The notes under the pieces are model-generated. The model had not been told where the DNA came from, did no database searches, and saw nothing but the letters and a program-made list of their open reading frames with translations. Made by a program: the position numbers and the translations under genes. 64,000 bases of DNA from Alphaproteobacteria bacterium (GTDB taxonomy: Bacteria; Pseudomonadota; Alphaproteobacteria; Ferrovibrionales; Ferrovibrionaceae): assembly GCA_017307375.1 (NCBI GenBank), contig JAFKFH010000012.1, forward strand, positions 1 to 64,000, written 5' to 3'. This document shows positions 1 through 64,000 of the stretch, in pieces (positions within the stretch are counted from its first letter, which is position 1; each line of letters begins with the position of its first letter).

Positions 1-1244
1 CGTGCATCCGCCTCCTGGCGCTCGGCATCGCGCCGGCGCCCTTCGGCCGCCTGCTCCTCCAGTGCCCGGGCCGCCACCGCATTGTCGCGGAACACCGCCA
101 GCGCCCGCCCGATCGCCCCGATCTCGTCCTGACGGCCGGCCTGACCGACCTCGACCGACAGGTCGCCGGCCGCAAGCTGCTCGATCGACCCGGTCAGGCT
201 GCCCAGCGGACTGATCACCCGGCGGCGGAAATACCAGGCCGAACCGACCACCAGGACAATCACCGCCACACTCGCCGCGATCATCGCCCACAGCACGACG
301 CGCGACCCGGCCTGGGCGGCGCGCGCCTCGGCCAGCAACTGGTCTAGCGCCATGTTCCGCACCGTCAGGATCGCCGCCAGCGCCGGCGCCTGCTTCGCCC
401 GGAATCCCGGGATATCCGGGTTCGTCGCGGCCATGCCACGCAGCACCGGCAGGTAGGGCTGATAGAGCGCATCGGTCGTCTTGAAGAAGTCGCCGGCGAT
501 CTTGTCCAGCGCGACCTGCAGGTTCCCGCGGCCGCCGAGCCGGCCGACATTGCGCTGAAGCAGTGACCACAGTTCGTCGATACGGCCGGACAAGGCAAGG
601 AACCGGTCGAGCTCATCGCCCAGCGCCGGCTGGCCCGAGGCGAGCAGGGTCGTCAGGATCGACGCGCGATCGGCCGCCAGGCGGCGCATGTCCTCGGCCA
701 GGCCGGCGATCACCAGCAGATCGGCATTCTCCGGACGGCTGGAATAGACCGCGAGATCGAGGCGATCGATCATCGCGCCAAGCTGCTCGCGCAGCGCCAC
801 CATGCGATCGGCATGGGCCTGCAGCTGGGTCAGATCGCGCTGGGTTTGCGCCGCCAGCCTGCCGGCATCGCCACGGGCGGCAGCCAGGTCGCGCACGATC
901 GGCTCCAGCCCTGCCGCAAGGTCGCGGCCCACCGGCGCGGGCGTCTGGTTCAAGGTTGCGCGGAATGCGGCGACGGCTGCATCGGTTGCCGCCGGCTCGG
1001 CCTTCAGCCGCGCCGCGGCGGCCGCGTCGATGCGCGGCGTTCGCAATGCCGCTTCGGCGCCGTCCTGCTCGACTGTAAGGGCATCGCGCAGCCGGCCGGC
1101 AGCCTGCAGGCTCAGGGCAAAGCGCTCGGCCCTGACATCGCCGTCGAGGTCGATCCAGGCAATGCGCAACTGGGCAAACGCGAAGCCGATGGCCACAAGT
1201 CCAACCAGCGCGATGACGAAGTTGAACAGGCTGGAGACCCGCAT
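1..1244 (-). CDS. Methyl-accepting chemotaxis-like membrane sensor, N-terminal part (3' end outside window)
   Basis: The frame begins at an ATG at 1244 (MRVSSLFNFVIALVG), preceded by GAGGG, and stays open for 414 codons to the left edge. One membrane helix lies at about residues 8-25. A long helical periplasmic region follows (about 30-310), then a second membrane helix (about 315-340). A HAMP-like segment comes next (RRRVISPLGSLTGSIEQLAAGDLSVEV) with DEIGAIGRALAVFRDN, running into a coiled coil. This order (helix, helical ligand domain, helix, HAMP, coiled coil) is that of chemoreceptors, but it is also seen in some GGDEF and kinase sensors. The signalling domain is beyond the window, so the output type is inference. 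Confidence 0.72.
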   Translation of the reverse strand, partial: MRVSSLFNFVIALVGLVAIGFAFAQLRIAWIDLDGDVRAERFALSLQAAGRLRDALTVEQDGAEAALRTPRIDAAAAARLKAEPAATDAAVAAFRATLNQTPAPVGRDLAAGLEPIVRDLAAARGDAGRLAAQTQRDLTQLQAHADRMVALREQLGAMIDRLDLAVYSSRPENADLLVIAGLAEDMRRLAADRASILTTLLASGQPALGDELDRFLALSGRIDELWSLLQRNVGRLGGRGNLQVALDKIAGDFFKTTDALYQPYLPVLRGMAATNPDIPGFRAKQAPALAAILTVRNMALDQLLAEARAAQAGSRVVLWAMIAASVAVIVLVVGSAWYFRRRVISPLGSLTGSIEQLAAGDLSVEVGQAGRQDEIGAIGRALAVFRDNAVAARALEEQAAEGRRRDAERQEADA

Positions 1245-1425
1245 GATACCCTCGCATTACCTAGGAACTAGGCGCTTCTGATATTGCGCGGACACCAATA
1301 GATCAAGCGCGTAACCTTGGGTTGATGTCGATTTCACAGGCAAAACATATAGGATTTTCCACATATTTCTTGGACATGCCCAAACCGGTTGTCGCCGGTC
1401 GCGACCCGCCGTAACGTCGGCCGCC

Positions 1426-2400
1426 ATGACCACGCCAGATTCCGAGCTTGCCGCCGCGGCCGCCCATCTCCGGGCCGGCCGCCTCGTGGCGTTTCCGACC
1501 GAGACCGTCTACGGCCTCGGCGCCGATGCGACCAACCCCGCCGCCGTCGCCGCGATCTATGCCGCCAAGGGCCGCCCCGACTTCAACCCGCTGATCGTGC
1601 ATGTCCCCGACCTGGCCGCGGCCGGCGCCATCGCCCGGCTCGACGGACGGGCCGAACGCCTCGCCGCTGCATTCTGGCCCGGTGCTCTCACCATGGTCTT
1701 GCCGCTACGTGAGGACGCCGGCATTGCCCCGCGGGTGACCGCCGGCCTCGACACCATCGCGCTGCGGATTCCCGCGCATCCGCTGGCCCGCGCGCTGCTC
1801 GCCGCCGCCGGCCGGCCGCTGGCCGGCCCCTCGGCCAATCCGTCCGGCCGGGTCAGCCCGACCACCGCGGCCCATGTCCGCGACGGGCTCGGCGACAAGG
1901 TCGCGATGATCCTGGATGGCGGCGCCTGCCCGGTCGGGCTGGAATCGACGATCGTCGGGCTGGCGGGCGAACCCGCCCGGCTGTTGCGGCCCGGCGGCGT
2001 GCCGGCCGAGGCGATCGAGGCGCTGATCGGCCGGCTGGAACGGCCGGCGGGCGGTGTCGCGGTCAGCGCGCCGGGCATGCTGGAAAGCCACTACGCCCCG
2101 ACCGCACCGGTGCGGCTCGACGCGACGGCGCCGCTTGCAGACCGGCCCGAATCCCTGCTTGCCTTCGGGCCCGCGGTCCCCGCCGGTTTCGCCCGCGTGC
2201 TGAGCCTCAGCCCGTCGGGCGACCTGGAGGAGGCAGCGCGCAACCTGTTCGCCCATCTGCGGCGCCTCGACGAAGATGGTGCCGCCGCCATCGCGGTGAT
2301 GCCGATCCCCGGCCACGGCCTGGGCGCCGCGATCAACGACCGTCTCCGCCGCGCCGCGGCCCCGCGACCCCGGACCATCCAGAACCAGGTGCAGCCATGA
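1426..2400 (+). CDS. sua5: L-threonylcarbamoyladenylate synthase, Sua5 type
   Basis: 324 residues. The protein makes threonylcarbamoyl-AMP from threonine, bicarbonate and ATP, the first step of t6A37 modification of ANN-decoding tRNAs. The N-terminal YrdC domain (about 8-205) shows FPTETVYGLGADA, KGRPDFNPLIVHV and GPSANPSGRVSPT, the substrate-binding motifs of the family. The extra C-terminal domain begins with APGMLESHYAPTAPVRL, which marks the longer Sua5 form rather than short TsaC. The stop overlaps the next start as ATGA, so it is translationally coupled to the FAD dehydrogenase; no functional link is obvious. Confidence 0.93.
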   Translation: MTTPDSELAAAAAHLRAGRLVAFPTETVYGLGADATNPAAVAAIYAAKGRPDFNPLIVHVPDLAAAGAIARLDGRAERLAAAFWPGALTMVLPLREDAGIAPRVTAGLDTIALRIPAHPLARALLAAAGRPLAGPSANPSGRVSPTTAAHVRDGLGDKVAMILDGGACPVGLESTIVGLAGEPARLLRPGGVPAEAIEALIGRLERPAGGVAVSAPGMLESHYAPTAPVRLDATAPLADRPESLLAFGPAVPAGFARVLSLSPSGDLEEAARNLFAHLRRLDEDGAAAIAVMPIPGHGLGAAINDRLRRAAAPRPRTIQNQVQP

Positions 2401-3833
2401 CCGCCATTCCGGCAGAGGTGATTGCGCGGCTGAAGACCGCGGTCGGAACCAGGGGCTTCATCGAAGACCCCGCCGAGATTGCGCCTTATGTGGTCGAATG
2501 GCGCGGGCTCTATCGCGGCAACAGCCCGTTGGTGGTCCGGCCGACCAGCACGGCCGAGGTCGCGGCCGTCATGGCGATCTGCCAGGAGACCGGGACCAGG
2601 CTGGTGCCGCAGGGCGGCAACACGTCGCTGGTCGGCGGCTCGGTGCCGTTCGAGGCGAATGACGAGATCGTCATCAGCCTGTCGCGGATGAACCGGATCC
2701 GCAGCATCGACCCGATGGACGATACGCTGACCGCCGAAGCCGGCTGCGTGCTGGCCCAGGTCCAGGAGGCGGCGGCCGGCGTCGATCGCCTGTTCGCGCT
2801 GCGCATCGCCTCCGAAGGCTCCTGCCAGATCGGCGGCAATCTCTCGACCAATGCCGGCGGCACCAACGTGCTGCGCTACGGCAATGCCCGCGACCAGGTG
2901 CTGGGCCTCGAGGTCGTGCTGCCCGACGGGCGGATCTGGGACGGGCTGCGCGCCCTGCGCAAGGACAATACCGGTTATGACCTGAAGCAGCTGTTCATCG
3001 GTGCGGAAGGCACGCTCGGCATCATCACCGCCGCGGTGCTCAAGCTGCATCCCCGCCCCGCCTCGGTCGAAACCGCCTTCGTCGCCGTGCCCGACCCGCA
3101 TGCCGCGCTGAAACTGCTCGACCTCGCCAAACGCCGCTCAGGGGGGCAGGTCACCGCCTGCGAGCTGATGCCGCGGCTCGGCCTCGACTATGTGCTGCGC
3201 CATACGCCGGGCACCCGCGACCCGTTCGCCGAGCGCCATCCCTGGATGGTGCTGCTCGAATTCGCCTCGGGCGACGGCGGCGGCGCCTTGCGTACCGCAC
3301 TCGAAGCCACGCTCGAGGACGGCCTGACCGACGGCATCGTCCTCGATGCCGTGGTCGCCGACACGATGGAGCAGGCCAAGGCGCTGTGGTTCCTGCGGGA
3401 ATCGATGTCGGAGGCGCAGAAACCCGAGGGTGGCTCGATCAAATGCGACATCGCCGTGCCGATCTCGCGCACCCCCGACTTCATCGACCGCGCCTCCAGG
3501 GCGGTCGAGGCGATCTGCGACGGCGTGCGCATCATCGCCTTCGGCCATCTCGGCGACGGCAACATCCATTTCAACCCGTCCCAGCCGGTCGGCATGGACA
3601 AGCAGGCTTTCCTAGACCGCTGGGAAGAGATCACCGGGGTGATCCACGCCATCACCCACGAACTCGGCGGCTCGATCTCGGCCGAACACGGGCTGGGCCG
3701 GCTCAAGCGCGACGAGATCACGCATTACAAACCGGCGGTCGAGATCGACCTGATGCGCACGCTGAAGCGCACGCTCGACCCGGGCAATGTGCTGAACCCG
3801 GGCAAGGTGGTCGCAGCTCAGACCGCCAGATAG
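2397..3833 (+). CDS. FAD-binding D-2-hydroxyacid dehydrogenase (GlcD/D-2-hydroxyglutarate dehydrogenase family)
   Basis: 478 residues, the usual length of the family. The PCMH-type FAD domain covers about 30-210, with PQGGNTSLVGGSVP and GGNLSTNAGGTNVLRYGNARD. The C-terminal FAD-oxidase domain contains GHLGDGNIHFN and SAEHGLGRLKRDEI, the metal and substrate-binding motifs of D-lactate, glycolate and D-2-hydroxyglutarate dehydrogenases. There is no signal peptide, so it is cytoplasmic or membrane-associated and probably passes electrons to quinone or ETF. The substrate cannot be settled from sequence. It starts inside the stop of sua5 and its last 16 nt overlap the 3' end of livF on the other strand. 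Confidence 0.88.
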   Translation: MTAIPAEVIARLKTAVGTRGFIEDPAEIAPYVVEWRGLYRGNSPLVVRPTSTAEVAAVMAICQETGTRLVPQGGNTSLVGGSVPFEANDEIVISLSRMNRIRSIDPMDDTLTAEAGCVLAQVQEAAAGVDRLFALRIASEGSCQIGGNLSTNAGGTNVLRYGNARDQVLGLEVVLPDGRIWDGLRALRKDNTGYDLKQLFIGAEGTLGIITAAVLKLHPRPASVETAFVAVPDPHAALKLLDLAKRRSGGQVTACELMPRLGLDYVLRHTPGTRDPFAERHPWMVLLEFASGDGGGALRTALEATLEDGLTDGIVLDAVVADTMEQAKALWFLRESMSEAQKPEGGSIKCDIAVPISRTPDFIDRASRAVEAICDGVRIIAFGHLGDGNIHFNPSQPVGMDKQAFLDRWEEITGVIHAITHELGGSISAEHGLGRLKRDEITHYKPAVEIDLMRTLKRTLDPGNVLNPGKVVAAQTAR

Positions 3834-4519
3834 CGCTGTCGCACGTCCGCGTCGGCCAGCAGCGCCGTCATGCCGGCTTCGTGGCGGATGCGGCCCTTCT
3901 CGATGATATAGGCGCGGTCGGCGACGCGGGCGGCGAAATGCAGGCTCTGTTCCGACAGCAGTACGGTCATGCCGTCGCGCTTCAGCGCGGCGATCGCGTC
4001 GGCCATCTGCTCGACGATCAAGGGCGACAGCCCCTCGGAAGGTTCGTCGAGCAGGATCAGCCGCGGATTGCCCATCAGCGTGCGGGCGATGGTCAGCATC
4101 TGCTGCTCGCCGCCGGACATGCGGCCGCCGGGACGGTCCTTCATCTCGGCGAGATTGGGAAACAGCGCGTAGAGTTTTTCCGGCGTCCAATGCGGCACAC
4201 CCTGCCGCGGCTTCTGACGCCCGACCTCGAGGTTCTCGCGCACCGTCAGTTCGGTGAAGATCCGCCGCTCCTCCGGCACGTAGCCGAGCCCGAGGCGGGC
4301 GATGGTCGACGGCGAGCGGCCGGCGATCCCCTGCCCCTCGAAGGTGATCTGTCCCGCGCTGGGGCGAACGAGGCCGATGATGGACTTCAGCGTGGTCGAC
4401 TTGCCCGCGCCGTTGCGGCCGAGCAGCACCACGACCTCGCCACGCTGCACGGTCAGCTCGATGCCGGCGAGGATATGGGCCAGCCCGTAATGGGCGTCGA
4501 GGCCCTGGACGGTCAGCAT
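3818..4519 (-). CDS. livF: Branched-chain amino-acid-type ABC transporter, ATP-binding protein LivF
   Basis: 233 residues starting MLTVQGLDAHYGLAHIL; longer upstream readings are antisense or shadow sequence, and this ATG overlaps the livG stop as TGATG. Walker A is GRNGAGKST (about 34-42), the signature is MSGGEQQM, Walker B is LILLDEPSEGL, and the family-typical LSEQ segment with a conserved His switch region follows. It is the second ATPase of a HAAT-family importer and pairs with LivG under the fused permease. Last gene of the minus-strand operon. Confidence 0.93.
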   Translation of the reverse strand: MLTVQGLDAHYGLAHILAGIELTVQRGEVVVLLGRNGAGKSTTLKSIIGLVRPSAGQITFEGQGIAGRSPSTIARLGLGYVPEERRIFTELTVRENLEVGRQKPRQGVPHWTPEKLYALFPNLAEMKDRPGGRMSGGEQQMLTIARTLMGNPRLILLDEPSEGLSPLIVEQMADAIAALKRDGMTVLLSEQSLHFAARVADRAYIIEKGRIRHEAGMTALLADADVRQRYLAV

Positions 4520-5283
4520 CAGTGCCCCTCCCCGTACATCGCACCGGAGCCGAGATAGATTGCCTGCACCCGTTCGTCGGACCGCACCGCCTCCGGCGTA
4601 CCCTCGGCGATCTTGCGGCCGCGCTCCAGCACCATGACGCGGTCGGCATGGCCGAAGACCACGTCCATGTCGTGTTCGGTGAACAGCACGGCGATGCCCT
4701 GTTCGCGCGCCAGCCGTGCGGTCAGAGCCATCAGGCCGACACGTTCCTGCGGCGCCATGCCGGCGGTGGGCTCGTCCATCAGCAGCAGACGCGGCCGGTT
4801 GGCCAGCGCGATCGCCAGTTCCACGCGCTTCAGGTCGCCATAGGCCAGGATGCCGGTCTGGCGGTCGGCCTGGTCGGCCATGCCGACCTGGCGCAGCAGC
4901 GCCAGCGCCTCGTCGCGGTCGAGGCTGGAAGCACGGCGCCACAGCGTCGTCAGGCGGCGATGATACGAGGACAGCGCCAGTTGCACGTTCTCGGCCACGG
5001 TGAACGAGGCGAAGGTCGCGGTGATCTGGAAGGTGCGGCCGACCCCGAGCCGCCAGACGTCGCGCGGCTTCATGCCGGTGATGTCGCGGCCATCGAGCAT
5101 CACCGTGCCGCCATCGGGCCGGATCTGGCCGTTCAGCATGTTGAAGCAGGTCGACTTGCCGGCCCCGTTCGGGCCGATCAGCGCCAGCATCTCGCCGGCG
5201 CCGAGCGCGAACTGCACGCCCTGGACGGCGTGGACGCCGCCGAAGCTCTTGCGCAGGCCGTCGACGGCCAGAACCGCACTCAT
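4519..5283 (-). CDS. livG: Branched-chain amino-acid-type ABC transporter, ATP-binding protein LivG
   Basis: 254 residues from MSAVLAVDGLRKSFGG. That ATG at 5283 overlaps the permease stop as ATGA, so I prefer it over an in-frame start nine codons upstream. Walker A is GPNGAGKST (about 37-45), Walker B is LLLMDEPTAGM, and the C-terminal BCA_ABC_TP_C-like tail reads AEGTPEAVRSDERVQAIYLG. The signature loop reads LAYGDLKRVELA, typical of LivG. Together with LivF it energises the transporter encoded just upstream. Confidence 0.93.
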   Translation of the reverse strand: MSAVLAVDGLRKSFGGVHAVQGVQFALGAGEMLALIGPNGAGKSTCFNMLNGQIRPDGGTVMLDGRDITGMKPRDVWRLGVGRTFQITATFASFTVAENVQLALSSYHRRLTTLWRRASSLDRDEALALLRQVGMADQADRQTGILAYGDLKRVELAIALANRPRLLLMDEPTAGMAPQERVGLMALTARLAREQGIAVLFTEHDMDVVFGHADRVMVLERGRKIAEGTPEAVRSDERVQAIYLGSGAMYGEGH

Positions 5284-7130
5284 GCCCGCCCCCCGTTGCG
5301 CGCCAGCCACCAGTCGCGGGCCTGACCGGCCAGGCCCTGCGGGAAGGCGACCACCAGGACCACGATGATCAGGCCGAGGATGGCGCGCCAGTAATCGGTG
5401 AGGCTCATCAACTGCTCATGCAGGCCGGTATAGACGACTGCCCCGACGATCGGCCCGGCCAGCGTGTCGACACCGCCGAGCAGCACCATCAGCAGCGCAT
5501 CGACCGAGCGCGGGATCGAGATGAAGGTCGGGAAGACCGATCCCTTGAAATAGGCATAGAGCCCGCCGGCGAACCCGGCGAACGACGCGGCGACCGCAAA
5601 CCCCGCCCATTGCAGCCGTCCGACCGCCATGCCGACCGCCTCGGCCCGCAGCGGATTGTCGCGCGCGGCGCGCAGGGCATGGCCGAACGGCGTGCGGATC
5701 AGCCAGCGCAGCAGCAGGATGCCCGCGATCGAAAGCACCAGCGCCAGCCAGTAGAAGCCTTGCCGCGTCTGCGCCCAGCCCGATGGCAGGATATTGAGCA
5801 GGCCGTTGTCGCCGCCGGTCAGTTCGACCCACTGGAAGGCGACCGACCAGCAGATCTGGGCGAAGGCGAGCGTCAGCATGGCGAGATAGACGCCCGACAG
5901 CCGCACGCAGAACCAGCCGAACAGCAGGCCGAAGGCCGCGCCGGCCAGGGGCGCCGCGATCAGCCCGAGCGGCATGCCGAGGCCGAGTTGGCGCATCAGC
6001 AAGGCGGCGGCATAAGCCCCCAGGCCGAAATAGGCGGCGTGACCGAAGCTCGCCATGCCGCCCGGCCCCATCATGAAATGCAGCGAGGCGGCAAACAGCG
6101 CCAGGATCGCCATCTCGCTGAGGATGGTGAGCGTGTAATCCCCGACGAACAGCGGCGCCAGCACGAGCAGGGCCCCAGCCACAAGGCCGAGCCAGACCAA
6201 TGCCCGCGGCGTCGGCCCGATCAGCGGGGTGACGAGCCCGACGGTCGCGGCCACCGGGCCGGGCTTGCGCCCCATCAGGCCATAGGGGCGCAGCACCAGC
6301 ACCACGGCCATGACCAGGAAGATCAGGACCAGCGTGATCTTGGGAAAGACGACGATGCCGAAGGCATGCAGCACGCCGATCAGCAGCGCCGCGAGGAAGG
6401 CGCCGCCGAGGCTGCCCATGCCGCCGACCACGACGACCACGAAGGCGTCGGTGATGATCGTCAGGTCCATCTGCAGGTTGACCGATTCACGCGGCAATTG
6501 CAGCGCGCCGCCGAGACCGGCAAGGAACGAGCCCAGCATGAACACGGTGGTGAACAGAAGTTTCTGGTCGACCCCGAGCGCCCCGACCATCTCGCGGTCC
6601 TGGGTGGCGGCCCGGACCAGCGTGCCCCAGCGCGTGCGGGTGAAGAGCAGCCAGAGCAGCGCCAGCACGACCGGGCCGATGAAGATCAGCAGCAGGTCGT
6701 ATTGCGGAAAGCGCTGGCCCAGGATCGTGACCGCGCCGCGCAGCCCGGGCGCCCGCGGCCCCAGCAAATCCTGCGGCCCCCACAGCCAGAGAGTCGCATC
6801 CTGCACGATCAGCACGACGCCGAACGTGGCCAGCAGTTGGAACAGCTCAGGCGCGCGATAGATGCGCCGCAGCAGCACGAATTCCATCACCAGGCCGAGC
6901 AGCGCGACGATCGCGGCCGCGCCGACGATGCCGCCCCAGAACCCGAGCGGTCCGTAGGGCAGCCGCTCGACCAGCGTCCAGGCGAGATAGGCGCCCAGCA
7001 TGTAGAAGCTGCCATGGGCGAAATTGACGATGCGGCTGACGCCGAAGATGATCGAAAGGCCCGAGGCGACCAGGAACAGCGACGAGGCGCTGGCCAGGCC
7101 GGTCAGGAACTGGACGACGACGATGTCCAC
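5280..7130 (-). CDS. livHM: Fused LivH-LivM ABC transporter permease
   Basis: 616 residues, about twice the length of a single Liv permease. Residues 1 to about 290 are LivH-like (VASGLSIIFGVSRIVNFAHGSFYMLGAY, ending in a helix before PYGLMGRKPGP). After a short linker, residues about 300-616 are LivM-like (FAASLHFMMGPGGMASFGHAAYFGLGAY). About 16-18 membrane helices are expected. There is no stop or frameshift between the halves. The first 28 nt overlap the end of the patatin gene and the stop overlaps livG. Fusion fixes a 1:1 ratio of the two subunits. Substrate (branched-chain amino acid, urea or another small molecule) is not determined by the sequence. Confidence 0.92.
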   Translation of the reverse strand: MDIVVVQFLTGLASASSLFLVASGLSIIFGVSRIVNFAHGSFYMLGAYLAWTLVERLPYGPLGFWGGIVGAAAIVALLGLVMEFVLLRRIYRAPELFQLLATFGVVLIVQDATLWLWGPQDLLGPRAPGLRGAVTILGQRFPQYDLLLIFIGPVVLALLWLLFTRTRWGTLVRAATQDREMVGALGVDQKLLFTTVFMLGSFLAGLGGALQLPRESVNLQMDLTIITDAFVVVVVGGMGSLGGAFLAALLIGVLHAFGIVVFPKITLVLIFLVMAVVLVLRPYGLMGRKPGPVAATVGLVTPLIGPTPRALVWLGLVAGALLVLAPLFVGDYTLTILSEMAILALFAASLHFMMGPGGMASFGHAAYFGLGAYAAALLMRQLGLGMPLGLIAAPLAGAAFGLLFGWFCVRLSGVYLAMLTLAFAQICWSVAFQWVELTGGDNGLLNILPSGWAQTRQGFYWLALVLSIAGILLLRWLIRTPFGHALRAARDNPLRAEAVGMAVGRLQWAGFAVAASFAGFAGGLYAYFKGSVFPTFISIPRSVDALLMVLLGGVDTLAGPIVGAVVYTGLHEQLMSLTDYWRAILGLIIVVLVVAFPQGLAGQARDWWLARNGGRA

Positions 7131-8140
7131 GCGGTTGCGGCCTCCTCCGCTTCGAGATTCTGGTTTGCCGGGGGCTTCAGGCCGGCAAGCCAGCGTTCCG
7201 CCGCCTCCCGCCCCAGGGCCGACAGGCGGGTCAGGAACCGCCAGTCAGGGTCGAGCCGCGTCGAGGGCGGCAGGTCGGCCAAGGCCGGGTCGGTCAGCCG
7301 GTGCAGGCGCAGGGCGGCATAGCGACGCTTCAGCGGATCGAGCGTGATGCCCGATCCGGCCAGCCGCCTGGCCCGTTCGAGCGCTGCCAGTTCGGCCACC
7401 AGCGGCGCGGTGAAGGCAAGCTCGCCGAACCGGTCGCCGATCGCGGCCGCGGTCACCGGCAGGTCCGGCCGCTCCTCCGGCACCAGCGATACCAGCAGCA
7501 GATCGCGAACCGCCATCCGGTCGACCAGCGCCAGGACCGGCGGATTGGCCGACAGGCCGCCGTCCCAGTAGGCGTCGCCGTCGATCAGCACCGCCTGCTG
7601 CAGCCAGGGCAGGCAGGTCGAGGCGAGCAGCGCATCCAGGCTGATCTCGGCCTCGTCGAACAACCGCGCCCGGCCGGAGGCGACATGGGTCGCCGAGATC
7701 ACGAGGCGCAGCGGCCGTTCGGCCCGCAGCCGCTCGAAATCGATCAGATCGCCCAGCACCTCGCGCAGCGGGTTCGCCGCCCCGGGATTGAAGTTGTACG
7801 GCGAAAACATCCTGAGCGCGGGCGCCCAGAAATCCATCACGCCACGCCAGCCGAACGGTGTCGCATCGGCGATGGCGCGCCAGAGTGCATGAAGCTTGTC
7901 GCGCGCGCCGGTCGGGCCGCCTTCGAGCAGCCCCGCCGCCAGCGCCACGGCGTTCAACGCCCCGGCCGAGGCGCCGGACGCCGCCGCGATCGCCGGTGCC
8001 TCGTCGGCCAGCAGGCGGTCGAGCACGCCCCAGGTGAAGGCGCCATGGGCGCCGCCCCCCTGCAACGCGACAGCCAGATCACCGCGCGAGCCGACGCGCC
8101 GCCCAACCAGCCGTCGGGTGGTTTCAAGCCAGGAACGCAT
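7103..8140 (-). CDS. Patatin-like phospholipase
   Basis: 345 residues. The oxyanion-hole motif is ALQGGGAHGAF (about 25-35), the nucleophile elbow is GASAG with Ser58, and the catalytic Asp is Asp193 in YWDGGLSANP, giving the Ser-Asp dyad of bacterial patatins (lipid acyl hydrolases). There is no signal peptide; the N-terminal WLETTRRLVGRRVGSRG is basic and could touch membrane. It sits between the periplasmic binding protein and the permease of a Liv-type ABC operon, overlapping the permease by 28 nt, so it is co-transcribed with the transporter. Its role there is unknown. Confidence 0.88.
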   Translation of the reverse strand: MRSWLETTRRLVGRRVGSRGDLAVALQGGGAHGAFTWGVLDRLLADEAPAIAAASGASAGALNAVALAAGLLEGGPTGARDKLHALWRAIADATPFGWRGVMDFWAPALRMFSPYNFNPGAANPLREVLGDLIDFERLRAERPLRLVISATHVASGRARLFDEAEISLDALLASTCLPWLQQAVLIDGDAYWDGGLSANPPVLALVDRMAVRDLLLVSLVPEERPDLPVTAAAIGDRFGELAFTAPLVAELAALERARRLAGSGITLDPLKRRYAALRLHRLTDPALADLPPSTRLDPDWRFLTRLSALGREAAERWLAGLKPPANQNLEAEEAATAWTSSSSSS

Positions 8141-8209
8141 GGCGACTCTCTCGATTTATGCTGCAGTGCAACATAATGCGGGCGCGAGTCGCCATGGTCA
8201 AGCCTGACG

Positions 8210-9421
8210 TCAGCCTGCGTCCGGCCGCAGCGTCTTCACCGTGGCATCGTCCGGCAGGTATTTCGCCCCGTCGGCATAGCGCCAGTCGATCATCACGCCC
8301 TTGCCGCCCTTCAGTGCGGTCTTGCCGACATAGGCGCCCATCGTCGCCTGATGATCGATCGCCCGGAAAGTCAGCGGCCCGAACGGGCTGTCCATGCTGA
8401 TGCCGCGCGCGGCATCGACCAGCTTTTCGGAATCGACGTCGCCAGCCTTGGCGATGATCGCCGCCATCGCCTTGATCGTCTGGTACCCGACGACCGAACC
8501 AAGCCGCGGATAGTCGTTGAACCGCTTCTGATAGGCGGTCCGGAAGGTCGTATGCGCCGCGGTGTCGATCGCCTCCCAGGGATAGCCCGTCACGATCCAG
8601 CCCTCGGGCGTCTCGTCCTTCAGCGGGTCGAGGTATTCGGGCTCGCCGGTCAGCAGGCTGACCACGGCACGCTGCTCGAACAGCCCGCGCGTATTGCCCT
8701 GGCGAACCAGATTGGTGAGGTCGGGGCCGAAGGTCGCGTTGAAGATCGCCTCGGGATTGGCGGCCGCCAGGGCCTGGACCGTGGCGCCGGCGTCGATCTT
8801 GCCGAGGGCCGGAAACTGCTCGACGACGAACTCGACGTCGGGGCGCTTGGCCTTCAGCAACTCCTTGAACCACTTGACCGCCGACTGGCCGTACTCGTAG
8901 TTCGGCGAGACCAGCGCCCATTTCTTGGCGGGCAGCTTCGCGGCCTCCTCGACCAGCATCGCCGCCTGCATGTAGGTCGAGGCGCGCAGGCGGAAGCAAT
9001 AGCGGTGGCCCTGCGACCAGGTCACGGCGTCCGACAGCGGTTCGGCCGCCAGGAAGAACTTCTTGTTCTGCTTGGAGAAGGCGGAAACCGCCAGCCCGGT
9101 GTTGGACAGGAAGGTGCCGCACAGCGCGTCGACCTTCTCGTTGGCCAGCAACTCGTTGGCCAGCCGCACCGCATCTTCGGGCTTGCCGCCGTCGTCGCGG
9201 CTGATCACCTCGATCTTGCGGCCGAGCACGCCGCCGGCGGCGTTGACCTCCTCGGCCGCCAATTGCCAGCCGTTGCGATAGGGCAAGGTGAAGGCCGGCT
9301 GTGCCGTGTAGCTGTTGATCTCACCGATCCGGATCGGTGCCGGCTGCGCCCGCAGGATACCCGGCGCGCCAATAGCTGCAGTCGCCCCGGCCGCGGCGGC
9401 CAGGAATTCACGACGTTTCAT
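8210..9421 (-). CDS. ABC transporter substrate-binding protein, LivJ-like with Tat-type signal
   Basis: 403 residues from MKRREFLAAAAGATAAIG. The ATG at 9421 has GGGAG eight bases upstream, so I reject a longer start 20 codons earlier. The leader has a twin-arginine-like RREFL followed by a hydrophobic stretch and cleavage near ILRAQ. The mature part is a periplasmic-binding-protein type I fold (Peripla_BP_6): IRIGEINSYTAQPAFTLPYRNGWQLAAEEVNAAGGVLG and later LANELLANEKVDALCGTFLSN. It is the first gene of the operon (binding protein, patatin, livHM, livG, livF) and would deliver ligand to the fused permease. The ligand is unknown. Confidence 0.9.
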   Translation of the reverse strand: MKRREFLAAAAGATAAIGAPGILRAQPAPIRIGEINSYTAQPAFTLPYRNGWQLAAEEVNAAGGVLGRKIEVISRDDGGKPEDAVRLANELLANEKVDALCGTFLSNTGLAVSAFSKQNKKFFLAAEPLSDAVTWSQGHRYCFRLRASTYMQAAMLVEEAAKLPAKKWALVSPNYEYGQSAVKWFKELLKAKRPDVEFVVEQFPALGKIDAGATVQALAAANPEAIFNATFGPDLTNLVRQGNTRGLFEQRAVVSLLTGEPEYLDPLKDETPEGWIVTGYPWEAIDTAAHTTFRTAYQKRFNDYPRLGSVVGYQTIKAMAAIIAKAGDVDSEKLVDAARGISMDSPFGPLTFRAIDHQATMGAYVGKTALKGGKGVMIDWRYADGAKYLPDDATVKTLRPDAG

Positions 9422-9769
9422 CGTGGCTCTCCCTGTCTTTACAACTTGCCCGTCCGGCCCCCCGGCCGGAGTCGAGCGCACACTTTAGTCAAATCGACGG
9501 AGATGGCGAAGAACTAGGTAGCGCAAACTCTTGATATCCCGAAGCTTCTCACGGGATTATTTGTATGTCTACATATGAATTTGACGGCAATCGGACACCC
9601 GCACAGGGTCGCCGGGAGCCCCGCATCAGGATCAGGGCGGGCGGCGCCGGATCACCCGAGGAACAAATACCTGCAGCCGGCGATCCGGGGCAGAAACGCC
9701 GAGTTTCCTTGTCCTGTCAGCGCTTTGCGGCAACAATGCCAGCTCCCGAAGGGCTTGCAGGAGGGATCC
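9422..9769. other. Divergent intergenic region between the Liv operon and mscL
   Basis: 348 bases without a convincing gene; open frames reading into mscL from upstream are non-coding in character. On the plus strand, TTGTCC (9709-9714) and AACAAT (9732-9737), 17 bases apart, form a plausible housekeeping promoter for mscL, 33 bases before its start. An AT-richer patch at about 9487-9590 probably holds the promoter of the binding-protein operon on the minus strand, but I could not pick out a clear pair of hexamers. Confidence 0.4.
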
Positions 9770-10183
9770 ATGCTCAAGGAGTTCAAGGCCTTCGCGTTGC
9801 GCGGCAACGTGCTCGACCTCGCGGTCGGCGTCATCATCGGCGCGGCCTTCACCACCATCGTCAACTCGCTGGTCAACGACATCATCATGCCGCCCCTGGG
9901 TGTCGTCATCGGCGGGATCGATTTCTCGGATTTCTTCATCACGCTCTCGGGCGGTTCCTACCCCACCCTCGCCGCGGCCAAGGCGGCGGGGGCCGCCACG
10001 CTGAACTACGGCCTGTTCATCAACGCGGTCATCCGCTTTCTGATCGTGGCCTTCGCCGTGTTCCTGCTGATCCGCCAGGTCAACCGGATGTTCGGCAGCG
10101 CCAAGAAGGACGAACCGCCGCCGGCCCCGCCGCGCCAGGAGGTATTGCTCGAAGAGATCCGCGACCTGCTGAAGCAGCGCTGA
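9770..10183 (+). CDS. mscL: Large-conductance mechanosensitive channel
   Basis: 137 residues starting [27 protein letters not shown], preceded by AGGAGG; an open frame 65 codons longer lacks support. The amphipathic N-terminal helix, TM1 ([28 protein letters not shown]), periplasmic loop and TM2 ([23 protein letters not shown]) are all present, with the cytoplasmic helix [14 protein letters not shown] at the end. It opens under hypo-osmotic tension to release solutes. Monocistronic: own putative promoter and a strong terminator directly after it. Confidence 0.96.
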
Positions 10184-10203
10184 TCACGCCTGACGATCCG
10201 TCC

Positions 10204-10242
10204 GGCGCTTCCGGGAGGGCTGCCCGGGAGCGCCTTTTCTTT
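10204..10242 (+). terminator. Intrinsic terminator of mscL
   Basis: A 12-bp stem is formed by GGCGCTTCCGGG (10204-10215) and CCCGGGAGCGCC (10223-10234). It contains one T-G wobble and a 7-base loop, and is followed directly by TTTTCTTTT. It lies 20 bases after the mscL stop. Confidence 0.93.
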
Positions 10243-10267
10243 TGGACAGCGTGTTCACTTTTTGTTC

Positions 10268-10296
10268 TTGACAACCTTGCACTCACGTAACAACAT
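10268..10296 (+). promoter_or_regulatory. Candidate promoter of the toxin-immunity pair
   Basis: A perfect TTGACA (10268-10273) is followed after 17 bases by CAACAT (10291-10296), a 3-of-6 match to the -10 hexamer. The whole stretch 10250-10345 is much more AT-rich than its surroundings and ends with TATATATAAA (about 10319) and a GGAGA ribosome-binding site five bases before the ATG at 10346. Confidence 0.5.
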
Positions 10297-10345
10297 TCAA
10301 CCATCCTCAGCAGAGGTGTATATATAAACAATTGCGGAGAACGAT

Positions 10346-11461
10346 ATGCCCGTTGCCTTCCACTCACGGGGCCGCGCCGATACGCGCGGACGCCTTGGTC
10401 CGGCTTTTTATGCCGGACTGAATGACGACGAGTTACCCCCGCCGGGCGCGCTGGCCGAAGCCACGATGCGTGGCCACGGCATTCTCTCTATTCTCGATCC
10501 GTCGAACGCCGCGCCGCCTGATTCCGCGCTTGCTCCAGGCTATCTGCCGGACCAATCGCCCATCGCGTATCCCGGGCGTCCGCAGATGTCGGGCATCGGG
10601 ATCGCCGACGAACCGACCGGCGGCGAGACGATGGCGCCGGAAGCACTTTCGGAAGTGCCCCGATCGACTTCAGGTATTCTATCCTACCCCGAGCTGTTCA
10701 GCATAGCGCCCGACGGTCGTCCGCTCCAGGCGCCCGATGTTGGCCAGAAGGATCCGATCCTCAACCGACCGAGCGCCCCGGATCTCGCGGACGCCCTGCC
10801 CGATGCCGCACCGGCAATCCTCAGCCCGTTGGGTGACGTGTTTTTCCAGGAGCCTGCGCGTGATGCCGGCGAAGAGAAGCGAAAGAGCTCTATCGGACAT
10901 GCGGACGACCTAGAGTCGCTCATTCCATTGTGGGGCGCCGGCCGCAACACCCTCGCAGACCTCGAGGAAGGAAATTACGGCAGTGCCGCGCTGAACGGCG
11001 CCATGTTCCTGTCGGACCTGTTTCTGGTCGGCGCGCCTGCCAAGTTCATCGCCAAGGCCGCGCTGACCGGCGCCAGGAAAGGCGGCCTCAAAGGTGCGCG
11101 GGAAGCCGCCAGATACGCCGTCATGGGGCCGATCCGCGCGGAGAAACCGTCGCATACCAAGTGGAAGTATGTGCGCAGCCAGCTCGGCGAACATGGCATG
11201 CTGGAAAAGTATCAGCACGGCCACCACTGGATCGTCCATCGGAACGAAGGAATCGGCCGGCATATTCCCGATGCAATCAAGAACCATCCGTTGAACATCA
11301 TCGGAATGCCGAAAGATCTGTCGGTTCACGGGCGTTTGCACGGACCCTATAAAGGATTGCCGCAATACAACGCGCTTCAGAAATACTGGTACGGCACTCC
11401 TTTGTGGTTCAAGAATTTGAAGCTCGATCTGGCCTTGCACGGATCTGACCTTGTTCGTTGA
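10346..11461 (+). CDS. Polymorphic-toxin-like protein with C-terminal HNH-type nuclease domain
   Basis: 371 residues. Residues 1-185 are Pro/Ala-rich, low complexity and without signal peptide, PAAR or RHS repeats. Residues about 190-260 (SLIPLWGAGRNTLADLEEGN, then a hydrophobic AALNGAMFLSDLFLVGAPAKFIAKAAL) look like the pre-toxin segment that precedes nuclease tips in RHS-type effectors. The tip holds HGHHWIVHRN (His291, 293, 294), IPDAIKNHPLNIIGMP (Asn313) and VHGRLHGPYKGLPQYN (His328, His332). This is the His/Asn pattern of HNH/Endo VII-superfamily toxins (from memory of the family; not searched). A small gene 12 bases downstream is the expected immunity partner. GGAGA precedes the start. 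Delivery route is not visible: no secretion genes are in the window. Confidence 0.7.
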   Translation: MPVAFHSRGRADTRGRLGPAFYAGLNDDELPPPGALAEATMRGHGILSILDPSNAAPPDSALAPGYLPDQSPIAYPGRPQMSGIGIADEPTGGETMAPEALSEVPRSTSGILSYPELFSIAPDGRPLQAPDVGQKDPILNRPSAPDLADALPDAAPAILSPLGDVFFQEPARDAGEEKRKSSIGHADDLESLIPLWGAGRNTLADLEEGNYGSAALNGAMFLSDLFLVGAPAKFIAKAALTGARKGGLKGAREAARYAVMGPIRAEKPSHTKWKYVRSQLGEHGMLEKYQHGHHWIVHRNEGIGRHIPDAIKNHPLNIIGMPKDLSVHGRLHGPYKGLPQYNALQKYWYGTPLWFKNLKLDLALHGSDLVR

Positions 11462-11473
11462 CCGGAGGAAACG

Positions 11474-11974
11474 ATGACCGCTCTACCCTTCCAGTTTCCG
11501 GTTTTAGCCCTGATCCGGGCGCCGGCCGGCGGCTGGTACGACGATGTCCACGACGAGATCGAGTATTTTCTCGGCGAGACCGATTTCGCCACGCTGACGC
11601 CCTATGACCTCCAGGGCGACTACGCGGACATGCGGATCGTCGATGTCACGGGCAGGTGCTGGCGGATCACCGGGACAACGAAGCTCGGCGTCAAGGGAAC
11701 GTCATGGCGCAAGGTCCTCAACGCCATCTTCCGCAATTTTACCTACCGCTACGACCTGACGGAAGAAGCGCCGATGACGTTCGAGGCGGTGCGCGACCAT
11801 ATCTGCGCGGCGATCAAGGCCGATCCGGTCGGTTGGCGTGATGACGAGGCCATTGCCGGTGAATCCGGGCCGCCACGGGAGGAGCAGGAGATGCTGGAAG
11901 AAAAGATCGAGCGGTGTCGGCGCACGACCAACATGCATGAACTGGTCGACACGTTCATCCACCTGACCGACTGA
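11474..11974 (+). CDS. Putative immunity protein for the upstream nuclease toxin
   Basis: 166 residues, acidic, no signal peptide or membrane helix. I do not recognise the family. The start has a perfect GGAGGAA five bases upstream and lies 12 bases after the toxin stop, so the two are one transcript. Visible features: an aromatic N-terminal half (PVLALIRAPAGGWYDDVHDEIEYFL, WRITGTTKLGVKGTSWRKVLNAIF) and a charged helical tail (EEQEMLEEKIERCRRTTNMHELV). Small, acidic, cytoplasmic and directly behind a nuclease is the standard signature of an immunity gene; the assignment is by position only. Confidence 0.5.
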   Translation: MTALPFQFPVLALIRAPAGGWYDDVHDEIEYFLGETDFATLTPYDLQGDYADMRIVDVTGRCWRITGTTKLGVKGTSWRKVLNAIFRNFTYRYDLTEEAPMTFEAVRDHICAAIKADPVGWRDDEAIAGESGPPREEQEMLEEKIERCRRTTNMHELVDTFIHLTD

Positions 11975-12003
11975 CCGCGGATCGACGCAGCACCGGTCAT
12001 CGC

Positions 12004-12033
12004 TGATCCGCCGCGGGCGGAACGGCGTACCAC
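12004..12033 (+). promoter_or_regulatory. Sigma-E (ECF11-type) promoter of the DUF6134/SDR/NTF2 operon
   Basis: TGATCC (12004-12009), an 18-base spacer, then TACCAC (12028-12033). The same TGATCC-N18-TA arrangement occurs in both directions in the rpoE upstream region of this window. The start codon at 12074 lies 40 bases downstream. Recalled promoter preference of Rhodobacter-type RpoE (TGATCC in the -35 region) supports the call. Confidence 0.72.
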
Positions 12034-12073
12034 GGTGCGGGGGTGTCAATCCTCGCGCCACGGGAGAATGTCG

Positions 12074-12742
12074 ATGCGGTCCCGCCTGCTTGCCTGCCTG
12101 GTTTTCCTGGTCGCGTCGCCAAGCCTGGCCGCCGCCAGGCCGGTCGATCAGATTGCCGCTCTGTACGGCCCCGAATACGCGCTGACGATCAGCCGGAACG
12201 GCGAGCCGATCGGGCAGCACATCCTTACCTTCCGCCAGGAACGCCAAGCCTGGCAGATAGCTGCCGCGAGCGACATGGTGATCAAGCTCGCGATCATTCC
12301 GGTCTTCCGCTTCGCCTATCGCAGCGCCGAAACCTGGGAGAAGGATCGGCTGGTCGCCCTGACGGCGGAAACCAACGACGATGGGGAAAGGACCGTGGTC
12401 AAGGTGGAGGCCACGGGCGACGGTCTCGACGTGTCCGGAACCGCCGGGTCCTGGGTCGCCCCGCGCGACGTCATCGCCACGAGCCACTGGCGCCAGCCGC
12501 CGACAGGGCCCGGGGTTGTCGTCAATACGCTGACCGGCAAACGCAACGACGTGACGATCACCGATCGCGGCGAAGACAGCATCGTCACCGGCGTCGGCAC
12601 CCTGCCCGCCCGTCGCCTGACCTATGCCGGCGACCTCGACGTCGATACCTGGTACGACGCCGAGGGCCGCTGGCTGGGGATGCGCTTCAAGGGACGCGAT
12701 GGCTCGGTCATCGACTATGCCTGCACCCGGTGCGGTCGATGA
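12074..12742 (+). CDS. Exported DUF6134/DUF3108-like protein
   Basis: 222 residues from MRSRLLACLVFLVASPSLAAA, a clear Sec signal peptide; the ATG at 12074 is 7 bases after GGGAG and is preferred over ATG 12068. The mature part is beta-rich: YALTISRNGEPIGQHILTF, DMVIKLAIIPVFRFAYRSAETWE, VNTLTGKRNDVTI. It resembles DUF6134-type periplasmic proteins that accompany RpoE/ChrR-regulated lipid genes. It may bind or process a lipid at the outer membrane, but this is inference. First gene of an operon behind a TGATCC promoter, overlapping the SDR gene by ATGA. Confidence 0.7.
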   Translation: MRSRLLACLVFLVASPSLAAARPVDQIAALYGPEYALTISRNGEPIGQHILTFRQERQAWQIAAASDMVIKLAIIPVFRFAYRSAETWEKDRLVALTAETNDDGERTVVKVEATGDGLDVSGTAGSWVAPRDVIATSHWRQPPTGPGVVVNTLTGKRNDVTITDRGEDSIVTGVGTLPARRLTYAGDLDVDTWYDAEGRWLGMRFKGRDGSVIDYACTRCGR

Positions 12743-13479
12743 CCGGCCAGCTCGCCTGGGTCACCGGTGCCTCGACCGGTATCGGGCGCGCCCTCGCGCT
12801 GGGTCTGGCGGCACGCGGCTGGCGCGTCGCCGCCAGTGCCCGGCCGTCAGCGGCACTCGATGCGCTGGCCCCGGAGGGCACCGATATCGCGGCCTATCCG
12901 CTGGATGTGCGCGATGCCGCCGCCAATGCCGCGACGGTCGCGGCGATCGAAGCCACCGGCCCGATCGCGCTGGCCATCCTCAATGCCGGTACCTATCGGC
13001 CGAGTTGGGCGGCCGGCTTCGACGTCGCGACGATGCGCGACATGGTCGAGACGAACCTGATGGGTACGGTCAACGGCCTGATCCCGGTCATGGAGCGGAT
13101 GATGGCGCGCCGCAGCGGCCATATCGTCCTGGTCGCCTCGGTCGCCGGCTGGCGCGGCCTGCCCGGCGGCGGCGCCTACGGGGCCACCAAGGCCGCGCTG
13201 ATCAACCTGGCGGAAAGCCTGAAGCCCGATCTCGAGCGCCACGGCATCGCCCTGACCGTCGTTGCGCCCGGCTTCGTGCGCACGCCGCTGACCGCCGGCA
13301 ACGATTTCCCGATGCCGTTCCTGATCGAGGCCGACGAGGCTGCGCGGATCATCCTCGACCGTCTGCCGGGCCGCCCCTTCTCGCTGGCATTGCCGTGGCG
13401 GATGGCGCTGGCGATGGGCCTCCTCCGCCTGCTGCCGGCGCCCCTGTTGTTCGGCCTGACCAGAAGGATGCTGCGCTGA
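12739..13479 (+). CDS. Short-chain dehydrogenase/reductase
   Basis: 246 residues. The NAD(P)-binding motif is TGASTGIG (residues about 9-16), NAG is at LAILNAGTYR, the catalytic Ser is in VLVASVAGWRG and YxxxK is YGATK. This is a classical SDR. The C-terminus is hydrophobic and basic (WRMALAMGLLRLLPAPLLFGLTRRML), suggesting membrane association as in lipid-modifying SDRs. It starts inside the stop of the DUF6134-like gene and its stop overlaps the next start (TGATG). SDRs are recurrent members of RpoE/ChrR regulons; the substrate is unknown but plausibly a modified fatty acyl chain. Confidence 0.88.
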   Translation: MTGQLAWVTGASTGIGRALALGLAARGWRVAASARPSAALDALAPEGTDIAAYPLDVRDAAANAATVAAIEATGPIALAILNAGTYRPSWAAGFDVATMRDMVETNLMGTVNGLIPVMERMMARRSGHIVLVASVAGWRGLPGGGAYGATKAALINLAESLKPDLERHGIALTVVAPGFVRTPLTAGNDFPMPFLIEADEAARIILDRLPGRPFSLALPWRMALAMGLLRLLPAPLLFGLTRRMLR

Positions 13480-13898
13480 TGCGCCCGATCGATCGCTATG
13501 TCCGGTTCTGGGAAACCGTGTCGCCGGGCAACCTCGATCGGCTCGAGGAGGTGTTCGCGCCCGATATCCACTTCCGCGATCCGTTCAACGATATCCAGGG
13601 GACGCCGGCGTTGCGGGCGTTGCTGGCCTCGATGTTCGAGACCCTGGAAGTGCCGCGGTTTTCCGTGACCCGGGCGGCCGACGCGGGCGACGGGACATGG
13701 CTGCTGCGCTGGAACTTCTCGTGCCGCTTCCGGGGCAAGCCCTGGGAAATACCGGGCATGAGCGAAGTCGAGCTACAGGCCGACGGGCGCGCATCGCGCC
13801 ACATCGACCATTGGGACTCGGGCACCTATTTCTACGGGCGCCTGCCGCTGCTGGGCGGCATCATCGGCCTCATCCGCCGGCGGGCCGGCCGCCATTGA
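13479..13898 (+). CDS. NTF2-like (SnoaL-type) small protein
   Basis: 139 residues with the cystatin/NTF2-like pattern: YVRFWETVSPGNLDRLEEVFAPDIHFRDPFND near the N-terminus and DGRASRHIDHWDSGTYFYGRLPLLGGIIGLIRRR at the end. Such proteins are small-molecule-binding or isomerase-like domains. Position as the third gene of the SDR operon, with overlapping stop/start, suggests the same lipid-linked process. The last 29 nt overlap the end of the DUF3833 gene on the other strand. Confidence 0.78.
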   Translation: MRPIDRYVRFWETVSPGNLDRLEEVFAPDIHFRDPFNDIQGTPALRALLASMFETLEVPRFSVTRAADAGDGTWLLRWNFSCRFRGKPWEIPGMSEVELQADGRASRHIDHWDSGTYFYGRLPLLGGIIGLIRRRAGRH

Positions 13899-14424
13899 GA
13901 CGGCGGAACGAGACGATGACGGTGCCGATCTCGAAGCCGAGCTTGGTGACGGTGGCACGGTTCAGCACCACGCCGTCGGGCTGCAGGAACATCCAGTCGT
14001 CGAAACTGACGTCCCAGCGATCGTCGCCAACCTTCAGGGCAAAACGGTAGCGCAGGTTGAACGCATTGCCCCGGGCTTCCGCGCGCCCGGTTCCGATGAC
14101 ACCGTCGGCCTTGCCCTCGTAAGTACCGTCGGGCTGACGCAGGAAGGTCCAGACGCGGCGTTCGGTCTCGCCGTCGTCGTAACGGAAATCCTCGGTCAGC
14201 GTCAGCTGGCGGCCGTCCCAGGCGCCATCGAGGTCGACGACGAACTGCCGGCGCACCTTGCCGAAACGGTCGACGAACATGCCGGTGGCGGCGGATTTTC
14301 CCTGAAAATAGTCCTCGATCCGGAACACCGGATCGGGCCTTGCGACCTCGTCGATCTTCATACCCCCGCATCCCGCCAGTATCAGGGCCAGGCCGGCCAT
14401 CATGGACATCAGATATCCGCGCAT
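13870..14424 (-). CDS. DUF3833 lipoprotein
   Basis: 184 residues from MRGYLMSMMAGLALILAGCGG, a lipoprotein signal with lipobox LAGC (Cys19). The mature domain contains PDPVFRIEDYFQGKSAATGMFVDRFGKVRRQFVVDLDG and SFDDWMFLQPDGVVLNRATVTKLGFEIGTVIVSF, the DUF3833 pattern. A longer in-frame reading to 14565 runs into the MFS gene and is rejected. It is the last gene of the operon that starts with the flavin amine oxidase at 19084 and overlaps the MFS gene by 16 nt. Lipocalin-like lipid handling at the envelope is a reasonable guess. Confidence 0.84.
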   Translation of the reverse strand: MRGYLMSMMAGLALILAGCGGMKIDEVARPDPVFRIEDYFQGKSAATGMFVDRFGKVRRQFVVDLDGAWDGRQLTLTEDFRYDDGETERRVWTFLRQPDGTYEGKADGVIGTGRAEARGNAFNLRYRFALKVGDDRWDVSFDDWMFLQPDGVVLNRATVTKLGFEIGTVIVSFRRLNGGRPAGG

Positions 14425-15713
14425 CGCATCCTCACGGCCAGACGCCGGGACAGCGCACGATGAGCACGCGCCGTGATCCTGTAGCGCCAGATCAAACCAA
14501 TTACCGATAATTTGATTACGACGGGCAGCCCCCCGTAGATCAATGCGAGCAGCGTGAGCTGCCACTCGTCATTACCGCCATCGGTCGAAAAGCCGGCGGC
14601 TGCGAGCAGGCCGAGACCGAGGCCGACCGCGGCACCGGCCGCAAGCTTGGTCGCCATCGTCCACAGCGCAAACATCAGGCCGGAACGTTCGGTGCGGAAA
14701 CGCCAGCGGTCGTAGTCCAGCACGTCGGCCTGAAGTGCCGACGGCAAGGCAAGATCGGCACCGAGTGTCGCCCCCGTCACCACGCAGATCGCCAGAAACC
14801 AGCCGATCGCCCCTGGCCCGAGCAGCGGGGCCCAGACGAAGGCGGCCGAACAGCACAGCATGGCGACGCACCAGGCGCGATGCTTGCCCACGCGCCGGCT
14901 CAGCCATAGCCAGAACGGAACGGCGAGGATCCCGGCCAGGAAGTAGAGCAGCATCGCCAGCGCGGTGTCGCTTTCCGACGCTTCCAGCCGGTGCCGCAGG
15001 AACAACGGAAACAACGCGGCGGCGAGGCCGTTGGCTAGACCGTTGCCCGACCAGGCCACCATCAGCCGCAGGAACGGCTGATTGCGGAAAACCTGCAGCA
15101 TGGCAGCCGGCCCGACCGGCTGGGCGGGAGCGCGCCGCCTCTCGGGCACGACCAACAGCAGCAGCAGGAATGCGGGCACGCCGATCGCGATGCCGGCCCA
15201 GGCGACGGCAGCGACGCTGGCGGCAAGATCGCCACCGGTCCGCGTGACGACGACCGGCAAGATCCCTGCTGCCAGGATACCGGCAAGCCCGGCAAGTTCG
15301 CGAACGAAGGCGACGGCGCTGCGGGCATCATAGCCCGTCGCCAGGTCGGCCCCCCAGGCCTGATAGGGAATGGCGACCATCGACCAGCCGACATAGAGCG
15401 CGAGCGCCCAGAGCGCGAGCTGGGCCGGGCCGGTGCCGGCCCCGGGCGTGAACAGGCAGACCAGGCCGATACCGGCAATCGGCGCGCCGACCGCGATCAG
15501 CGCCTTGCGCCGCCCCCACCGGTCCGCAACCCAGCCGACCAGCGGGTCCGCCAGGATGTCGGCCATCCTGACCGCGAAGAGGATGGCCGCCGTCGAGGCG
15601 AGACCGACGCGCTCGGCATAGAGCCCGGGCAGATAGACGTAGGCCGGAATGGTCGGCAGCGAGAGCGCCAGCGCCGGCAGCGCATAGGCTACCAGCGCGC
15701 CGCGGCCGATCAC
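14409..15713 (-). CDS. MFS transporter (GPH/MFS_2 type)
   Basis: 434 residues if it starts at the GTG at 15713, which overlaps the stop of the methyltransferase gene as GTGA; no ATG fits the coupled arrangement. The helices begin immediately (GALVAYALPALALSLPTIPAYVYLPGLYAERVGL) and the conserved loop DPLVGWVADRWGRRKALIAVGAP follows, then GYDARSAVAFVRELAGL, as in glycoside-pentoside-hexuronide:cation symporter relatives. About 12 helices. In RpoE/ChrR gene clusters such a carrier sits with the cyclopropane-synthase-like gene, where it may move lipids or their precursors; sugar transport is doubtful here. Confidence 0.82.
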   Translation of the reverse strand: MIGRGALVAYALPALALSLPTIPAYVYLPGLYAERVGLASTAAILFAVRMADILADPLVGWVADRWGRRKALIAVGAPIAGIGLVCLFTPGAGTGPAQLALWALALYVGWSMVAIPYQAWGADLATGYDARSAVAFVRELAGLAGILAAGILPVVVTRTGGDLAASVAAVAWAGIAIGVPAFLLLLLVVPERRRAPAQPVGPAAMLQVFRNQPFLRLMVAWSGNGLANGLAAALFPLFLRHRLEASESDTALAMLLYFLAGILAVPFWLWLSRRVGKHRAWCVAMLCCSAAFVWAPLLGPGAIGWFLAICVVTGATLGADLALPSALQADVLDYDRWRFRTERSGLMFALWTMATKLAAGAAVGLGLGLLAAAGFSTDGGNDEWQLTLLALIYGGLPVVIKLSVIGLIWRYRITARAHRALSRRLAVRMRCADI

Positions 15714-16915
15714 GCCTTCTCGATCCGGAAATGGCCGACGTCGATCGCCCCGCTGCGAAAGCCGGCCTCGCAGTAGCAGAGATAGTAGCGCCACATCCGG
15801 CGGAAGCGTTCGTCGAAGCCGAGGGTCGCAATATCGGGCCAGGCCCGTTCGAAATCGCGCCGCCAGCGTTCCAGTGTCCGGGCGTAGCCGTCGGCGAAAT
15901 AGTCCTCGGCGACGAGCTTCAGACCGGCCTCGGCGATCGCGCGGCGCATGGCGCCCGGGCTGGGCAGCATACCGCCGGGGAAGATGTATTTCTGAATGAA
16001 GTCGGCCCCGCGGCGGTAGCTCTCGAAGCGCCGGTCGTCGATGGTGATCACCTGCAGCGCGGCCACGCCACCGGGCTTGAGCAGTTCGCCGATGCGCCGG
16101 AAATAGGTCGGCCAGTTTTCCTCGCCGACCGCTTCGAACATCTCGATGGAAACGATCCGATCATAGCTGCCGGTCGCGTCCCGATAATCGACCAGCAGCG
16201 GCCGCACCGCCGGAAGTCCCAGCCCCGCGACATGGGCATGCTGCTCGGCCGACAGGGTCAGGCCGGTCACGCTGCAGCCATAGTCCTCGGCGGCAATCCG
16301 CGCAAACCCGCCCCAGCCGCAGCCGATCTCGAGCACATCGAGGCCGGGCTGCAGATCGGCCAGCCGCGCCAGCCGATGATACTTCGCCAGCTGCGCCTCC
16401 CGCAGATCCTGATCGTCACGCTCGAACCAGGCGGCCGAATAGGTCATGGTCGGGTCGAGCCACAGGCGGTAGAACGCATTGCCCAGGTCGTAGTGGTAGG
16501 CGATGTTGCGCCGGCTGCCGGTCCGGGTATTGGCCCGGGCCAGATGGCCCAGCCGGTCTACCACCCGGCGCAACCAGCTGCCGCCCAGTTCCTGCGCCAG
16601 CGCCGCCTCGTTGCGGGCGAACAGTTCGGTCAGTGCGGCGAGGTCGGGGCTGTCGACGTCGCCGGCCATGTAGGCCTCGGCAAACCCGATATCGCCGCTG
16701 ACCAGCACCCGCAACAGCCCCCGCCAGCGCCGCAGATGGACCAGTGCCTGCGGGCCGTCGCCGGTACCGGCATAGGAGCGCGTCTGACCACCGGGCAGAA
16801 CGACGGTGAGCCGCCCGCGGGCAAGGCGGCTTGCGATACGGTCGATCCGCGACCACCACCAGCGCGGCTCGACGGCGGGCAGTTGGGCAGGGTTCTGATC
16901 AGGCCGAGAGCGCAT
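15710..16915 (-). CDS. cfa: Cyclopropane-fatty-acyl-phospholipid synthase family methyltransferase
   Basis: 401 residues. The SAM-binding motif is DVLEIGCGWGGFARIA, preceded by NIAYHYDLGNAFYRLWLDPTMTYSAAWFE, the acyl-chain-site signature of CFA synthases. Later motifs are VSIEMFEAVGEENW and FIQKYIFPGGMLPS. These enzymes transfer a methyl(ene) group to a double bond of membrane phospholipid acyl chains. Within the RpoE-controlled cluster the enzyme may instead make a methylated unsaturated chain, the precursor of furan fatty acids, as described for Rhodobacter. Coupled to DUF1365 upstream (17 nt overlap) and MFS downstream (GTGA). Confidence 0.9.
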   Translation of the reverse strand: MRSRPDQNPAQLPAVEPRWWWSRIDRIASRLARGRLTVVLPGGQTRSYAGTGDGPQALVHLRRWRGLLRVLVSGDIGFAEAYMAGDVDSPDLAALTELFARNEAALAQELGGSWLRRVVDRLGHLARANTRTGSRRNIAYHYDLGNAFYRLWLDPTMTYSAAWFERDDQDLREAQLAKYHRLARLADLQPGLDVLEIGCGWGGFARIAAEDYGCSVTGLTLSAEQHAHVAGLGLPAVRPLLVDYRDATGSYDRIVSIEMFEAVGEENWPTYFRRIGELLKPGGVAALQVITIDDRRFESYRRGADFIQKYIFPGGMLPSPGAMRRAIAEAGLKLVAEDYFADGYARTLERWRRDFERAWPDIATLGFDERFRRMWRYYLCYCEAGFRSGAIDVGHFRIEKA

Positions 16916-17717
16916 GGGTTCTTCCGTCGGCGGGGTTGGTGTCGGGCCAGTGAATCGAGACGGGTTCCCGCGGCGGTTCGGGCCGGGGATGCAGGGCGAT
17001 CCCCTTCGACCACAGCTTCAGCGCCTCCCAATGGATCGCACCGATCACCTTCAGGGTGACCAGCGGGTGTCGCAGGAAGACGGACAGGATCGTGCGATCG
17101 TCGAGCGGCACGCGCCGCGCGGCAAAAGTCGCGGTCAGCAACGGTCCGTCGGCATCGCCCTGCTCGATACTCAGGGCGTAACGGGCACCAGGCCTGCGCC
17201 AGCGGAAGCGATACCCCCCGGTAACGGCAATGAATGGCGAGACATAGAAGGATTTCTCGCAGGCCTGACGGACCATCGCGTCGGCCTCGCAGGGCTCGGC
17301 CAGGGGGATCAGATAGCCGTGCCTCTGCCCGAAGGTGTTGTTGACCTCGTAGAGCACGGCGACGATCCGCCCGGCCGGGTCCTCGAAATAGAAGACGCTC
17401 AGCGGGTTGAAGACATAGCCGAGCACGCGGGGATAGCACAGCAGCCCGACCCGCACCCCGGCCGTGTCGATACCGGCCCGTGCCAGCTGGCCCAGCGCCC
17501 AGTCCTTAAGGCCCCCGGCCCGCCCGTCGCCGTGATCGCGGTCCAGCAGGCTGAGCAGGCTGAAGCGGTCATGGGCGAACAGCCGGCAATCGAGGTCGGA
17601 CAGTTCGTCGAGATCGACGTAGATGGCATAGACGCGGTAGGCTAGGTCATGGCGGCGCGGCCGGTGCCGCCGATGGGTGACAGCCCCGACATAGAGGCAG
17701 GAGCGACGTTCGCTCAT
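16899..17717 (-). CDS. DUF1365 protein
   Basis: 272 residues from MSERRSCLYVGAVTHRRHRP, the ATG overlapping the amine oxidase stop (ATGA). Family hallmarks are RRHDLAYRVYAIYVDLDELSDLD, LLCYPRVLGYVFNPLSVFYFED, VLYEVNNTFGQRHGYLIPL and EKSFYVSPFIAVTGGYRF. DUF1365 almost always lies between a flavin amine oxidase and a CFA-like methyltransferase, as here, and is implicated in modification of membrane fatty acids; its biochemical activity is not established to my knowledge. No signal peptide. Confidence 0.9.
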   Translation of the reverse strand: MSERRSCLYVGAVTHRRHRPRRHDLAYRVYAIYVDLDELSDLDCRLFAHDRFSLLSLLDRDHGDGRAGGLKDWALGQLARAGIDTAGVRVGLLCYPRVLGYVFNPLSVFYFEDPAGRIVAVLYEVNNTFGQRHGYLIPLAEPCEADAMVRQACEKSFYVSPFIAVTGGYRFRWRRPGARYALSIEQGDADGPLLTATFAARRVPLDDRTILSVFLRHPLVTLKVIGAIHWEALKLWSKGIALHPRPEPPREPVSIHWPDTNPADGRTHALSA

Positions 17718-19084
17718 GCCGCGGCCATCGCGGCTGCACGCGGCGGCGGCAAGGAACCGAGACGCCCGGATTCGTTTGCGACGTTCCAGGGGCGGCGCAC
17801 GCCGCCGATCGCCTCGGCCACGGCCAGTCCGGATTGCAGCCCGTCCTCGTGGAATCCCCACCCGGCCCAGGCGCCACAATGCCAGATGCCGCCCAGCCCC
17901 TGGATGCCACCAAGCTCGGCCTGGGCCTTTTCGGTTCCGAGGTCGAAGACGGGGTGGGCATAGTCGATCGTCCTGACGATGCGGTCCGCCGCGATCGGCC
18001 GATCGGGGTTCAGGGTAACAAAAAGCTCGTCGATGCCCTGCAGCCGCTGCAGCCGGTTCATCCAATAGGTGACGCAGAGCGGCCCGCCGGCCACCCGCCC
18101 GCTTTGCCCGACATAATTCCAGCTCGACCAGGCACGCCGTCGCCGCGGCATCAGCGCGGGATCGTGGTGGAGAACTGCCGTGTTGGACTGGTAGCGGAAG
18201 GCACCCAGGATTGCCCGTTCGCGGTGGCCGGCATCGGCAAGCAGGCGCAGCGAGATATCGGCATGCGTCGCCAGCACGATCTGGTCGAAGCGCTGCTCGG
18301 CACCGGTCTCGTCGGTGACGATCACGCCGTCTGCGCCGCGCCGGACCGCGCGCACACCGCAACCCAGTCGGATCTCGCCGGAAATTCCGGCCGCCAGCCG
18401 TTCGACATAGCGGCGGCTGCCACCGGTTACCGTGCGCCATTGCGGCCGGTCGCGCAGCTTCAGCAGGCCGTGGCTGGCACAGAAGCGGACGAAGCTGCGC
18501 AGCGGAAACTGCCGCACGTCGGGGGCATCGGTCGACCAGATCGCCGCCGCCATCGGCAGCAGGTGATCGTCCAGGAAACTTTCCCCATAGCCCTCGCGCG
18601 ACAGGTAGTCACCGAGGGTAAGGCCTGGCTCGAAAGCCGGGTCGAGAACGGCAGGCGCCTCGCCGTAGAAGCGCAGGATGTCGCGCAGCATCCGCCAGAA
18701 CCGGGGACGCAGCAGGTTGGTCGGCTGCGCGACCAGCCCGGCGAGATCGCCGCCCGAATACTCGAACGCCCCGTCGTCGATCGACGCGGCAAACGACATG
18801 TCGCTCGGCTGAGTTTCGACACCGAGATGATCGAACAGCGCCACGAGATTGGGATAGTTGACCGGATTGTAGACGATGAAGCCGGTATCGACCGGCACGG
18901 CGCCAGCCGCGCCGCGAACGTCGACGGTATTGGAATGACCGCCCAGGCGCGCCTCGCGCTCGATCAGCGTCACGTGGTGCGCCTGCGACAACGTCCAGGC
19001 CGCCGAGAGGCCGCTGATGCCGGAGCCGATGACCCCGATATGCAAGGCGCCGTTCCCCCGCCGCCGCAAACTCGATTCGCTCAT
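17714..19084 (-). CDS. Flavin-containing amine oxidase-like protein (fatty acid modification)
   Basis: 456 residues from MSESSLRRRGNGALHIGVIGSGISGLSAAWTLS. The ATG at 19084 has a GGGGG stretch upstream and is preferred over a TTG at 19108. The FAD dinucleotide-binding motif GSGISGLSAAWTL is followed by E-R-EARLGGHSNTVDV. The C-terminal FAD motif GIWHCGAWAGWGFHEDGLQSG is also present. This is the relative of desaturase/oxidase enzymes clustered with DUF1365 and CFA genes; in Rhodobacter a protein of this kind belongs to the sigma-E operon and to furan fatty acid synthesis. First gene of the divergent operon, with its own TGATCC promoter. Confidence 0.87.
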   Translation of the reverse strand: MSESSLRRRGNGALHIGVIGSGISGLSAAWTLSQAHHVTLIEREARLGGHSNTVDVRGAAGAVPVDTGFIVYNPVNYPNLVALFDHLGVETQPSDMSFAASIDDGAFEYSGGDLAGLVAQPTNLLRPRFWRMLRDILRFYGEAPAVLDPAFEPGLTLGDYLSREGYGESFLDDHLLPMAAAIWSTDAPDVRQFPLRSFVRFCASHGLLKLRDRPQWRTVTGGSRRYVERLAAGISGEIRLGCGVRAVRRGADGVIVTDETGAEQRFDQIVLATHADISLRLLADAGHRERAILGAFRYQSNTAVLHHDPALMPRRRRAWSSWNYVGQSGRVAGGPLCVTYWMNRLQRLQGIDELFVTLNPDRPIAADRIVRTIDYAHPVFDLGTEKAQAELGGIQGLGGIWHCGAWAGWGFHEDGLQSGLAVAEAIGGVRRPWNVANESGRLGSLPPPRAAAMAAA

Positions 19085-19114
19085 GTCGCCCCCGTGCCAG
19101 CATATCAACCGAAG

Positions 19115-19144
19115 TCGATACGTGGCCGATAGAAAGCCGGATCA
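19115..19144 (-). promoter_or_regulatory. Sigma-E (ECF11-type) promoter of the amine oxidase operon
   Basis: On the minus strand TGATCC (19144-19139), 18 bases, then TATCGA (19120-19115), ending 30 bases before the start codon at 19084. Hexamer, spacing and the TA at the start of the -10 element match the rpoE promoter about 70 bases away on the other strand. Confidence 0.78.
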
Positions 19145-19210
19145 CGGTAACCGGGGGTGATTGTTCGGTCCGTCCCGGCTGGCTCCCCACTCTTTTCGGC
19201 CAGATTGCCG

Positions 19211-19240
19211 TGATCCAGCGCGCGAAGGCCAGCGTAATCG
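19211..19240 (+). promoter_or_regulatory. Sigma-E (ECF11-type) autoregulatory promoter of rpoE-chrR
   Basis: TGATCC (19211-19216), 18 bases, then TAATCG (19235-19240). It lies 112 bases before the chosen rpoE start at 19353. Autoregulation through such a promoter is established for Rhodobacter-type RpoE. Confidence 0.78.
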
Positions 19241-19352
19241 GGCTATGGTTAGCGATGCCCTGCATACTCCCCTTCCCGGCATTGCCGGTCGCAAGCGCCC
19301 TCCTGGCGTCAGACGGATCATCTTCGAGCCGGCCGGTTCTGCGCCGTCGTCG

Positions 19353-19946
19353 ATGACCTCTCCGTCGGCACCACCGCGCGCAGGCGCCGGGCCAGATCCG
19401 CTTGCCGTGCGGATGAATGCCCACATCCAGGCGATCGCCGCGACGCAGGACCGCAGCGCCTTCGCCGCGCTGTTCAGCCACTACGCACCGCGGGTGAAGG
19501 CGTATCTGATCCGACTTGGCTGCCCTGACGGGCAGGCCGAGGAACTGGCCCAGGAAACGATGCTGGCGGTATGGCGCAAGGCTGATCGCTTCGATCCGGC
19601 CAAGGCTGCGGCAGGTACCTGGATATTCACGATCGCCCGCAACCTTCGCATCGACCAGGTGCGGCGCGAACGGCGACCCGAGCTTGATCCGGACGATCCC
19701 GCGCTGGTGCCGGCCCCCGCACCTGAAGCAGATCTTGTCCTGCAAGCCAAACAGCACCACGTGCTGGTCCAGAACGCCCTTCAGGCATTGCCGCCCGACC
19801 AGGCCCGCGTGATCGCCTTGTCCTTCTTCGAGGACAAACCGCACGGCGAGATCGCAGGTGAACTCGGCCTGCCGCTGGGCACGGTGAAATCGCGCATCCG
19901 ATTGGCCTTCGCCCGGCTGCGCGCGGCTCTTGAGCAGACGTCATGA
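19353..19946 (+). CDS. rpoE: ECF sigma factor RpoE (ECF11, singlet-oxygen response type)
   Basis: 197 residues from MTSPSAPPRAGAG; an ATG 20 codons later is possible, and a much longer reading to 19161 would pass through the promoter and is rejected. Region 2 contains FAALFSHYAPRVKAYLIRLGCPDGQAEELAQETMLAVWRKADRFDPAKAAAGTWIFTIARNLRIDQVRRERR. Region 4 contains ALPPDQARVIALSFFEDKPHGEIAGELGLPLGTVKSRIRLAFARLR. The gene is followed by a ChrR-type anti-sigma factor with ATGA overlap, which identifies the ECF11 group. Expected to drive the TGATCC promoters listed here when ChrR releases it. Confidence 0.93.
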   Translation: MTSPSAPPRAGAGPDPLAVRMNAHIQAIAATQDRSAFAALFSHYAPRVKAYLIRLGCPDGQAEELAQETMLAVWRKADRFDPAKAAAGTWIFTIARNLRIDQVRRERRPELDPDDPALVPAPAPEADLVLQAKQHHVLVQNALQALPPDQARVIALSFFEDKPHGEIAGELGLPLGTVKSRIRLAFARLRAALEQTS

Positions 19947-20596
19947 CGGCGATTGTCCACCATCCCTCCAACAGCCTGCTGCTCGACTACGCGGCCGGCA
20001 CCCTCGACGAAGCCTCGTCGCTGCTGATTGCGACGCATCTGACCCTGTGCCCGCATTGCCGTGCCGAGGTCGCGGCGGCCGAGGCGATCGGCGGCAGCCT
20101 GCTCGACGATCTGCCGGCTGCCCCGCTGCGGCCCGGCGCCCTGGATGCGGTGATGGCCAGGCTGGCTGCGCCGGCCGAGCAGCCGACGCTGCGGAAACCG
20201 CAGCCGTCGACCTGGCTGCCCCGCCCGCTGACCGAGCGCCTGGGGGGCGACGATCCGTCGCTATGGAAGTGGCGTTGGCTCGGCCCGGGCCTTGCGGATC
20301 TGCCGCTCGTGTCGGACCGCAACAGGCCATCGGCCCGCATGGTCCGGCTGACGCCCGGCACCGGCCTGCCCCCTCACGATCACGGCGGCCGCGAATTGAC
20401 CCTGGTGCTGCGCGGTGCCTTCGGCGACCGTTTCGGCCGGTTCGGCCGCGGCGATGTCGAGGAGACCTATCCCGATATGCATCACGAACCCGTGGCGCTG
20501 GAAGGCGAGGTCTGCATCGGTCTTGTCGTCACCGACGCCCGCCTGCGCTTCGACGGATTCATCGCCCGGGCTATGCAGACTTTCACCGGGGTGTGA
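19943..20596 (+). CDS. chrR: Zinc-binding anti-sigma factor ChrR
   Basis: 217 residues. The N-terminal anti-sigma domain has the zinc ligands His6, His32, Cys36 and Cys39 (HLTLCPHC). The C-terminal cupin has His145, His147, Glu151 and His181 (PHDHGGRE and DMHH), each displaced by only 1-4 residues from the ligands known in Rhodobacter ChrR. It holds RpoE inactive and lets it go in response to singlet oxygen or related lipid damage. Translationally coupled to rpoE. Confidence 0.94.
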   Translation: MTAIVHHPSNSLLLDYAAGTLDEASSLLIATHLTLCPHCRAEVAAAEAIGGSLLDDLPAAPLRPGALDAVMARLAAPAEQPTLRKPQPSTWLPRPLTERLGGDDPSLWKWRWLGPGLADLPLVSDRNRPSARMVRLTPGTGLPPHDHGGRELTLVLRGAFGDRFGRFGRGDVEETYPDMHHEPVALEGEVCIGLVVTDARLRFDGFIARAMQTFTGV

Positions 20597-20645
20597 CCGG
20601 CGTTACTTGCGGGATGGAGGCAATAAGGCCATATACTGGGCCGTG

Positions 20646-20990
20646 ATGGTCAGGGTGTTGGCGACAGTCTTGATGGCGGCGGTAATCGGATACAGCAGTT
20701 TTGCGCTGGCCGATCCTCCCTCTCTGCGCCTGCCGCCAGCGACCGACCTCGCCCCGCTCCCCGATCCCGGACCGACGATTTCCTCGCCGCTCGGGCCGCG
20801 GCGGGTCGATCAGCCGGGCTTGCGGGCCAATCTCGGGCCGACCGACATCGCGCCGGGCTCCAGGCTTTCGGTGATCGGCGGCCGTGACTCCGCCTACCGC
20901 AACAACCCGCTCGACGACATCGACGATGCGCGCCGGCCGCTGTCGCGCGACTTCTTCGCTGGGATGAAACTCGACATTCCGCTGAACTGA
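20646..20990 (+). CDS. Small exported hypothetical protein
   Basis: 114 residues from [22 protein letters not shown], a Sec signal with cleavage before DPPSLRL. The mature part is Pro-rich and short ([35 protein letters not shown]), with no recognised domain. A GTG one codon earlier could also start it; the ribosome-binding site is weak. It lies 49 bases after chrR and 4 bases before cobQ. I cannot assign a function. Confidence 0.6.
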
Positions 20991-20994
20991 GCCG

Positions 20995-22455
20995 ATGCCA
21001 GCCCGCGCATTGATGCTGCAAGGCACGGGATCGGACGTCGGCAAGTCGCTGCTGGTCGCCGGTCTCTGCCGGGCCTATAGCCGGCGCGGCCTGTCGGTAT
21101 TGCCGTTCAAGCCGCAGAACATGTCGAACAACGCCGCCGCGACGCCGGACGGCGGCGAGATCGGCCGGGCGCAGGCATTGCAGGCGCGCGCCTGCGGCGT
21201 CGTGCCGGATACCGACATGAATCCGGTGCTGCTGAAGCCATCGTCAGACCGGCGGTCGCAGGTGGTGGTTCACGGTCGCGTCGCCGCCGACCTGGCCGCT
21301 TCGGCCTATCAGGACTACAAGGCAGGCTTGGCCCGTGCGGTGGCTGACAGCTTCGCCCGCCTGAAATCCCGGGCCGACCTCGTCATCGTCGAAGGCGCCG
21401 GCAGCCCGGCCGAGATCAATCTGCGCGCCAACGACATCGCCAACATGGGCTTCGCTATGCCCCACGGCGTGCCGGTGGTGCTGGTTGGCGACATCGATCG
21501 CGGCGGCGTCATCGCCTCGGTCGTCGGGACCCACGCAGTGCTGCCGCCGGACGAGCAGCGCCTGATTCAGGGCTTCATCATCAACAAGTTCCGCGGCGAC
21601 CCCCGGCTGTTCGACGACGGCATGGCGGAAATCGCCCGGCGCACCGGCTGGCCCGCGCTGGGCCTGGTCCCCTGGCTCGGTGCGGCGCGCGCCCTGCCCG
21701 AGGAAGACGCGATGCGCGTCGGCCGCCATGCGACGGCCGACCGCGGCGCCCTCGTCGTCGCGGTGCCGATGCTGGCCCGCATCGCCAATTTCGACGATCT
21801 CGACCCGCTGGCCGCCGAGCCGGGGGTCGAAGTCCGCTTCGTGCCGCCCGGCCAGCCGCTGCCGGCCGAGGCCGCGGTGATCGTGTTGCCGGGTTCGAAG
21901 GCCACGATCGCGGATCTGCGCTTCCTGCGCAGCCAGGGGTGGGATATCGACCTGCTCGCGCATTGGCGGCGGGGCGGACGGGTGCTCGGCATCTGTGGCG
22001 GCTACCAGATGCTCGGCCGCATCATCGCCGATCCCGAAGGGCTAGAAGGGCCTGCCGAAACCGTCGACGGCCTTGGCCTGCTGGCGATCGATACCGTGCT
22101 TGCCGGGCGCAAGACGGTCCGACCGATCACGGGCGAGACCCCTGACGGCATCGCCGTGACCGGCTATGAAATCCATCTCGGCCAGACCGAGGGGCCCGAT
22201 TGCGCCCGTCCGATGCTGAGCCTGGCGGGACGGCCGGACGGTGCCGTCTCGGCCGACGGACGGGTTGCGGGCTGCTATCTGCACGGACTGTTCGGGGCCG
22301 ACGGCTTCCGCCGCGCCTGGCTCGATGGCCTGAAACCTGGTGCGGGTTCCGACCTTGCCTTCGAAGCCCGGGTCGAGGCCGCGCTCGACGAACTGGCCGA
22401 TCATCTGGCCGCCCATATCGATCTCGACACTTTGCTGGCGCTGGCGCGCCGGTAA
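20995..22455 (+). CDS. cobQ: Cobyric acid synthase
   Basis: 486 residues. It amidates four side chains of adenosylcobyrinate a,c-diamide in cobalamin synthesis, using glutamine and ATP. The dethiobiotin-synthetase-like N-terminal domain has the P-loop [11 protein letters not shown] and [11 protein letters not shown]. The glutaminase domain has the nucleophile Cys334 in [10 protein letters not shown] and the His of CYLHGLFG. No other cobalamin gene is in the window and the 4-base gap upstream leaves no room for a B12 riboswitch. Confidence 0.95.
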
Positions 22456-22478
22456 GAAACCAGTCAGGAAGCAAGTCA

Positions 22479-23471
22479 ATGCAGGACATCAAGCTACGTT
22501 ATCGCCGGCTGGGCCGCAGCGACCTTCTGGTATCGCCGATCGGGCTGGGCTGCATGTCGCTCGCCGGCGTCTACGGGGATGCCGACGACGCCGAGTCGGA
22601 CCGGCTGATCCATCATGCGCTGGATATCGGCGTGAACCATCTCGACACGGCCGACATGTACGGCTGGGGCCACAGCGAGACCGTCGTCGGCAAGGCGATC
22701 AAGAGCCGCCGGGCCGAGGTCGTGCTGGCCACCAAGTTCGGCCAGTACCGGCGCGATGACGGCAGCAATGGCGTCAATGGGCGGCCCGACTACGTCCGGC
22801 AAGCCTGCGATGCCAGCCTGCAGCGGCTTGGCGTCGACGTCATCGACCTCTATTACCAGCATCGCGTCGATCCGGCGGTACCGATCGAGGAGACCGTGGG
22901 GGCCATGGCCGAGTTGGTCGAGCAGGGCAAGGTACGCCATCTCGGCCTGTCGGAGGCAAACAGCGCCACGATCCGGCGCGCCCATGCCGTCCATCCGATC
23001 GCCGCCGTGCAGACGGAATATTCGATCCTCTATCGGACCGAGGCCGAGGCCACCCGCAAGACCACGACCGAGCTCGGCATCGGCTTCGTCGCCTATTCAC
23101 CGTTGGGCCGCGGGCTGCTGACCGGCACGATCACGTCGCTGGCGGACGTCAGCGGCCGCCGCGCGGTGCATCCACGCTTCCAGAGCGGCAATTTCGAGAA
23201 CAATCGCAAGCTTGCGGCGCCGATCGAGGCCTTGGCCGCAGCCAAGGGCGTGACGCCGGCCCAGGTCACGCTGGCCTGGCTGCTGGCCCAGGGCGACGAC
23301 ATCGTCACCATTCCCGGCACGCGAAATCCTGGTCGCCTGGATGAAAACCTCGGCGCGCTGCAACTCGACCTGACCCCGGCCGAGGTGGCGGGGCTGACCG
23401 CCGCGATCCCGGCGGGCGCAGCATCCGGCGACCGCTACCCGGCGGCGGCGATGGCCGCGGTGAACCTCTAA
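22479..23471 (+). CDS. Aldo/keto reductase
   Basis: 330 residues from [39 protein letters not shown] lies 8 bases upstream and longer readings enter cobQ. The catalytic tetrad is visible: Asp in [12 protein letters not shown], the Tyr just after it, Lys in VLATKFGQ, and His in [16 protein letters not shown]-site residues are in ITIPGTRNP. It resembles the YghZ/AKR13-like general aldehyde reductases. It follows cobQ by 23 bases and converges with the GlxA-type regulator (4 nt overlap). Confidence 0.9.
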
Positions 23472-24424
23472 CCCAGGCGCAGGTCGCGCACGCCGCGACC
23501 GAGCCGGCGGCGCAGCAACGTTCTCAACGTGGCGCCGTCGGCATAGCCGACCTCGGTGGCAACCGTCTCCAGGTTCTGCCCGATCGCGATCAGATGCTGG
23601 GCGCGCTCGACCCGCATATCCTGAAAGAAGGCGAGCGGGGACTTGCCCAGGACCGCCTCCGTCCGACGTTGCAGCGTTCGTGGCGTCACGGCGAGGGCCC
23701 TGGCCGCCTCCTGCAGCGAAAAGCCGGCGGCGAGCCTGGCACGGGCCCAGCGTTCGAAACGTTCGACCAGCGGATCGGCATGGGCCAGATAGTCCGGGAT
23801 CATGTACGGGGCCTGTGACGGCCGCTTGTCGACCAGCATGAAACGGGCGACCAGCGCGGCCATCTCCGGGCTGGCCTGCCGCATCAGCCACAGCGCAAGG
23901 TCGAGATGGCCCATCGCCGCCCCGGCGGTGACGACGCGATCGCCCGGCACGATCATCCGCCCGTCGTCGAGCCGCACCTGCGGATAACGCTGCCGGAACA
24001 GCGGCGCCAGCGACCAGGTGGTAGTGGCTTCCCGGCCGTCGAGCACGCCCGACTCGGCCAGGAGGAAGGTGCCGACACAGGAAGCACCGACACTGATCCC
24101 GTCGGCGTGCCAGGCCCGCAGGTGACCGAGCGCGTCACGGACATCGGGCCGGGCGAGCGCCGGCACCAGCCGCTCCGGCAGCTTGGCATTCAGTGCCGGC
24201 ACGATCACCCAGTCCGGCCTACGGACAGTCTCGATCGACGCGACCGCCATGGTCAGGCCGAGTGCGGTGCGGATACCGGGCCGGACGCCGACCACCGCAA
24301 CATCGAAAGGCGGATGCGGGCTGCCCTGCACTGCCGCCAGTTCGTTGGCAGTCGAAAACATGTCGAGCAGGACGGTCATGCCGGTATCGAAGACGCCGTC
24401 CAGAGCGAGGATGGCAAGGTTCAT
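23468..24424 (-). CDS. GlxA family transcriptional regulator (DJ-1/PfpI plus AraC HTH)
   Basis: 318 residues. Residues 1 to about 185 form the DJ-1/PfpI-like domain ([20 protein letters not shown], then [26 protein letters not shown] with the Cys elbow). The C-terminal AraC domain (about 215-318) has [30 protein letters not shown] and [20 protein letters not shown]. Such regulators usually activate catabolism of amino acids or betaines. A near-perfect inverted repeat directly abuts its start codon, and the divergent gene encodes a cysteine-synthase-like enzyme, the likely target. Confidence 0.9.
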
Positions 24425-24457
24425 GTCGTAAATGACCTCGATATTGTCATTTGCGAC
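24425..24457. promoter_or_regulatory. Inverted-repeat operator between the GlxA-type regulator and the PLP enzyme gene
   Basis: GTCGTAAATGAC (24425-24436) and GTCATTTGCGAC (24446-24457) are inverted copies with one mismatch in 12, separated by 9 bases; centres are 21 bp apart, two helical turns. It is immediately upstream of the regulator start, so binding there would also affect its own expression. Confidence 0.7.
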
Positions 24458-24531
24458 GATAGCCCTGCTATCGGGGTCAATCTAGCGTGGCGGACAGACA
24501 TCCTGACCCGCGCTGCTGGGAGAACGCCCTG

Positions 24532-25458
24532 ATGACCATCCTCGATACCATCGGCAACACGCCGCTCGTCGCCCTGCGCCATGTCGCCCCGGCGAACGGC
24601 GCACGCATCCTGCTCAAGGTCGAGAGCACCAACCCGACCGGCAGCATGAAGGACCGGATGGCGCTGGCGATGATCGAGGCGCCGGCCGCCGATGGCCGGC
24701 TGAAGCCGGGCGCCGCCGTCGTCGAATATACCGGCGGCAGTACGGGCGTCTCGCTGGCGCTGGTCTGCGCGGTCAAGCGCCATCCGCTGCATCTCGTCAC
24801 GTCGGATGCGTTCTCGCGCGAAAAGCTCGACCACATGCGCCTGCTGGGCGCCAAGCTGACGCTGGTGCCGAGCGAAGGCGGCAGGCAGACCGAAAAACTG
24901 ACCAGGGACATGATCCGCGAGGCCCATCGGATCGCCGGCGAACTGGGTGCCTACATCACCGCCCAGATGGAGAACACCGACCAGCTTCAGGCCTATGCCC
25001 GGCTTGCCGACGAAATCTGGGCCCAGACCGGGGGCCGGCTGGATGCCTTCGTCCAGAGTGTCGGTACCGCGGCGTCATTGCGCGGAACTGCGGCGGCCTT
25101 GCGCCGGCGCGACGAACGCATCCGGATCGTGGCGGTCGAGCCCGCCGAATCCGCGGTGCTGTCGGGCGGCCCCTCGGGCGCGCATAAGATCGACGGGATC
25201 GGCGCGGGCTACGTGGTGCCGCTGTGGGACGACAAGATCGCCGACGGCATCGAGTCGGTATCCACCGCCGATGCCCGGGCGATGGCGTTCCGGCTGGCGG
25301 CGGAGGAAGGCCTGTTCTGCGGCACATCAACCGGCGCCAACGTCACGGCCGCGCTGCGTCTGGCCGAGCGGCTGGGGCCGGACGCGACCATCGTCACGAT
25401 CCTGTGCGACACCGGCATGAAGTACCTGAAGACCTTCGCCGAGGGGTTGACCGCCTGA
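24532..25458 (+). CDS. PLP-dependent cysteine synthase-like enzyme
   Basis: 308 residues from MTILDTIGNTPLVALRHVAP; GGGAG lies about 10 bases upstream and is the reason to reject an earlier start. Fold-type II PLP enzyme with the Schiff-base Lys40 in NPTGSMKDRMA, the phosphate-binding loop near VGTAASLRG, and EYTGGSTGVSLAL. It is close to CysK/CysM, but the usual CysK TSGNTG loop reads TGGSTG, and it is not next to sulfate genes. Divergent from a GlxA-type regulator, it could be a catabolic beta-eliminase or a diaminopropionate-type enzyme. Substrate uncertain. Confidence 0.83.
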   Translation: MTILDTIGNTPLVALRHVAPANGARILLKVESTNPTGSMKDRMALAMIEAPAADGRLKPGAAVVEYTGGSTGVSLALVCAVKRHPLHLVTSDAFSREKLDHMRLLGAKLTLVPSEGGRQTEKLTRDMIREAHRIAGELGAYITAQMENTDQLQAYARLADEIWAQTGGRLDAFVQSVGTAASLRGTAAALRRRDERIRIVAVEPAESAVLSGGPSGAHKIDGIGAGYVVPLWDDKIADGIESVSTADARAMAFRLAAEEGLFCGTSTGANVTAALRLAERLGPDATIVTILCDTGMKYLKTFAEGLTA

Positions 25459-25461
25459 CGC

Positions 25462-26673
25462 CTACCCCACCAGGCTCGACCTGACCGCCATCCCGGCGGC
25501 GGTCAGGGCGGCGACGATCCGCCCGCTATGGGCCTTGTCCTGGGTTTCGACCAGAAGCTCGACCTCGGCCGACTTGACCGACAGGGCCCCGAACAGCCGC
25601 TGGTGCTGCACCTCGACGACGTTGCCACCCTGCTCGGCCACCAGCCGGGTCAGTTGGGCCAGCGCACCGGGCTGGTCGGCCACGTCGACGTTCAGCTTGA
25701 CCAGGCGGCTGTCGCGGGCCAGGCCGCGCATCAGCACGTTGGCGAGCAGTCGCGTATCGACATTGCCACCGGAAACGATAAGCCCGACCCTTTGCCCGCG
25801 GAAACGGTCCGGGTGATAGAGCAGCGCGGCTAGGCCCGCGGCACCGGCGCCCTCGGCCACGGTCTTCTCGACCTCGATCAGCATGATCATCGCCCGCTCG
25901 ATCTGGCGCTCCGGAACCAGCAGAACGTCGGTGCCATGCTGGCGCAGGATTTCGAGCGGGCGCTCGCCGACGTCGCGCACCGCGATCCCCTCGGCGATCG
26001 TGGGTCCCCCGACCGATACCGGCTGGCCGGCCAGGCGCTGGGCGGCCGCGCCATAGCTTTCGACCTCGACCCCGACGACGCGGGTATGCGGGCTGACGCC
26101 GGCCGCCGCGACGACCGCGCCGGCCGCCATGCCGCCGCCGCCGACCGGGATGATCAGGCTGTCCAGGTTGGGAACGGCGGTCAGCATTTCCAGCGCCGCG
26201 GTACCCTGGCCGGCAATGATCGCATCGTCGTCATAAGGATGGACGAAGACGAGGCCCTCGGCCTCGGCCGTCGCGCGCGCGAACGCCGCGGCCTCGGCCA
26301 GGGTATCGCCCTCGAGCAGGACGCGGGCGCCGAGATGGCGGGTGTTGGCGACCTTCACGAAGGGCGTGAAACGCGGCATGACGATCGTCGCGGTGATGCC
26401 CAGCGCCCGGGCGTGATAGGCCACCGCCTGGGCATGGTTGCCGGCCGACATGGCGATGACGCCGCGCCGCGCCTCGACGGCGTCGAGCTGCTGCAGCTTG
26501 TTGGCTGCGCCCCGTTCCTTGAACGACGCGGTGAACTGCAGGTTCTCGAACTTGACCCAGACTTCCGCGCCGGTGATCAGCGACAGGGTTTCCGACCGCA
26601 TGGTGGGGGTGTGCGCGACCTTGCCCTCGATGCGCCACGCGGCAGCCTCGATATCCTTGAACGTCACGGTCAT
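25462..26673 (-). CDS. ilvA: Threonine ammonia-lyase with ACT domain
   Basis: 403 residues. Lys52 in QFTASFKERGAANK binds PLP; VGGGGMAAG binds its phosphate; the N-terminal catalytic domain runs to about 320. A single ACT domain (VKLNVDVADQPGALAQLTRLVAEQGGNVVEVQHQR) closes the protein, as in the shorter TdcB/IlvA form of alphaproteobacteria. It converts threonine to 2-oxobutanoate and ammonia. Convergent with the PLP gene before it, with only 3 bases between the stops. Confidence 0.92.
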   Translation of the reverse strand: MTVTFKDIEAAAWRIEGKVAHTPTMRSETLSLITGAEVWVKFENLQFTASFKERGAANKLQQLDAVEARRGVIAMSAGNHAQAVAYHARALGITATIVMPRFTPFVKVANTRHLGARVLLEGDTLAEAAAFARATAEAEGLVFVHPYDDDAIIAGQGTAALEMLTAVPNLDSLIIPVGGGGMAAGAVVAAAGVSPHTRVVGVEVESYGAAAQRLAGQPVSVGGPTIAEGIAVRDVGERPLEILRQHGTDVLLVPERQIERAMIMLIEVEKTVAEGAGAAGLAALLYHPDRFRGQRVGLIVSGGNVDTRLLANVLMRGLARDSRLVKLNVDVADQPGALAQLTRLVAEQGGNVVEVQHQRLFGALSVKSAEVELLVETQDKAHSGRIVAALTAAGMAVRSSLVG

Positions 26674-26695
26674 CGCAGGACACTCCCTCTCATGA

Positions 26696-26726
26696 AAACG
26701 GCCCCGACGCGGCGCGCACCGGGGCC
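26696..26726 (-). terminator. Probable terminator of the acid phosphatase gene
   Basis: On the minus strand a 7-bp GC stem, GGCCCCG (26726-26720) with CGGGGCC (26706-26700), has a 13-base loop and is followed by GTTTTC. It begins 22 bases after the phosphatase stop. The T-run is short, so efficiency is uncertain. Confidence 0.5.
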
Positions 26727-26748
26727 GGCAATGGTCGGACCCGGTCGA

Positions 26749-27618
26749 TCAGGGCCCGGGCCAGGGCTGCAGCGCATCGCGCTTGGCCTGGCGGCGGGCC
26801 GCTTCGGGCAGCTTGAAATCACCCTTGAAGGGCGCGGATTCGAACGAGCCGTAGGTCGGATTGGCGATCACGATCCACTCCCGGCCCCAGCGGTCGATGT
26901 TCTCCTGGTAGACCTTCAGGCGATCCGCCTCGCTGCCGCGATAGGCGTCGGTGAAGTCGCCCATGTTGTCGCCGAGCGACAGCAGGATGCGGTAATCCTT
27001 GGCGATGACGGCGCGGCGGGTGCCCTTGGCCGACCCCCAGTCGGGCTGCTTCCTGGCCGACAGGAAGACGTCGACATTGCCGCCCATCGGGAAACCCAGC
27101 TTGGCCATCAGGGTCTTGGTCGCGGGCTCCTCCTCGAAGGTCCGGTTCGACACGTAGAAGACCTTGACGCCCTTCGAGTCGGCGTACTGGGTGAACTCCA
27201 CGGCGCCGGGGATGGCGATCGAGGTCTGCGAGTTGACGAAAGCCGTCCAGGATTTCGGATCGAAGCTCGTCCCCTTGACGACGTTCCAGGCCTGGTAACC
27301 CTGGTTGTCGAGCAGCGTCTCGTCGATATCGCAGATGATCGCCGGCGGCAGCGATTGGAAATTGCCGGTCTGCTCGACCGGGGCAGCCGTCCAGTTCTTG
27401 TCCGCCAGCGCCTGATCCAGCCGGAACTTGGCCAGGGTGAAGGCGCCCAGCGCATTGCCCTTGAACTCGACCGAACGCTGTGCCCACAGGACGGCGTTCA
27501 ACCCGTCGTTCTGCGGCACGTCCTGGGCCACCGCCACCTGGCCGAAGGCCATGGCCCCGGCGACGGCCGCACCGAACAGCCAGCGCCGCATCGCCGGCGT
27601 CGCGAGATCGATGATCAT
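26749..27618 (-). CDS. Periplasmic HAD acid phosphatase, class B / P4 lipoprotein-like family
   Basis: 289 residues from MIIDLATPAMRRWLFGAAVAGAMAFGQVAVAQ; AAGGGGAAG sits just upstream of the ATG. The signal peptide is cleaved near VAVAQ; no lipobox Cys. The HAD motif I is ICDIDETLLDN with nucleophile Asp97 and acid/base Asp99; motif II is FYVSNRTFEEE; motif III/IV is RRAVIAKDYRILLSLGDNMGDF. It should hydrolyse phosphomonoesters such as nucleotides in the periplasm. Confidence 0.88.
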   Translation of the reverse strand: MIIDLATPAMRRWLFGAAVAGAMAFGQVAVAQDVPQNDGLNAVLWAQRSVEFKGNALGAFTLAKFRLDQALADKNWTAAPVEQTGNFQSLPPAIICDIDETLLDNQGYQAWNVVKGTSFDPKSWTAFVNSQTSIAIPGAVEFTQYADSKGVKVFYVSNRTFEEEPATKTLMAKLGFPMGGNVDVFLSARKQPDWGSAKGTRRAVIAKDYRILLSLGDNMGDFTDAYRGSEADRLKVYQENIDRWGREWIVIANPTYGSFESAPFKGDFKLPEAARRQAKRDALQPWPGP

Positions 27619-27801
27619 GAAGCTTCCCCTTTTTCTGCCCCGATGAGTCGTTTAGAGATCGGAGCGGAAAGATGATCCGTTCCGACGGCGCTGACAACCG
27701 GCGGGTAACGACTTGGCAACCATTCCGGCGCCACAATCGGCCCATATATTTGTACGAACGACCAGTGACCGGAAAGGGCCGAGGTCGCGAGAAAGGCACC
27801 G

Positions 27802-29505
27802 GTGATCACGTCGCCGAGGGATACAGGCCAGGGATTGACGCCGGACGCGCTTGCCGCCCTGGGCGACGGCGCCGTATTGGGCGAACTGATCAGCCGGCTG
27901 GAACCCAATGCGGCGCGCCGGCTGCTCGACGAGATTGCCCAGGGACTGCAGGACGGCAACAAGGCACGGGTCGCCCAGCGGGCGCTGATCGACCGTCTGA
28001 ATCAGCGCCGCCCCCATCGCGCCCAGCGTCTGTTCACCACGCTGTTCGAACCGTTCCTCAGCGACGATCTGGCCCTGCTGTCGGCGCCGGTCGCGGTACC
28101 CGGCCTGATCACCCGGCCCGATGTCGCGGCCCTCTGGTTCATCCTGTCGCGGACGGCGCTGACGCGGCTGGTGCCGGCCGTATCGGCGGAACTCGACGAA
28201 GCCGCGCGGGAACAGTTGATCGATGACGTCATCGCCTCGCGGCTGGGCCAAGCCCGGCGCGGCGAGATGCAGCGCCTGGCCCAGATGTTCCTCGGCAACG
28301 CGCTGGCGCGGGGGGACAGCGCCCGCGACCTGCTGCAGCAGTTGAACCAGAGCCGGCAGGCGCTGTTCCGCGCCCAGCCGCCCCACTTCGGTCCCTACCC
28401 GATCACCGAGTTGATCCGGCCCCTGGAGCGGGCCGAGTTGCGGGCACTGCACGAGCTGCTGGCGCGCGATCCGGGCCTCATCACCGGGGTGAAACAGGCC
28501 CTTGCCGCAGCCGACCGGCTGAAGGCGGACCACGTGGCCCCCGACCTTGCCAATGCCATCGAACGGGCCGAAACGGTGGCTGCGGCGAGCCTGGGACCTG
28601 AGCGCGATCACCTTGCGCTCTGGGTGCCAATGGTGACGCTGCATGCCCGACAGTGTTATGCCGCAACCGGCTTCTACCTGGCCCGCCGCGCCGGCGAGCC
28701 CGGCATGCCCACCGTCGGCGAGGCCTTACTCGGCCACTACTCAACCTGCGTCCAGGGCCTCGTCATCGGTTTGACGCAAGCCTTGCCCGACCAGGGCGAA
28801 GGCATTCTGAACATACCAGGGCGAACCCTGGATTTTCTCGATGCCCAGCTTGACCACTATCAGCAGATCCTGGGCGCGCTGCAGGTTTCGGGACTGGCCG
28901 AATCCCAGGACCGCAAGCTCGCGGCGCTATTCCGCGCGCCCTGGGCATCGCTGGAAACCTTCATCACCGGCAGACTGTGCCCGATGCTGATCCGGCGGGT
29001 CGACGCAATCGCCGCCCATCCGCGCTTTGCCGCCGCCGACCATGCGACGGTGGCCTGGGCCTGTCAGTGGGTCTGGCGCTGGAAACTGATGCTGGAGGAA
29101 TTTGGCTTCACCTCCCGCGAAGTCGCCAACTGGCGCGATGCAATGCACGACCATCTCGATCGCGGCATGGCGCTCGCCGCGCGCGACGAGGCGATCCGCG
29201 GCGGCGAGCCCGACCAGATCGAACGGCAGCGTCTCGCGCATTACGGGCGGCTGCGCCAGATCTACCAGGCGCTGGAACTCGACGCCGCCAGCGGGCTTTC
29301 GGCGATCAGCCGCGGCCAGTTGCGGACCTGCCGCGCCGCCATCGATCGCCAGCTCACCGAGGGCGTGCTGCCCGACCCGGACGAGCGCGCCATCGTCGCG
29401 GCGATGGTCACCCTCATCCGGGCCGAGGTGAAAAAGACCCAGCGAAGCTGGGTCAATGCCGAACTCTCCGAGTTCGTCGACCGGGCGAAATCAGCGGGTT
29501 ACTGA
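27802..29505 (+). CDS. Large hypothetical protein, all-helical
   Basis: 567 residues if started at the GTG at 27802; there is no good ATG nearby and GAAAGG is the only ribosome-binding-like sequence. I do not recognise a domain. The protein is soluble, Arg/Ala/Leu-rich and predicted almost entirely helical, without signal peptide or membrane helices. Recurrent segments include LISRLEPNAARRLLDEIAQGL, LFTTLFEPFL and WACQWVWRWKLMLEEFGF. Codon use matches the neighbours. It converges with the VOC gene (7 nt overlap), and the 183 bases upstream separate it from the divergent phosphatase. Confidence 0.75.
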   Translation: MITSPRDTGQGLTPDALAALGDGAVLGELISRLEPNAARRLLDEIAQGLQDGNKARVAQRALIDRLNQRRPHRAQRLFTTLFEPFLSDDLALLSAPVAVPGLITRPDVAALWFILSRTALTRLVPAVSAELDEAAREQLIDDVIASRLGQARRGEMQRLAQMFLGNALARGDSARDLLQQLNQSRQALFRAQPPHFGPYPITELIRPLERAELRALHELLARDPGLITGVKQALAAADRLKADHVAPDLANAIERAETVAAASLGPERDHLALWVPMVTLHARQCYAATGFYLARRAGEPGMPTVGEALLGHYSTCVQGLVIGLTQALPDQGEGILNIPGRTLDFLDAQLDHYQQILGALQVSGLAESQDRKLAALFRAPWASLETFITGRLCPMLIRRVDAIAAHPRFAAADHATVAWACQWVWRWKLMLEEFGFTSREVANWRDAMHDHLDRGMALAARDEAIRGGEPDQIERQRLAHYGRLRQIYQALELDAASGLSAISRGQLRTCRAAIDRQLTEGVLPDPDERAIVAAMVTLIRAEVKKTQRSWVNAELSEFVDRAKSAGY

Positions 29506-30257
29506 GCCTTTCGCCCGACGACGGCGAACATCGCGCCCTGCGGATCGAATGCCTGCACGATCCAGTCGCCACCCGGCACTTCCATCGGGCCATTGATCAC
29601 CTGGCCGCCTGCGGCCCCGATGCGCACGGCCGCCGCGTCGATGTCGCCGACATTGAAATAATAGAGCCAGAAGGGCTGCGGGGTCTCCGGCATCTTCGTC
29701 ATCATGCCGCCGCCCTGGGTCGCATCGGTCATGAAGACCTGATAGAACCCCATGGCGCCCATATCGACCTTTTCCGTCAGCGACCAGCCGAACAGCTTGA
29801 CATAGAACGCCGCGGCCTGTTCCCGGTCGCCGGCATGCAACTCGCGCCAGCCGGCATGGCCGGGCGTGCCGTGCGGCGGCGCGGGCGGCGCCTCGCCAAT
29901 GCCGCGCATGATGCAGAAGAAGGCGCCATGCGGATCGGCGACGACGGCAAACCGGCCGACGCCGGGAATATCTTCCGGCGCGCGCGCGATCCGACCGCCT
30001 TCGCCCTCGATCCGCTCGGCCATGGCATCGACATTCTCGACTGCGACATAACCGATCCACCCCGGCTTTGCCTGGCCACACATCTCGGCCGGAATCGCCA
30101 TCATGCCGGTCACCGGCTGGCCCGCGGTCGTGAACAGCGTGTAGTCCATGCCGCCGCCGGCATCCTGCGCCCCCCAGCCGACGACCTCGCCGTAGAACTT
30201 TTGCGCCGCGGCGGTATCGCTGGTCATCAGTTCGTACCAGATGAACTTGGACGACAT
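29499..30257 (-). CDS. Tandem VOC-domain protein (glyoxalase/bleomycin-resistance superfamily)
   Basis: 252 residues containing two VOC modules, about 5-118 (FIWYELMTSDTAAAQKFYGEVVGWG) and 128-248 (GWRELHAGDREQAAAFYVKLFGWSL, ending QAFDPQGAMFAVVGRKA). Each carries the beta-alpha-beta-beta-beta pattern with Glu/His metal-ligand positions. Third gene behind DUF899 and DUF1579, a combination common in actinobacteria and proteobacteria under MarR or ArsR control. Function unassigned; detoxification is typical. Confidence 0.87.
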   Translation of the reverse strand: MSSKFIWYELMTSDTAAAQKFYGEVVGWGAQDAGGGMDYTLFTTAGQPVTGMMAIPAEMCGQAKPGWIGYVAVENVDAMAERIEGEGGRIARAPEDIPGVGRFAVVADPHGAFFCIMRGIGEAPPAPPHGTPGHAGWRELHAGDREQAAAFYVKLFGWSLTEKVDMGAMGFYQVFMTDATQGGGMMTKMPETPQPFWLYYFNVGDIDAAAVRIGAAGGQVINGPMEVPGGDWIVQAFDPQGAMFAVVGRKAQ

Positions 30258-30283
30258 CTCGTCTTCTCCGTTCTTTTCCTGCG

Positions 30284-30763
30284 TTATCGTTTGCGCCGGT
30301 AGTCCGCCGCCATGATCTGCTTCCGGCTGCCGTCACCCTGAAGCTGAAACGAGGTCAGCGTCCGCCTGTCGTCGTCCAGGAAAGTCACGATATCCTGGTA
30401 GCGGGCGCGCCCGCCGGGGTTGCCGAAATCCGGCCCTTCGGTATCGAGCGTCAGAACATTGCCCGATGCATCGAGCGCCCCGTCATAGACCCACAGGTGA
30501 TCCATCATCGAGCCGATCCAGGTGCCCACATAGCGCCCGCGGGCACTGTCGTAGCCTAGGGTCACCATCGTGGCGGCACGCCGGCCGTGAGGCATCGGCG
30601 CATCGGTCTCGCCAACGACCCAGACGCCGTACAGCGATCGCACATGCTCGGTCCAGCCCGGCATCGGCTTGCCGTCCGGCCCCGCCATGCCGGTCGTTGC
30701 GTTCCATTCCCCGACAAGCCTGTCGAGCCAGCGATGGGCCGGGGTGATCTCGACCTTCATCAT
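30284..30763 (-). CDS. DUF1579 protein
   Basis: 159 residues from MMKVEITPAHRWLDRLVGEWNATTG. The lipocalin-like beta-strand pattern of DUF1579 is seen: YGVWVVGETDAPMPHGRRAATMVTLGYDSARGRYVGTWIGSMMDHLWVYDGAL. It begins one base after the DUF899 stop and lies 26 bases before the VOC gene, so all three are one transcript. Ligand unknown. Confidence 0.85.
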   Translation of the reverse strand: MMKVEITPAHRWLDRLVGEWNATTGMAGPDGKPMPGWTEHVRSLYGVWVVGETDAPMPHGRRAATMVTLGYDSARGRYVGTWIGSMMDHLWVYDGALDASGNVLTLDTEGPDFGNPGGRARYQDIVTFLDDDRRTLTSFQLQGDGSRKQIMAADYRRKR

Positions 30764-30764
30764 G

Positions 30765-31520
30765 TCAGGACGCCGCGTGGCAGCACGACGCGGCCTTAGG
30801 CGCGTCTTCATATTCGTCGTGCCGCCTGACCCAATCCATGGTCGTCCGCTCATTGCGGCCAAGCGGGGCACGGTCGAGCAGCATCAGCGTGCCGATCAGT
30901 TCCTCCGGCCCGCGCGCGTAGCTCGAATAGGTATGGAAGACCTGGCCGTCATCATTGCGGAAGAATGCCGACAGGCCAGGCAGTTCGTCATTGGCATGGG
31001 CCGCGTCGATGGTCTCGAAATTGTACCCCACCTGCCCCTTTGCCAATTGTTCGGGCGTGAACGAGACATGGAAGTCGTGGTTGAAGTCCTCGCCATGCGA
31101 CGAAACCCAGGGAAAGCGCCAGCCCATCCGCCGCCTGTAGGCATCGATTTCGACGAGGGGCGCCCGCGACACCGCTGTCAACGTGACATCGTGATGGCCG
31201 AGATGCGGCAGCATGCCGTCCAGGTGGTCGGCAAGGAACGAGCAGCCGGGACAGCCCGCCGCCCAGCCCGGGCCGAGCATGAAATGATAGACCATCAACT
31301 GGCTGCGACCGGCGAACAGATCGGCCAGGGTGCGCCGTCCGTTCGGCGTCTCGAATAGATAGGTCTTGTCAAGCCGGACCCAGGGCAGTGCCAGCCGGGC
31401 GGCGTTGAGGCGATCGCGGAGACGGGTCGCCTCCTTCTCCTGGGCAAGCAGGGCGTGCCGCGCCACGAGCCACTCGTCGCGCGAAACCACGGGATGGGGC
31501 AGAATCGGCTGGTTCAGCAT
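30765..31520 (-). CDS. DUF899 thioredoxin-like protein
   Basis: 251 residues. The thioredoxin-like core has YHFMLGPGWAAGCPGCSFLADHLDG with a CPGC motif and VSRAPLVEIDAYRRRMGWRFPWVSSHGEDFNHDF, both diagnostic of DUF899. The C-terminus ends with CCHAAS. It heads the operon and is divergent from a MarR regulator with a palindromic site between them. Probably redox related, by fold. Confidence 0.88.
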   Translation of the reverse strand: MLNQPILPHPVVSRDEWLVARHALLAQEKEATRLRDRLNAARLALPWVRLDKTYLFETPNGRRTLADLFAGRSQLMVYHFMLGPGWAAGCPGCSFLADHLDGMLPHLGHHDVTLTAVSRAPLVEIDAYRRRMGWRFPWVSSHGEDFNHDFHVSFTPEQLAKGQVGYNFETIDAAHANDELPGLSAFFRNDDGQVFHTYSSYARGPEELIGTLMLLDRAPLGRNERTTMDWVRRHDEYEDAPKAASCCHAAS

Positions 31521-31565
31521 TCGCTCTCCTCCATAAGTACTGGCCTGTTTTTCCGGCTCTGGTAT

Positions 31566-31588
31566 AATAGATTGATATCAACGTTATT
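31566..31588. promoter_or_regulatory. MarR-type operator overlapping a -10 element
   Basis: The perfect palindrome TTGATATCAA (31572-31581) is flanked by AATA and TATT, giving a near-palindrome over 31566-31588. A perfect TATAAT (31563-31568) for the marR gene overlaps its left edge, placing the palindrome over the transcription start; no strong -35 hexamer is seen. Binding would block both divergent promoters. Confidence 0.6.
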
Positions 31589-31593
31589 ACAGC

Positions 31594-32031
31594 ATGTCAA
31601 AGCATCAGGCCGTCCCCTTCGAAACCACGCTGTTCGTGCGCGACACCTGCCTGTGCCTGCATGTGCAGCGCGCGGCCCGCGCCCTGGCGCGCCGCTTCGA
31701 CGATGCCTTGCGCCCCGTCGGGCTGACCAATGGCCAATTCTCGCTGATGATGTCGCTCAACCGCCCGGCGGCGCCCGCGATGGGGGCGGTCGCCGAGTTG
31801 CTGGCCATGGATCGCACGACGCTCACGGCAGCGCTGAAACCCCTGGTGCGCCGTGGCCTCGTCACGGTTGCGGCCGATCCGGCCGACCGACGCAGCCGGC
31901 TGTTGTCGCTGACGGACGACGGCCAGGCCCTGCTGGCCCGCGCCGTCCCGATCTGGCGGGCGTCGCATGCAGCAATCGAGGCGCGCCTGGACGGCGACAC
32001 CCTCAGGGGAGCGCTGGCATCCCTGGCATGA
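31594..32031 (+). CDS. MarR family transcriptional regulator
   Basis: 145 residues. The winged helix is VAELLAMDRTTLTAALKPLVRRGLVTVAADPADRRSRLLSLTDDGQALL, with the DRR wing motif. The N-terminal CLCLHVQRAARALARRFDDALRPVGLTNGQFSLMMSL is the dimer region and contains CLC (Cys16/Cys18 region), which could sense oxidants. It is divergent from the DUF899 operon and likely represses it and itself. The last 29 nt overlap the sigma factor gene on the other strand. Confidence 0.9.
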   Translation: MSKHQAVPFETTLFVRDTCLCLHVQRAARALARRFDDALRPVGLTNGQFSLMMSLNRPAAPAMGAVAELLAMDRTTLTAALKPLVRRGLVTVAADPADRRSRLLSLTDDGQALLARAVPIWRASHAAIEARLDGDTLRGALASLA

Positions 32032-32902
32032 CCTCGATGCCGCGCAGCTTTTCCGGATTACGCGTCACATAAATGCCGACGATGCGGCCGCCTTCGATAT
32101 CGAGTGCCGTCGTCTGCAGCACGGCGTCTCGTTCGCGACTGACAAAGCCCGGCAGCCCATCGATCCACGCCGGGCGGATCAGCACCGCCGGGGGTGTCGC
32201 CGGCTTGCGCCGCAATCCGGCAAAAAGGCGCAGGACACGATCCAGCCCGACGATCGGATTGCGGAAGGCCGTGACCTTGCCGCCGCCGTCCGACTGCAGC
32301 ACGACAGCATCTGCAAGCATCGAGCGAAGTCCGTCGAGATCGCCGCTCGAGGCGGCGGCAAAGAAGGCCATCGCGATGCGATCACCTTCCTCCCGGCCGA
32401 CGGGATAGCGCGGCCGCGCCTCGCGGACGTGGCGGCGCGCCCGCACCGCCAGTTGGCGGACCGCCGCGGCGTCGCGTCGCAACGTCGCCGCCACTTCGTC
32501 CAGGCCGACATCGAAGACATCGTGCAGCAGGAAGGCCGCCCGCTCGAGCGGCGACAGCCGTTCCAGCGCCAGCATCAGCGTAAGGGTGAGTTCGTCGAGA
32601 CGCAGGTCGTCGTCGCCGGGCCGGAAGACCGTGTCCAGCACCGGCTCCGGCAGCCAGGGACCGACATAGGCCTCGCGGCGTGCGCGTGCCGACTTCATCG
32701 CGTCGAGGCAGAGACGGGTCACGGTGCGGGTCAGGAAAGCGGCGGGCTCGCGCACCCGTCCGTGATCGACCCGGCGCCAGCGCAGCCAGCCGTCCTGCAC
32801 GATATCCTCGGCCTCGCTCATCGAGCCGAGCATGCGATAGGCGAGGCGCACCAGCCGCGGGCGGTGCGCCTCGAACGTGATCGTGGCCTCGTCAGGCGGC
32901 AC
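32003..32902 (-). CDS. ECF41-type sigma factor (SigJ-like) with SnoaL-like C-terminal domain
   Basis: 299 residues. Sigma region 2 is FEAHRPRLVRLAYRMLGSMSEAEDIVQDGWLRW. Region 4 is ALERLSPLERAAFLLHDVFDVGLDEVAATLRRDAAAVRQLAVRARRHV. About 110 residues then form a SnoaL-like fold. The ECF41 marks WLPEP in the linker, DGGGK in the extension and NPEKL at the end are all present. In this group the C-terminal domain regulates the sigma factor in place of a separate anti-sigma. The gene upstream is the classical partner, a carboxymuconolactone decarboxylase-like protein, with an 11 nt overlap. Confidence 0.93.
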   Translation of the reverse strand: MPPDEATITFEAHRPRLVRLAYRMLGSMSEAEDIVQDGWLRWRRVDHGRVREPAAFLTRTVTRLCLDAMKSARARREAYVGPWLPEPVLDTVFRPGDDDLRLDELTLTLMLALERLSPLERAAFLLHDVFDVGLDEVAATLRRDAAAVRQLAVRARRHVREARPRYPVGREEGDRIAMAFFAAASSGDLDGLRSMLADAVVLQSDGGGKVTAFRNPIVGLDRVLRLFAGLRRKPATPPAVLIRPAWIDGLPGFVSRERDAVLQTTALDIEGGRIVGIYVTRNPEKLRGIEVMPGMPALP

Positions 32903-33353
32903 GTGCCGGTCCCACCGGATGGGCCGCGCGGAAGCCGACCTGCAACCGGTTCCACGTGTTGATCGCGCCGATCGCGATGGTCAGGTTGACCTGTTCGGCC
33001 TGGTTGAACTGCGCCTTGAGCAGTTCGTAGTCGGCATCCGGCGCACCGGTCCCGGCTAGCAGGGTCAGCGCGTCGGTCCAGGCCAGCGCCGCCCGTTCGC
33101 GATCGCTGTAGAGCGTCGATTCACGCCAGGCGTTCAGCATGTAGAGGCGCATCTCGGTCTCGCCATGGCCCCTGGCCTCGGTGGCATGCATGTGGATGCA
33201 GTAGGCACAGCCGTTGATCTGCGAGGCGCGCAGCTTGACCAGATGCAGCAGGCCGCGGTCAAGGCCGCAGTTCTGGATCGCCATTTCCAGCGACACCATC
33301 GCCTTCATGACCTCGGGTGAAATCTTGAACGGATTGTCCAGGCGCGGGCTCAT
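32892..33353 (-). CDS. Carboxymuconolactone decarboxylase/AhpD-like protein, ECF41 partner
   Basis: 153 residues from MSPRLDNPFKISPEVMKAM; GAGGAG ends six bases before this ATG, which decides against the ATG two codons earlier. The redox-active site is CAYCIHMHATEARGHGE (Cys49, Cys52, His56), as in AhpD-type peroxidase/disulfide proteins. It sits directly behind a perfect ECF41 promoter and in front of the ECF41 sigma gene, so it is the probable main target and may be part of the signal. Confidence 0.92.
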   Translation of the reverse strand: MSPRLDNPFKISPEVMKAMVSLEMAIQNCGLDRGLLHLVKLRASQINGCAYCIHMHATEARGHGETEMRLYMLNAWRESTLYSDRERAALAWTDALTLLAGTGAPDADYELLKAQFNQAEQVNLTIAIGAINTWNRLQVGFRAAHPVGPARAA

Positions 33354-33383
33354 CGTCATCTCCTCGTTATCGACTGACCCTTT

Positions 33384-33410
33384 GACGAAACAGCCCGGGT
33401 CGGTGTGACA
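33384..33410 (-). promoter_or_regulatory. ECF41 promoter
   Basis: On the minus strand TGTCACA (33410-33404), 16 bases, CGTC (33387-33384): an exact match to the published ECF41 consensus as I recall it. The start codon of the partner gene is 30 bases downstream. Confidence 0.88.
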
Positions 33411-33481
33411 TCGCGTCGAAGTTTTATTCATTTTCCCGCGCCGCGCGACGATTGCCACCATCCTGTGATAAGCCAGACCCC

Positions 33482-35398
33482 ATGAACGATGCGATCGAGC
33501 CGACCACCTTGGCCGCCCAGGCCGAAACGGAATTCATGGCCGGCAACTTCGCCGGCGCCGTCCTCCTGGCCGACCGGGCGCGGGCCGCCGGCGACGATGC
33601 CGCCCTGGTCACGCGTGCCCACGCCCTGCTGCTCAGCGGCGACTATGGCGGCGCGGCCCAATCGGCCTTCACCGCGCAGCATCTCGACCCGACGCTGAGC
33701 GCCGCGCCTTATCTGCTGGCCGCCGCCGCCGGCCGGCTGCAACTGGCCGACGCCAGCGGCGCACCGATCACGCAGGAAGGTTTGCTGGCCGAAGCAAGGC
33801 GGCTGCATCCCGAGGCATATGCGCGGCATGCCCATCTCTATGGTCCGACCGACCGACCGTTCGATGCTTACGGTCATGTCGACGGGGTCGCGCTCGAACG
33901 GGCGCTTCGCCAGGGCCGATTCAGGGCCGAGGACTACTATCAGGCTATTGCCGCCGTGGCGCGGAGGGATGCGGACTGGGCCGCGCTGCTGAAGCGCGCG
34001 GGTGCCACGGCACTGACGCCGTTCACGCTGACCCCCGCCGAGATCGAGACTATGGGCCGCCAGGGGCCCTGGCTCGTCTACTGGACGATGCAGGTCAATA
34101 CCGATCTGGTGATCGAAGCCATTCTGGGTGCGGCACGCCGCTACTATGCCGGATGGCTGGTCCAGCGTGCGCCGGCCGCCGCGGTGCCGTACCCGCAAGT
34201 GCTGCTGGCCATCGCGTCCCAGAGCTATCTCAACGAATTCATCGGCGAGGAAACCGGGACCGAGACGGCTCTGGCCGATAGGCTGGCCGAACGTCTCGCG
34301 AACGGCGATAGGCTGGATGATGCCGAACTGCTCGTTCTCGGCAGCTATCGTGACCTCGGCGGCATTGCGGGCGCCGACCGCATCGACCGCGCCGCGCTCG
34401 GCCCCACCGCCCTGCAGTTCCTGGCCATGACGATCGACGATGCCGCCGACCGGCAGCGCATCGCCAAGGATATCGCCACGGTGACGCGGCTTCCTGCCGG
34501 CGCCTCGCAGGAGGTCCGCGCCTTCTACGAAGCCACCCCCTACCCCCGCTGGCACCAGTTCGCCCGGCCGCCCACCGCCGACCGCAGTTTCGACGAGATC
34601 ATCGCCGCCGATGCGGCATACCTGCTGCCCGGCAGCCAACCCGTCGGCGAACCGACCGAGGTGCTGGTCGCCGGCTGCGGTACCGGCAGCGCGATCGTTC
34701 CAGTGTTGAGTTACCGCGGCGCCCGCATCACCGCCTTCGATCTGAGCCTGACAAGCCTCGCCTATGCCCGGCAGCGGCTGACCGCGCTGGGCCATGACGA
34801 GATTCGTTATGTCCATGGCGACCTGCTGGCGATCGCCGACATGGGCGCCCGGTTCGACCTCGTCGAATGCACCGGCGTCCTGCACCATCTCGACGACCCC
34901 TGGCCCGGCGTCGCGGCGCTGGCCGGCGTGCTGAAGACCGGCGGCCGGGCGATGCTGTCGGTCTACAGCCGGCCGTTCCGGCAAATGATGGCCCCGTTCA
35001 TGGAAGCCAGCCGCAAGATGGTGGCACAAACGCCCGGCACGGTAACGGCAAAGGTCCGCGCGGCGCGGCGCGACTTGATCCGCCAGCGTCTGGCCGGGGC
35101 GCAGTCGGGCTTTCTCTTCAAAGGCAGCGATCTGTTCACCACCTCGGGTTTCCGCGACCTGCTGCTTCATCCGGTGGAGCGGCCGATGACCGTCACCGAG
35201 TTCGCCCAGGGTTGCGCCCGCCACGGCCTGAAATGCCTTGGCCTGATGCCGACGAACGCCGATCAGGCCCGCCTGCTGGCCGAGCGTGGCCGCCCCGCCG
35301 ACATGGCGGCCGAGATCGCCTTCTGGTCCCAGGCCGAGGCCCAGCAGCCCTTGCTGTTCTCGACGATGATCTGCCTGTTGTTCGAGAAAGTCGGATAA
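33482..35398 (+). CDS. SAM-dependent methyltransferase with TPR-like N-terminal region
   Basis: 638 residues from MNDAIEPTTLAAQAETEFMAGN. Residues about 10-100 are TPR-like helical repeats (FMAGNFAGAVLLADRARAAGDDAALVTRAHALLLSGDYGGAAQSAFTAQHLDP). A long middle part lacks recognised domains. The class I methyltransferase domain begins after FYEATPYPRWHQF and holds VLVAGCGTGSAIVPVLSYRGARITAFDLS and LVECTGVLHHLDDPWPGVAALAGVLKTGGRAML. Acceptor unknown. This FYEATPYPRW-plus-methyltransferase layout occurs in large alphaproteobacterial proteins. Confidence 0.83.
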   Translation: MNDAIEPTTLAAQAETEFMAGNFAGAVLLADRARAAGDDAALVTRAHALLLSGDYGGAAQSAFTAQHLDPTLSAAPYLLAAAAGRLQLADASGAPITQEGLLAEARRLHPEAYARHAHLYGPTDRPFDAYGHVDGVALERALRQGRFRAEDYYQAIAAVARRDADWAALLKRAGATALTPFTLTPAEIETMGRQGPWLVYWTMQVNTDLVIEAILGAARRYYAGWLVQRAPAAAVPYPQVLLAIASQSYLNEFIGEETGTETALADRLAERLANGDRLDDAELLVLGSYRDLGGIAGADRIDRAALGPTALQFLAMTIDDAADRQRIAKDIATVTRLPAGASQEVRAFYEATPYPRWHQFARPPTADRSFDEIIAADAAYLLPGSQPVGEPTEVLVAGCGTGSAIVPVLSYRGARITAFDLSLTSLAYARQRLTALGHDEIRYVHGDLLAIADMGARFDLVECTGVLHHLDDPWPGVAALAGVLKTGGRAMLSVYSRPFRQMMAPFMEASRKMVAQTPGTVTAKVRAARRDLIRQRLAGAQSGFLFKGSDLFTTSGFRDLLLHPVERPMTVTEFAQGCARHGLKCLGLMPTNADQARLLAERGRPADMAAEIAFWSQAEAQQPLLFSTMICLLFEKVG

Positions 35399-35456
35399 GC
35401 TGACCGGCGAAGGCTCGCCCAGAACGAGCACCGGCAGAGGTCTTGGGGAAGCGTCC

Positions 35457-36833
35457 ATGTTCGTCAGCGTCTTCGATCTGTTCAAGATCGGCATCGGCCC
35501 TTCGTCGTCGCATACGATCGGACCAATGCGCGCGACCGAGCGATTTGCCGCAGGCCTGGCCGCGGCGGGCCAGCTCGACCGCGTCGCCCGGGTCCGGGTG
35601 ACGCTCTATGGGTCGCTTGCCTGGACCGGCAAGGGCCATGCGACCGACAATGCCGTGGTGCTGGGACTGGCCGGCCAGATTCCGGACCGCATCGATCCGG
35701 ACGAAGTCGAGCTGATCCTGCGGGCGATCGCCGATGAAGGACGGCTGAGGCTCGCCGGACAGAAGATGATCGGGTTCGATGCGACTGTCGATGTCGTCTT
35801 CGACTTCGACACCGTCGAGCCCCGCCATTCGAATGCCCTGCGCTGCCAGGCGTTCGCCGCCACCGGGCAGATGCTGGCCGAACGCCTGTTCTTCTCGATC
35901 GGCGGCGGCTTTGTCGTCGACGAACAGGAGATGGCCGCAGGCGGTACCGGCGCGGCGGCCCAGTTGCCTGTGCCCTACCCGTTTGCCTCCGGGGCGGAAC
36001 TGGTCGCCCGCGCCGATGCGGCCGGGCTGCCGATCGCCGGGCTGATGCGCGCCAACGAGACCGCGTTGCGGCCGGGCCGCGACGTCGACGCGCATATCGC
36101 GCGGGTGGCGGCGATCATGAACGATTGCATCGATCGCGGCACCCGCGCCGACGGTCTGTTGCCCGGCTCGCTCAAGGTGCGGCGCCGGGCCCGGGGGCTG
36201 ATGGAAAAGCTGACCCAAGGCACCAATGCCAAGCCGGCACATGAGGTATTCGAGTGGATCAGCCTGTTCGCGATGGCGGTCAACGAGGAAAACGCGGCCG
36301 GCGGCCGGGTGGTGACCGCGCCGACGAACGGTGCGGCCGGGGTTGTGCCTGCGGTACTTAGATACTTCAAGCAATTCTGCCCGGAATATAACGAGGCGCG
36401 TGTGGCCGACTTCCTGCTGACGGCGGCGGCGATCGGCGCGCTGTTCAAGCTCAATGCCTCGATCTCGGGTGCCGAGGTCGGCTGCCAGGGCGAGGTCGGC
36501 GTCGCCTGTTCGATGGCCGCGGCCGGCCTGACCGCCGCACTCGGCGGGACCAACGCACAGATCGAGAATGCCGCGGAAATCGGCATGGAGCATCATCTGG
36601 GCATGACCTGCGACCCGGTCGGCGGGTTGGTACAGATCCCTTGCATCGAGCGGAATGCGATGGGCGCGGTCAAGGCGATCAACGCCGCCTCGCTGGCCCT
36701 GGCGGGCGACGGCACGCACCGCGTCAGCCTCGACCAGGTGATCGAGACCATGCGCCAGACCGGCGCCGACATGGCCACCAAATACAAGGAAACCTCGCGC
36801 GGCGGGCTTGCGGTCAATGTGGTCGAGTGTTGA
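35457..36833 (+). CDS. sdaA: L-serine ammonia-lyase, iron-sulfur type
   Basis: 458 residues, single-chain form. The beta-domain starts VFDLFKIGIGPSSSHTIGPMRA; the catalytic alpha-domain has AEVGCQGEVGVACSMAAAGL, HHLGMTCDPVGGLVQIPCIERNA and the conserved C-terminal Cys, giving the [4Fe-4S] ligands of SdaA. It deaminates serine to pyruvate. GGGGAAG precedes the start. Monocistronic; the threonine deaminase gene lies about 9 kb away. Confidence 0.96.
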   Translation: MFVSVFDLFKIGIGPSSSHTIGPMRATERFAAGLAAAGQLDRVARVRVTLYGSLAWTGKGHATDNAVVLGLAGQIPDRIDPDEVELILRAIADEGRLRLAGQKMIGFDATVDVVFDFDTVEPRHSNALRCQAFAATGQMLAERLFFSIGGGFVVDEQEMAAGGTGAAAQLPVPYPFASGAELVARADAAGLPIAGLMRANETALRPGRDVDAHIARVAAIMNDCIDRGTRADGLLPGSLKVRRRARGLMEKLTQGTNAKPAHEVFEWISLFAMAVNEENAAGGRVVTAPTNGAAGVVPAVLRYFKQFCPEYNEARVADFLLTAAAIGALFKLNASISGAEVGCQGEVGVACSMAAAGLTAALGGTNAQIENAAEIGMEHHLGMTCDPVGGLVQIPCIERNAMGAVKAINAASLALAGDGTHRVSLDQVIETMRQTGADMATKYKETSRGGLAVNVVEC

Positions 36834-36905
36834 GCCGGCGCGCTGTTCCCTGCTGCCCTAATTGAACGAATTAGTCTAAAATCCCCGTCGCCATTGGGGT
36901 CGAGG

Positions 36906-38756
36906 ATGACGGTTTCTGGGGAATTGGAACAGGCACGGCCGGCCACCGCCGGTCGGGCCAGGATGCTCATCCTGGTCACCGCGGTCCTCACGACGCTGTT
37001 TGCCTGGGGGTATTCGGCGTTCTGGCTCTATTCCGAGCGCCAGCGCGCGATCGAAGCCGCGCATCTGTCGGTTTCCCGGCAGGTCTCCTCGATCCGCGAA
37101 TACAGCCATCGCCTGCTCGCCACCGCCGATCTGATGCTGACCCTGACCGATCGCTATCTCGACGGCATCGGCAACGGCGATCCGCTGACCGACCCGACGC
37201 TGAGCCGCATCGTCACCGATTTCCTGCAGTTCGGGCTGGGCGAAATCGGCATTCGCCTGGTCGACCGTCAGGGCAACCTCTACGTCCTGCCGGGAGGGCG
37301 AAATCCGGCGCCGCTTGCCCAGGTGGGCGACCGTGACTACTACCAGACGACCATGCGCCTGCCGCCCGGGACCCCGGTCGTCGGCACCACGGTGCGCAGC
37401 CGGCTGACCAAGCGCTGGGCCTTCACGCTCAGCCATCGATTGGCCCAGCCGGCCCAGTCGATCGTGATGACGGTCGCCACGATCGAGGTCGATCCGATCG
37501 TCCGGGTGCTGGACAGCGTCAGGATCCAGCCCGGCGGGGCCGTCGCGCTGGTCCGCCGGGACGGCCGGGTGCTCGCCCGTGCGCCGTTCGCCGAGGACCT
37601 GCTCGATCGCTCGATCGCCTCGACCCGGCTGTTCAGCCAGCATCTGGCGCGGGCATCGGCCGGCTCATACGAAATGGGCGAGGAAGCCAACCTGATGGGC
37701 ATCAGCAACCGCGTGGTCGCCTACGCCGCGCTGGACGCCTACCCCGTCGTCATCGTCGCCTCGGCCCCTTTCGACAATGTGCTGGAGCCCTGGCAAAAGC
37801 AACTCTACGCGATCGTCGCCCTGCTCCTCGCCTATACGGTGGTGGTCGGCTTTGCGACGTTCTTCACCCTGAGGCTGGTGCGTACGCTCCAGCGGCGGAC
37901 CGCCGAGCTCGACGGCGTGCGCGGCGCGCTGGAACAGCGTGTGGCCGACCGGACCTCGGCGCTGCTCGATGCCTGGCGGGCAGCCGAAAGTTCGGTGCGG
38001 GCCAAGTCGGATTTCCTGGCGAACATGAGCCACGAACTGCGCACCCCGCTCAACGCGATCCTGGGCTTCAGCGGCATGATGAAGGCGCAGATGTTCGGCG
38101 CGCTCGGCCATCCCAAGTACATCGAGTATGTGGAGGATATCCATTCGTCGGGCGAACATCTGCTCGGGATCATCAACGACATTCTCGACGTGGCCGCGAT
38201 CGAGGCCGGCAAGGTCTCGCTGCAGGAGGACACGATCATTCCGGCAGAGGTCGGGGCGGCCTGCCTGCGGCTGGTCCGCCCGCGCGCCCAGCGCGGCAAT
38301 GTCCGGCTGACCGAGACGATTTCGCAGGACCTGCCGCCGGTCCGCGCCGATGAACGGCGGTTGCGCCAGATCCTGCTGAACCTGCTGTCCAACGCCATCA
38401 AGTTCACGGCGCCGCGCGGCACCGTTCATCTTTTCATGCGCACCGACCCGGATGGCGGCCTGGTGATCGGGGTATCGGATTCGGGCATCGGCATGACCGC
38501 CGACGAGATCGCCAAGGCGATGACCCCCTTCGGCCAGGTGGAGAGCGGCCTTGCCCGCAATCACGAAGGGACCGGCCTCGGCCTGCCGCTGACGCAGGGG
38601 CTGGTCACCCTGCATGGCGGGCGACTGGAGATCACCTCCGAGCCGGGCCAGGGGACGACGGTGCAGGTCTGGTTGCCGCCGTCGCGGATCCTGCCCCTCA
38701 GCGCTGCCGCCAGCGTTGCAGGCGACCGGCGACCAGATGGTTCAGCCCCGCGGTGA
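36906..38756 (+). CDS. Membrane sensor histidine kinase (orphan)
   Basis: 616 residues from ATG 36906, six bases after GGGG. TM1 is about 20-42 (MLILVTAVLTTLFAWGYSAFWLY). The periplasmic part (about 45-285) looks like a double Cache domain (LVDRQGNLYVLPGG, GDRDYYQTT, TKRWAFTLSHRL). TM2 follows (LYAIVALLLAYTVVVGFATFF), then a coiled coil, HisKA with His376 in ANMSHELRTPLN, and HATPase (N box ILLNLLSNAIKF, G1 DSGIGM, G2 GTGLGLPLTQG). No response regulator is adjacent. Its last 59 nt overlap the phosphonate permease gene on the opposite strand. Confidence 0.9.
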   Translation: MTVSGELEQARPATAGRARMLILVTAVLTTLFAWGYSAFWLYSERQRAIEAAHLSVSRQVSSIREYSHRLLATADLMLTLTDRYLDGIGNGDPLTDPTLSRIVTDFLQFGLGEIGIRLVDRQGNLYVLPGGRNPAPLAQVGDRDYYQTTMRLPPGTPVVGTTVRSRLTKRWAFTLSHRLAQPAQSIVMTVATIEVDPIVRVLDSVRIQPGGAVALVRRDGRVLARAPFAEDLLDRSIASTRLFSQHLARASAGSYEMGEEANLMGISNRVVAYAALDAYPVVIVASAPFDNVLEPWQKQLYAIVALLLAYTVVVGFATFFTLRLVRTLQRRTAELDGVRGALEQRVADRTSALLDAWRAAESSVRAKSDFLANMSHELRTPLNAILGFSGMMKAQMFGALGHPKYIEYVEDIHSSGEHLLGIINDILDVAAIEAGKVSLQEDTIIPAEVGAACLRLVRPRAQRGNVRLTETISQDLPPVRADERRLRQILLNLLSNAIKFTAPRGTVHLFMRTDPDGGLVIGVSDSGIGMTADEIAKAMTPFGQVESGLARNHEGTGLGLPLTQGLVTLHGGRLEITSEPGQGTTVQVWLPPSRILPLSAAASVAGDRRPDGSAPR

Positions 38757-40407
38757 TCAGCCGCACCGCCACGGCGCAATAGACGATCACCATCGCCATC
38801 GCCGCCGCCGGGCCGACATTGCCGGCATCGTCCATCGCGATGACGGCGACCGAGGCAACCTTGGTATCCGGCCCGTACAGGAAGATCAGTGCCGAGGCGG
38901 TGGTCAGCGCATTGGCGAACATGTAGCCGAAGATCGAGATCAGCGTGGGCAGGCACAGCGGCACGGTGACACGCAGCATGGTCTTGTACTGCGGCACGCG
39001 CAGCGACGCGGAAACCGCCTCGAACTCGCCATCGATCTGTTTGAGCGCGGTCTGCGCCGTCAGGTGGGCCACCGTATAGAAATGGGCGACCGTATTGATG
39101 ATGAGTATCGCCATGCCGCCGACCAGTCCGTTCAGCGGATTGGCAGGCTGGTTGAAGAAGAAGACATAGGCAATGCCGAGCACCAGCCCCGGTACGGCCA
39201 TCGGCAGCAGCGCGACGACCCGGATCGCCTCGCGCAGGCCGCGCGGCCCCTGGCCCTTCTCGACGAGATAGGCGACGACGAAGACGAGGACCGTGCCGAC
39301 CGCGGCCGCCCCACCACCGAGGATCAGACTGTTCCAGACCGACGACCAGCCGTCGGCGTCGTGCTCGGCAAAATCGTAGGAGATCAGCGACAGGCTGAGA
39401 TCGTAGGGCCACAGCTTGACCAGCGAGGCATAGGCCGACATGCCGAGCATCACGGCAAGCACGACCGCGATCAGACCGCAGGCGACCAGGAACACCGTGT
39501 CGCGAAAGCTGGCCGGCTGCGGCGCGAACAGGACGGCGCGCGCGGTCAGCGCCGCGCGCTGGCGCCGTTCGGCGGCACGGGTGACGGCAAAGGAAAGAAT
39601 AGCCGGAATCAGCAGGACCAACCCGACGACCGCGCCCATCGAGAAATTGTTCTGGCCGACGACCTGCTTGTAGACATCGGTCGCCAGCACGTTGAAACGG
39701 CCGCCGACGACCTTGGCGACGCCGAAGTCGGTGATGGCCAAGGTGAAAGTGACCGCCGCCGCGCCGATCAGGCCGAAACGAATGCCGGGCAACGTGACGG
39801 TGCGGAAGATACGGGCCGGCCGCGTGCCAAGGGCCTCGGCCGCCTCGTAGAGACGCTGGTCGGCCAAGGTCAGCGCGGTGACGAGGATCATCAACGCATG
39901 GGGAAAGCAGTAGTAGACCAAGCCCGCGACCAGACCGATCGGCCCGTAGATCGATTGCCCCATCAGCCAGTCCTTGATCACCCCCTGGTTGCCGAACAGG
40001 TAGACCAGCGAGATTGCCGGCAGCATCGACGGGGTCAGCAGCGGCGAGATGGCGACGAGTTGCAGCAGCGTCTTGCCCCGCATCCGCGTCCGCGTCAGGC
40101 CGTAGGCGAAGACGAAGGCCAAGCCGACCGTGATCACCGTGGCCAGCCCCGCGACCCACACGCTGTTCCAGACCGACCGGAACAGGGCCGGATTGCCGAA
40201 ATAGGCGGTGAAGTTGGCGAGACCCGCAAAGCTGCCGTCGCGCGCCTGGAACGCCTTGACGAAGACCGCGGCCAGCGGCAGCACGATGATCACCAAGAGG
40301 ATCAGCGCACCCGCGACCGTCGCCAGGGTATGGACCAGCCGCTCGACATCGACCGCGCGTCGCGGGCGTTCGATCGCCCCGAGCGTCCCCATCGGGATCT
40401 CGGTCAT
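38698..40407 (-). CDS. 2-aminoethylphosphonate ABC transporter permease, fused two-domain type
   Basis: 569 residues from MTEIPMGTLGAIERPRR, with ATGA overlap to the ATPase. Two BPD_transp_1 domains are in one chain: about 65-280 (YEAAEALGTRPARIFRTVTLPGIRFGLIG is the first EAA loop) and about 355-565 (EAVSASLRVPQYKTMLRVTVPLCLP the second). About 12 helices. The arrangement is that of the iron/phosphonate FbpB-like permeases described as PhnU/PhnV-type in aminoethylphosphonate clusters. Last gene of the phn operon. Confidence 0.86.
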   Translation of the reverse strand: MTEIPMGTLGAIERPRRAVDVERLVHTLATVAGALILLVIIVLPLAAVFVKAFQARDGSFAGLANFTAYFGNPALFRSVWNSVWVAGLATVITVGLAFVFAYGLTRTRMRGKTLLQLVAISPLLTPSMLPAISLVYLFGNQGVIKDWLMGQSIYGPIGLVAGLVYYCFPHALMILVTALTLADQRLYEAAEALGTRPARIFRTVTLPGIRFGLIGAAAVTFTLAITDFGVAKVVGGRFNVLATDVYKQVVGQNNFSMGAVVGLVLLIPAILSFAVTRAAERRQRAALTARAVLFAPQPASFRDTVFLVACGLIAVVLAVMLGMSAYASLVKLWPYDLSLSLISYDFAEHDADGWSSVWNSLILGGGAAAVGTVLVFVVAYLVEKGQGPRGLREAIRVVALLPMAVPGLVLGIAYVFFFNQPANPLNGLVGGMAILIINTVAHFYTVAHLTAQTALKQIDGEFEAVSASLRVPQYKTMLRVTVPLCLPTLISIFGYMFANALTTASALIFLYGPDTKVASVAVIAMDDAGNVGPAAAMAMVIVYCAVAVRLITAGLNHLVAGRLQRWRQR

Positions 40408-41480
40408 GGACGGGCCGTCCCGGGGTAGAGACGCAGCCGATCGCCCGGCAGATGCAGGCGGCATTCCATGCCGGGTCCCAGCGCCAGGCCGTTGGCACGC
40501 TCCGGCGCCAGATCGACGACGATCGGCGCTTCCCGCAGGGATGGCGCCGCCGCGTGCAGTCGCAGGAAACTGCCGCAGAATTCGAGGCCGGCGATCGTCG
40601 CGGCCACGCCGGCCGCGCCGTTCGCGGTCAGCCCGATATCCTCCGGCCGGATGCAGACGGTGACATCGGCACGATCGCCCAGCCCGTCGGGGACCTCGGC
40701 GGCGACCAGGGTCTCCGCCCCGACCCGGGCACAGCCGTCGGCCCAGATGCCGGACAGCACGTTCATCTGGCCGATGAAGGCCGCGGTAAACGGCGTCGCC
40801 GGGCGGCCGTAGACCTCGCGCGGGCTGCCCACCTGCTCGATCCGCCCGTCGTTCATCAAGACGATGCGGTCGGCCATGGTCAGCGCCTCTTCCTGGTCGT
40901 GCGTCACCATGATCGTGGTGACGCCCAGGCGTCGCTGGATCGACCTGATCTCGGCCCGCAGATGGCCGCGGACCTGGGCATCGAGCGCCGAAAGCGGCTC
41001 GTCGAGCAGCAGCAGGCCCGGCGACAGCGCCAGGGCACGGGCCAGGGCAACGCGCTGCTGCTGGCCGCCGGAAAGCTGGGCCGGATACTTGGCGATATGG
41101 GGTTCGAGATGAACCAGGCGGGCCAGTTCGTCGACCCGCGCCTTGATCTCTGCCTTGGCCAGCCGGCGATTGACCAGGCCATAGGCGATGTTCTCGAACA
41201 CCGTCAGATTGGGAAACAGGGCGTAGGACTGGAAGACGATGCCGAAATCGCGGGCCGAGGGCGGCAAGGTCGAGATCTCGCGCCCGGCCTGCCACAACCG
41301 GCCGGAGGTCTGGCGATCGAGGCCGGCGATGGCGCGAAGCAGCGTGGTCTTGCCGCAGCCCGACGGCCCCAGGAAGCAGACGAACTCGCCTGTACCGATT
41401 TCGAGATCGATGCCCTTCAGCACCTCGATCGCGCCGAACGACTTGCGAATTCCGGACAGCACCAGATAGGGCTGCGTCAT
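40404..41480 (-). CDS. 2-aminoethylphosphonate ABC transporter, ATP-binding protein
   Basis: 358 residues from MTQPYLVLSGIRKSFGAIEVLKG; GGGGAG lies upstream. Walker A is GPSGCGKTT, the signature LSGGQQQRVALARAL, Walker B LLLLDEPLSALD, and the His loop VTHDQEEAL. The C-terminal TOBE-like region (about 280-350) is typical for iron, polyamine and phosphonate importers. Overlaps the permease by ATGA; a stable hairpin separates it from the binding-protein gene upstream. Confidence 0.9.
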   Translation of the reverse strand: MTQPYLVLSGIRKSFGAIEVLKGIDLEIGTGEFVCFLGPSGCGKTTLLRAIAGLDRQTSGRLWQAGREISTLPPSARDFGIVFQSYALFPNLTVFENIAYGLVNRRLAKAEIKARVDELARLVHLEPHIAKYPAQLSGGQQQRVALARALALSPGLLLLDEPLSALDAQVRGHLRAEIRSIQRRLGVTTIMVTHDQEEALTMADRIVLMNDGRIEQVGSPREVYGRPATPFTAAFIGQMNVLSGIWADGCARVGAETLVAAEVPDGLGDRADVTVCIRPEDIGLTANGAAGVAATIAGLEFCGSFLRLHAAAPSLREAPIVVDLAPERANGLALGPGMECRLHLPGDRLRLYPGTARP

Positions 41481-41520
41481 CGTCAGGTCTCCCCGTTTAC
41501 TCGAAGCCCAGGTAACCGGC

Positions 41521-41547
41521 ATGCCGGGCGCCCTGTCCGCCCGGCAT
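41521..41547 (-). other. Intercistronic stem-loop between the phosphonate-binding protein and ATPase genes
   Basis: ATGCCGGGCG (41521-41530) and CGCCCGGCAT (41538-41547) form a perfect 10-bp stem with a 7-base loop. On the transcribed strand no T-run follows, so it is probably not a terminator. Hairpins at this place commonly protect the upstream binding-protein mRNA and lower ATPase/permease expression. Confidence 0.72.
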
Positions 41548-41560
41548 ACCGTCAAACGTA

Positions 41561-42583
41561 TCAGCCGCGCGGTTCGGACTTCGAGTCGTAGCGCTTGGTC
41601 CAGTCGGCGAGGATGGCGTCACGATTCTTCGCCGCCCAGGCGAAGTCGTAATTCTTCATCATCATCGCTTCGGCATCCTTCGGATAGTTCGGCGTATCCT
41701 TGGTGATGCCGGGCATCGCCGTCACCTGGTAGTAGTTGACGTAGAGCTCGTTGGCCTGGCGCGAGGCTGCCCAGTCGGCCAGCTTCTTCGCGGCCTCGAG
41801 GTTCTTTGCCCCCTTGACGATCGCGGTCGCCTCCATCTCCCAACCCGACCCTTCGGACGGCAGGATGACCTCGATCGGCGATCCCTTGGTCTTCAGCGAG
41901 GCGCCGGTATATTCGATCGAGATGCCGGCCACGTATTCGCCCGCGGCCGCCATCTTGCAGGGCTTGGACCCCGAATGGGTGTAGACGGCCACGTTCTGGT
42001 TGAGGGCGTCCATGTACTTCCAGCCTTCGTCGGCGCCCCAGCCCTGCAGCCAACCGCTGACGGACAGGAAGCCGGTGCCCGACGATGCCGGATTGGGCAT
42101 CACGACCTGGCCCTTGAACTCGGGCTTCAGCAGATCCTTCCAGGACTTCGGCGCCGCGATGCCACGCTTCTGGGCTTCAACCGTGTTGAAGCAGATGGCG
42201 CCCATCCAGGCATCCATGCCCACCCAGGCCGGCGGATTCTTGGAATCCCTGAAACCCGGCTTCAGCGCCTCGACACCCGTCGGCGCGTAGGGCATCAGCA
42301 TGCCCTGCTGCTCGAGGATCAGCAGGCTGGTCGCGGCCACGCCCCAGATGATGTCGGCCTGGGGGTTGTCCTTTTCAGCCAGCAAACGGGCGGTGATGAC
42401 GCCGGTGGAATCGCGCACCCAGCGGATGTCGATATCCTTGTTGGCGGCCTCGAACGCCTTCTTGTAGGGCGCCAGCTGCTCGTTCTCGAGCGCGGTGTAG
42501 ACGGTCAGCTTGCCCTGGGCCAGCGCCGGCGTGGCGATGGTGGCGGCCATGACGGCCGCAACACTCAACATGGTCAACTTCAT
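41561..42583 (-). CDS. 2-aminoethylphosphonate ABC transporter substrate-binding protein
   Basis: 340 residues. The signal peptide is MKLTMLSVAAVMAATIATPALAQ. The mature protein is an iron/phosphonate-type binding protein: GKLTVYTALENEQLAPYKKAFE, WVRDSTGVITARLLAEKDNPQADIIWGVA, and MPNPASSGTGFLSVSGWLQ. It resembles FbpA-like proteins of aminoethylphosphonate clusters (PhnS type). Its position between the catabolic genes and the ATPase supports AEP or its hydroxylated form as ligand. Confidence 0.87.
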   Translation of the reverse strand: MKLTMLSVAAVMAATIATPALAQGKLTVYTALENEQLAPYKKAFEAANKDIDIRWVRDSTGVITARLLAEKDNPQADIIWGVAATSLLILEQQGMLMPYAPTGVEALKPGFRDSKNPPAWVGMDAWMGAICFNTVEAQKRGIAAPKSWKDLLKPEFKGQVVMPNPASSGTGFLSVSGWLQGWGADEGWKYMDALNQNVAVYTHSGSKPCKMAAAGEYVAGISIEYTGASLKTKGSPIEVILPSEGSGWEMEATAIVKGAKNLEAAKKLADWAASRQANELYVNYYQVTAMPGITKDTPNYPKDAEAMMMKNYDFAWAAKNRDAILADWTKRYDSKSEPRG

Positions 42584-42618
42584 CGGTTCTTCCCCTCCAG
42601 TTATACGCGGCTGATGAA

Positions 42619-44004
42619 TCAGGCACCGTCCCCGGTCGCGACCGCGGCCAGGGCGTCGTCGAGGATCGCCACCGCACGATCGATGTCGGCGCGGGTGGTG
42701 ATCAAGGGCGGGGTCAGGGTCAGCACGTTGCCCATCGTCGTCTTGAACGACAGCCCGGCGGTCAACGCGTGGTACATCGCCGCATCCGCCTGGGCCGATG
42801 CCGGCTCCCGCGTCGCAGGGTCGGCAACAAGTTCGATCCCCACGAGAAAGCCACGGCCGCGCACGTCGCCGATCAGGCGATGGCGGTCCTTGAGGTCATG
42901 CAGTCGCTCCAGCAGATACGCACCGGTTTCGGCCGCATTTTCGACCAGCCGCTCTTCCTCGATGATCTCGATGGTGGTCAGGCCGGCCCGCGCCGTCAGC
43001 GGATTCTTCTCGTGCGTGTAGTGGCCCAGCGCCCGGTCGCCGAGGACGTCTAGATCGGGCCGGACGACCAGCGCAGCCAGCGGCAGCATCCCGCCGCCGA
43101 GCGACTTGCCAAGCACCATCATGTCGGGCACGACGCCGTCGTGCTCGCAGGCAAACATCCGCCCCGTCTTGCCAAGGCCGTTGGGGATCTCGTCGAAGAT
43201 CAGCAGGGCGCCGTGGCGATCGCAGGCCTCGCGCACGATCTGCCAGAAACCCGGCGGCGGCAGGTAAGGCACCGCCCGCATCGGTTCGGCAATCACGGCG
43301 GCGACGTCGCCTTCCTTTTCCAGGACATAGTCGACCATGCGGGCGCAGGCCAGCCTGCACGCGGCAAAGTCGGTCCCGTCATGACCGTAGGCGCAGCGAT
43401 AGCAGGCGAACGGCGGGACATGATTGCTGCCCGGCAGCAGCGGCCCGACCGGACCGGACCGAAACAGCGCCTCGCCGCCGACCGAAATGCCGCCGAAGCC
43501 CGCGCCGTGGAAAGAATCCCAGAACGACAGCGTCTTGTGGCGGCCGGTGGCGGCGCGGGCGAGTTTCAGGGCCATGTCGATGGCGTCCGACCCGCCGGTC
43601 GCGAACAGGACTTTCGACAGGTCGCCCGGCGAGATCTCGGCCAGCTTCTCGGCCAGCAGGACCGCGGGTTCGGAGGTGAAGCGGCGCGGTGTGAACGGCA
43701 GATCGTCCATCTGCGCCTTCAGCGCCGCCTTCAGCCTGGGATGGCCGTAGCCGATATGGTGGACGTTGTTGCCGTGGAAATCCATGTAGCGGCGGCCGGC
43801 CGCATCCTCGAGCCAGAGCCCCTCGGCCTTCACGATCGCCGTCAATACCGGTGTCGACAGCGACTGGTGCAGGAAGTGGCGCCGGTCGCGTTCAACCAGC
43901 GCCGCAGCATCGGCCCCGACATGGCGGGCCGCCCAGGCCCGGCGGTTGGGCGACAAGTTGGTGTCGCCCTCGCCGGGCGGGACGATCGTCCCGTGGGCGT
44001 TCAT
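42619..44004 (-). CDS. pbfA: (R)-1-hydroxy-2-aminoethylphosphonate ammonia-lyase
   Basis: 461 residues, class III aminotransferase fold: FHGNNVHHIGYGHPRLKAAL, LFATGGSDAIDMALKLARAATG, LLIFDEIPNGLGKTGRMF and PLP-Lys300 in MVLGKSLGGGMLP. PbfA enzymes are lyases built on this scaffold that turn hydroxylated AEP into phosphonoacetaldehyde and ammonia. The call rests on context: it lies with phnW, phnA and phnY and a phosphonate importer, and a second true AEP aminotransferase (phnW) is already present. An ordinary aminotransferase cannot be excluded. Confidence 0.8.
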   Translation of the reverse strand: MNAHGTIVPPGEGDTNLSPNRRAWAARHVGADAAALVERDRRHFLHQSLSTPVLTAIVKAEGLWLEDAAGRRYMDFHGNNVHHIGYGHPRLKAALKAQMDDLPFTPRRFTSEPAVLLAEKLAEISPGDLSKVLFATGGSDAIDMALKLARAATGRHKTLSFWDSFHGAGFGGISVGGEALFRSGPVGPLLPGSNHVPPFACYRCAYGHDGTDFAACRLACARMVDYVLEKEGDVAAVIAEPMRAVPYLPPPGFWQIVREACDRHGALLIFDEIPNGLGKTGRMFACEHDGVVPDMMVLGKSLGGGMLPLAALVVRPDLDVLGDRALGHYTHEKNPLTARAGLTTIEIIEEERLVENAAETGAYLLERLHDLKDRHRLIGDVRGRGFLVGIELVADPATREPASAQADAAMYHALTAGLSFKTTMGNVLTLTPPLITTRADIDRAVAILDDALAAVATGDGA

Positions 44005-44023
44005 CGGATCACCATACGGCGAA

Positions 44024-45469
44024 TCAGCGCCACGGCAGCGACCAGGTCTTGACGTTGGTGAAGGCCTTCATCGCCTCGATGACACCTTCCTTGTAGCCGA
44101 GGCCCGAATCCTTGATGCCGCCGAAAGGCGACATCTCGATGCGATAGCCCGGCACTTCCCACACGTTGACCGTGCCGACACGCAGTTCGGCGACGAAACG
44201 CGTGATCCAGTCGAGATTGTCGGTGCAGATGCCCGACGACAGGCCGTAGGCGGTCGAGTTCGACAGCGCGATCGCGTCATCGATGTCGCGGAACCGCAGG
44301 ATCGGCGACACCGGTCCGAAGGTTTCCTTGACCACCACGCGCGAGTTGCGCGAGACATGATCGATCAGGGTCGGCGCATAGAGCGCGCCCTGGCGATGAT
44401 GGCCGCACAGCGGTTCGGCCCCTTCCGCAATCGCCTCCGCGACGACGTCCTCGCAGTAGCGTGCGGCGGCCTCGTCGATCACCGTGCCCATCTCGGTCGC
44501 CGGATCGAACGGGTCGCCGTATTTGACCGCCCGGGTCTTTTCCAGCAGCAGCGCGACGAAATCGTCGGCCACATCGTCCTGCACCAGGATGCGCTTGACC
44601 GCCGTGCAGCGCTGGCCCGAATTCTTGTAGGAGCCCGAGGCGGCGAGCGTCGCCGCCTTTTCCAGGTCGGCATCGCGCATGACGATCAGCGGATCGTTGC
44701 CGCCCAGCTCCAGCACCATGCGGCGATAGCCGGCATGTCCGGCGATGTACTTGCCGATGGCGACACCCCCGGTGAAGGTGATGATCTCGGCGCGCGGATC
44801 GGTCAGCAGCGCGTCGCCGATCTCGCGGGGATCGCCGGTCACCACCTGGAACATCTGCGGCGGCAGGCCGGCCTCGTAGAGGATGTCGGCCAGCAGCAGC
44901 GCGGTCAGCGGCGTCTTCTCGGACGGCTTCAGCACCATGCGATTGTTGGTGGCGATCGACGGCGCGATCTTGTGGGCGACCTGGTTCAGCGGGTGGTTGA
45001 ACGGGGTGATCGCCGAAATCGCCGTCACCGGCTCGCGCTGGGTGAAGATCTTGCGCGCCTTGCCCTGGGCCGAGATGTCGCAGGAAAAGATCTGGCCATC
45101 GTCGAGCAGGCACAGCGTGGCCGACAGGTCGAACACGTCGCAGGCCCGGCCGACCTCGTAGACCGTGTCCTTCTTGCACAGGCCGGATTCCGCGGTGATC
45201 AGGTCGGATATCCGGTCGGCATCGCGGCGCAGGATGTCCGCGGTGCGGCGCAGGATGACCGAACGATCGTGGCGGCTCAGTTTCGGCCGGTAGTCGGCCG
45301 CGACGGCGAAGGCGCGCTCGACATCGGCGACCGTCGCCTTCGGCACCGTGCCGATCAGGGCATTGTCGTAGGGGTTGAAGACTTCGATCCGGCGGTCGTT
45401 GTCGGGTTTGCCGCCATCGATGCGCAGGGTTTCGTGACGGACGGCGGCAATGCGGGACTGATAGGTCAT
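44024..45469 (-). CDS. phnY: Phosphonoacetaldehyde dehydrogenase
   Basis: 481 residues from [21 protein letters not shown], with GAGGAGGG upstream. NAD-linked aldehyde dehydrogenase: catalytic Cys288 in [10 protein letters not shown], general base Glu254 in LELGGNDP, and Asn in [11 protein letters not shown]. Oxidises phosphonoacetaldehyde to phosphonoacetate. The immediate neighbours phnA and pbfA make this assignment secure. Confidence 0.92.
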
Positions 45470-45482
45470 GGCTCGGCCCTCC

Positions 45483-47856
<2,374 letters not shown>

Positions 47857-47916
47857 GGCGGCTCCTGGCGTGCGAGATTGGTTGTCGGCTTCGTTGGTTG
47901 CAGTTTCATGGCAAAT

Positions 47917-47937
47917 CTGTCATTCATCGAATGATAG
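47917..47937. promoter_or_regulatory. Candidate operator of the phosphonate LysR regulator
   Basis: CTGTCATTC (47917-47925) and GAATGATAG (47929-47937) are inverted copies with one mismatch in 9, separated by ATC, inside the 109-base gap between divergent phnW and the LysR gene. It lies 61 bases before the phnW start. A single CTGTCAT also matches half a Pho box, but the second half is not present at the required spacing. Confidence 0.58.
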
Positions 47938-47965
47938 TTACTGATGTTACGGATAGTATTTTTGA

Positions 47966-48838
47966 ATGCTATACAATGAACTCCGTGCCTTTCATGCCGT
48001 CGCCAGCCTGGGCAGCTTCACCGCCGCGGCGGATGCGCTTGCCGTCACCCAGCCGACCATGTCGAATCAGGTCAAGGCGCTGGAGGAACGCTACGGCGTC
48101 GTGTTGCTGGAGCGGCGCTGGCGCAAGGTCGAGCCGACCGACCTCGGCAGGCAGTTGCTGGACCTCTGCCGTCGCATCCTCGCTTTGCAGGACGAGGCCG
48201 AGGAGTTGCTGTCGAGCCATGCCAGGCTGCAGCGTGGCCGCCTTCGCCTCGGCTCGGACAGCCCGATCACCACGGTGCCGATGATGGCGCGCTACAACGG
48301 GCAGTATCCGGGCATCCGCCTCTCGCTGTCGGTCGGTAACCTGGAAACCTTGATCGACGCGCTTTATGCCTTCGATATTGATCTGGCCGTCGTCGCCAAC
48401 ATCGAGCCTGACCGGCGCCTGAAGACCATGGCGATCCGCCGCGACCCCGTCACCTTTTTCGTCGGCGCCGCCCATCCCTGGGCCGGCCAGGGCCCGCGGC
48501 CGGTCGCCGCCCTGGCGGAGGAGACGCTGGTTCTGCGCGAGCCCGGCTCGATGAGCCGGCAGGCCATCGAGCGGGCGATGGCCGCGCGCGGCATCACCCC
48601 GCGATCGGTGATCGAGGTGACGAGCCGGGAAGCGTCGCGCGAGGTCGCGGCATTGGGCCTGGGCGTCGGCGTGATGTCTGCCGCCGATTTCGTGCCGGAG
48701 CCGCGGCTGGTCCGGGTGCCGATCGCCGACGCGTCGCCCGATATCGAGCTGACCGAATATCTGGTCTGCCTCGCCGACCGCGCCGAGCGGCGCCTGATCC
48801 GTTCGTTCCTCGATATGATGCGGAGCCCCCAGCGATGA
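47966..48838 (+). CDS. phnR: LysR family regulator of phosphonate catabolism
   Basis: 290 residues. The N-terminal winged HTH is LRAFHAVASLGSFTAAADALAVTQPTMSNQVKALEERYGVVLLERRWRKVEPT. The effector domain is at about 90-290 (LRLGSDSPITTVPMMARYNGQYPGIRLSLSVGN). LysR regulators divergent from phnW respond to AEP itself in other bacteria, allowing use of phosphonate even when phosphate is plentiful. The name is by position. Its stop overlaps the FAD amine oxidase start (ATGA). Confidence 0.85.
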   Translation: MLYNELRAFHAVASLGSFTAAADALAVTQPTMSNQVKALEERYGVVLLERRWRKVEPTDLGRQLLDLCRRILALQDEAEELLSSHARLQRGRLRLGSDSPITTVPMMARYNGQYPGIRLSLSVGNLETLIDALYAFDIDLAVVANIEPDRRLKTMAIRRDPVTFFVGAAHPWAGQGPRPVAALAEETLVLREPGSMSRQAIERAMAARGITPRSVIEVTSREASREVAALGLGVGVMSAADFVPEPRLVRVPIADASPDIELTEYLVCLADRAERRLIRSFLDMMRSPQR

Positions 48839-50067
48839 CCGAGAAGACCGCCGTGGTGATCGGCGCCGGGGCCGCCGGCCTGGGAGCCGCGCGCCACCTG
48901 CACGAGGCCGGCGTGCCGACCCGGGTGATCGAGGCACGCTCGCGGCCGGGTGGCCGCGCGTGGACGGCAACGCTGAACGGCATGGCAATCGACCTCGGCT
49001 GCGCCTGGCTGCATTCGGCCGACCGGAATCCGCTGGTCGCGGTGGCGGAGAAGCAGGGGCTGGACATCGTGCGACACCGTCCGCCGTGGGGCGCTCAGAC
49101 CGGCGACCGCGGTTTCAGCGCCGCCGACCAGGTCGCCTACCACCGGGCCTTCGATGCCTGGGAAGCGCGCATGGCCGCCGCGGCCGGTCGAGGCCCCGAC
49201 CGCAGCGGCGATCAATTGCTGGAGCCCGGCAACCGCTGGAACCGGCTGATCGACGCGGTGTCGACCTATATCAACGGCGTCGAACTTGCAGGGCTGTCGG
49301 TCGACGACTACGGCAATTATGCCGATAGCGGGGTGAACTGGCGGGTGCGCGAAGGCTATGGCCGCGCCATTGCCGGCCTCGGCGCCGGGCTTGACCTCAC
49401 GCTCGACTGCGCGGTGACGATGATCGACCACGGCGGACGCCGAATTCGGCTGGAAACGGCAAAGGGCACCATCGAGACCGACGCGGTCGTCGTGACGGTG
49501 CCGACGACGATGCTGGTCGATGGCGGCCTGCGCTTCGTGCCCGAGCTGCCGCAAAAGCGCGAGGCGGCGGCCGGTCTGCCTCTCGGATTGGCCGACAAGG
49601 TCCTGCTGGCGCTCGAACACCCGGACGATCTGCCGGTCGACGGCCATCTGTTCGGCGCCGTCGATCGCGTCGGCACCGGCAGCTACCATCTGCGACCGCT
49701 GGGGCGGCCGGTCATCGAGGGGTATTTCGGCGGCGCGCTGGCCGCCGAGCTGGAAGCCGGCGGCCCCGACGCCTTCGCCGGCTTCGCGATCGGCGAACTG
49801 GCCGCCCTGCTCGGGTCCGACATCCGCCGGCGCCTCACGCTGCTGGCGGCAACGGCATGGCGCGGCGACCCGTTCGCCAGGGGCAGCTATTCCTACGCCC
49901 GGGTCGGCCAGGTACCCGCACGTCCGGTCCTGGCCGCGCCGGTCGATCAGCGCCTGTTCTTCGCCGGCGAGGCCTGCTCGGTCCACGATTTTTCGACGGC
50001 GCATGGCGCCTACAAGACCGGGATAGCCGCGGCGGACGCGGCAATCGCCGCGCTGGCCGGCGGCTGA
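48835..50067 (+). CDS. FAD-dependent amine oxidase
   Basis: 410 residues. FAD motif VVIGAGAAGLGAARHLHEAG (about 7-26), then EARSRPGGRAWTATL with the GG doublet. The C-terminal FAD motif is RLFFAGEACSVHDFSTAHGAYKTG. It is a flavin monoamine/polyamine-oxidase relative without signal peptide. Because it overlaps the LysR gene and faces the phn operon, it might deaminate or dealkylate an amino-phosphonate. This is inference; it does not belong to the glycine-oxidase-like family known for N-methyl-AEP. Confidence 0.85.
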   Translation: MTEKTAVVIGAGAAGLGAARHLHEAGVPTRVIEARSRPGGRAWTATLNGMAIDLGCAWLHSADRNPLVAVAEKQGLDIVRHRPPWGAQTGDRGFSAADQVAYHRAFDAWEARMAAAAGRGPDRSGDQLLEPGNRWNRLIDAVSTYINGVELAGLSVDDYGNYADSGVNWRVREGYGRAIAGLGAGLDLTLDCAVTMIDHGGRRIRLETAKGTIETDAVVVTVPTTMLVDGGLRFVPELPQKREAAAGLPLGLADKVLLALEHPDDLPVDGHLFGAVDRVGTGSYHLRPLGRPVIEGYFGGALAAELEAGGPDAFAGFAIGELAALLGSDIRRRLTLLAATAWRGDPFARGSYSYARVGQVPARPVLAAPVDQRLFFAGEACSVHDFSTAHGAYKTGIAAADAAIAALAGG

Positions 50068-50072
50068 TCGGG

Positions 50073-50474
50073 CTACTGCGGCGGCGGATTGTTCGGCGCG
50101 GCAGCCAGCAGGCCATTGCGCTCGCGGCAGGTGGCCGCGACCGTATCGCCGCGCGGTCCGGTGAATGTGACCGCGGTCCCCGCCGCCTTGCCGGCGCAGG
50201 CCGCAATCGCCTCCGGCGGCGGCGGGCGGTCAGGCCCGGGCGGAGGGCCGCCCGCCCCGGCCGGCGGCGGCCGCTCGGGGCGGGCCGCTACCACGCCACC
50301 GATCGTCTCGCAGGTACCGGCAACCGCCTCGCCACGCGGGCCGGTAAAGGTGACGGCCGTGCCGATCGCCTTGCCCGCGCAGGCGGCGACCGCCTCGGCC
50401 GGGGGCGGCTGCTGCGCCAGAACCGGCAGCACCGGCAGAGCGAAGACGCTGGCGACGATCAGCACGCGACGCAT
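50073..50474 (-). CDS. Small exported protein with a duplicated Cys-containing module
   Basis: 133 residues. Sec signal MRRVLIVASVFALPVLPVLAQ. Two copies of one module follow, residues 27-55 and 88-116, each of the form EA-(V/I)-AACAGKA-x-GTAVTFTGPRG-x-x-VA-x-TC, joined by Pro/Gly-rich linkers. Each copy carries two Cys (32/55 and 93/116) that could pair as a disulfide. Similar short Cys-bracketed units occur in exported proteins of other proteobacteria; function is unknown. It ends 5 bases from the amine oxidase stop, convergent. Confidence 0.72.
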   Translation of the reverse strand: MRRVLIVASVFALPVLPVLAQQPPPAEAVAACAGKAIGTAVTFTGPRGEAVAGTCETIGGVVAARPERPPPAGAGGPPPGPDRPPPPEAIAACAGKAAGTAVTFTGPRGDTVAATCRERNGLLAAAPNNPPPQ

Positions 50475-50525
50475 GGCGAGCCACCCTTTCGGCCGGTTAT
50501 CCCTGCATCCAGTTGTACACTGCCC

Positions 50526-51371
50526 TCAGCGGAAAACCACCGTCGAGTGGCCGTTGACGATCACCCGGCGCTCGACATGCCACTTTACGGCGCGCGACAG
50601 CACCAGGCATTCGACGTCGCGGCCGACCGAGACGAAGTCGTCCGGCGTCATCGCGTGATCGACCCGCGCCACGTCCTGCTCGATGATCGGCCCTTCGTCG
50701 AGATCGGCGGTGACGAAATGCGCCGTCGCACCGATCAGCTTGACGCCGCGCTCATGGGCGCGGCGATAGGGATTGGCGCCCTTGAAGGACGGCAGGAACG
50801 AATGATGGATATTGATCGCCCGGCCGGACAGGTCGCGGCAAAGCTCGGTCGACAGCACTTGCATGTAGCGCGCCAGGACCACGAGGTCGGCGCCGGTATC
50901 GGCCAGCACCTCGCGCAGCCGCCCCTCCGCCCCGGCCTTGTTGGCCGAGGTCACGGGAATGTGGTGGAACGGGATGTCGTGGCTGGCGGCCAGTTGGTAG
51001 AAGTCGCGATGGTTCGACACGATCGCCGGGATTTCCGCCCTGAGCGCACCGATGCGATAGCGGTAAAGCAGGTCGTTCAGGCAGTGGCCGAACTTGGAGA
51101 CCATGATCACGACCTTGGGCTTGACCGCCTCGTCGTAGAGCTGCCAGTCCATGCCGAAATCGGCGGCGATGGGCGAGAATTCCTCGGTCAGGCCATTGCG
51201 GCTGTCTTCCGCCCGTCCCCGAAAGGCCACCCGCATGAAGAAGCGGCCGGTCAGCTCATCGTCGAACTGCGCCGAATTGGTGATGTCGCAGCCACGTTCG
51301 AACAGAAATCCCGAAACCTTGGCGACGATACCGATGCGGTTGGGGCAGGACAGGGTCAGGATGAAGGGCAT
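50526..51371 (-). CDS. purU: Formyltetrahydrofolate deformylase
   Basis: 281 residues. ACT domain at 1-80 (LTLSCPNRIGIVAKVSGFLFERGCDITNSAQFDD), then the formyl-transferase fold with VLARYMQVLS, INIHHSFLPSFKGANPYRRAHERGVKLIGATAHFVTADLDEGPII, the family's catalytic Asn-His-Asp set. Hydrolyses 10-formyl-THF to formate and THF. GGGAG lies seven bases before the ATG. Confidence 0.96.
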   Translation of the reverse strand: MPFILTLSCPNRIGIVAKVSGFLFERGCDITNSAQFDDELTGRFFMRVAFRGRAEDSRNGLTEEFSPIAADFGMDWQLYDEAVKPKVVIMVSKFGHCLNDLLYRYRIGALRAEIPAIVSNHRDFYQLAASHDIPFHHIPVTSANKAGAEGRLREVLADTGADLVVLARYMQVLSTELCRDLSGRAINIHHSFLPSFKGANPYRRAHERGVKLIGATAHFVTADLDEGPIIEQDVARVDHAMTPDDFVSVGRDVECLVLSRAVKWHVERRVIVNGHSTVVFR

Positions 51372-51466
51372 ATGGCTACTCCCGGGTAGAAGGCGGCTTG
51401 CCGCGGGCCCAGTGCACCGCTAGCTTGCGCCAGCGATTAAACGGCAGCGTCAAGGGAATCAAGCGG

Positions 51467-52393
51467 ATGCGTATCGCCATGGTCGGCGCCGGCGGGGTCG
51501 GCGGCTATTTCGGGGGCCTTCTGGCGGCAGCCGGGGCCGATGTCACCTTCGTCGCCCGGGGTGCCCATCTCGCAGCGCTCCGCCGGGACGGACTGTCGAT
51601 CGAGAGCCCGGTGCGCCCGATCGCCGGCCTTGAGGTCCAGGCGACCGACGATCCGTCGACGGTGGGCATCGTCGACCAGGTCGTGATCGCGGTGAAACTG
51701 TGGGACCTGGAAGCCGCGGCCGAGGCCGCCCGGCCGATGATCGGTCCGGACACCGCGATCGTCTCGTTCCAGAACGGCGTCGATGCTGCCGACCGGCTGG
51801 CGGCGATCTACGGCGCCGGCCCGGTGCTGGGCGGGGTCTGCCATATCGGTGCCTCGATCGGGCGCCCGGGCGTCATCGCCCATGTCGGCAAGATGGCCAA
51901 GCTTACAGTCGGCGAACTGGATGGCCGGCCCAGCGTCCGGCTGCAGCGCTTCGCCGATGCCTGCACGGCCGCCGGCATCGAATTCCACGCGTCCGGCAAC
52001 GTCCACCGCGCGATCTGGGAGAAGTTCGTCTTCCTTTCCGCCTTTTCCGGCATTACCGCGCTGGCCCGCAGCCCGATCGGCCCGCTACGCGCAGTGCCGG
52101 GTGCCCGTGCCGCCCTTTATGCGGCGATGGCCGAGGGGGTCGCGGTTGCCCGGGCGCATGGCGGCGACCTGCCGCCCGACCACGCCGACAAGGTCATCAC
52201 CTTCATCGACGGGCTGGCCCCGGCGATGAAGTCGTCGATGCTGCACGACCTGGAGCGCGGAGCCCGGCTGGAACTGCCCTGGCTGTCCGGCGCCGTGGTC
52301 CGGCTGGGCGCGGAAAAGGGCGTGCCGACGCCCACGCACAGCTTGGTCTCGGCGCTGCTGACGCCTTACGCCGACGGGCCGCTAACCGCCTAG
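51467..52393 (+). CDS. panE: 2-dehydropantoate 2-reductase family protein
   Basis: 308 residues from MRIAMVGAGGVGGYFGGLLAAAGADV; an upstream reading adds 23 weak codons and is rejected. The NADPH-binding GAGGVGGYFGG, the Lys region VVIAVKLWDLE, and the C-terminal WEKFVFLSAFSGITALARSPIG with KSSMLHDLERGARLELPWLSG match the ApbA/PanE family. It may make pantoate for coenzyme A or act on another 2-oxoacid. Convergent with the anion permease (4 nt overlap). Confidence 0.86.
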   Translation: MRIAMVGAGGVGGYFGGLLAAAGADVTFVARGAHLAALRRDGLSIESPVRPIAGLEVQATDDPSTVGIVDQVVIAVKLWDLEAAAEAARPMIGPDTAIVSFQNGVDAADRLAAIYGAGPVLGGVCHIGASIGRPGVIAHVGKMAKLTVGELDGRPSVRLQRFADACTAAGIEFHASGNVHRAIWEKFVFLSAFSGITALARSPIGPLRAVPGARAALYAAMAEGVAVARAHGGDLPPDHADKVITFIDGLAPAMKSSMLHDLERGARLELPWLSGAVVRLGAEKGVPTPTHSLVSALLTPYADGPLTA

Positions 52394-53610
52394 AGCCACC
52401 AGACGCCGAACAGGATGGTGAGGATGGTCAGCGGCGCGCCGACGATGAAGTACGGCATGAAGCGGACCGCTACCCCGTAGGCTTTCGCCCGTTCGGCGAC
52501 GATCAGGTTGGCGACCGACCCCAGCAGGGTGAAGTTGCCGGCCAGGGTCGAGGCCATGGCGACCACCGTCCAGGCCCGCTGTGGATCGGCGGTGGCGGCG
52601 ACAAAAGGCTTCAGCACCAGGACCGCCGGCACGTTCGAGACAACGTTCGACAGAATGGCAGTCACCAGGCTCAGCATGCCCGGCCGGTCGAGCTGCAACC
52701 CGCCGACCTGACGGACGAGATCGGGCGTGACCAGCATCTTTTCCAGCCCGGCTACGGTGATGAACAGGCCGCAGAACATGACCAGCAGGGGCCAGTCGAC
52801 ATCGCGATAGACCTTGCCCGGCTTGACCCGGCGGGTGACGAGTAGCAGCGCGCCACCGCAGATCGCCACCTTGGCGATCGGCACGCCGGCGAAGAACAGC
52901 GCGACCATCGCGGCCAGCACCACCAGCGTCTTGGTCACCAGCGGCCCGTGATAACGCACCGGCGCCGCCTCCAGCACCAGACGCCCGCCGCCGAAGAATT
53001 CGCGCCGGTAGACGACGGCAATCAGCACCGCCGTCATGACCGCGCCGGCCAGGGCGACCGGCGCCAGCGCGGCGGCAAACCCGCCGTAGGACAGCCCGGA
53101 GACCGTGCCGATGATCATGTTCTGCGGATTGCCGGTGATGGTCGCGACGCTGCCGACATTCGAAGCCATCGCGACCGCCAGCAGATAGGGCATCGGATCG
53201 CGGCGCAGGCGCAGCGCCAGGTCGGCGACGAACGGCGTCATCACCAGGCAGATGGTGTCGTTGACCAGGAACGCCGACAGCGTCGCCGACAACAGCACGA
53301 TGCCCGCCAGCAGTGTCAGCGGTCGCGCGGCACGGGCTGCGACCCATGACTGCGCCAGGCCGAAGAAGCCAGACAGCCGCAGATTGGCCACCACGATCAT
53401 CATGCCCAGCAGCAGCACGATCGTGTCCACGTCGACCGCCTTGTAGGCCTCTTCCGGCGTCAGCACGCCGACCGCGACCATCAGCGCACCACCGAGCAGG
53501 GCGGCTCCGGCCCGATCGAGATGCAGCCCCGGGACCTTGCCGATCGCGACCACGACATAGGTGGCGACGAAGATGAGGATGGCGGCGACTGTAAGGATAT
53601 CTGGCGTCAT
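52390..53610 (-). CDS. Anion/citrate-type permease (ArsB-NhaD / DASS superfamily)
   Basis: 406 residues with about 11 membrane helices. Characteristic parts: LTLLAGIVLLSATLSAFLVNDTICLVMTPFVADLAL and ASNVGSVATITGNPQNMIIGTVSGL in the first half, and LSNVVSNVPAVLVLKP with STLAGNFTLLGSVANLIVAE in the second. The paired NDT/SNVGS-type and SNVPA/GNFTLLGS-type hairpins are the inverted-repeat substrate motifs of ion transporter superfamily proteins. Substrate unknown. Single gene. Confidence 0.85.
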   Translation of the reverse strand: MTPDILTVAAILIFVATYVVVAIGKVPGLHLDRAGAALLGGALMVAVGVLTPEEAYKAVDVDTIVLLLGMMIVVANLRLSGFFGLAQSWVAARAARPLTLLAGIVLLSATLSAFLVNDTICLVMTPFVADLALRLRRDPMPYLLAVAMASNVGSVATITGNPQNMIIGTVSGLSYGGFAAALAPVALAGAVMTAVLIAVVYRREFFGGGRLVLEAAPVRYHGPLVTKTLVVLAAMVALFFAGVPIAKVAICGGALLLVTRRVKPGKVYRDVDWPLLVMFCGLFITVAGLEKMLVTPDLVRQVGGLQLDRPGMLSLVTAILSNVVSNVPAVLVLKPFVAATADPQRAWTVVAMASTLAGNFTLLGSVANLIVAERAKAYGVAVRFMPYFIVGAPLTILTILFGVWWL

Positions 53611-53657
53611 GGCCCGGGCACTCTAGCCGCCTCGCCGCGCAGCCGCCAGAACCACGC

Positions 53658-53673
53658 TGGCGCGGATATTGCA
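53658..53673 (+). promoter_or_regulatory. Sigma-54 promoter of nasT
   Basis: TGGCGCG (53658-53664), four bases, TTGCA (53669-53673), with GG and GC exactly 10 bases apart; one mismatch from TGGCACG-N4-TTGCA. The predicted start would be near 53684, only 8 bases before ATG 53692. A downstream ATG at 53704 would give a more usual leader. Confidence 0.68.
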
Positions 53674-53691
53674 TCGTAGCATGCCCGGATT

Positions 53692-54321
53692 ATGAGCAGA
53701 TCGATGCCGCCTGAGCAAAAGCGTCCCCCGCAGCCCCCCAAGGCCCTGCGCGTCCTGGTGGTCGACGACGAGGCCGAACGCGTCGCCGTGCTGCGCGACG
53801 GCCTGGCCGAAGCCGGCGCTGTCCTCGCCGGTGTCGCCCGGCCCGACGAAGACCTGACCGAGCGGATCGCGGAGTTGCGGCCCGACATGGTGGTCCTGGA
53901 CCTGAACGCGCCCAGCCGCGACATGCTGGAGGACGTGGCCGCGATCAACCGCGACCGGCCGTTGCCCATCGTCGTCTTCACCGGCGCCGAAGGGGCTGGC
54001 CTGATCACCGAGGCGATTGCTGCGGGCGTGTCGGCCTATGTCGTGGACGGGCTGGAACGCCATCGCGTCAAACCGGTCATCGAGGTCGCAATCGCGCGCT
54101 TCCGCGCCTTCGACAAGCTGCGCCGCGAGCTCGACACCGCGAAGGCGGCGTTGAGCGATCGCAAAGTCATCGAGCGTGCCAAGGGCATCCTGATGGAGCA
54201 GCGCGCGCTCAGCGAGGAAGACGCCTACAAAGCCCTGCGCAAGCTGGCCATGGACCAGAACAAGCGGCTGGTCGACGTGGCGGAAGGACTGATTACCTAC
54301 GCCTCGCTGCTCAAGGGCTGA
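53692..54321 (+). CDS. nasT: Nitrate-responsive antiterminator NasT (receiver plus ANTAR)
   Basis: 209 residues (205 if it starts at ATG 53704). Receiver-like domain about 18-135 with Asp25/Asp26 and Asp70 (VVLDLNAPS). Helical linker, then ANTAR domain (about 145-205): LSDRKVIERAKGILMEQRALSEEDAYKALRKLAMDQNKRLVDVAEGLI. NasT binds paired hexaloop hairpins in leader RNA and stops terminator formation; NasS holds it inactive without nitrate. The expected RNA target lies directly downstream. Confidence 0.93.
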   Translation: MSRSMPPEQKRPPQPPKALRVLVVDDEAERVAVLRDGLAEAGAVLAGVARPDEDLTERIAELRPDMVVLDLNAPSRDMLEDVAAINRDRPLPIVVFTGAEGAGLITEAIAAGVSAYVVDGLERHRVKPVIEVAIARFRAFDKLRRELDTAKAALSDRKVIERAKGILMEQRALSEEDAYKALRKLAMDQNKRLVDVAEGLITYASLLKG

Positions 54322-54436
54322 GCAAATTTGCCGCATGCCCGTCTTTTGACCACCGCTTGGCGGCAGATGCCGACCGGTTGGGCAAAGAAGCGCAACTGAC
54401 CGCGCCGCGCCAACTGAATTTCGGCCGATCCGCTTC

Positions 54437-54452
54437 TGGCACGTCTTCTGCA
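54437..54452 (+). promoter_or_regulatory. Sigma-54 promoter of the nasS-nrt operon
   Basis: TGGCACG (54437-54443), TCTT, CTGCA (54448-54452): GG and GC are 10 bases apart and only one base differs from the consensus. Predicted start near 54463, leaving a leader of about 208 bases that contains both ANTAR hairpins and the terminator. NtrC control is likely, but I could not identify a convincing NtrC site upstream. Confidence 0.78.
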
Positions 54453-54501
54453 TTGCATCATGGGCAGCCGGTCAGGGCGTTTCCTCCCCCGACCGGCGGG
54501 C

Positions 54502-54567
54502 CGAACCAAAGGCGGTTCGACGGCGCGATTGCGAGCAACTTTAGGCGGGTCCGGCCAATGATGGCCG
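54502..54567 (+). promoter_or_regulatory. ANTAR/NasT antiterminator element: two hexaloop hairpins
   Basis: Hairpin 1: CGAACC (54502-54507), loop AAAGGC, GGTTCG (54514-54519). Hairpin 2: CGGCC (54552-54556), loop AATGAT, GGCCG (54563-54567). Both stems are perfect and both six-base loops have A at position 1 and G at position 4, the recognition rule of ANTAR proteins. They are 32 bases apart and 15 bases upstream of the terminator. Confidence 0.87.
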
Positions 54568-54582
54568 CCGATCCGCGGGACA

Positions 54583-54643
54583 AGGGCGTCCAGAGGTCGA
54601 TTGTCGGGATCCGACGATCGTATTTCTGGCGCCCTCTTTTTTT
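54583..54643 (+). terminator. Leader terminator controlling nasS-nrt
   Basis: An 11-bp outer stem pairs 54583-54594 (AGGGCGTCCAGA, one bulged T) with 54625-54635 (TCTGGCGCCCT). Inside it a 10-bp stem pairs CGATTGTCGG (54598-54607) with CCGACGATCG (54611-54620). The transcript then runs into seven T (54637-54643). It ends 27 bases before nasS, with no gene end before it, so it acts as an attenuator. Confidence 0.9.
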
Positions 54644-54670
54644 GGCTTTTCGGCAGGCGAGGCAAGACGG

Positions 54671-55798
54671 ATGGGTGGATCGGAGACGCTGAAACTGGGT
54701 TTCGTGCCGCTGGTCGATGCGGCACCGCTGGTCGTCGCCGAACAGCGGGGTTTCTTCGCCCGCCACGGCCTCGACGTCGTGCTGTCGCGCGAGCCGTCCT
54801 GGGCGACCGTGCGCGACAAGGTGTCGGTCGGCGTGCTCGACGGTGCCCATATGCTGGCGGCGATGCCGCTGGCCTCGGCGCTGGGCCTGACCGCATTCCC
54901 TGCGCCGCTGGTCTCGGGCGTGGTGCTGAACCGGGGCGGCAACAACATCACGGTTTCGGCCGAGCTGGGCCGGCAGATGCAGGAAGCCTCGCCCGGCCCG
55001 CGCGATGCGCTCAATTCGGGCCAGGGTCTGGCCCGTGTCATCGCCCGCCGTCGTCTGGCCGGCGCCCCGCCGCTGACTTTCGGTGTCACCTTTCCCTGGT
55101 CCTCGCACAACTATCTGCTGCGTGCCTGGCTGGTCGCTTCGGGGATCGACCCCGAACGCGACGTGCGCATCGCCGTGGTACCGCCGCCGCTGATGGTCGC
55201 CAAGCTCGCCGCCCGCCATCTCGACGGCTATTGCGTCGGCGAACCCTGGTGCCAGCGTGCTGCCGATCTTGGAATCGGCGCCGTGGTCGCCGCGACGGTC
55301 GAAATCCGCCCCGGCCATTTCGAGAAGGTCCTGGCCGTGCGCAAGGCCTGGGCGGACGAGCGGCCGGAAGTCCATCACGCCCTGATCGCCGCCGTCATCG
55401 AGGCGCAGGACTGGATCGACGATCCGGCCAACCGGGCCGAAGTCGCACGGCTGATGGTTGCCCATGCCTTTGTCGACGCGCCGGCCGAACTGGTCGAACG
55501 CGCGCTGGCCGGCCGCATCCTGACCACCGGCGACGGTGACGAGCGCGACGTCGTCGACTTCATCACCTTCGGCCGCAAGGCCTCGGGCCTGCCCCGCGTC
55601 ACCAATTCGGAATGGACGCTGGCTCAGATGCAGCGTTGGGGCCAGGCGTCACTCGATATCGACGTGCCGGCGATCATTGCCGCCACCTACCTGCCGCAGG
55701 CCTACGAGGCCGCGGCGCAATTGTTCGAGCGGCCGCCCAGTGCGGCCCCCGTTCCGACACAAGAAACCAGCGAGCAAGGAGCCTTCCGCCATGGCTAA
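54671..55798 (+). CDS. nasS: Cytoplasmic nitrate sensor NasS (NrtA-like)
   Basis: 375 residues. Starts directly with the binding-protein fold (MGGSETLKLGFVPLVDAAPLVVAEQRGFFARHGLDV), with no signal peptide, unlike the next gene. Other family parts: TFGVTFPWSSHNYLLRAWLVASGIDPERDVRIAVVPPPLMVAKLAARHLDGYCVGEPWCQRAADLG. NasS proteins are cytoplasmic NrtA relatives that bind nitrate and release NasT. Lying behind the leader, it would itself be induced by antitermination. An alternative is an accessory CmpA/NrtA binding protein. Confidence 0.83.
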   Translation: MGGSETLKLGFVPLVDAAPLVVAEQRGFFARHGLDVVLSREPSWATVRDKVSVGVLDGAHMLAAMPLASALGLTAFPAPLVSGVVLNRGGNNITVSAELGRQMQEASPGPRDALNSGQGLARVIARRRLAGAPPLTFGVTFPWSSHNYLLRAWLVASGIDPERDVRIAVVPPPLMVAKLAARHLDGYCVGEPWCQRAADLGIGAVVAATVEIRPGHFEKVLAVRKAWADERPEVHHALIAAVIEAQDWIDDPANRAEVARLMVAHAFVDAPAELVERALAGRILTTGDGDERDVVDFITFGRKASGLPRVTNSEWTLAQMQRWGQASLDIDVPAIIAATYLPQAYEAAAQLFERPPSAAPVPTQETSEQGAFRHG

Positions 55799-57080
55799 TA
55801 CCGTCATCCGCCGCCGCAGCTTCCTCAAGGGTGCCGCTGGCACGGCCGCCCTGTTCGCTGCCGCACGCGCGGCCCTGCCCGCCGGCGCCTTCGCCCAGGG
55901 TGCGGGACCCGAAACCAAGAAGGCCGTGCTCGGCTATATCGCGCTGACCGATGCGTCGCCGCTGATCATCGCCAAGGAAAAGGGTCTTTTCGCGAAATAC
56001 GGGATGCCCGACGTCGAGGTCGCCAAGCAGGCCTCGTGGGGAACCACGCGCGACAATATCGTGCTGGGCTCGGGCGGCGGCGGCATCGACGGCGCCCATA
56101 TCCTGACCCCGCTGCCCTACCTCATCTCCACCGGCAAGGTGACCCAGAACAACCAGCCGGTGCCGATGTATATCCTGGCGCGGCTGAACCTCGACGGTCA
56201 GGCCATCTCGGTCGCCAAGAACTGGCAGGCGACCGGCGCCCGGCTCGATGCCGCGCCGCTCAAGGATGCCTTCGCCAAGGCGATCGCTGCCGGCAAGGAG
56301 GTCAAGGCCGCGATGACCTTCCGCGGCGGCACCCATGACATGTGGATCCGCTACTGGCTGGCCGCCGGCGGTATCGACCCGGACAAGGATGTCCAGACCA
56401 TCGTCGTCCCGCCGCCGCAGATGGTGGCGAACATGAAGGTCGGGACAATGGACTGCTTCTGCGTCGGCGAACCGTGGAACGCCCAGCTGGTGAACCAGGG
56501 CATCGGCTATACCGCGCTGTCGACCGGCGAACTCTGGGCCAAGCACCCCGAGAAGAGCTTCGCGATGCGGGCCGACTGGGTCGACCAGAACCCAAAGGCG
56601 GCCGAGGCGCTGACGATGGCGGTGCAGGAAGCCCAGATCTGGTGCGACAAGCCGGAAAACGTCAAGGAGATGTGCGAGATCGTCGGCAAGCGCGCCTGGT
56701 TCAACGTGCCTGTAGCCGACATCGTCGGCCGCTCGTCCGGCGACATCAACTACGGCGACGGCCGCGAGGTGAAGAATTCGCCCCTGGTGATGAAGTTCTG
56801 GCGCGACCAAGCCTCCTACCCGTTCCAGAGCCACGAACTCTGGTTCCTGACCGAGAACATCCGTTGGGGCATCCTGCCCGGCGATTTCGACAGCGCAGGC
56901 CTCATCAAGAAGGTCAACCGCGAGGACATCTGGCGGGCCGCGGCCAAATCGATCGGCGTCGCCGATATCCCGGCCTCGACCTCGCGCGGCAAGGAGACCT
57001 TCTTCGACGGCAAGGTCTTCGATCCGGCGAACCCCAAAGCCTATCTCGACAGCCTGGCGATCAAGCGCGCCATCGCCTGA
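55791..57080 (+). CDS. nrtA: Nitrate ABC transporter substrate-binding protein, Tat signal
   Basis: 429 residues from MANTVIRRRSFLKGAAGTAALFAAARAALPAGAFAQ, a clear twin-arginine signal (RRRSFLKG). Binding-protein fold: LGYIALTDASPLIIAKEKGLFAKYGMPDVEV, MTFRGGTHDMWIRYWLAAGGIDPDKDVQTIVVPPPQMVANMKVGTMDCFCVGEPW. AAGGAG precedes the start, which lies inside the end of nasS (8 nt overlap). Periplasmic receptor for nitrate/nitrite. Confidence 0.93.
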   Translation: MANTVIRRRSFLKGAAGTAALFAAARAALPAGAFAQGAGPETKKAVLGYIALTDASPLIIAKEKGLFAKYGMPDVEVAKQASWGTTRDNIVLGSGGGGIDGAHILTPLPYLISTGKVTQNNQPVPMYILARLNLDGQAISVAKNWQATGARLDAAPLKDAFAKAIAAGKEVKAAMTFRGGTHDMWIRYWLAAGGIDPDKDVQTIVVPPPQMVANMKVGTMDCFCVGEPWNAQLVNQGIGYTALSTGELWAKHPEKSFAMRADWVDQNPKAAEALTMAVQEAQIWCDKPENVKEMCEIVGKRAWFNVPVADIVGRSSGDINYGDGREVKNSPLVMKFWRDQASYPFQSHELWFLTENIRWGILPGDFDSAGLIKKVNREDIWRAAAKSIGVADIPASTSRGKETFFDGKVFDPANPKAYLDSLAIKRAIA

Positions 57081-57103
57081 CGCCCTGGAAGGAAGATCAT
57101 CCC

Positions 57104-57988
57104 ATGTCGATGCCCGCCCGGAACTTCGAGACGCCGGCCGCTCCCGGTCGCAGCGCCACCCTGTTCGCACTGCCCCGCCGCCAGCCGGACGTTCTGCGCG
57201 ACCGGGTGAAGCCGATAGCCGTGGCGGCGGCGACCCGCCTGGTCCCGCCGCTGGTCATGCTGGCCGTACTGATCGCTATCTGGCAGCTGGCAGCGGGCTC
57301 GCCCACCTCCGCCCTGCCGTCGCCGACCAAGCTGGTCTCCGACAGCTGGGAACTGATCGCCCATCCGTTCTACGACCGCGGCGGGCTCGACAAGGGATTG
57401 TTCTGGCACATCTTCGCCAGCCTCCAGCGCGTGGCGCTCGGCTACGTGCTCGCAGCCGTCGCCGGCATCGCCCTCGGCGTGCTGATCGGGCAGAGCATCT
57501 GGGCGATGCGCGGCCTCGACCCGATCTTCCAGGTGCTGCGTACCGTGCCGCCGCTGGCCTGGCTGCCGATCTCGCTGGCCGCTTTTCGCGACGGCCAGCC
57601 CTCGGCGATCTTCGTCATCTTCATCACCGCGATCTGGCCGATCATCATCAATACCGCCGTCGGCGTGCGCAACATCCCCGAGGATTACCGCAACGTCGCC
57701 CGCGTCGTCCGGCTCGGCGGCCTCGAATATTTCGCCAAGATCATGCTGCCCGCCGCCGCCCCCTACATCTTCACCGGCCTGCGCATCGGCATCGGCCTGT
57801 CCTGGCTTGCCATCGTCGCCGCCGAGATGCTGATCGGCGGGGTCGGCATCGGGTTCTTCATCTGGGATGCCTGGAATTCGTCGCTGATCTCCGACATCGT
57901 CGTGGCCCTGGTCTATGTCGGCCTCGTCGGCTTCTGCCTCGACCGCCTGATCGCGCTGATCGGGCGTTTCGCCGCCCGCGCTGCCTGA
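57104..57988 (+). CDS. nrtB: Nitrate ABC transporter permease
   Basis: 294 residues from MSMPARNFETPAAPGRSAT; GGAAGGA lies upstream and longer readings run into nrtA. Six to seven helices; the EAA loop is RNVARVVRLGGLEYFAKIMLPAAAPYIFTGLRIGIGLSWLAIVAAEML, typical of the nitrate/taurine/sulfonate permease family. TVPPLAWLPISLAAFRDGQPSAIFVIFI is a second conserved part. Encoded 23 bases after nrtA and 14 before the ATPase. Confidence 0.93.
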   Translation: MSMPARNFETPAAPGRSATLFALPRRQPDVLRDRVKPIAVAAATRLVPPLVMLAVLIAIWQLAAGSPTSALPSPTKLVSDSWELIAHPFYDRGGLDKGLFWHIFASLQRVALGYVLAAVAGIALGVLIGQSIWAMRGLDPIFQVLRTVPPLAWLPISLAAFRDGQPSAIFVIFITAIWPIIINTAVGVRNIPEDYRNVARVVRLGGLEYFAKIMLPAAAPYIFTGLRIGIGLSWLAIVAAEMLIGGVGIGFFIWDAWNSSLISDIVVALVYVGLVGFCLDRLIALIGRFAARAA

Positions 57989-58002
57989 AGGAGGACAAGA
58001 CC

Positions 58003-58800
58003 ATGAGCGACTATCTCGCCATCGACCATATCGACCAGGTGTTTCAGCGGGGCGCGGCGACCAGCGAAGTGCTGCGCGACGTCAGCTTGCGCATCGCCAA
58101 GGGCGAGTACATCTCGATCATCGGCCATTCCGGCTGTGGCAAGTCGACGCTGCTGAACATCGTGGCCGGCCTGCTGCGCGCGACCCGGGGCGGTGTGCTG
58201 CTCGAAGGCCGCGAGGTCAACGAGCCCGGCCCGGACCGGGCCGTGGTCTTCCAGAACCATTCGCTGCTGCCCTGGCTGACGGTCTACGACAATGTCAAGC
58301 TGGCCGTGGACAAGGTTTTCCGGGCCACTCGCAGCAAGTCCGAACGCCATGACTGGGTCATGCACAATCTCGATCTGGTGCAGATGGCGCATGCCCGCGA
58401 CAAGCGGCCGGGCGAGATATCCGGCGGCATGAAACAGCGCGTCGGCATCGCCCGTGCGCTGGCCATGGAGCCCAAGGTACTGCTGCTGGACGAGCCGTTC
58501 GGGGCACTGGACGCGCTGACGCGCGCCCATCTGCAGGATTCGGTCATGGAGATCCACCAGAAGCTCGGCAATACCGTCCTGATGATCACCCATGATGTCG
58601 ACGAAGCCGTGCTGCTGTCCGACCGCATCGTGATGATGACCAACGGCCCGGCCGCGACGATCGGCGAGATCCTCGAGGTGCCGCTCGATCGCCCCCGGCG
58701 GCGGCTCGACCTGGCCGCCGACCCGGTCTATATCCGCTGCCGCTCGGCCGTGCTGGAATTCCTCTACGCCCGCCACCGCGCCCCGACACTGGCGGCCTGA
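58003..58800 (+). CDS. nrtD: Nitrate ABC transporter ATP-binding protein
   Basis: 265 residues. Walker A GHSGCGKST, signature ISGGMKQRVGIARAL, Walker B LLLDEPFGALD, His loop ITHDVDEAVLLSDRIVMMTNGP. Lacks the binding-protein-like extension of NrtC, so it is of NrtD type. Last gene of the operon behind the ANTAR leader; nitrate and nitrite reductases are not in the window. Confidence 0.92.
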   Translation: MSDYLAIDHIDQVFQRGAATSEVLRDVSLRIAKGEYISIIGHSGCGKSTLLNIVAGLLRATRGGVLLEGREVNEPGPDRAVVFQNHSLLPWLTVYDNVKLAVDKVFRATRSKSERHDWVMHNLDLVQMAHARDKRPGEISGGMKQRVGIARALAMEPKVLLLDEPFGALDALTRAHLQDSVMEIHQKLGNTVLMITHDVDEAVLLSDRIVMMTNGPAATIGEILEVPLDRPRRRLDLAADPVYIRCRSAVLEFLYARHRAPTLAA

Positions 58801-58902
58801 CCGACCCAAACGTCCCTGCCGCGCCCGGTACGTCGTTGCAGTTGCACACGCGTTTCTTGTGCTAGACTGCGGCCTGTACCGGGCCGGCTGAGGGAACGAT
58901 CC

Positions 58903-59640
58903 TTGCGCGCGACATGGCTGCGAATCGGCTTATTGGCCGGCATCCTGATTCCGGCCGGCGTTTCCGCGCAGACCGCGGGCCTCGCCGCCTGCGTCATCGA
59001 CGAAGCCCCCTGGGGCCGCAAGACGGACGGCACCGGCATCTACCCGGAGGTGATGGACCGGCTGACCCGGGAGACGGGCCTGGCGATCCGCATCGAGATC
59101 ACGCCGCTGCCACGCACGCTCCATGATGTCGAGGCCGGCCACTGCCAGTTCACGATCACGTCCTGGACGGAGTCCCGCGCCGATCGTGTGGTGCGCGGCA
59201 CGGTCTTCGCCGATCTCGACTACGGCCTGCTGGTCGGCGTGAACTCCCGGATCGCCGGGCCTGAAGATCTTGCCGGCAAGACGGTCGCGTGGTCGCGCGG
59301 CCTTCTGATCGGCGAACCCTACGACAGCGATACCCGGTTCACGAAATACCTGGTCGACGGCTACGAACAGGCGATGACGATGACCGAGGCCGGACGTGTC
59401 GATGCTGCCGTCGGATCGATGGTCACGCTGGAGGCACTGGCGGTCATCCATGGCACGGCCGGCCGGTTCGGCCAACGCGTTGTTCTGACGCGAGTACCCC
59501 TCGTCCTGCAACTGTCGCGCGGCTTCGCGGGATCTCCGGAAGCGGCGCAGATCATCGGCGCGATCGAGGCAATGAAGGAATCCGGCGCCAGCAGCGAGAT
59601 CATCGCCCGCCATTTTGCCCGTCTGTCCGGCCGCAGCTGA
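58903..59640 (+). CDS. Periplasmic solute-binding protein, family 3-like (orphan)
   Basis: 245 residues. The start is a TTG at 58903 (GAGGGAA lies upstream); no in-frame ATG exists before the signal peptide MRATWLRIGLLAGILIPAGVSAQ. The mature part has GIYPEVMDRLTRETGLAIRIEITPLPRTLHDVEAGHCQFTIT, RVVRGTVFADLDYGLLVGVNSRIAGPEDLAGKTVAW and a closing helix, as in amino-acid-type SBP_bac_3 domains. No permease or ATPase is adjacent. A candidate promoter, TTGCAC (58842-58847) with TAGACT (58863-58868), has a short 15-base spacer. Confidence 0.78.
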   Translation: MRATWLRIGLLAGILIPAGVSAQTAGLAACVIDEAPWGRKTDGTGIYPEVMDRLTRETGLAIRIEITPLPRTLHDVEAGHCQFTITSWTESRADRVVRGTVFADLDYGLLVGVNSRIAGPEDLAGKTVAWSRGLLIGEPYDSDTRFTKYLVDGYEQAMTMTEAGRVDAAVGSMVTLEALAVIHGTAGRFGQRVVLTRVPLVLQLSRGFAGSPEAAQIIGAIEAMKESGASSEIIARHFARLSGRS

Positions 59641-59681
59641 TTGACCGGGACTTGGCGCAGGAGCGCGTCGAAGCTGGGAGA

Positions 59682-60437
59682 TCAGCAGACTGGGCAGGGC
59701 TGGGTCTGGGCAAGCGTGTAACGGCGGAATAGCTCCGCGACCCAGCCGTCCGCTACGAGTCGGGCGAGCGAGGCGTCGAATTCCTCGATCAGCCGCTGGC
59801 CCTGGGGCAGATCGCGCGCCACGACGAAATGGAGCGTTCCCTCGGTTCTGGGCAAATCGATCGTGGCCAGCGGCGCCTCGACGAAGGTGATGGCCCGGGT
59901 CGCGACAAAGACCAGCCGATCCAGCGACATCACGTCCGCCCGATTGGCACCGATCATGCGCAGGCATTCGTCGATATCGGCCGGTTCGATGAGCCGGGCA
60001 TGGCCCGCGCCCAGAAGATCGTCGAAATAGCTGGAATAGCCGCCCGCGCGACAGACGCGCGGGTTGGCGCCGGCCAATTCGGGCAGCGTCCTGCCCGTCC
60101 CTTCCCGCACCACAGCGACACTGTGACCCGCTATCAGCGGCGCCGAATACAGGATCTGCTGGTCGCGCCCATCCGATTGGCGATACGGAAAACTGCCGAC
60201 GTAATCGTGAGAGAGCATGTCGCGATAGCCGCGCTTCCACGGCAGGAAATCAATCGCGGCCTCCTTGCCCATCTCGGCGAAGACCTTGCGCACCAGAATC
60301 GACAGCAATCCGCCGCCAGGCAGCGACCGATCGACATAGGGCCGGTAGTTGTCGCCGGTGACGAGGGCCACTTGCTCGGCATGCACGACCGGAATCGGCA
60401 GCAAGATCAGTAGCGCCAGCAACAGAAAACGACTCAT
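59682..60437 (-). CDS. Periplasmic solute-binding protein, family 3-like (orphan)
   Basis: 251 residues from MSRFLLLALLILLPIPVVHAEQ; GGAGGG four bases upstream selects this ATG over one four codons earlier. The mature part has VALVTGDNYRPYVDRSLPGGGLLSILVRKVFAEMGKEAAIDFLPWKRGYRDMLSHDYVGSFPY and ends with FRRYTLAQTQPCPVC. It resembles polar amino-acid binding proteins of the SBP_bac_3 group. Convergent with the preceding orphan binding protein (41 bases apart). No transporter genes nearby. A TGATCC-N18-TA promoter lies upstream. Confidence 0.78.
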   Translation of the reverse strand: MSRFLLLALLILLPIPVVHAEQVALVTGDNYRPYVDRSLPGGGLLSILVRKVFAEMGKEAAIDFLPWKRGYRDMLSHDYVGSFPYRQSDGRDQQILYSAPLIAGHSVAVVREGTGRTLPELAGANPRVCRAGGYSSYFDDLLGAGHARLIEPADIDECLRMIGANRADVMSLDRLVFVATRAITFVEAPLATIDLPRTEGTLHFVVARDLPQGQRLIEEFDASLARLVADGWVAELFRRYTLAQTQPCPVC

Positions 60438-60493
60438 CGGGCCCTCCATTCACCGGAGGAGTTTAGTGGTATCCCGGTATCCGGGGGTCGTTT

Positions 60494-60523
60494 CCTGTAA
60501 CTAGTTGTAAGGTTTCCGGATCA
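60494..60523 (-). promoter_or_regulatory. Possible sigma-E (ECF11-type) promoter of the orphan binding protein
   Basis: On the minus strand TGATCC (60523-60518), 18 bases, TACAGG (60499-60494), 56 bases before the start codon. The hexamer overlaps the stop codon of the Anbu gene, so chance is more likely here than at the three sites of the rpoE region. Confidence 0.42.
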
Positions 60524-61264
60524 GAGGGTCGGATCGAGCCAATCGGGGTCAGGCAGCATCGTGAAGACCTGATTCAGCCCTTCGCCCCACAAGGTGCGCA
60601 GGTTGCGGAAATAGGGGTCGGAATCGCCGATGCGATAGCGCTGCAGATCCTTCGGCCGGTCGGCCGGCACGATCACCATGTCCAGCGGCGGGGCGACCGA
60701 CAGGTTCGACTTGATCGTCGAATCGAAGGAGACCAGCGCGCATTTCGCCGCCTTGATCAGCGCGGTGTCGTAGGTCAGGACCCGTTCGATGATCGGCTTG
60801 CCGTATTTGGTTTCGCCGATCTGGAAGAACGGCGTCTCCTCGGTGGCCTCGATGAAGTTACCGGCGGAATAGAGATGATAGAGCCGGGCGCGGCGGCCGG
60901 CGATCTGCCCCCCGACGATGAACGAGGCGTTGAAGTCCGAGCCGTGCTTCTGCAGGTGTTCGCCATCGCGGGCATCGACCTCGCGTACCGCGTCGCCGAC
61001 GATGCGCGCGACCTCGAACATCGAGGTCGCGGCATAGACGCTGATCGCCGGGTCCTTCGAGGCGGCGCGATCCTCCAGCAGGCTGATCACTGCCTGGGTC
61101 ACGGCCAGATTGCCGGCGGTCAGCAGAACGATAGCCCTGTCCTCGGCTTCATCGAAGACGAAGCACTTGCGGAAGGTCGCGACCGAATCGACGCCCGCAT
61201 TGGTGCGGGAATCCGATACGAAGACAAGGCCGGCAGACAGCCTCATGCCCAGACAGTAGGTCAT
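60521..61264 (-). CDS. Anbu proteasome-type protease homologue
   Basis: 247 residues starting MTYCLGMRLSAGLVFVSDSRTNAG; removal of Met exposes Thr2, the expected nucleophile. Further Ntn-hydrolase strands: CFVFDEAEDRAIVLLTAGNLAVTQAVISLL, FNASFIVGGQIAGRRARLYHLYSAGNFIEATEETPFFQIGETKYGKPIIER. Anbu is the proposed ancestral beta-subunit and lies, as usual, in a cluster with transglutaminase, alpha-E and ATP-grasp proteins. Eleven bases separate it from the transglutaminase gene. Confidence 0.92.
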   Translation of the reverse strand: MTYCLGMRLSAGLVFVSDSRTNAGVDSVATFRKCFVFDEAEDRAIVLLTAGNLAVTQAVISLLEDRAASKDPAISVYAATSMFEVARIVGDAVREVDARDGEHLQKHGSDFNASFIVGGQIAGRRARLYHLYSAGNFIEATEETPFFQIGETKYGKPIIERVLTYDTALIKAAKCALVSFDSTIKSNLSVAPPLDMVIVPADRPKDLQRYRIGDSDPYFRNLRTLWGEGLNQVFTMLPDPDWLDPTL

Positions 61265-61275
61265 GGGCCGATGTT

Positions 61276-62073
61276 TTAGCTTTGAAGCTGCTGCACCTGC
61301 AAGCTGACCGATAGATCTTCGCCCGGCCCGCCGACGCGACGGCCGGTGATCGGGCAGCCCGACGCATAGTCGTAGCCTACCGCCAGGCGCACATAGGCAT
61401 CGGTCGCCGACCGCTTGTTGGCGGCGTCGAATGAGACCCAGCCGAGGCTGTCGACGAAAGCCTCGGCCCAGGCATGGCTGGCCGCGCCGGGATCGATATC
61501 GACGATATAGCCCGAGACGTAGCGACAGGGGATCCCCAGGACCCGGGCGCAGGCGATGAACAGATGCGCATGGTCCTGGCAGACCCCACGGCTCAGCGCC
61601 AGCGCCTCGGCCGCGGTCGTGGTGACGTCGGTATGGCCGCGGGTATAGTCGACCTTGGCCGCAATCCCGCCCATCAGCCGGTGCAGGGCCGCCAAATCGC
61701 CGTCGGTGCCGCGCTGGGCATGCTCGGTGGCGAAGGTCTCGATCTCGGGCGTCACCTTGGTCAGCGGCGTTTCGCGCAGGAACATGCGCGGCGGCAGGCC
61801 ATCGTCGAGCGGCAGCACGCCGTGGGTATCGATGGTATCGACGATACCGTCGACCACGACGACCACCTCGTCATGCGGCTCGTTGTTGCAGGCGAGATGC
61901 ACGATGTTGCCGAAACCGTCGCGCCAGGTGGTCAGGTCGGGAAAACCCTCGACCGACCAGGACACGACCGACTGGCAGCGATCGTGGCGCGGCGACAGCC
62001 GCAGGTACTGCACCGTGCGGCGCGCCTTCTCGGCCAGGCGGTAGCGGGTTTGGTGCCGGATCGCAATTCTCAT
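61276..62073 (-). CDS. Transglutaminase-like protein (bacterial transglutaminase-like N-terminal plus core)
   Basis: 265 residues from [29 protein letters not shown] (the BTLCP N-terminal domain). The catalytic triad is Cys165 (SRGVCQDHAHLF), His200 (ASHAWAEAFV) and Asp216 (VSFDAANK). Likely a cysteine protease or amide hydrolase/ligase rather than a true cross-linker. Overlaps the alpha-E gene by ATGA. Confidence 0.93.
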   Translation of the reverse strand: MRIAIRHQTRYRLAEKARRTVQYLRLSPRHDRCQSVVSWSVEGFPDLTTWRDGFGNIVHLACNNEPHDEVVVVVDGIVDTIDTHGVLPLDDGLPPRMFLRETPLTKVTPEIETFATEHAQRGTDGDLAALHRLMGGIAAKVDYTRGHTDVTTTAAEALALSRGVCQDHAHLFIACARVLGIPCRYVSGYIVDIDPGAASHAWAEAFVDSLGWVSFDAANKRSATDAYVRLAVGYDYASGCPITGRRVGGPGEDLSVSLQVQQLQS

Positions 62074-63023
62074 GAAACCACCAGGAACGTGTTCTGGATC
62101 TGCGAGGCGATGCGGCCGACCTCGACGGTGAATTCGTCGAGGAAGCGCTTGATGCCGATCCGCATCAGGTCCGCCACCTGGATCGAGCGCAGGCGCTGGC
62201 GCAACGCCCGGACGGCGCCGAGCGGCTGTGCCGCCGGGTCGAGACGCCGCAGCAGATCCTCGATCTCGGTCAGCGAGGCCATCAGCGCGCGCGGCATGTC
62301 CTCGCGCAGGATGATCAGTTCGGCCAGCTTCGCGAAATCGAGGTTCGAGGCATAGGTCTCGCGATAGCTCTTGTAGGCCGACAAGGCATTGAGCAGCACC
62401 GCCGTGCGGTAATAGTCGGGACGGGCCTTGACCCCGTGCGGCAGGTCGCGCTGAACCAGCGTATCCCACTTCACCCGCAGCAGACGGGCCGTCGAATCGG
62501 CGCGCTCCACCGCCGTGCCGAGGCTGGCGAAGGAGAAGCCCTCGGCCCGCCGCATCGAACCGTAGAGCGCGCCGCGGAACATGTGCGACCGGTCGCGCAC
62601 CCATTCCAGGCGCTCCTGAATGCCGTCCCGCCGCAACTGGTCGTAGTCGAGCTCGGCGATGGCAAGCCAGGTCTGGTTCAGCGTCTCCCACAGGTCGGAC
62701 GACAGCAGATGGCGGGTCGCCCGCGCGTTCTCGCGCGCCTGCAGCAGCGACGAGCGGATCGAGGAGAGATTGTCGCGCTCCAGGATCATGTAAGCCAGCA
62801 CCCGGCCGGGCGTGACGCTTTCATACCGGCGCATGAAATCGTCGGCGGTGCCGGTCATGAACAGCGGCGTTTCCCACTCGGATAGCTGGCCCGACTGCCC
62901 CGATGCCTCGCCGCCGGGCAGCATGCCGATCTGATGGCACGACGCGAGCAGGCGGGCAACGTTCTCGGCCCGCTCGACATAGCGGGCCATCCAGAAGAAA
63001 TTGTCAGCGGCGCGTGCCAGCAT
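62070..63023 (-). CDS. Alpha-E domain protein
   Basis: 317 residues from [26 protein letters not shown], the diagnostic start of the family; a longer reading overlaps the ATP-grasp gene. Mostly helical, with [42 protein letters not shown]. Always found with ATP-grasp and transglutaminase proteins; thought to act in peptide bond formation or tagging. Starts 20 nt inside the end of the ATP-grasp gene. Confidence 0.92.
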
Positions 63024-64000
63024 GGCCGTCCTCCACCACCCAGGTATCCTTGGTGCCGCCACCCTGGCTCGAATTGACGACAAGCGATCCTTCGCGCAGC
63101 GCCACGCGGGTCAGGGCACCCGGCACCACCTGAATGGTGCGGCCGCAGAGCACGTAGGGACGCAGGTCGACATGGCGCGGCGCCACGCCGCTTTCGACAT
63201 AGGTCGGGCAGGTCGAGAGCGCGAGCGTCGGCTGGGCAATGAACCCGGCGGGCGCCGCGATGATCTTGGCCCGGAAGGCCTCGATCTCCGCCTTCGATGC
63301 ACTCGGCCCCACCAGCATGCCGTAGCCGCCGGAGCCGTGGACTTCCTTGACCACGAGGTCCTCGAGATTGTCGAGGACATGGGCCAGGTCGTCAGGCTTG
63401 CGCAGCTGATAGGTCGGTACGTTCTTCAGGATCGGTTCCGCCCCGAGATAGAACCGGATGATGTCGGGCATGTAGGCATAGACCGCCTTGTCGTCGGCGA
63501 CGCCGCCGCCGATGGCGTTGGCGATCGTGACATTGCCCATGCGGTAGGCCGCCAGCAGGCCGGGCACGCCCAGCACCGAGGTCGGGTTGAAGGCGAGCGG
63601 ATCGAGGAAATCGTCGTCGATGCGCCGGTAGATCACATCGACCCGGGCCCGGCCGCGGGTCGTGCGCATGTAGACGAACCCGCCGTCGACGAAAAGGTCC
63701 GCGCCCTGCACCAGCTCGATTCCCATTTCCTGGGCGAGGAAGGCGTGCTCGAAATAGGCCGAATTGTACTGGCCGGGGGTCAGCAGCACGGTGGTCGGGT
63801 TGTCGCCGCCGCGCGGCGGCGCGACCGAGCGCAGCGTTTCGAGCAGCCATTCGTGGTAATGGTTGATCGGCGCGACGCTGTAACGGCTGAACAGGTCGGG
63901 GAACAGGCGCATCATCGCCTGCCGGTTCTCGAGCATGTAGGACACGCCCGACGGCGTCCGGGCATTGTCCTCCAGCACGTAGAAGGTCTCGTCGTCGACA
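63004..64000 (-). CDS. Circularly permuted type-2 ATP-grasp protein, C-terminal part (5' end outside window)
   Basis: The frame is open to the right edge (the last visible codons before [11 protein letters not shown] read DDETFYV), so the start is beyond 64000; about 332 residues are visible. Motifs: [76 protein letters not shown], and [18 protein letters not shown], the ATP-grasp glycine-rich loop. These enzymes are presumed peptide ligases. First visible gene of the Anbu operon. Confidence 0.92.

Follow-up and report, generated by a model that had tools for sequence, protein, structure and literature searches.

The leader between nasT and nasS, at positions 54437-54670 of the window (the whole 64,000-nucleotide stretch of DNA that was analysed), raises the question of how a transcription attenuator could switch when two of its hairpins lie 32 bases apart and the second has no visible base in common with the terminator. 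A first-pass annotation had described this leader as a complete ANTAR attenuator with two hexaloop hairpins, and had suggested that its switch may depart from the textbook overlap.

Reader protein, operon and promoters

The genes on either side of the leader and the predicted promoters are as follows.

53658-53673, + strand: candidate sigma-54 site of the nasT gene, TGGCGCGGATATTGCA (one mismatch to consensus)
53692-54321, + strand: nasT, response-regulator receiver plus ANTAR RNA-binding domain (Pfam PF00072, PF03861, 75.5 bits)
54437-54452, + strand: sigma-54 -24/-12 promoter TGGCACGTCTTCTGCA (consensus match; same place in most relatives)
54671-55798, + strand: nasS, NrtA-like nitrate sensor (PF13379, 261 bits)
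55791-57080, + strand: nrtA, exported nitrate-binding protein (PF13379, 354 bits; twin-arginine signal RRRSFLKG)
57104-57988, + strand: nrtB, permease of a nitrate ABC transporter (above the TIGR01183 cut-off, at 333 bits)
58003-58800, + strand: nrtC/D, ATPase of a nitrate ABC transporter (above the TIGR01184 cut-off, at 357 bits)

NasT combines a receiver with an ANTAR domain, and the gene for its partner NasS adjoins. Alignment of NasT to EutV (6wsh), Rv1626 (1s8n) and NasR (4akk) showed that the positions of EutV Tyr164 and Met172, the residues holding the RNA loop (PMC8934654), are kept. No NCBIfam model scored above its cut-off for NasT or NasS, and the two were therefore named from Pfam, gene order and the alignment with EutV and NasR. 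NasS was found to be without a signal peptide (N-terminus MGGSETLKLGFVPL). The first-pass annotation had placed nasT just upstream of the leader and nasS after it, as was found here, and its reading of the leader as an ANTAR/NasT attenuator before a nitrate operon is borne out by the protein families, by the kept nasT-leader-nasS/nrtA order and by the conserved, covarying hairpins described below. The gene after the leader was examined in 59 loci: NasS comes first in at least 26, a lower bound because the following gene was unrecognised by pattern in 23 of the 59, and NrtA comes first in 10. The same genome encodes a second ANTAR protein (L002, C41:37613-37771, minus strand), which adjoins a periplasmic-type amide/branched-chain amino-acid binding protein and a nitrilase-like gene and is AmiR-like by layout.

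The sigma-54 promoter that had been proposed ahead of the hairpins is present. The sequence TGGCACG-N5-TGCA has GG and GC at -24 and -12 with the right spacing and is the sole exact match to TGGCACGNNNNNTGCW in 64 kb, in which 6 one-mismatch matches were found against 3.2 expected; the predicted transcription start lies near 54463. The nasT-proximal site is weak taken alone, and similar sites precede nasT in two related loci (L013 and L015).

Hairpins and terminator of the leader

A hairpin search of the whole leader for six-base loops with A first and G at position 4 (A1/G4) identified three hairpins, P1 to P3. These are listed with the other structures of the leader.

54467-54497, + strand: 5' hairpin GCCGGTC/GACCGGC (fold)
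54502-54519, + strand: P1, hexaloop hairpin CGAACC[AAAGGC]GGTTCG (hairpin search; covariation in relatives)
54552-54567, + strand: P2, hexaloop hairpin CGGCC[AATGAT]GGCCG (hairpin search; covariation)
54578-54591, + strand: P3, antiterminator hexaloop hairpin GGAC[AAGGGC]GTCC (hairpin search; invariant or nearly so in relatives)
54583-54635, + strand: intrinsic terminator stem (fold -38.2 kcal/mol; inner stem found by scan)
54637-54643, + strand: T7 tract of the terminator (read from sequence)

P1 and P2 are the two hairpins of the first-pass annotation, which had also given their 32-base spacing correctly; its inventory was not complete, the third A1/G4 hexaloop hairpin having been missed. 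P3 starts 10 bases past P2 and has a stem of its own of just 4 bp. It folds when the RNA stops short of a full terminator; in the full-length fold it is hidden, since there the terminator wins and takes up its 3' half. A plain MFE fold as sole guide was rejected, since it displays the terminator, conceals P3 and so leads to the same omission. In the fold, the P2 stem can be extended to 54545-54576 and the P2 loop can form an A-U pair that leaves a tetraloop. Lying downstream of the predicted start site and ahead of P1, the 5' hairpin has a strong 7-bp stem and a 17-nt apical region; it has no A1/G4 hexaloop, and no counterpart was seen in the aligned relatives. When both strands of the window were searched, no second stretch with three such hairpins was found.

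The terminator consists of an outer stem of 6+8 pairs and an inner stem of 10, with two small bulges, so that the nested terminator and T7 tail described earlier stand and the count of 11+10 bp does not. Its 5' arm has 9 nt in common with P3 (54583-54591), and the last hairpin overlaps an intrinsic terminator by 5-10 nt in all 59 leaders tested, that of the window included. The overlap at P3 is thus the textbook one, and a new switching principle is not needed. The earlier suggestion to the contrary arose because the middle hairpin had been taken for the second of the pair, and the 32-base gap is large because P1 is an extra, upstream hairpin.

In the literature an ANTAR site is defined by two hairpins (PMC3369931, PMC8164766, PMC7496416). 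P2 and P3, and also P1, are small hairpins of at least 3 bp with six-base A1/G4 loops. The 10 nt between P2 and P3 fall within the 5-12 nt of the E. faecalis eut leaders (PMC3369931) and the 2-25 nt of an actinobacterial survey; the 32 nt between P1 and P2 lie outside these ranges. As a complete dual motif is contained in it, the leader, with three hairpins in place of exactly two, was classed as a variant of the ANTAR target RNA.

Conservation in related leaders

Scanning named genomes with NasT yielded 68 loci, and further ones came from scans at family and class level. P3 could be anchored as the last hairpin in 59 leaders, the window's among them, and the hairpin at this position is almost always GGAC[AAYGGC or AACGAC]GTCC. 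The nasT-adjacent alphaproteobacterial leaders (n = 64; Reyranella, Enhydrobacter, Skermanella, Azospirillum and others) comprise 51 triples, 8 with P1 and P3 and a different middle hairpin, and 5 with P2 and P3 only (for example L004, L005, L034 and L102). The three-hairpin layout therefore recurs in many related bacteria. In the P1+P3 leaders (L008-L013, L015, L080) the middle hairpin has no hexaloop or has a G at loop position 1; an ordinary hairpin replaces P2 in L008, L012 and L015. Some types assigned by script were relabelled by hand: L101 and L058 became triples, internal mismatches having hidden P1 (checked by eye), L013, with middle loop GATGCA, was moved from 'triple' to P1+P3, and L047 ('dual_far') was dropped as no leader.

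The first and second gaps are 30 and 4 nt in L101, which has one of the two closest NasT proteins (56%), 31 and 7 nt in L100 and L117, 26-29 and 12 nt in Skermanella, and 11-19 and 3-10 nt in the Reyranella types; P2-P3 spacing in relatives is 3-12 nt overall. On the NasT tree the leader types are scattered over several deep branches with few changes, the deep forks being poorly supported. Four A1/G4 hexaloop hairpins were seen in one leader, that of Azospirillum sp. TSO22-1 (L037), 322-438 bases after nasT.

Thirty non-redundant leaders were aligned with MAFFT, with the three loops in register. RNAalifold, supplied with no structure, returned exactly P1, P2 and P3 from this alignment; 95.8% of alignment cells were paired, compared with 25-49% in slid-partner controls, and double-change cells numbered 64 versus 13.7 in shuffles. 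P1 and P2 show strong covariation. In P1 the C-G closing pairs, A1, A2 and G4 are invariant and 4 of the 6 pairs carry compensatory changes; in the P2 loop of the triples, A1 and G4 are kept in 29/30 and 30/30. P3 shows little variation, in keeping with a sequence that would have to serve the terminator as well. The first-pass annotation would have been abandoned had close relatives lacked the hairpins; they are conserved and covarying.

A loop-blind control was run because the alignment rows had been chosen with A1/G4 in mind. All hairpins of at least 5 bp in the 85 nt before P3 were collected from 42 non-redundant leaders. Six-base loops were found in 70 of the 78 hairpins upstream of P3, compared with 1008 of 5261 (19%) elsewhere in the same loci, and 61 of these 70 hexaloops had both A1 and G4, against a background of 134 in 1008 (13%).

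A covariance model built from the 30 leaders, in which the window scores 47 bits by construction as one of the 30 rows, gave matches in 21 genomes of an alphaproteobacterial sample of 387 and in 40 of a proteobacterial sample of 397, the two samples overlapping. Outside the Alphaproteobacteria, triples precede narK-type transporters (L163, L164, L166, L168, L179) and nrtA (L167), and the dual form occurs in Pseudomonas-like and enteric-like matches, group labels here being guessed from gene content. In L148, L149 and L151, P1 and P3 are far apart and the middle hairpin has another loop or a G1 hexaloop.

The window's own genome holds a second NasT-type site (28 bits; contig C12, ~276,100-276,365; L191 2106-2365), before nirB and a nitrate-reductase-like gene. 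It has a sigma-54 sequence TGGCACGTCGCTTGCTA, a P1 AAGCCC[AACGGC]GGGCTT and a P2 GCGGACT[GATGGC]GGTTCGC whose loop begins with G, and no T-tract terminator was found at the site. Within this P2, CTGATGGC is the complement of GCCATCAG, which immediately precedes the start codon (ATG) of a short leader ORF ending next to nirB; this leader is possibly a translational ANTAR switch. Other weak R1 matches in this genome (E above 2) were set aside; the two inspected, L127 and L129, are without T-tract terminators and look like chance.

Proposed mechanism and comparison with known systems

Very probably the leader is an attenuator of the ANTAR (NasT) type, with three hexaloop hairpins, that controls transcription in response to nitrate. 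The switch itself is well supported by anatomy and homology; the added role of the third hairpin is inferred. Transcription would start at the sigma-54 promoter under nitrogen limitation, presumably via NtrC. Without nitrate, NasT would be held by NasS, P3 would be taken into the terminator, and transcription would halt before nasS. With nitrate, NasT would be freed by NasS, as is known from Paracoccus; NasT dimers may then bind each hexaloop as it is transcribed, first P1 and next P2, before moving on to P3 or joining there; P3, when held by NasT, would be unavailable to the terminator, so that nasS-nrtABC would be transcribed. P2 and P3 would form the canonical pair. The third hexaloop is most likely a second NasT recruitment hairpin: P1 may give a longer time or a higher local NasT concentration before P3 appears. 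As nasS lies behind the switch and nasT ahead of it, NasT would raise its own antagonist, and this negative feedback could damp the response. Certain features speak against the three-hairpin reading. The P1-P2 gap exceeds the linker tolerated by EutV, for which 14 nt already impairs action (PMC3369931) and an added 20 nt abolishes it (PMC8934654), and P1 may therefore act differently; the P2 loop may close to a tetraloop and the P3 stem is short; and the ordinary hairpin found at the place of P2 in three leaders indicates that the P2 hexaloop is dispensable there.

It is rather unlikely that P2 and P3 alone act, as an ordinary dual switch, with P1 a remnant or neutral motif copy. The canonical P2-P3 spacing here and in relatives would fit, as would the leaders and the Pseudomonas-like and enteric-like matches that have this pair only, but a neutral copy would decay, and P1 retains its invariant closing pair and loop bases together with compensatory changes. 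It appears improbable that P1 works together with P3 as the functional pair, P2 being a structural spacer by which the long linker is folded away: eight leaders and the three matches with distant P1 and P3 have such an arrangement, but a pure spacer needs neither A1 nor G4, and both are kept in the P2 loop of the triples. We consider it very unlikely that the array chiefly titrates NasT, as a sponge or feedback on free NasT, instead of raising antitermination efficiency; the EutX sponge RNA is known to carry additional single hexaloops (PMC8934654), but a sponge needs no terminator and these leaders are always in cis with one that overlaps P3. Chance hairpins in a GC-rich leader can be dismissed, for although the window's density of 4-bp A1/G4 hexaloop hairpins is about 0.23 per 200 nt, three or more within a 143-nt stretch were reached in only 6 of 20,000 dinucleotide shuffles, and conservation, covariation and the loop-blind test refute this origin.

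More broadly, and tentatively, arrays of three hexaloops, or of four as in L037, could be a general, selected variant of the ANTAR attenuator, in which several NasT dimers load sequentially or cooperatively and the array sets the threshold or steepness of the response to nitrate. These leaders bear on the unsettled question of how two hexaloops are used by a single ANTAR dimer. Crystal data indicate that one dimer cannot contact both hexaloops simultaneously, and Walshe et al. proposed successive binding, to a recruitment hairpin and then to an antitermination hairpin (PMC8934654). Natural leaders with two, three or four hexaloops, or with an ordinary middle hairpin, form a ready series for testing this model; they also suggest that two-hairpin covariance searches undercount the sites per leader.

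No match was found in the window at Rfam gathering scores, so no existing family names the element. The cis-regulatory narK RNA (RF03032) aligns over model positions 1-72 and scores 18.0 bits, below the gathering score of 43.2, and by this cut-off the leader is not a member. The RF03032 consensus has a sigma-54 -24/-12 element, a GGcagCC[AACGGC]GGcugCC hairpin and CGAC[AAAGAC]GUCG; to judge from these motifs it looks like a sigma-54 promoter with an unnamed dual ANTAR site. Only the first hairpin is paired in that model and a third is absent, whereas the window has three. A search of freely accessible papers found no three-hexaloop attenuator, and novelty is not certain.

Among characterised systems, NasS/NasT of Paracoccus nasABGHC and Bradyrhizobium nos/nas likewise have NasT acting on a hairpin leader with NasS as antagonist (PMC3795266, PMC5424462, PMC6759348), and nitrate releases NasT from NasS to act on nas leaders (PMC3795266, PMC5424462). 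The Paracoccus leader comes after nasS, in a locus where nasT and nasS share a transcript, whereas the present one lies between the two genes. EutX/Rli55 RNA also joins a dual motif to an extra single hexaloop (PMC8934654), but it is a trans-acting sponge and the window's leader an attenuator before a structural operon. The closest likeness is to the dual-hexaloop ANTAR RNAs of E. faecalis eut, K. oxytoca nasF and P. aeruginosa amiE (PMC3369931, PMC8934654, PMC7496416), with which the leader shares small C-G-closed stems and A1/G4 hexaloops (the C-G closing pair, A1 and G4 being also the NasR SELEX consensus; PMC7496416), a last hairpin that excludes an intrinsic terminator, an adjacent cognate ANTAR gene and a nitrogen-related operon. 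It differs from them in its three hairpins and long first gap. What is not textbook here is the conserved third hexaloop, which makes the leader a variant of the known ANTAR attenuator with three hexaloops.
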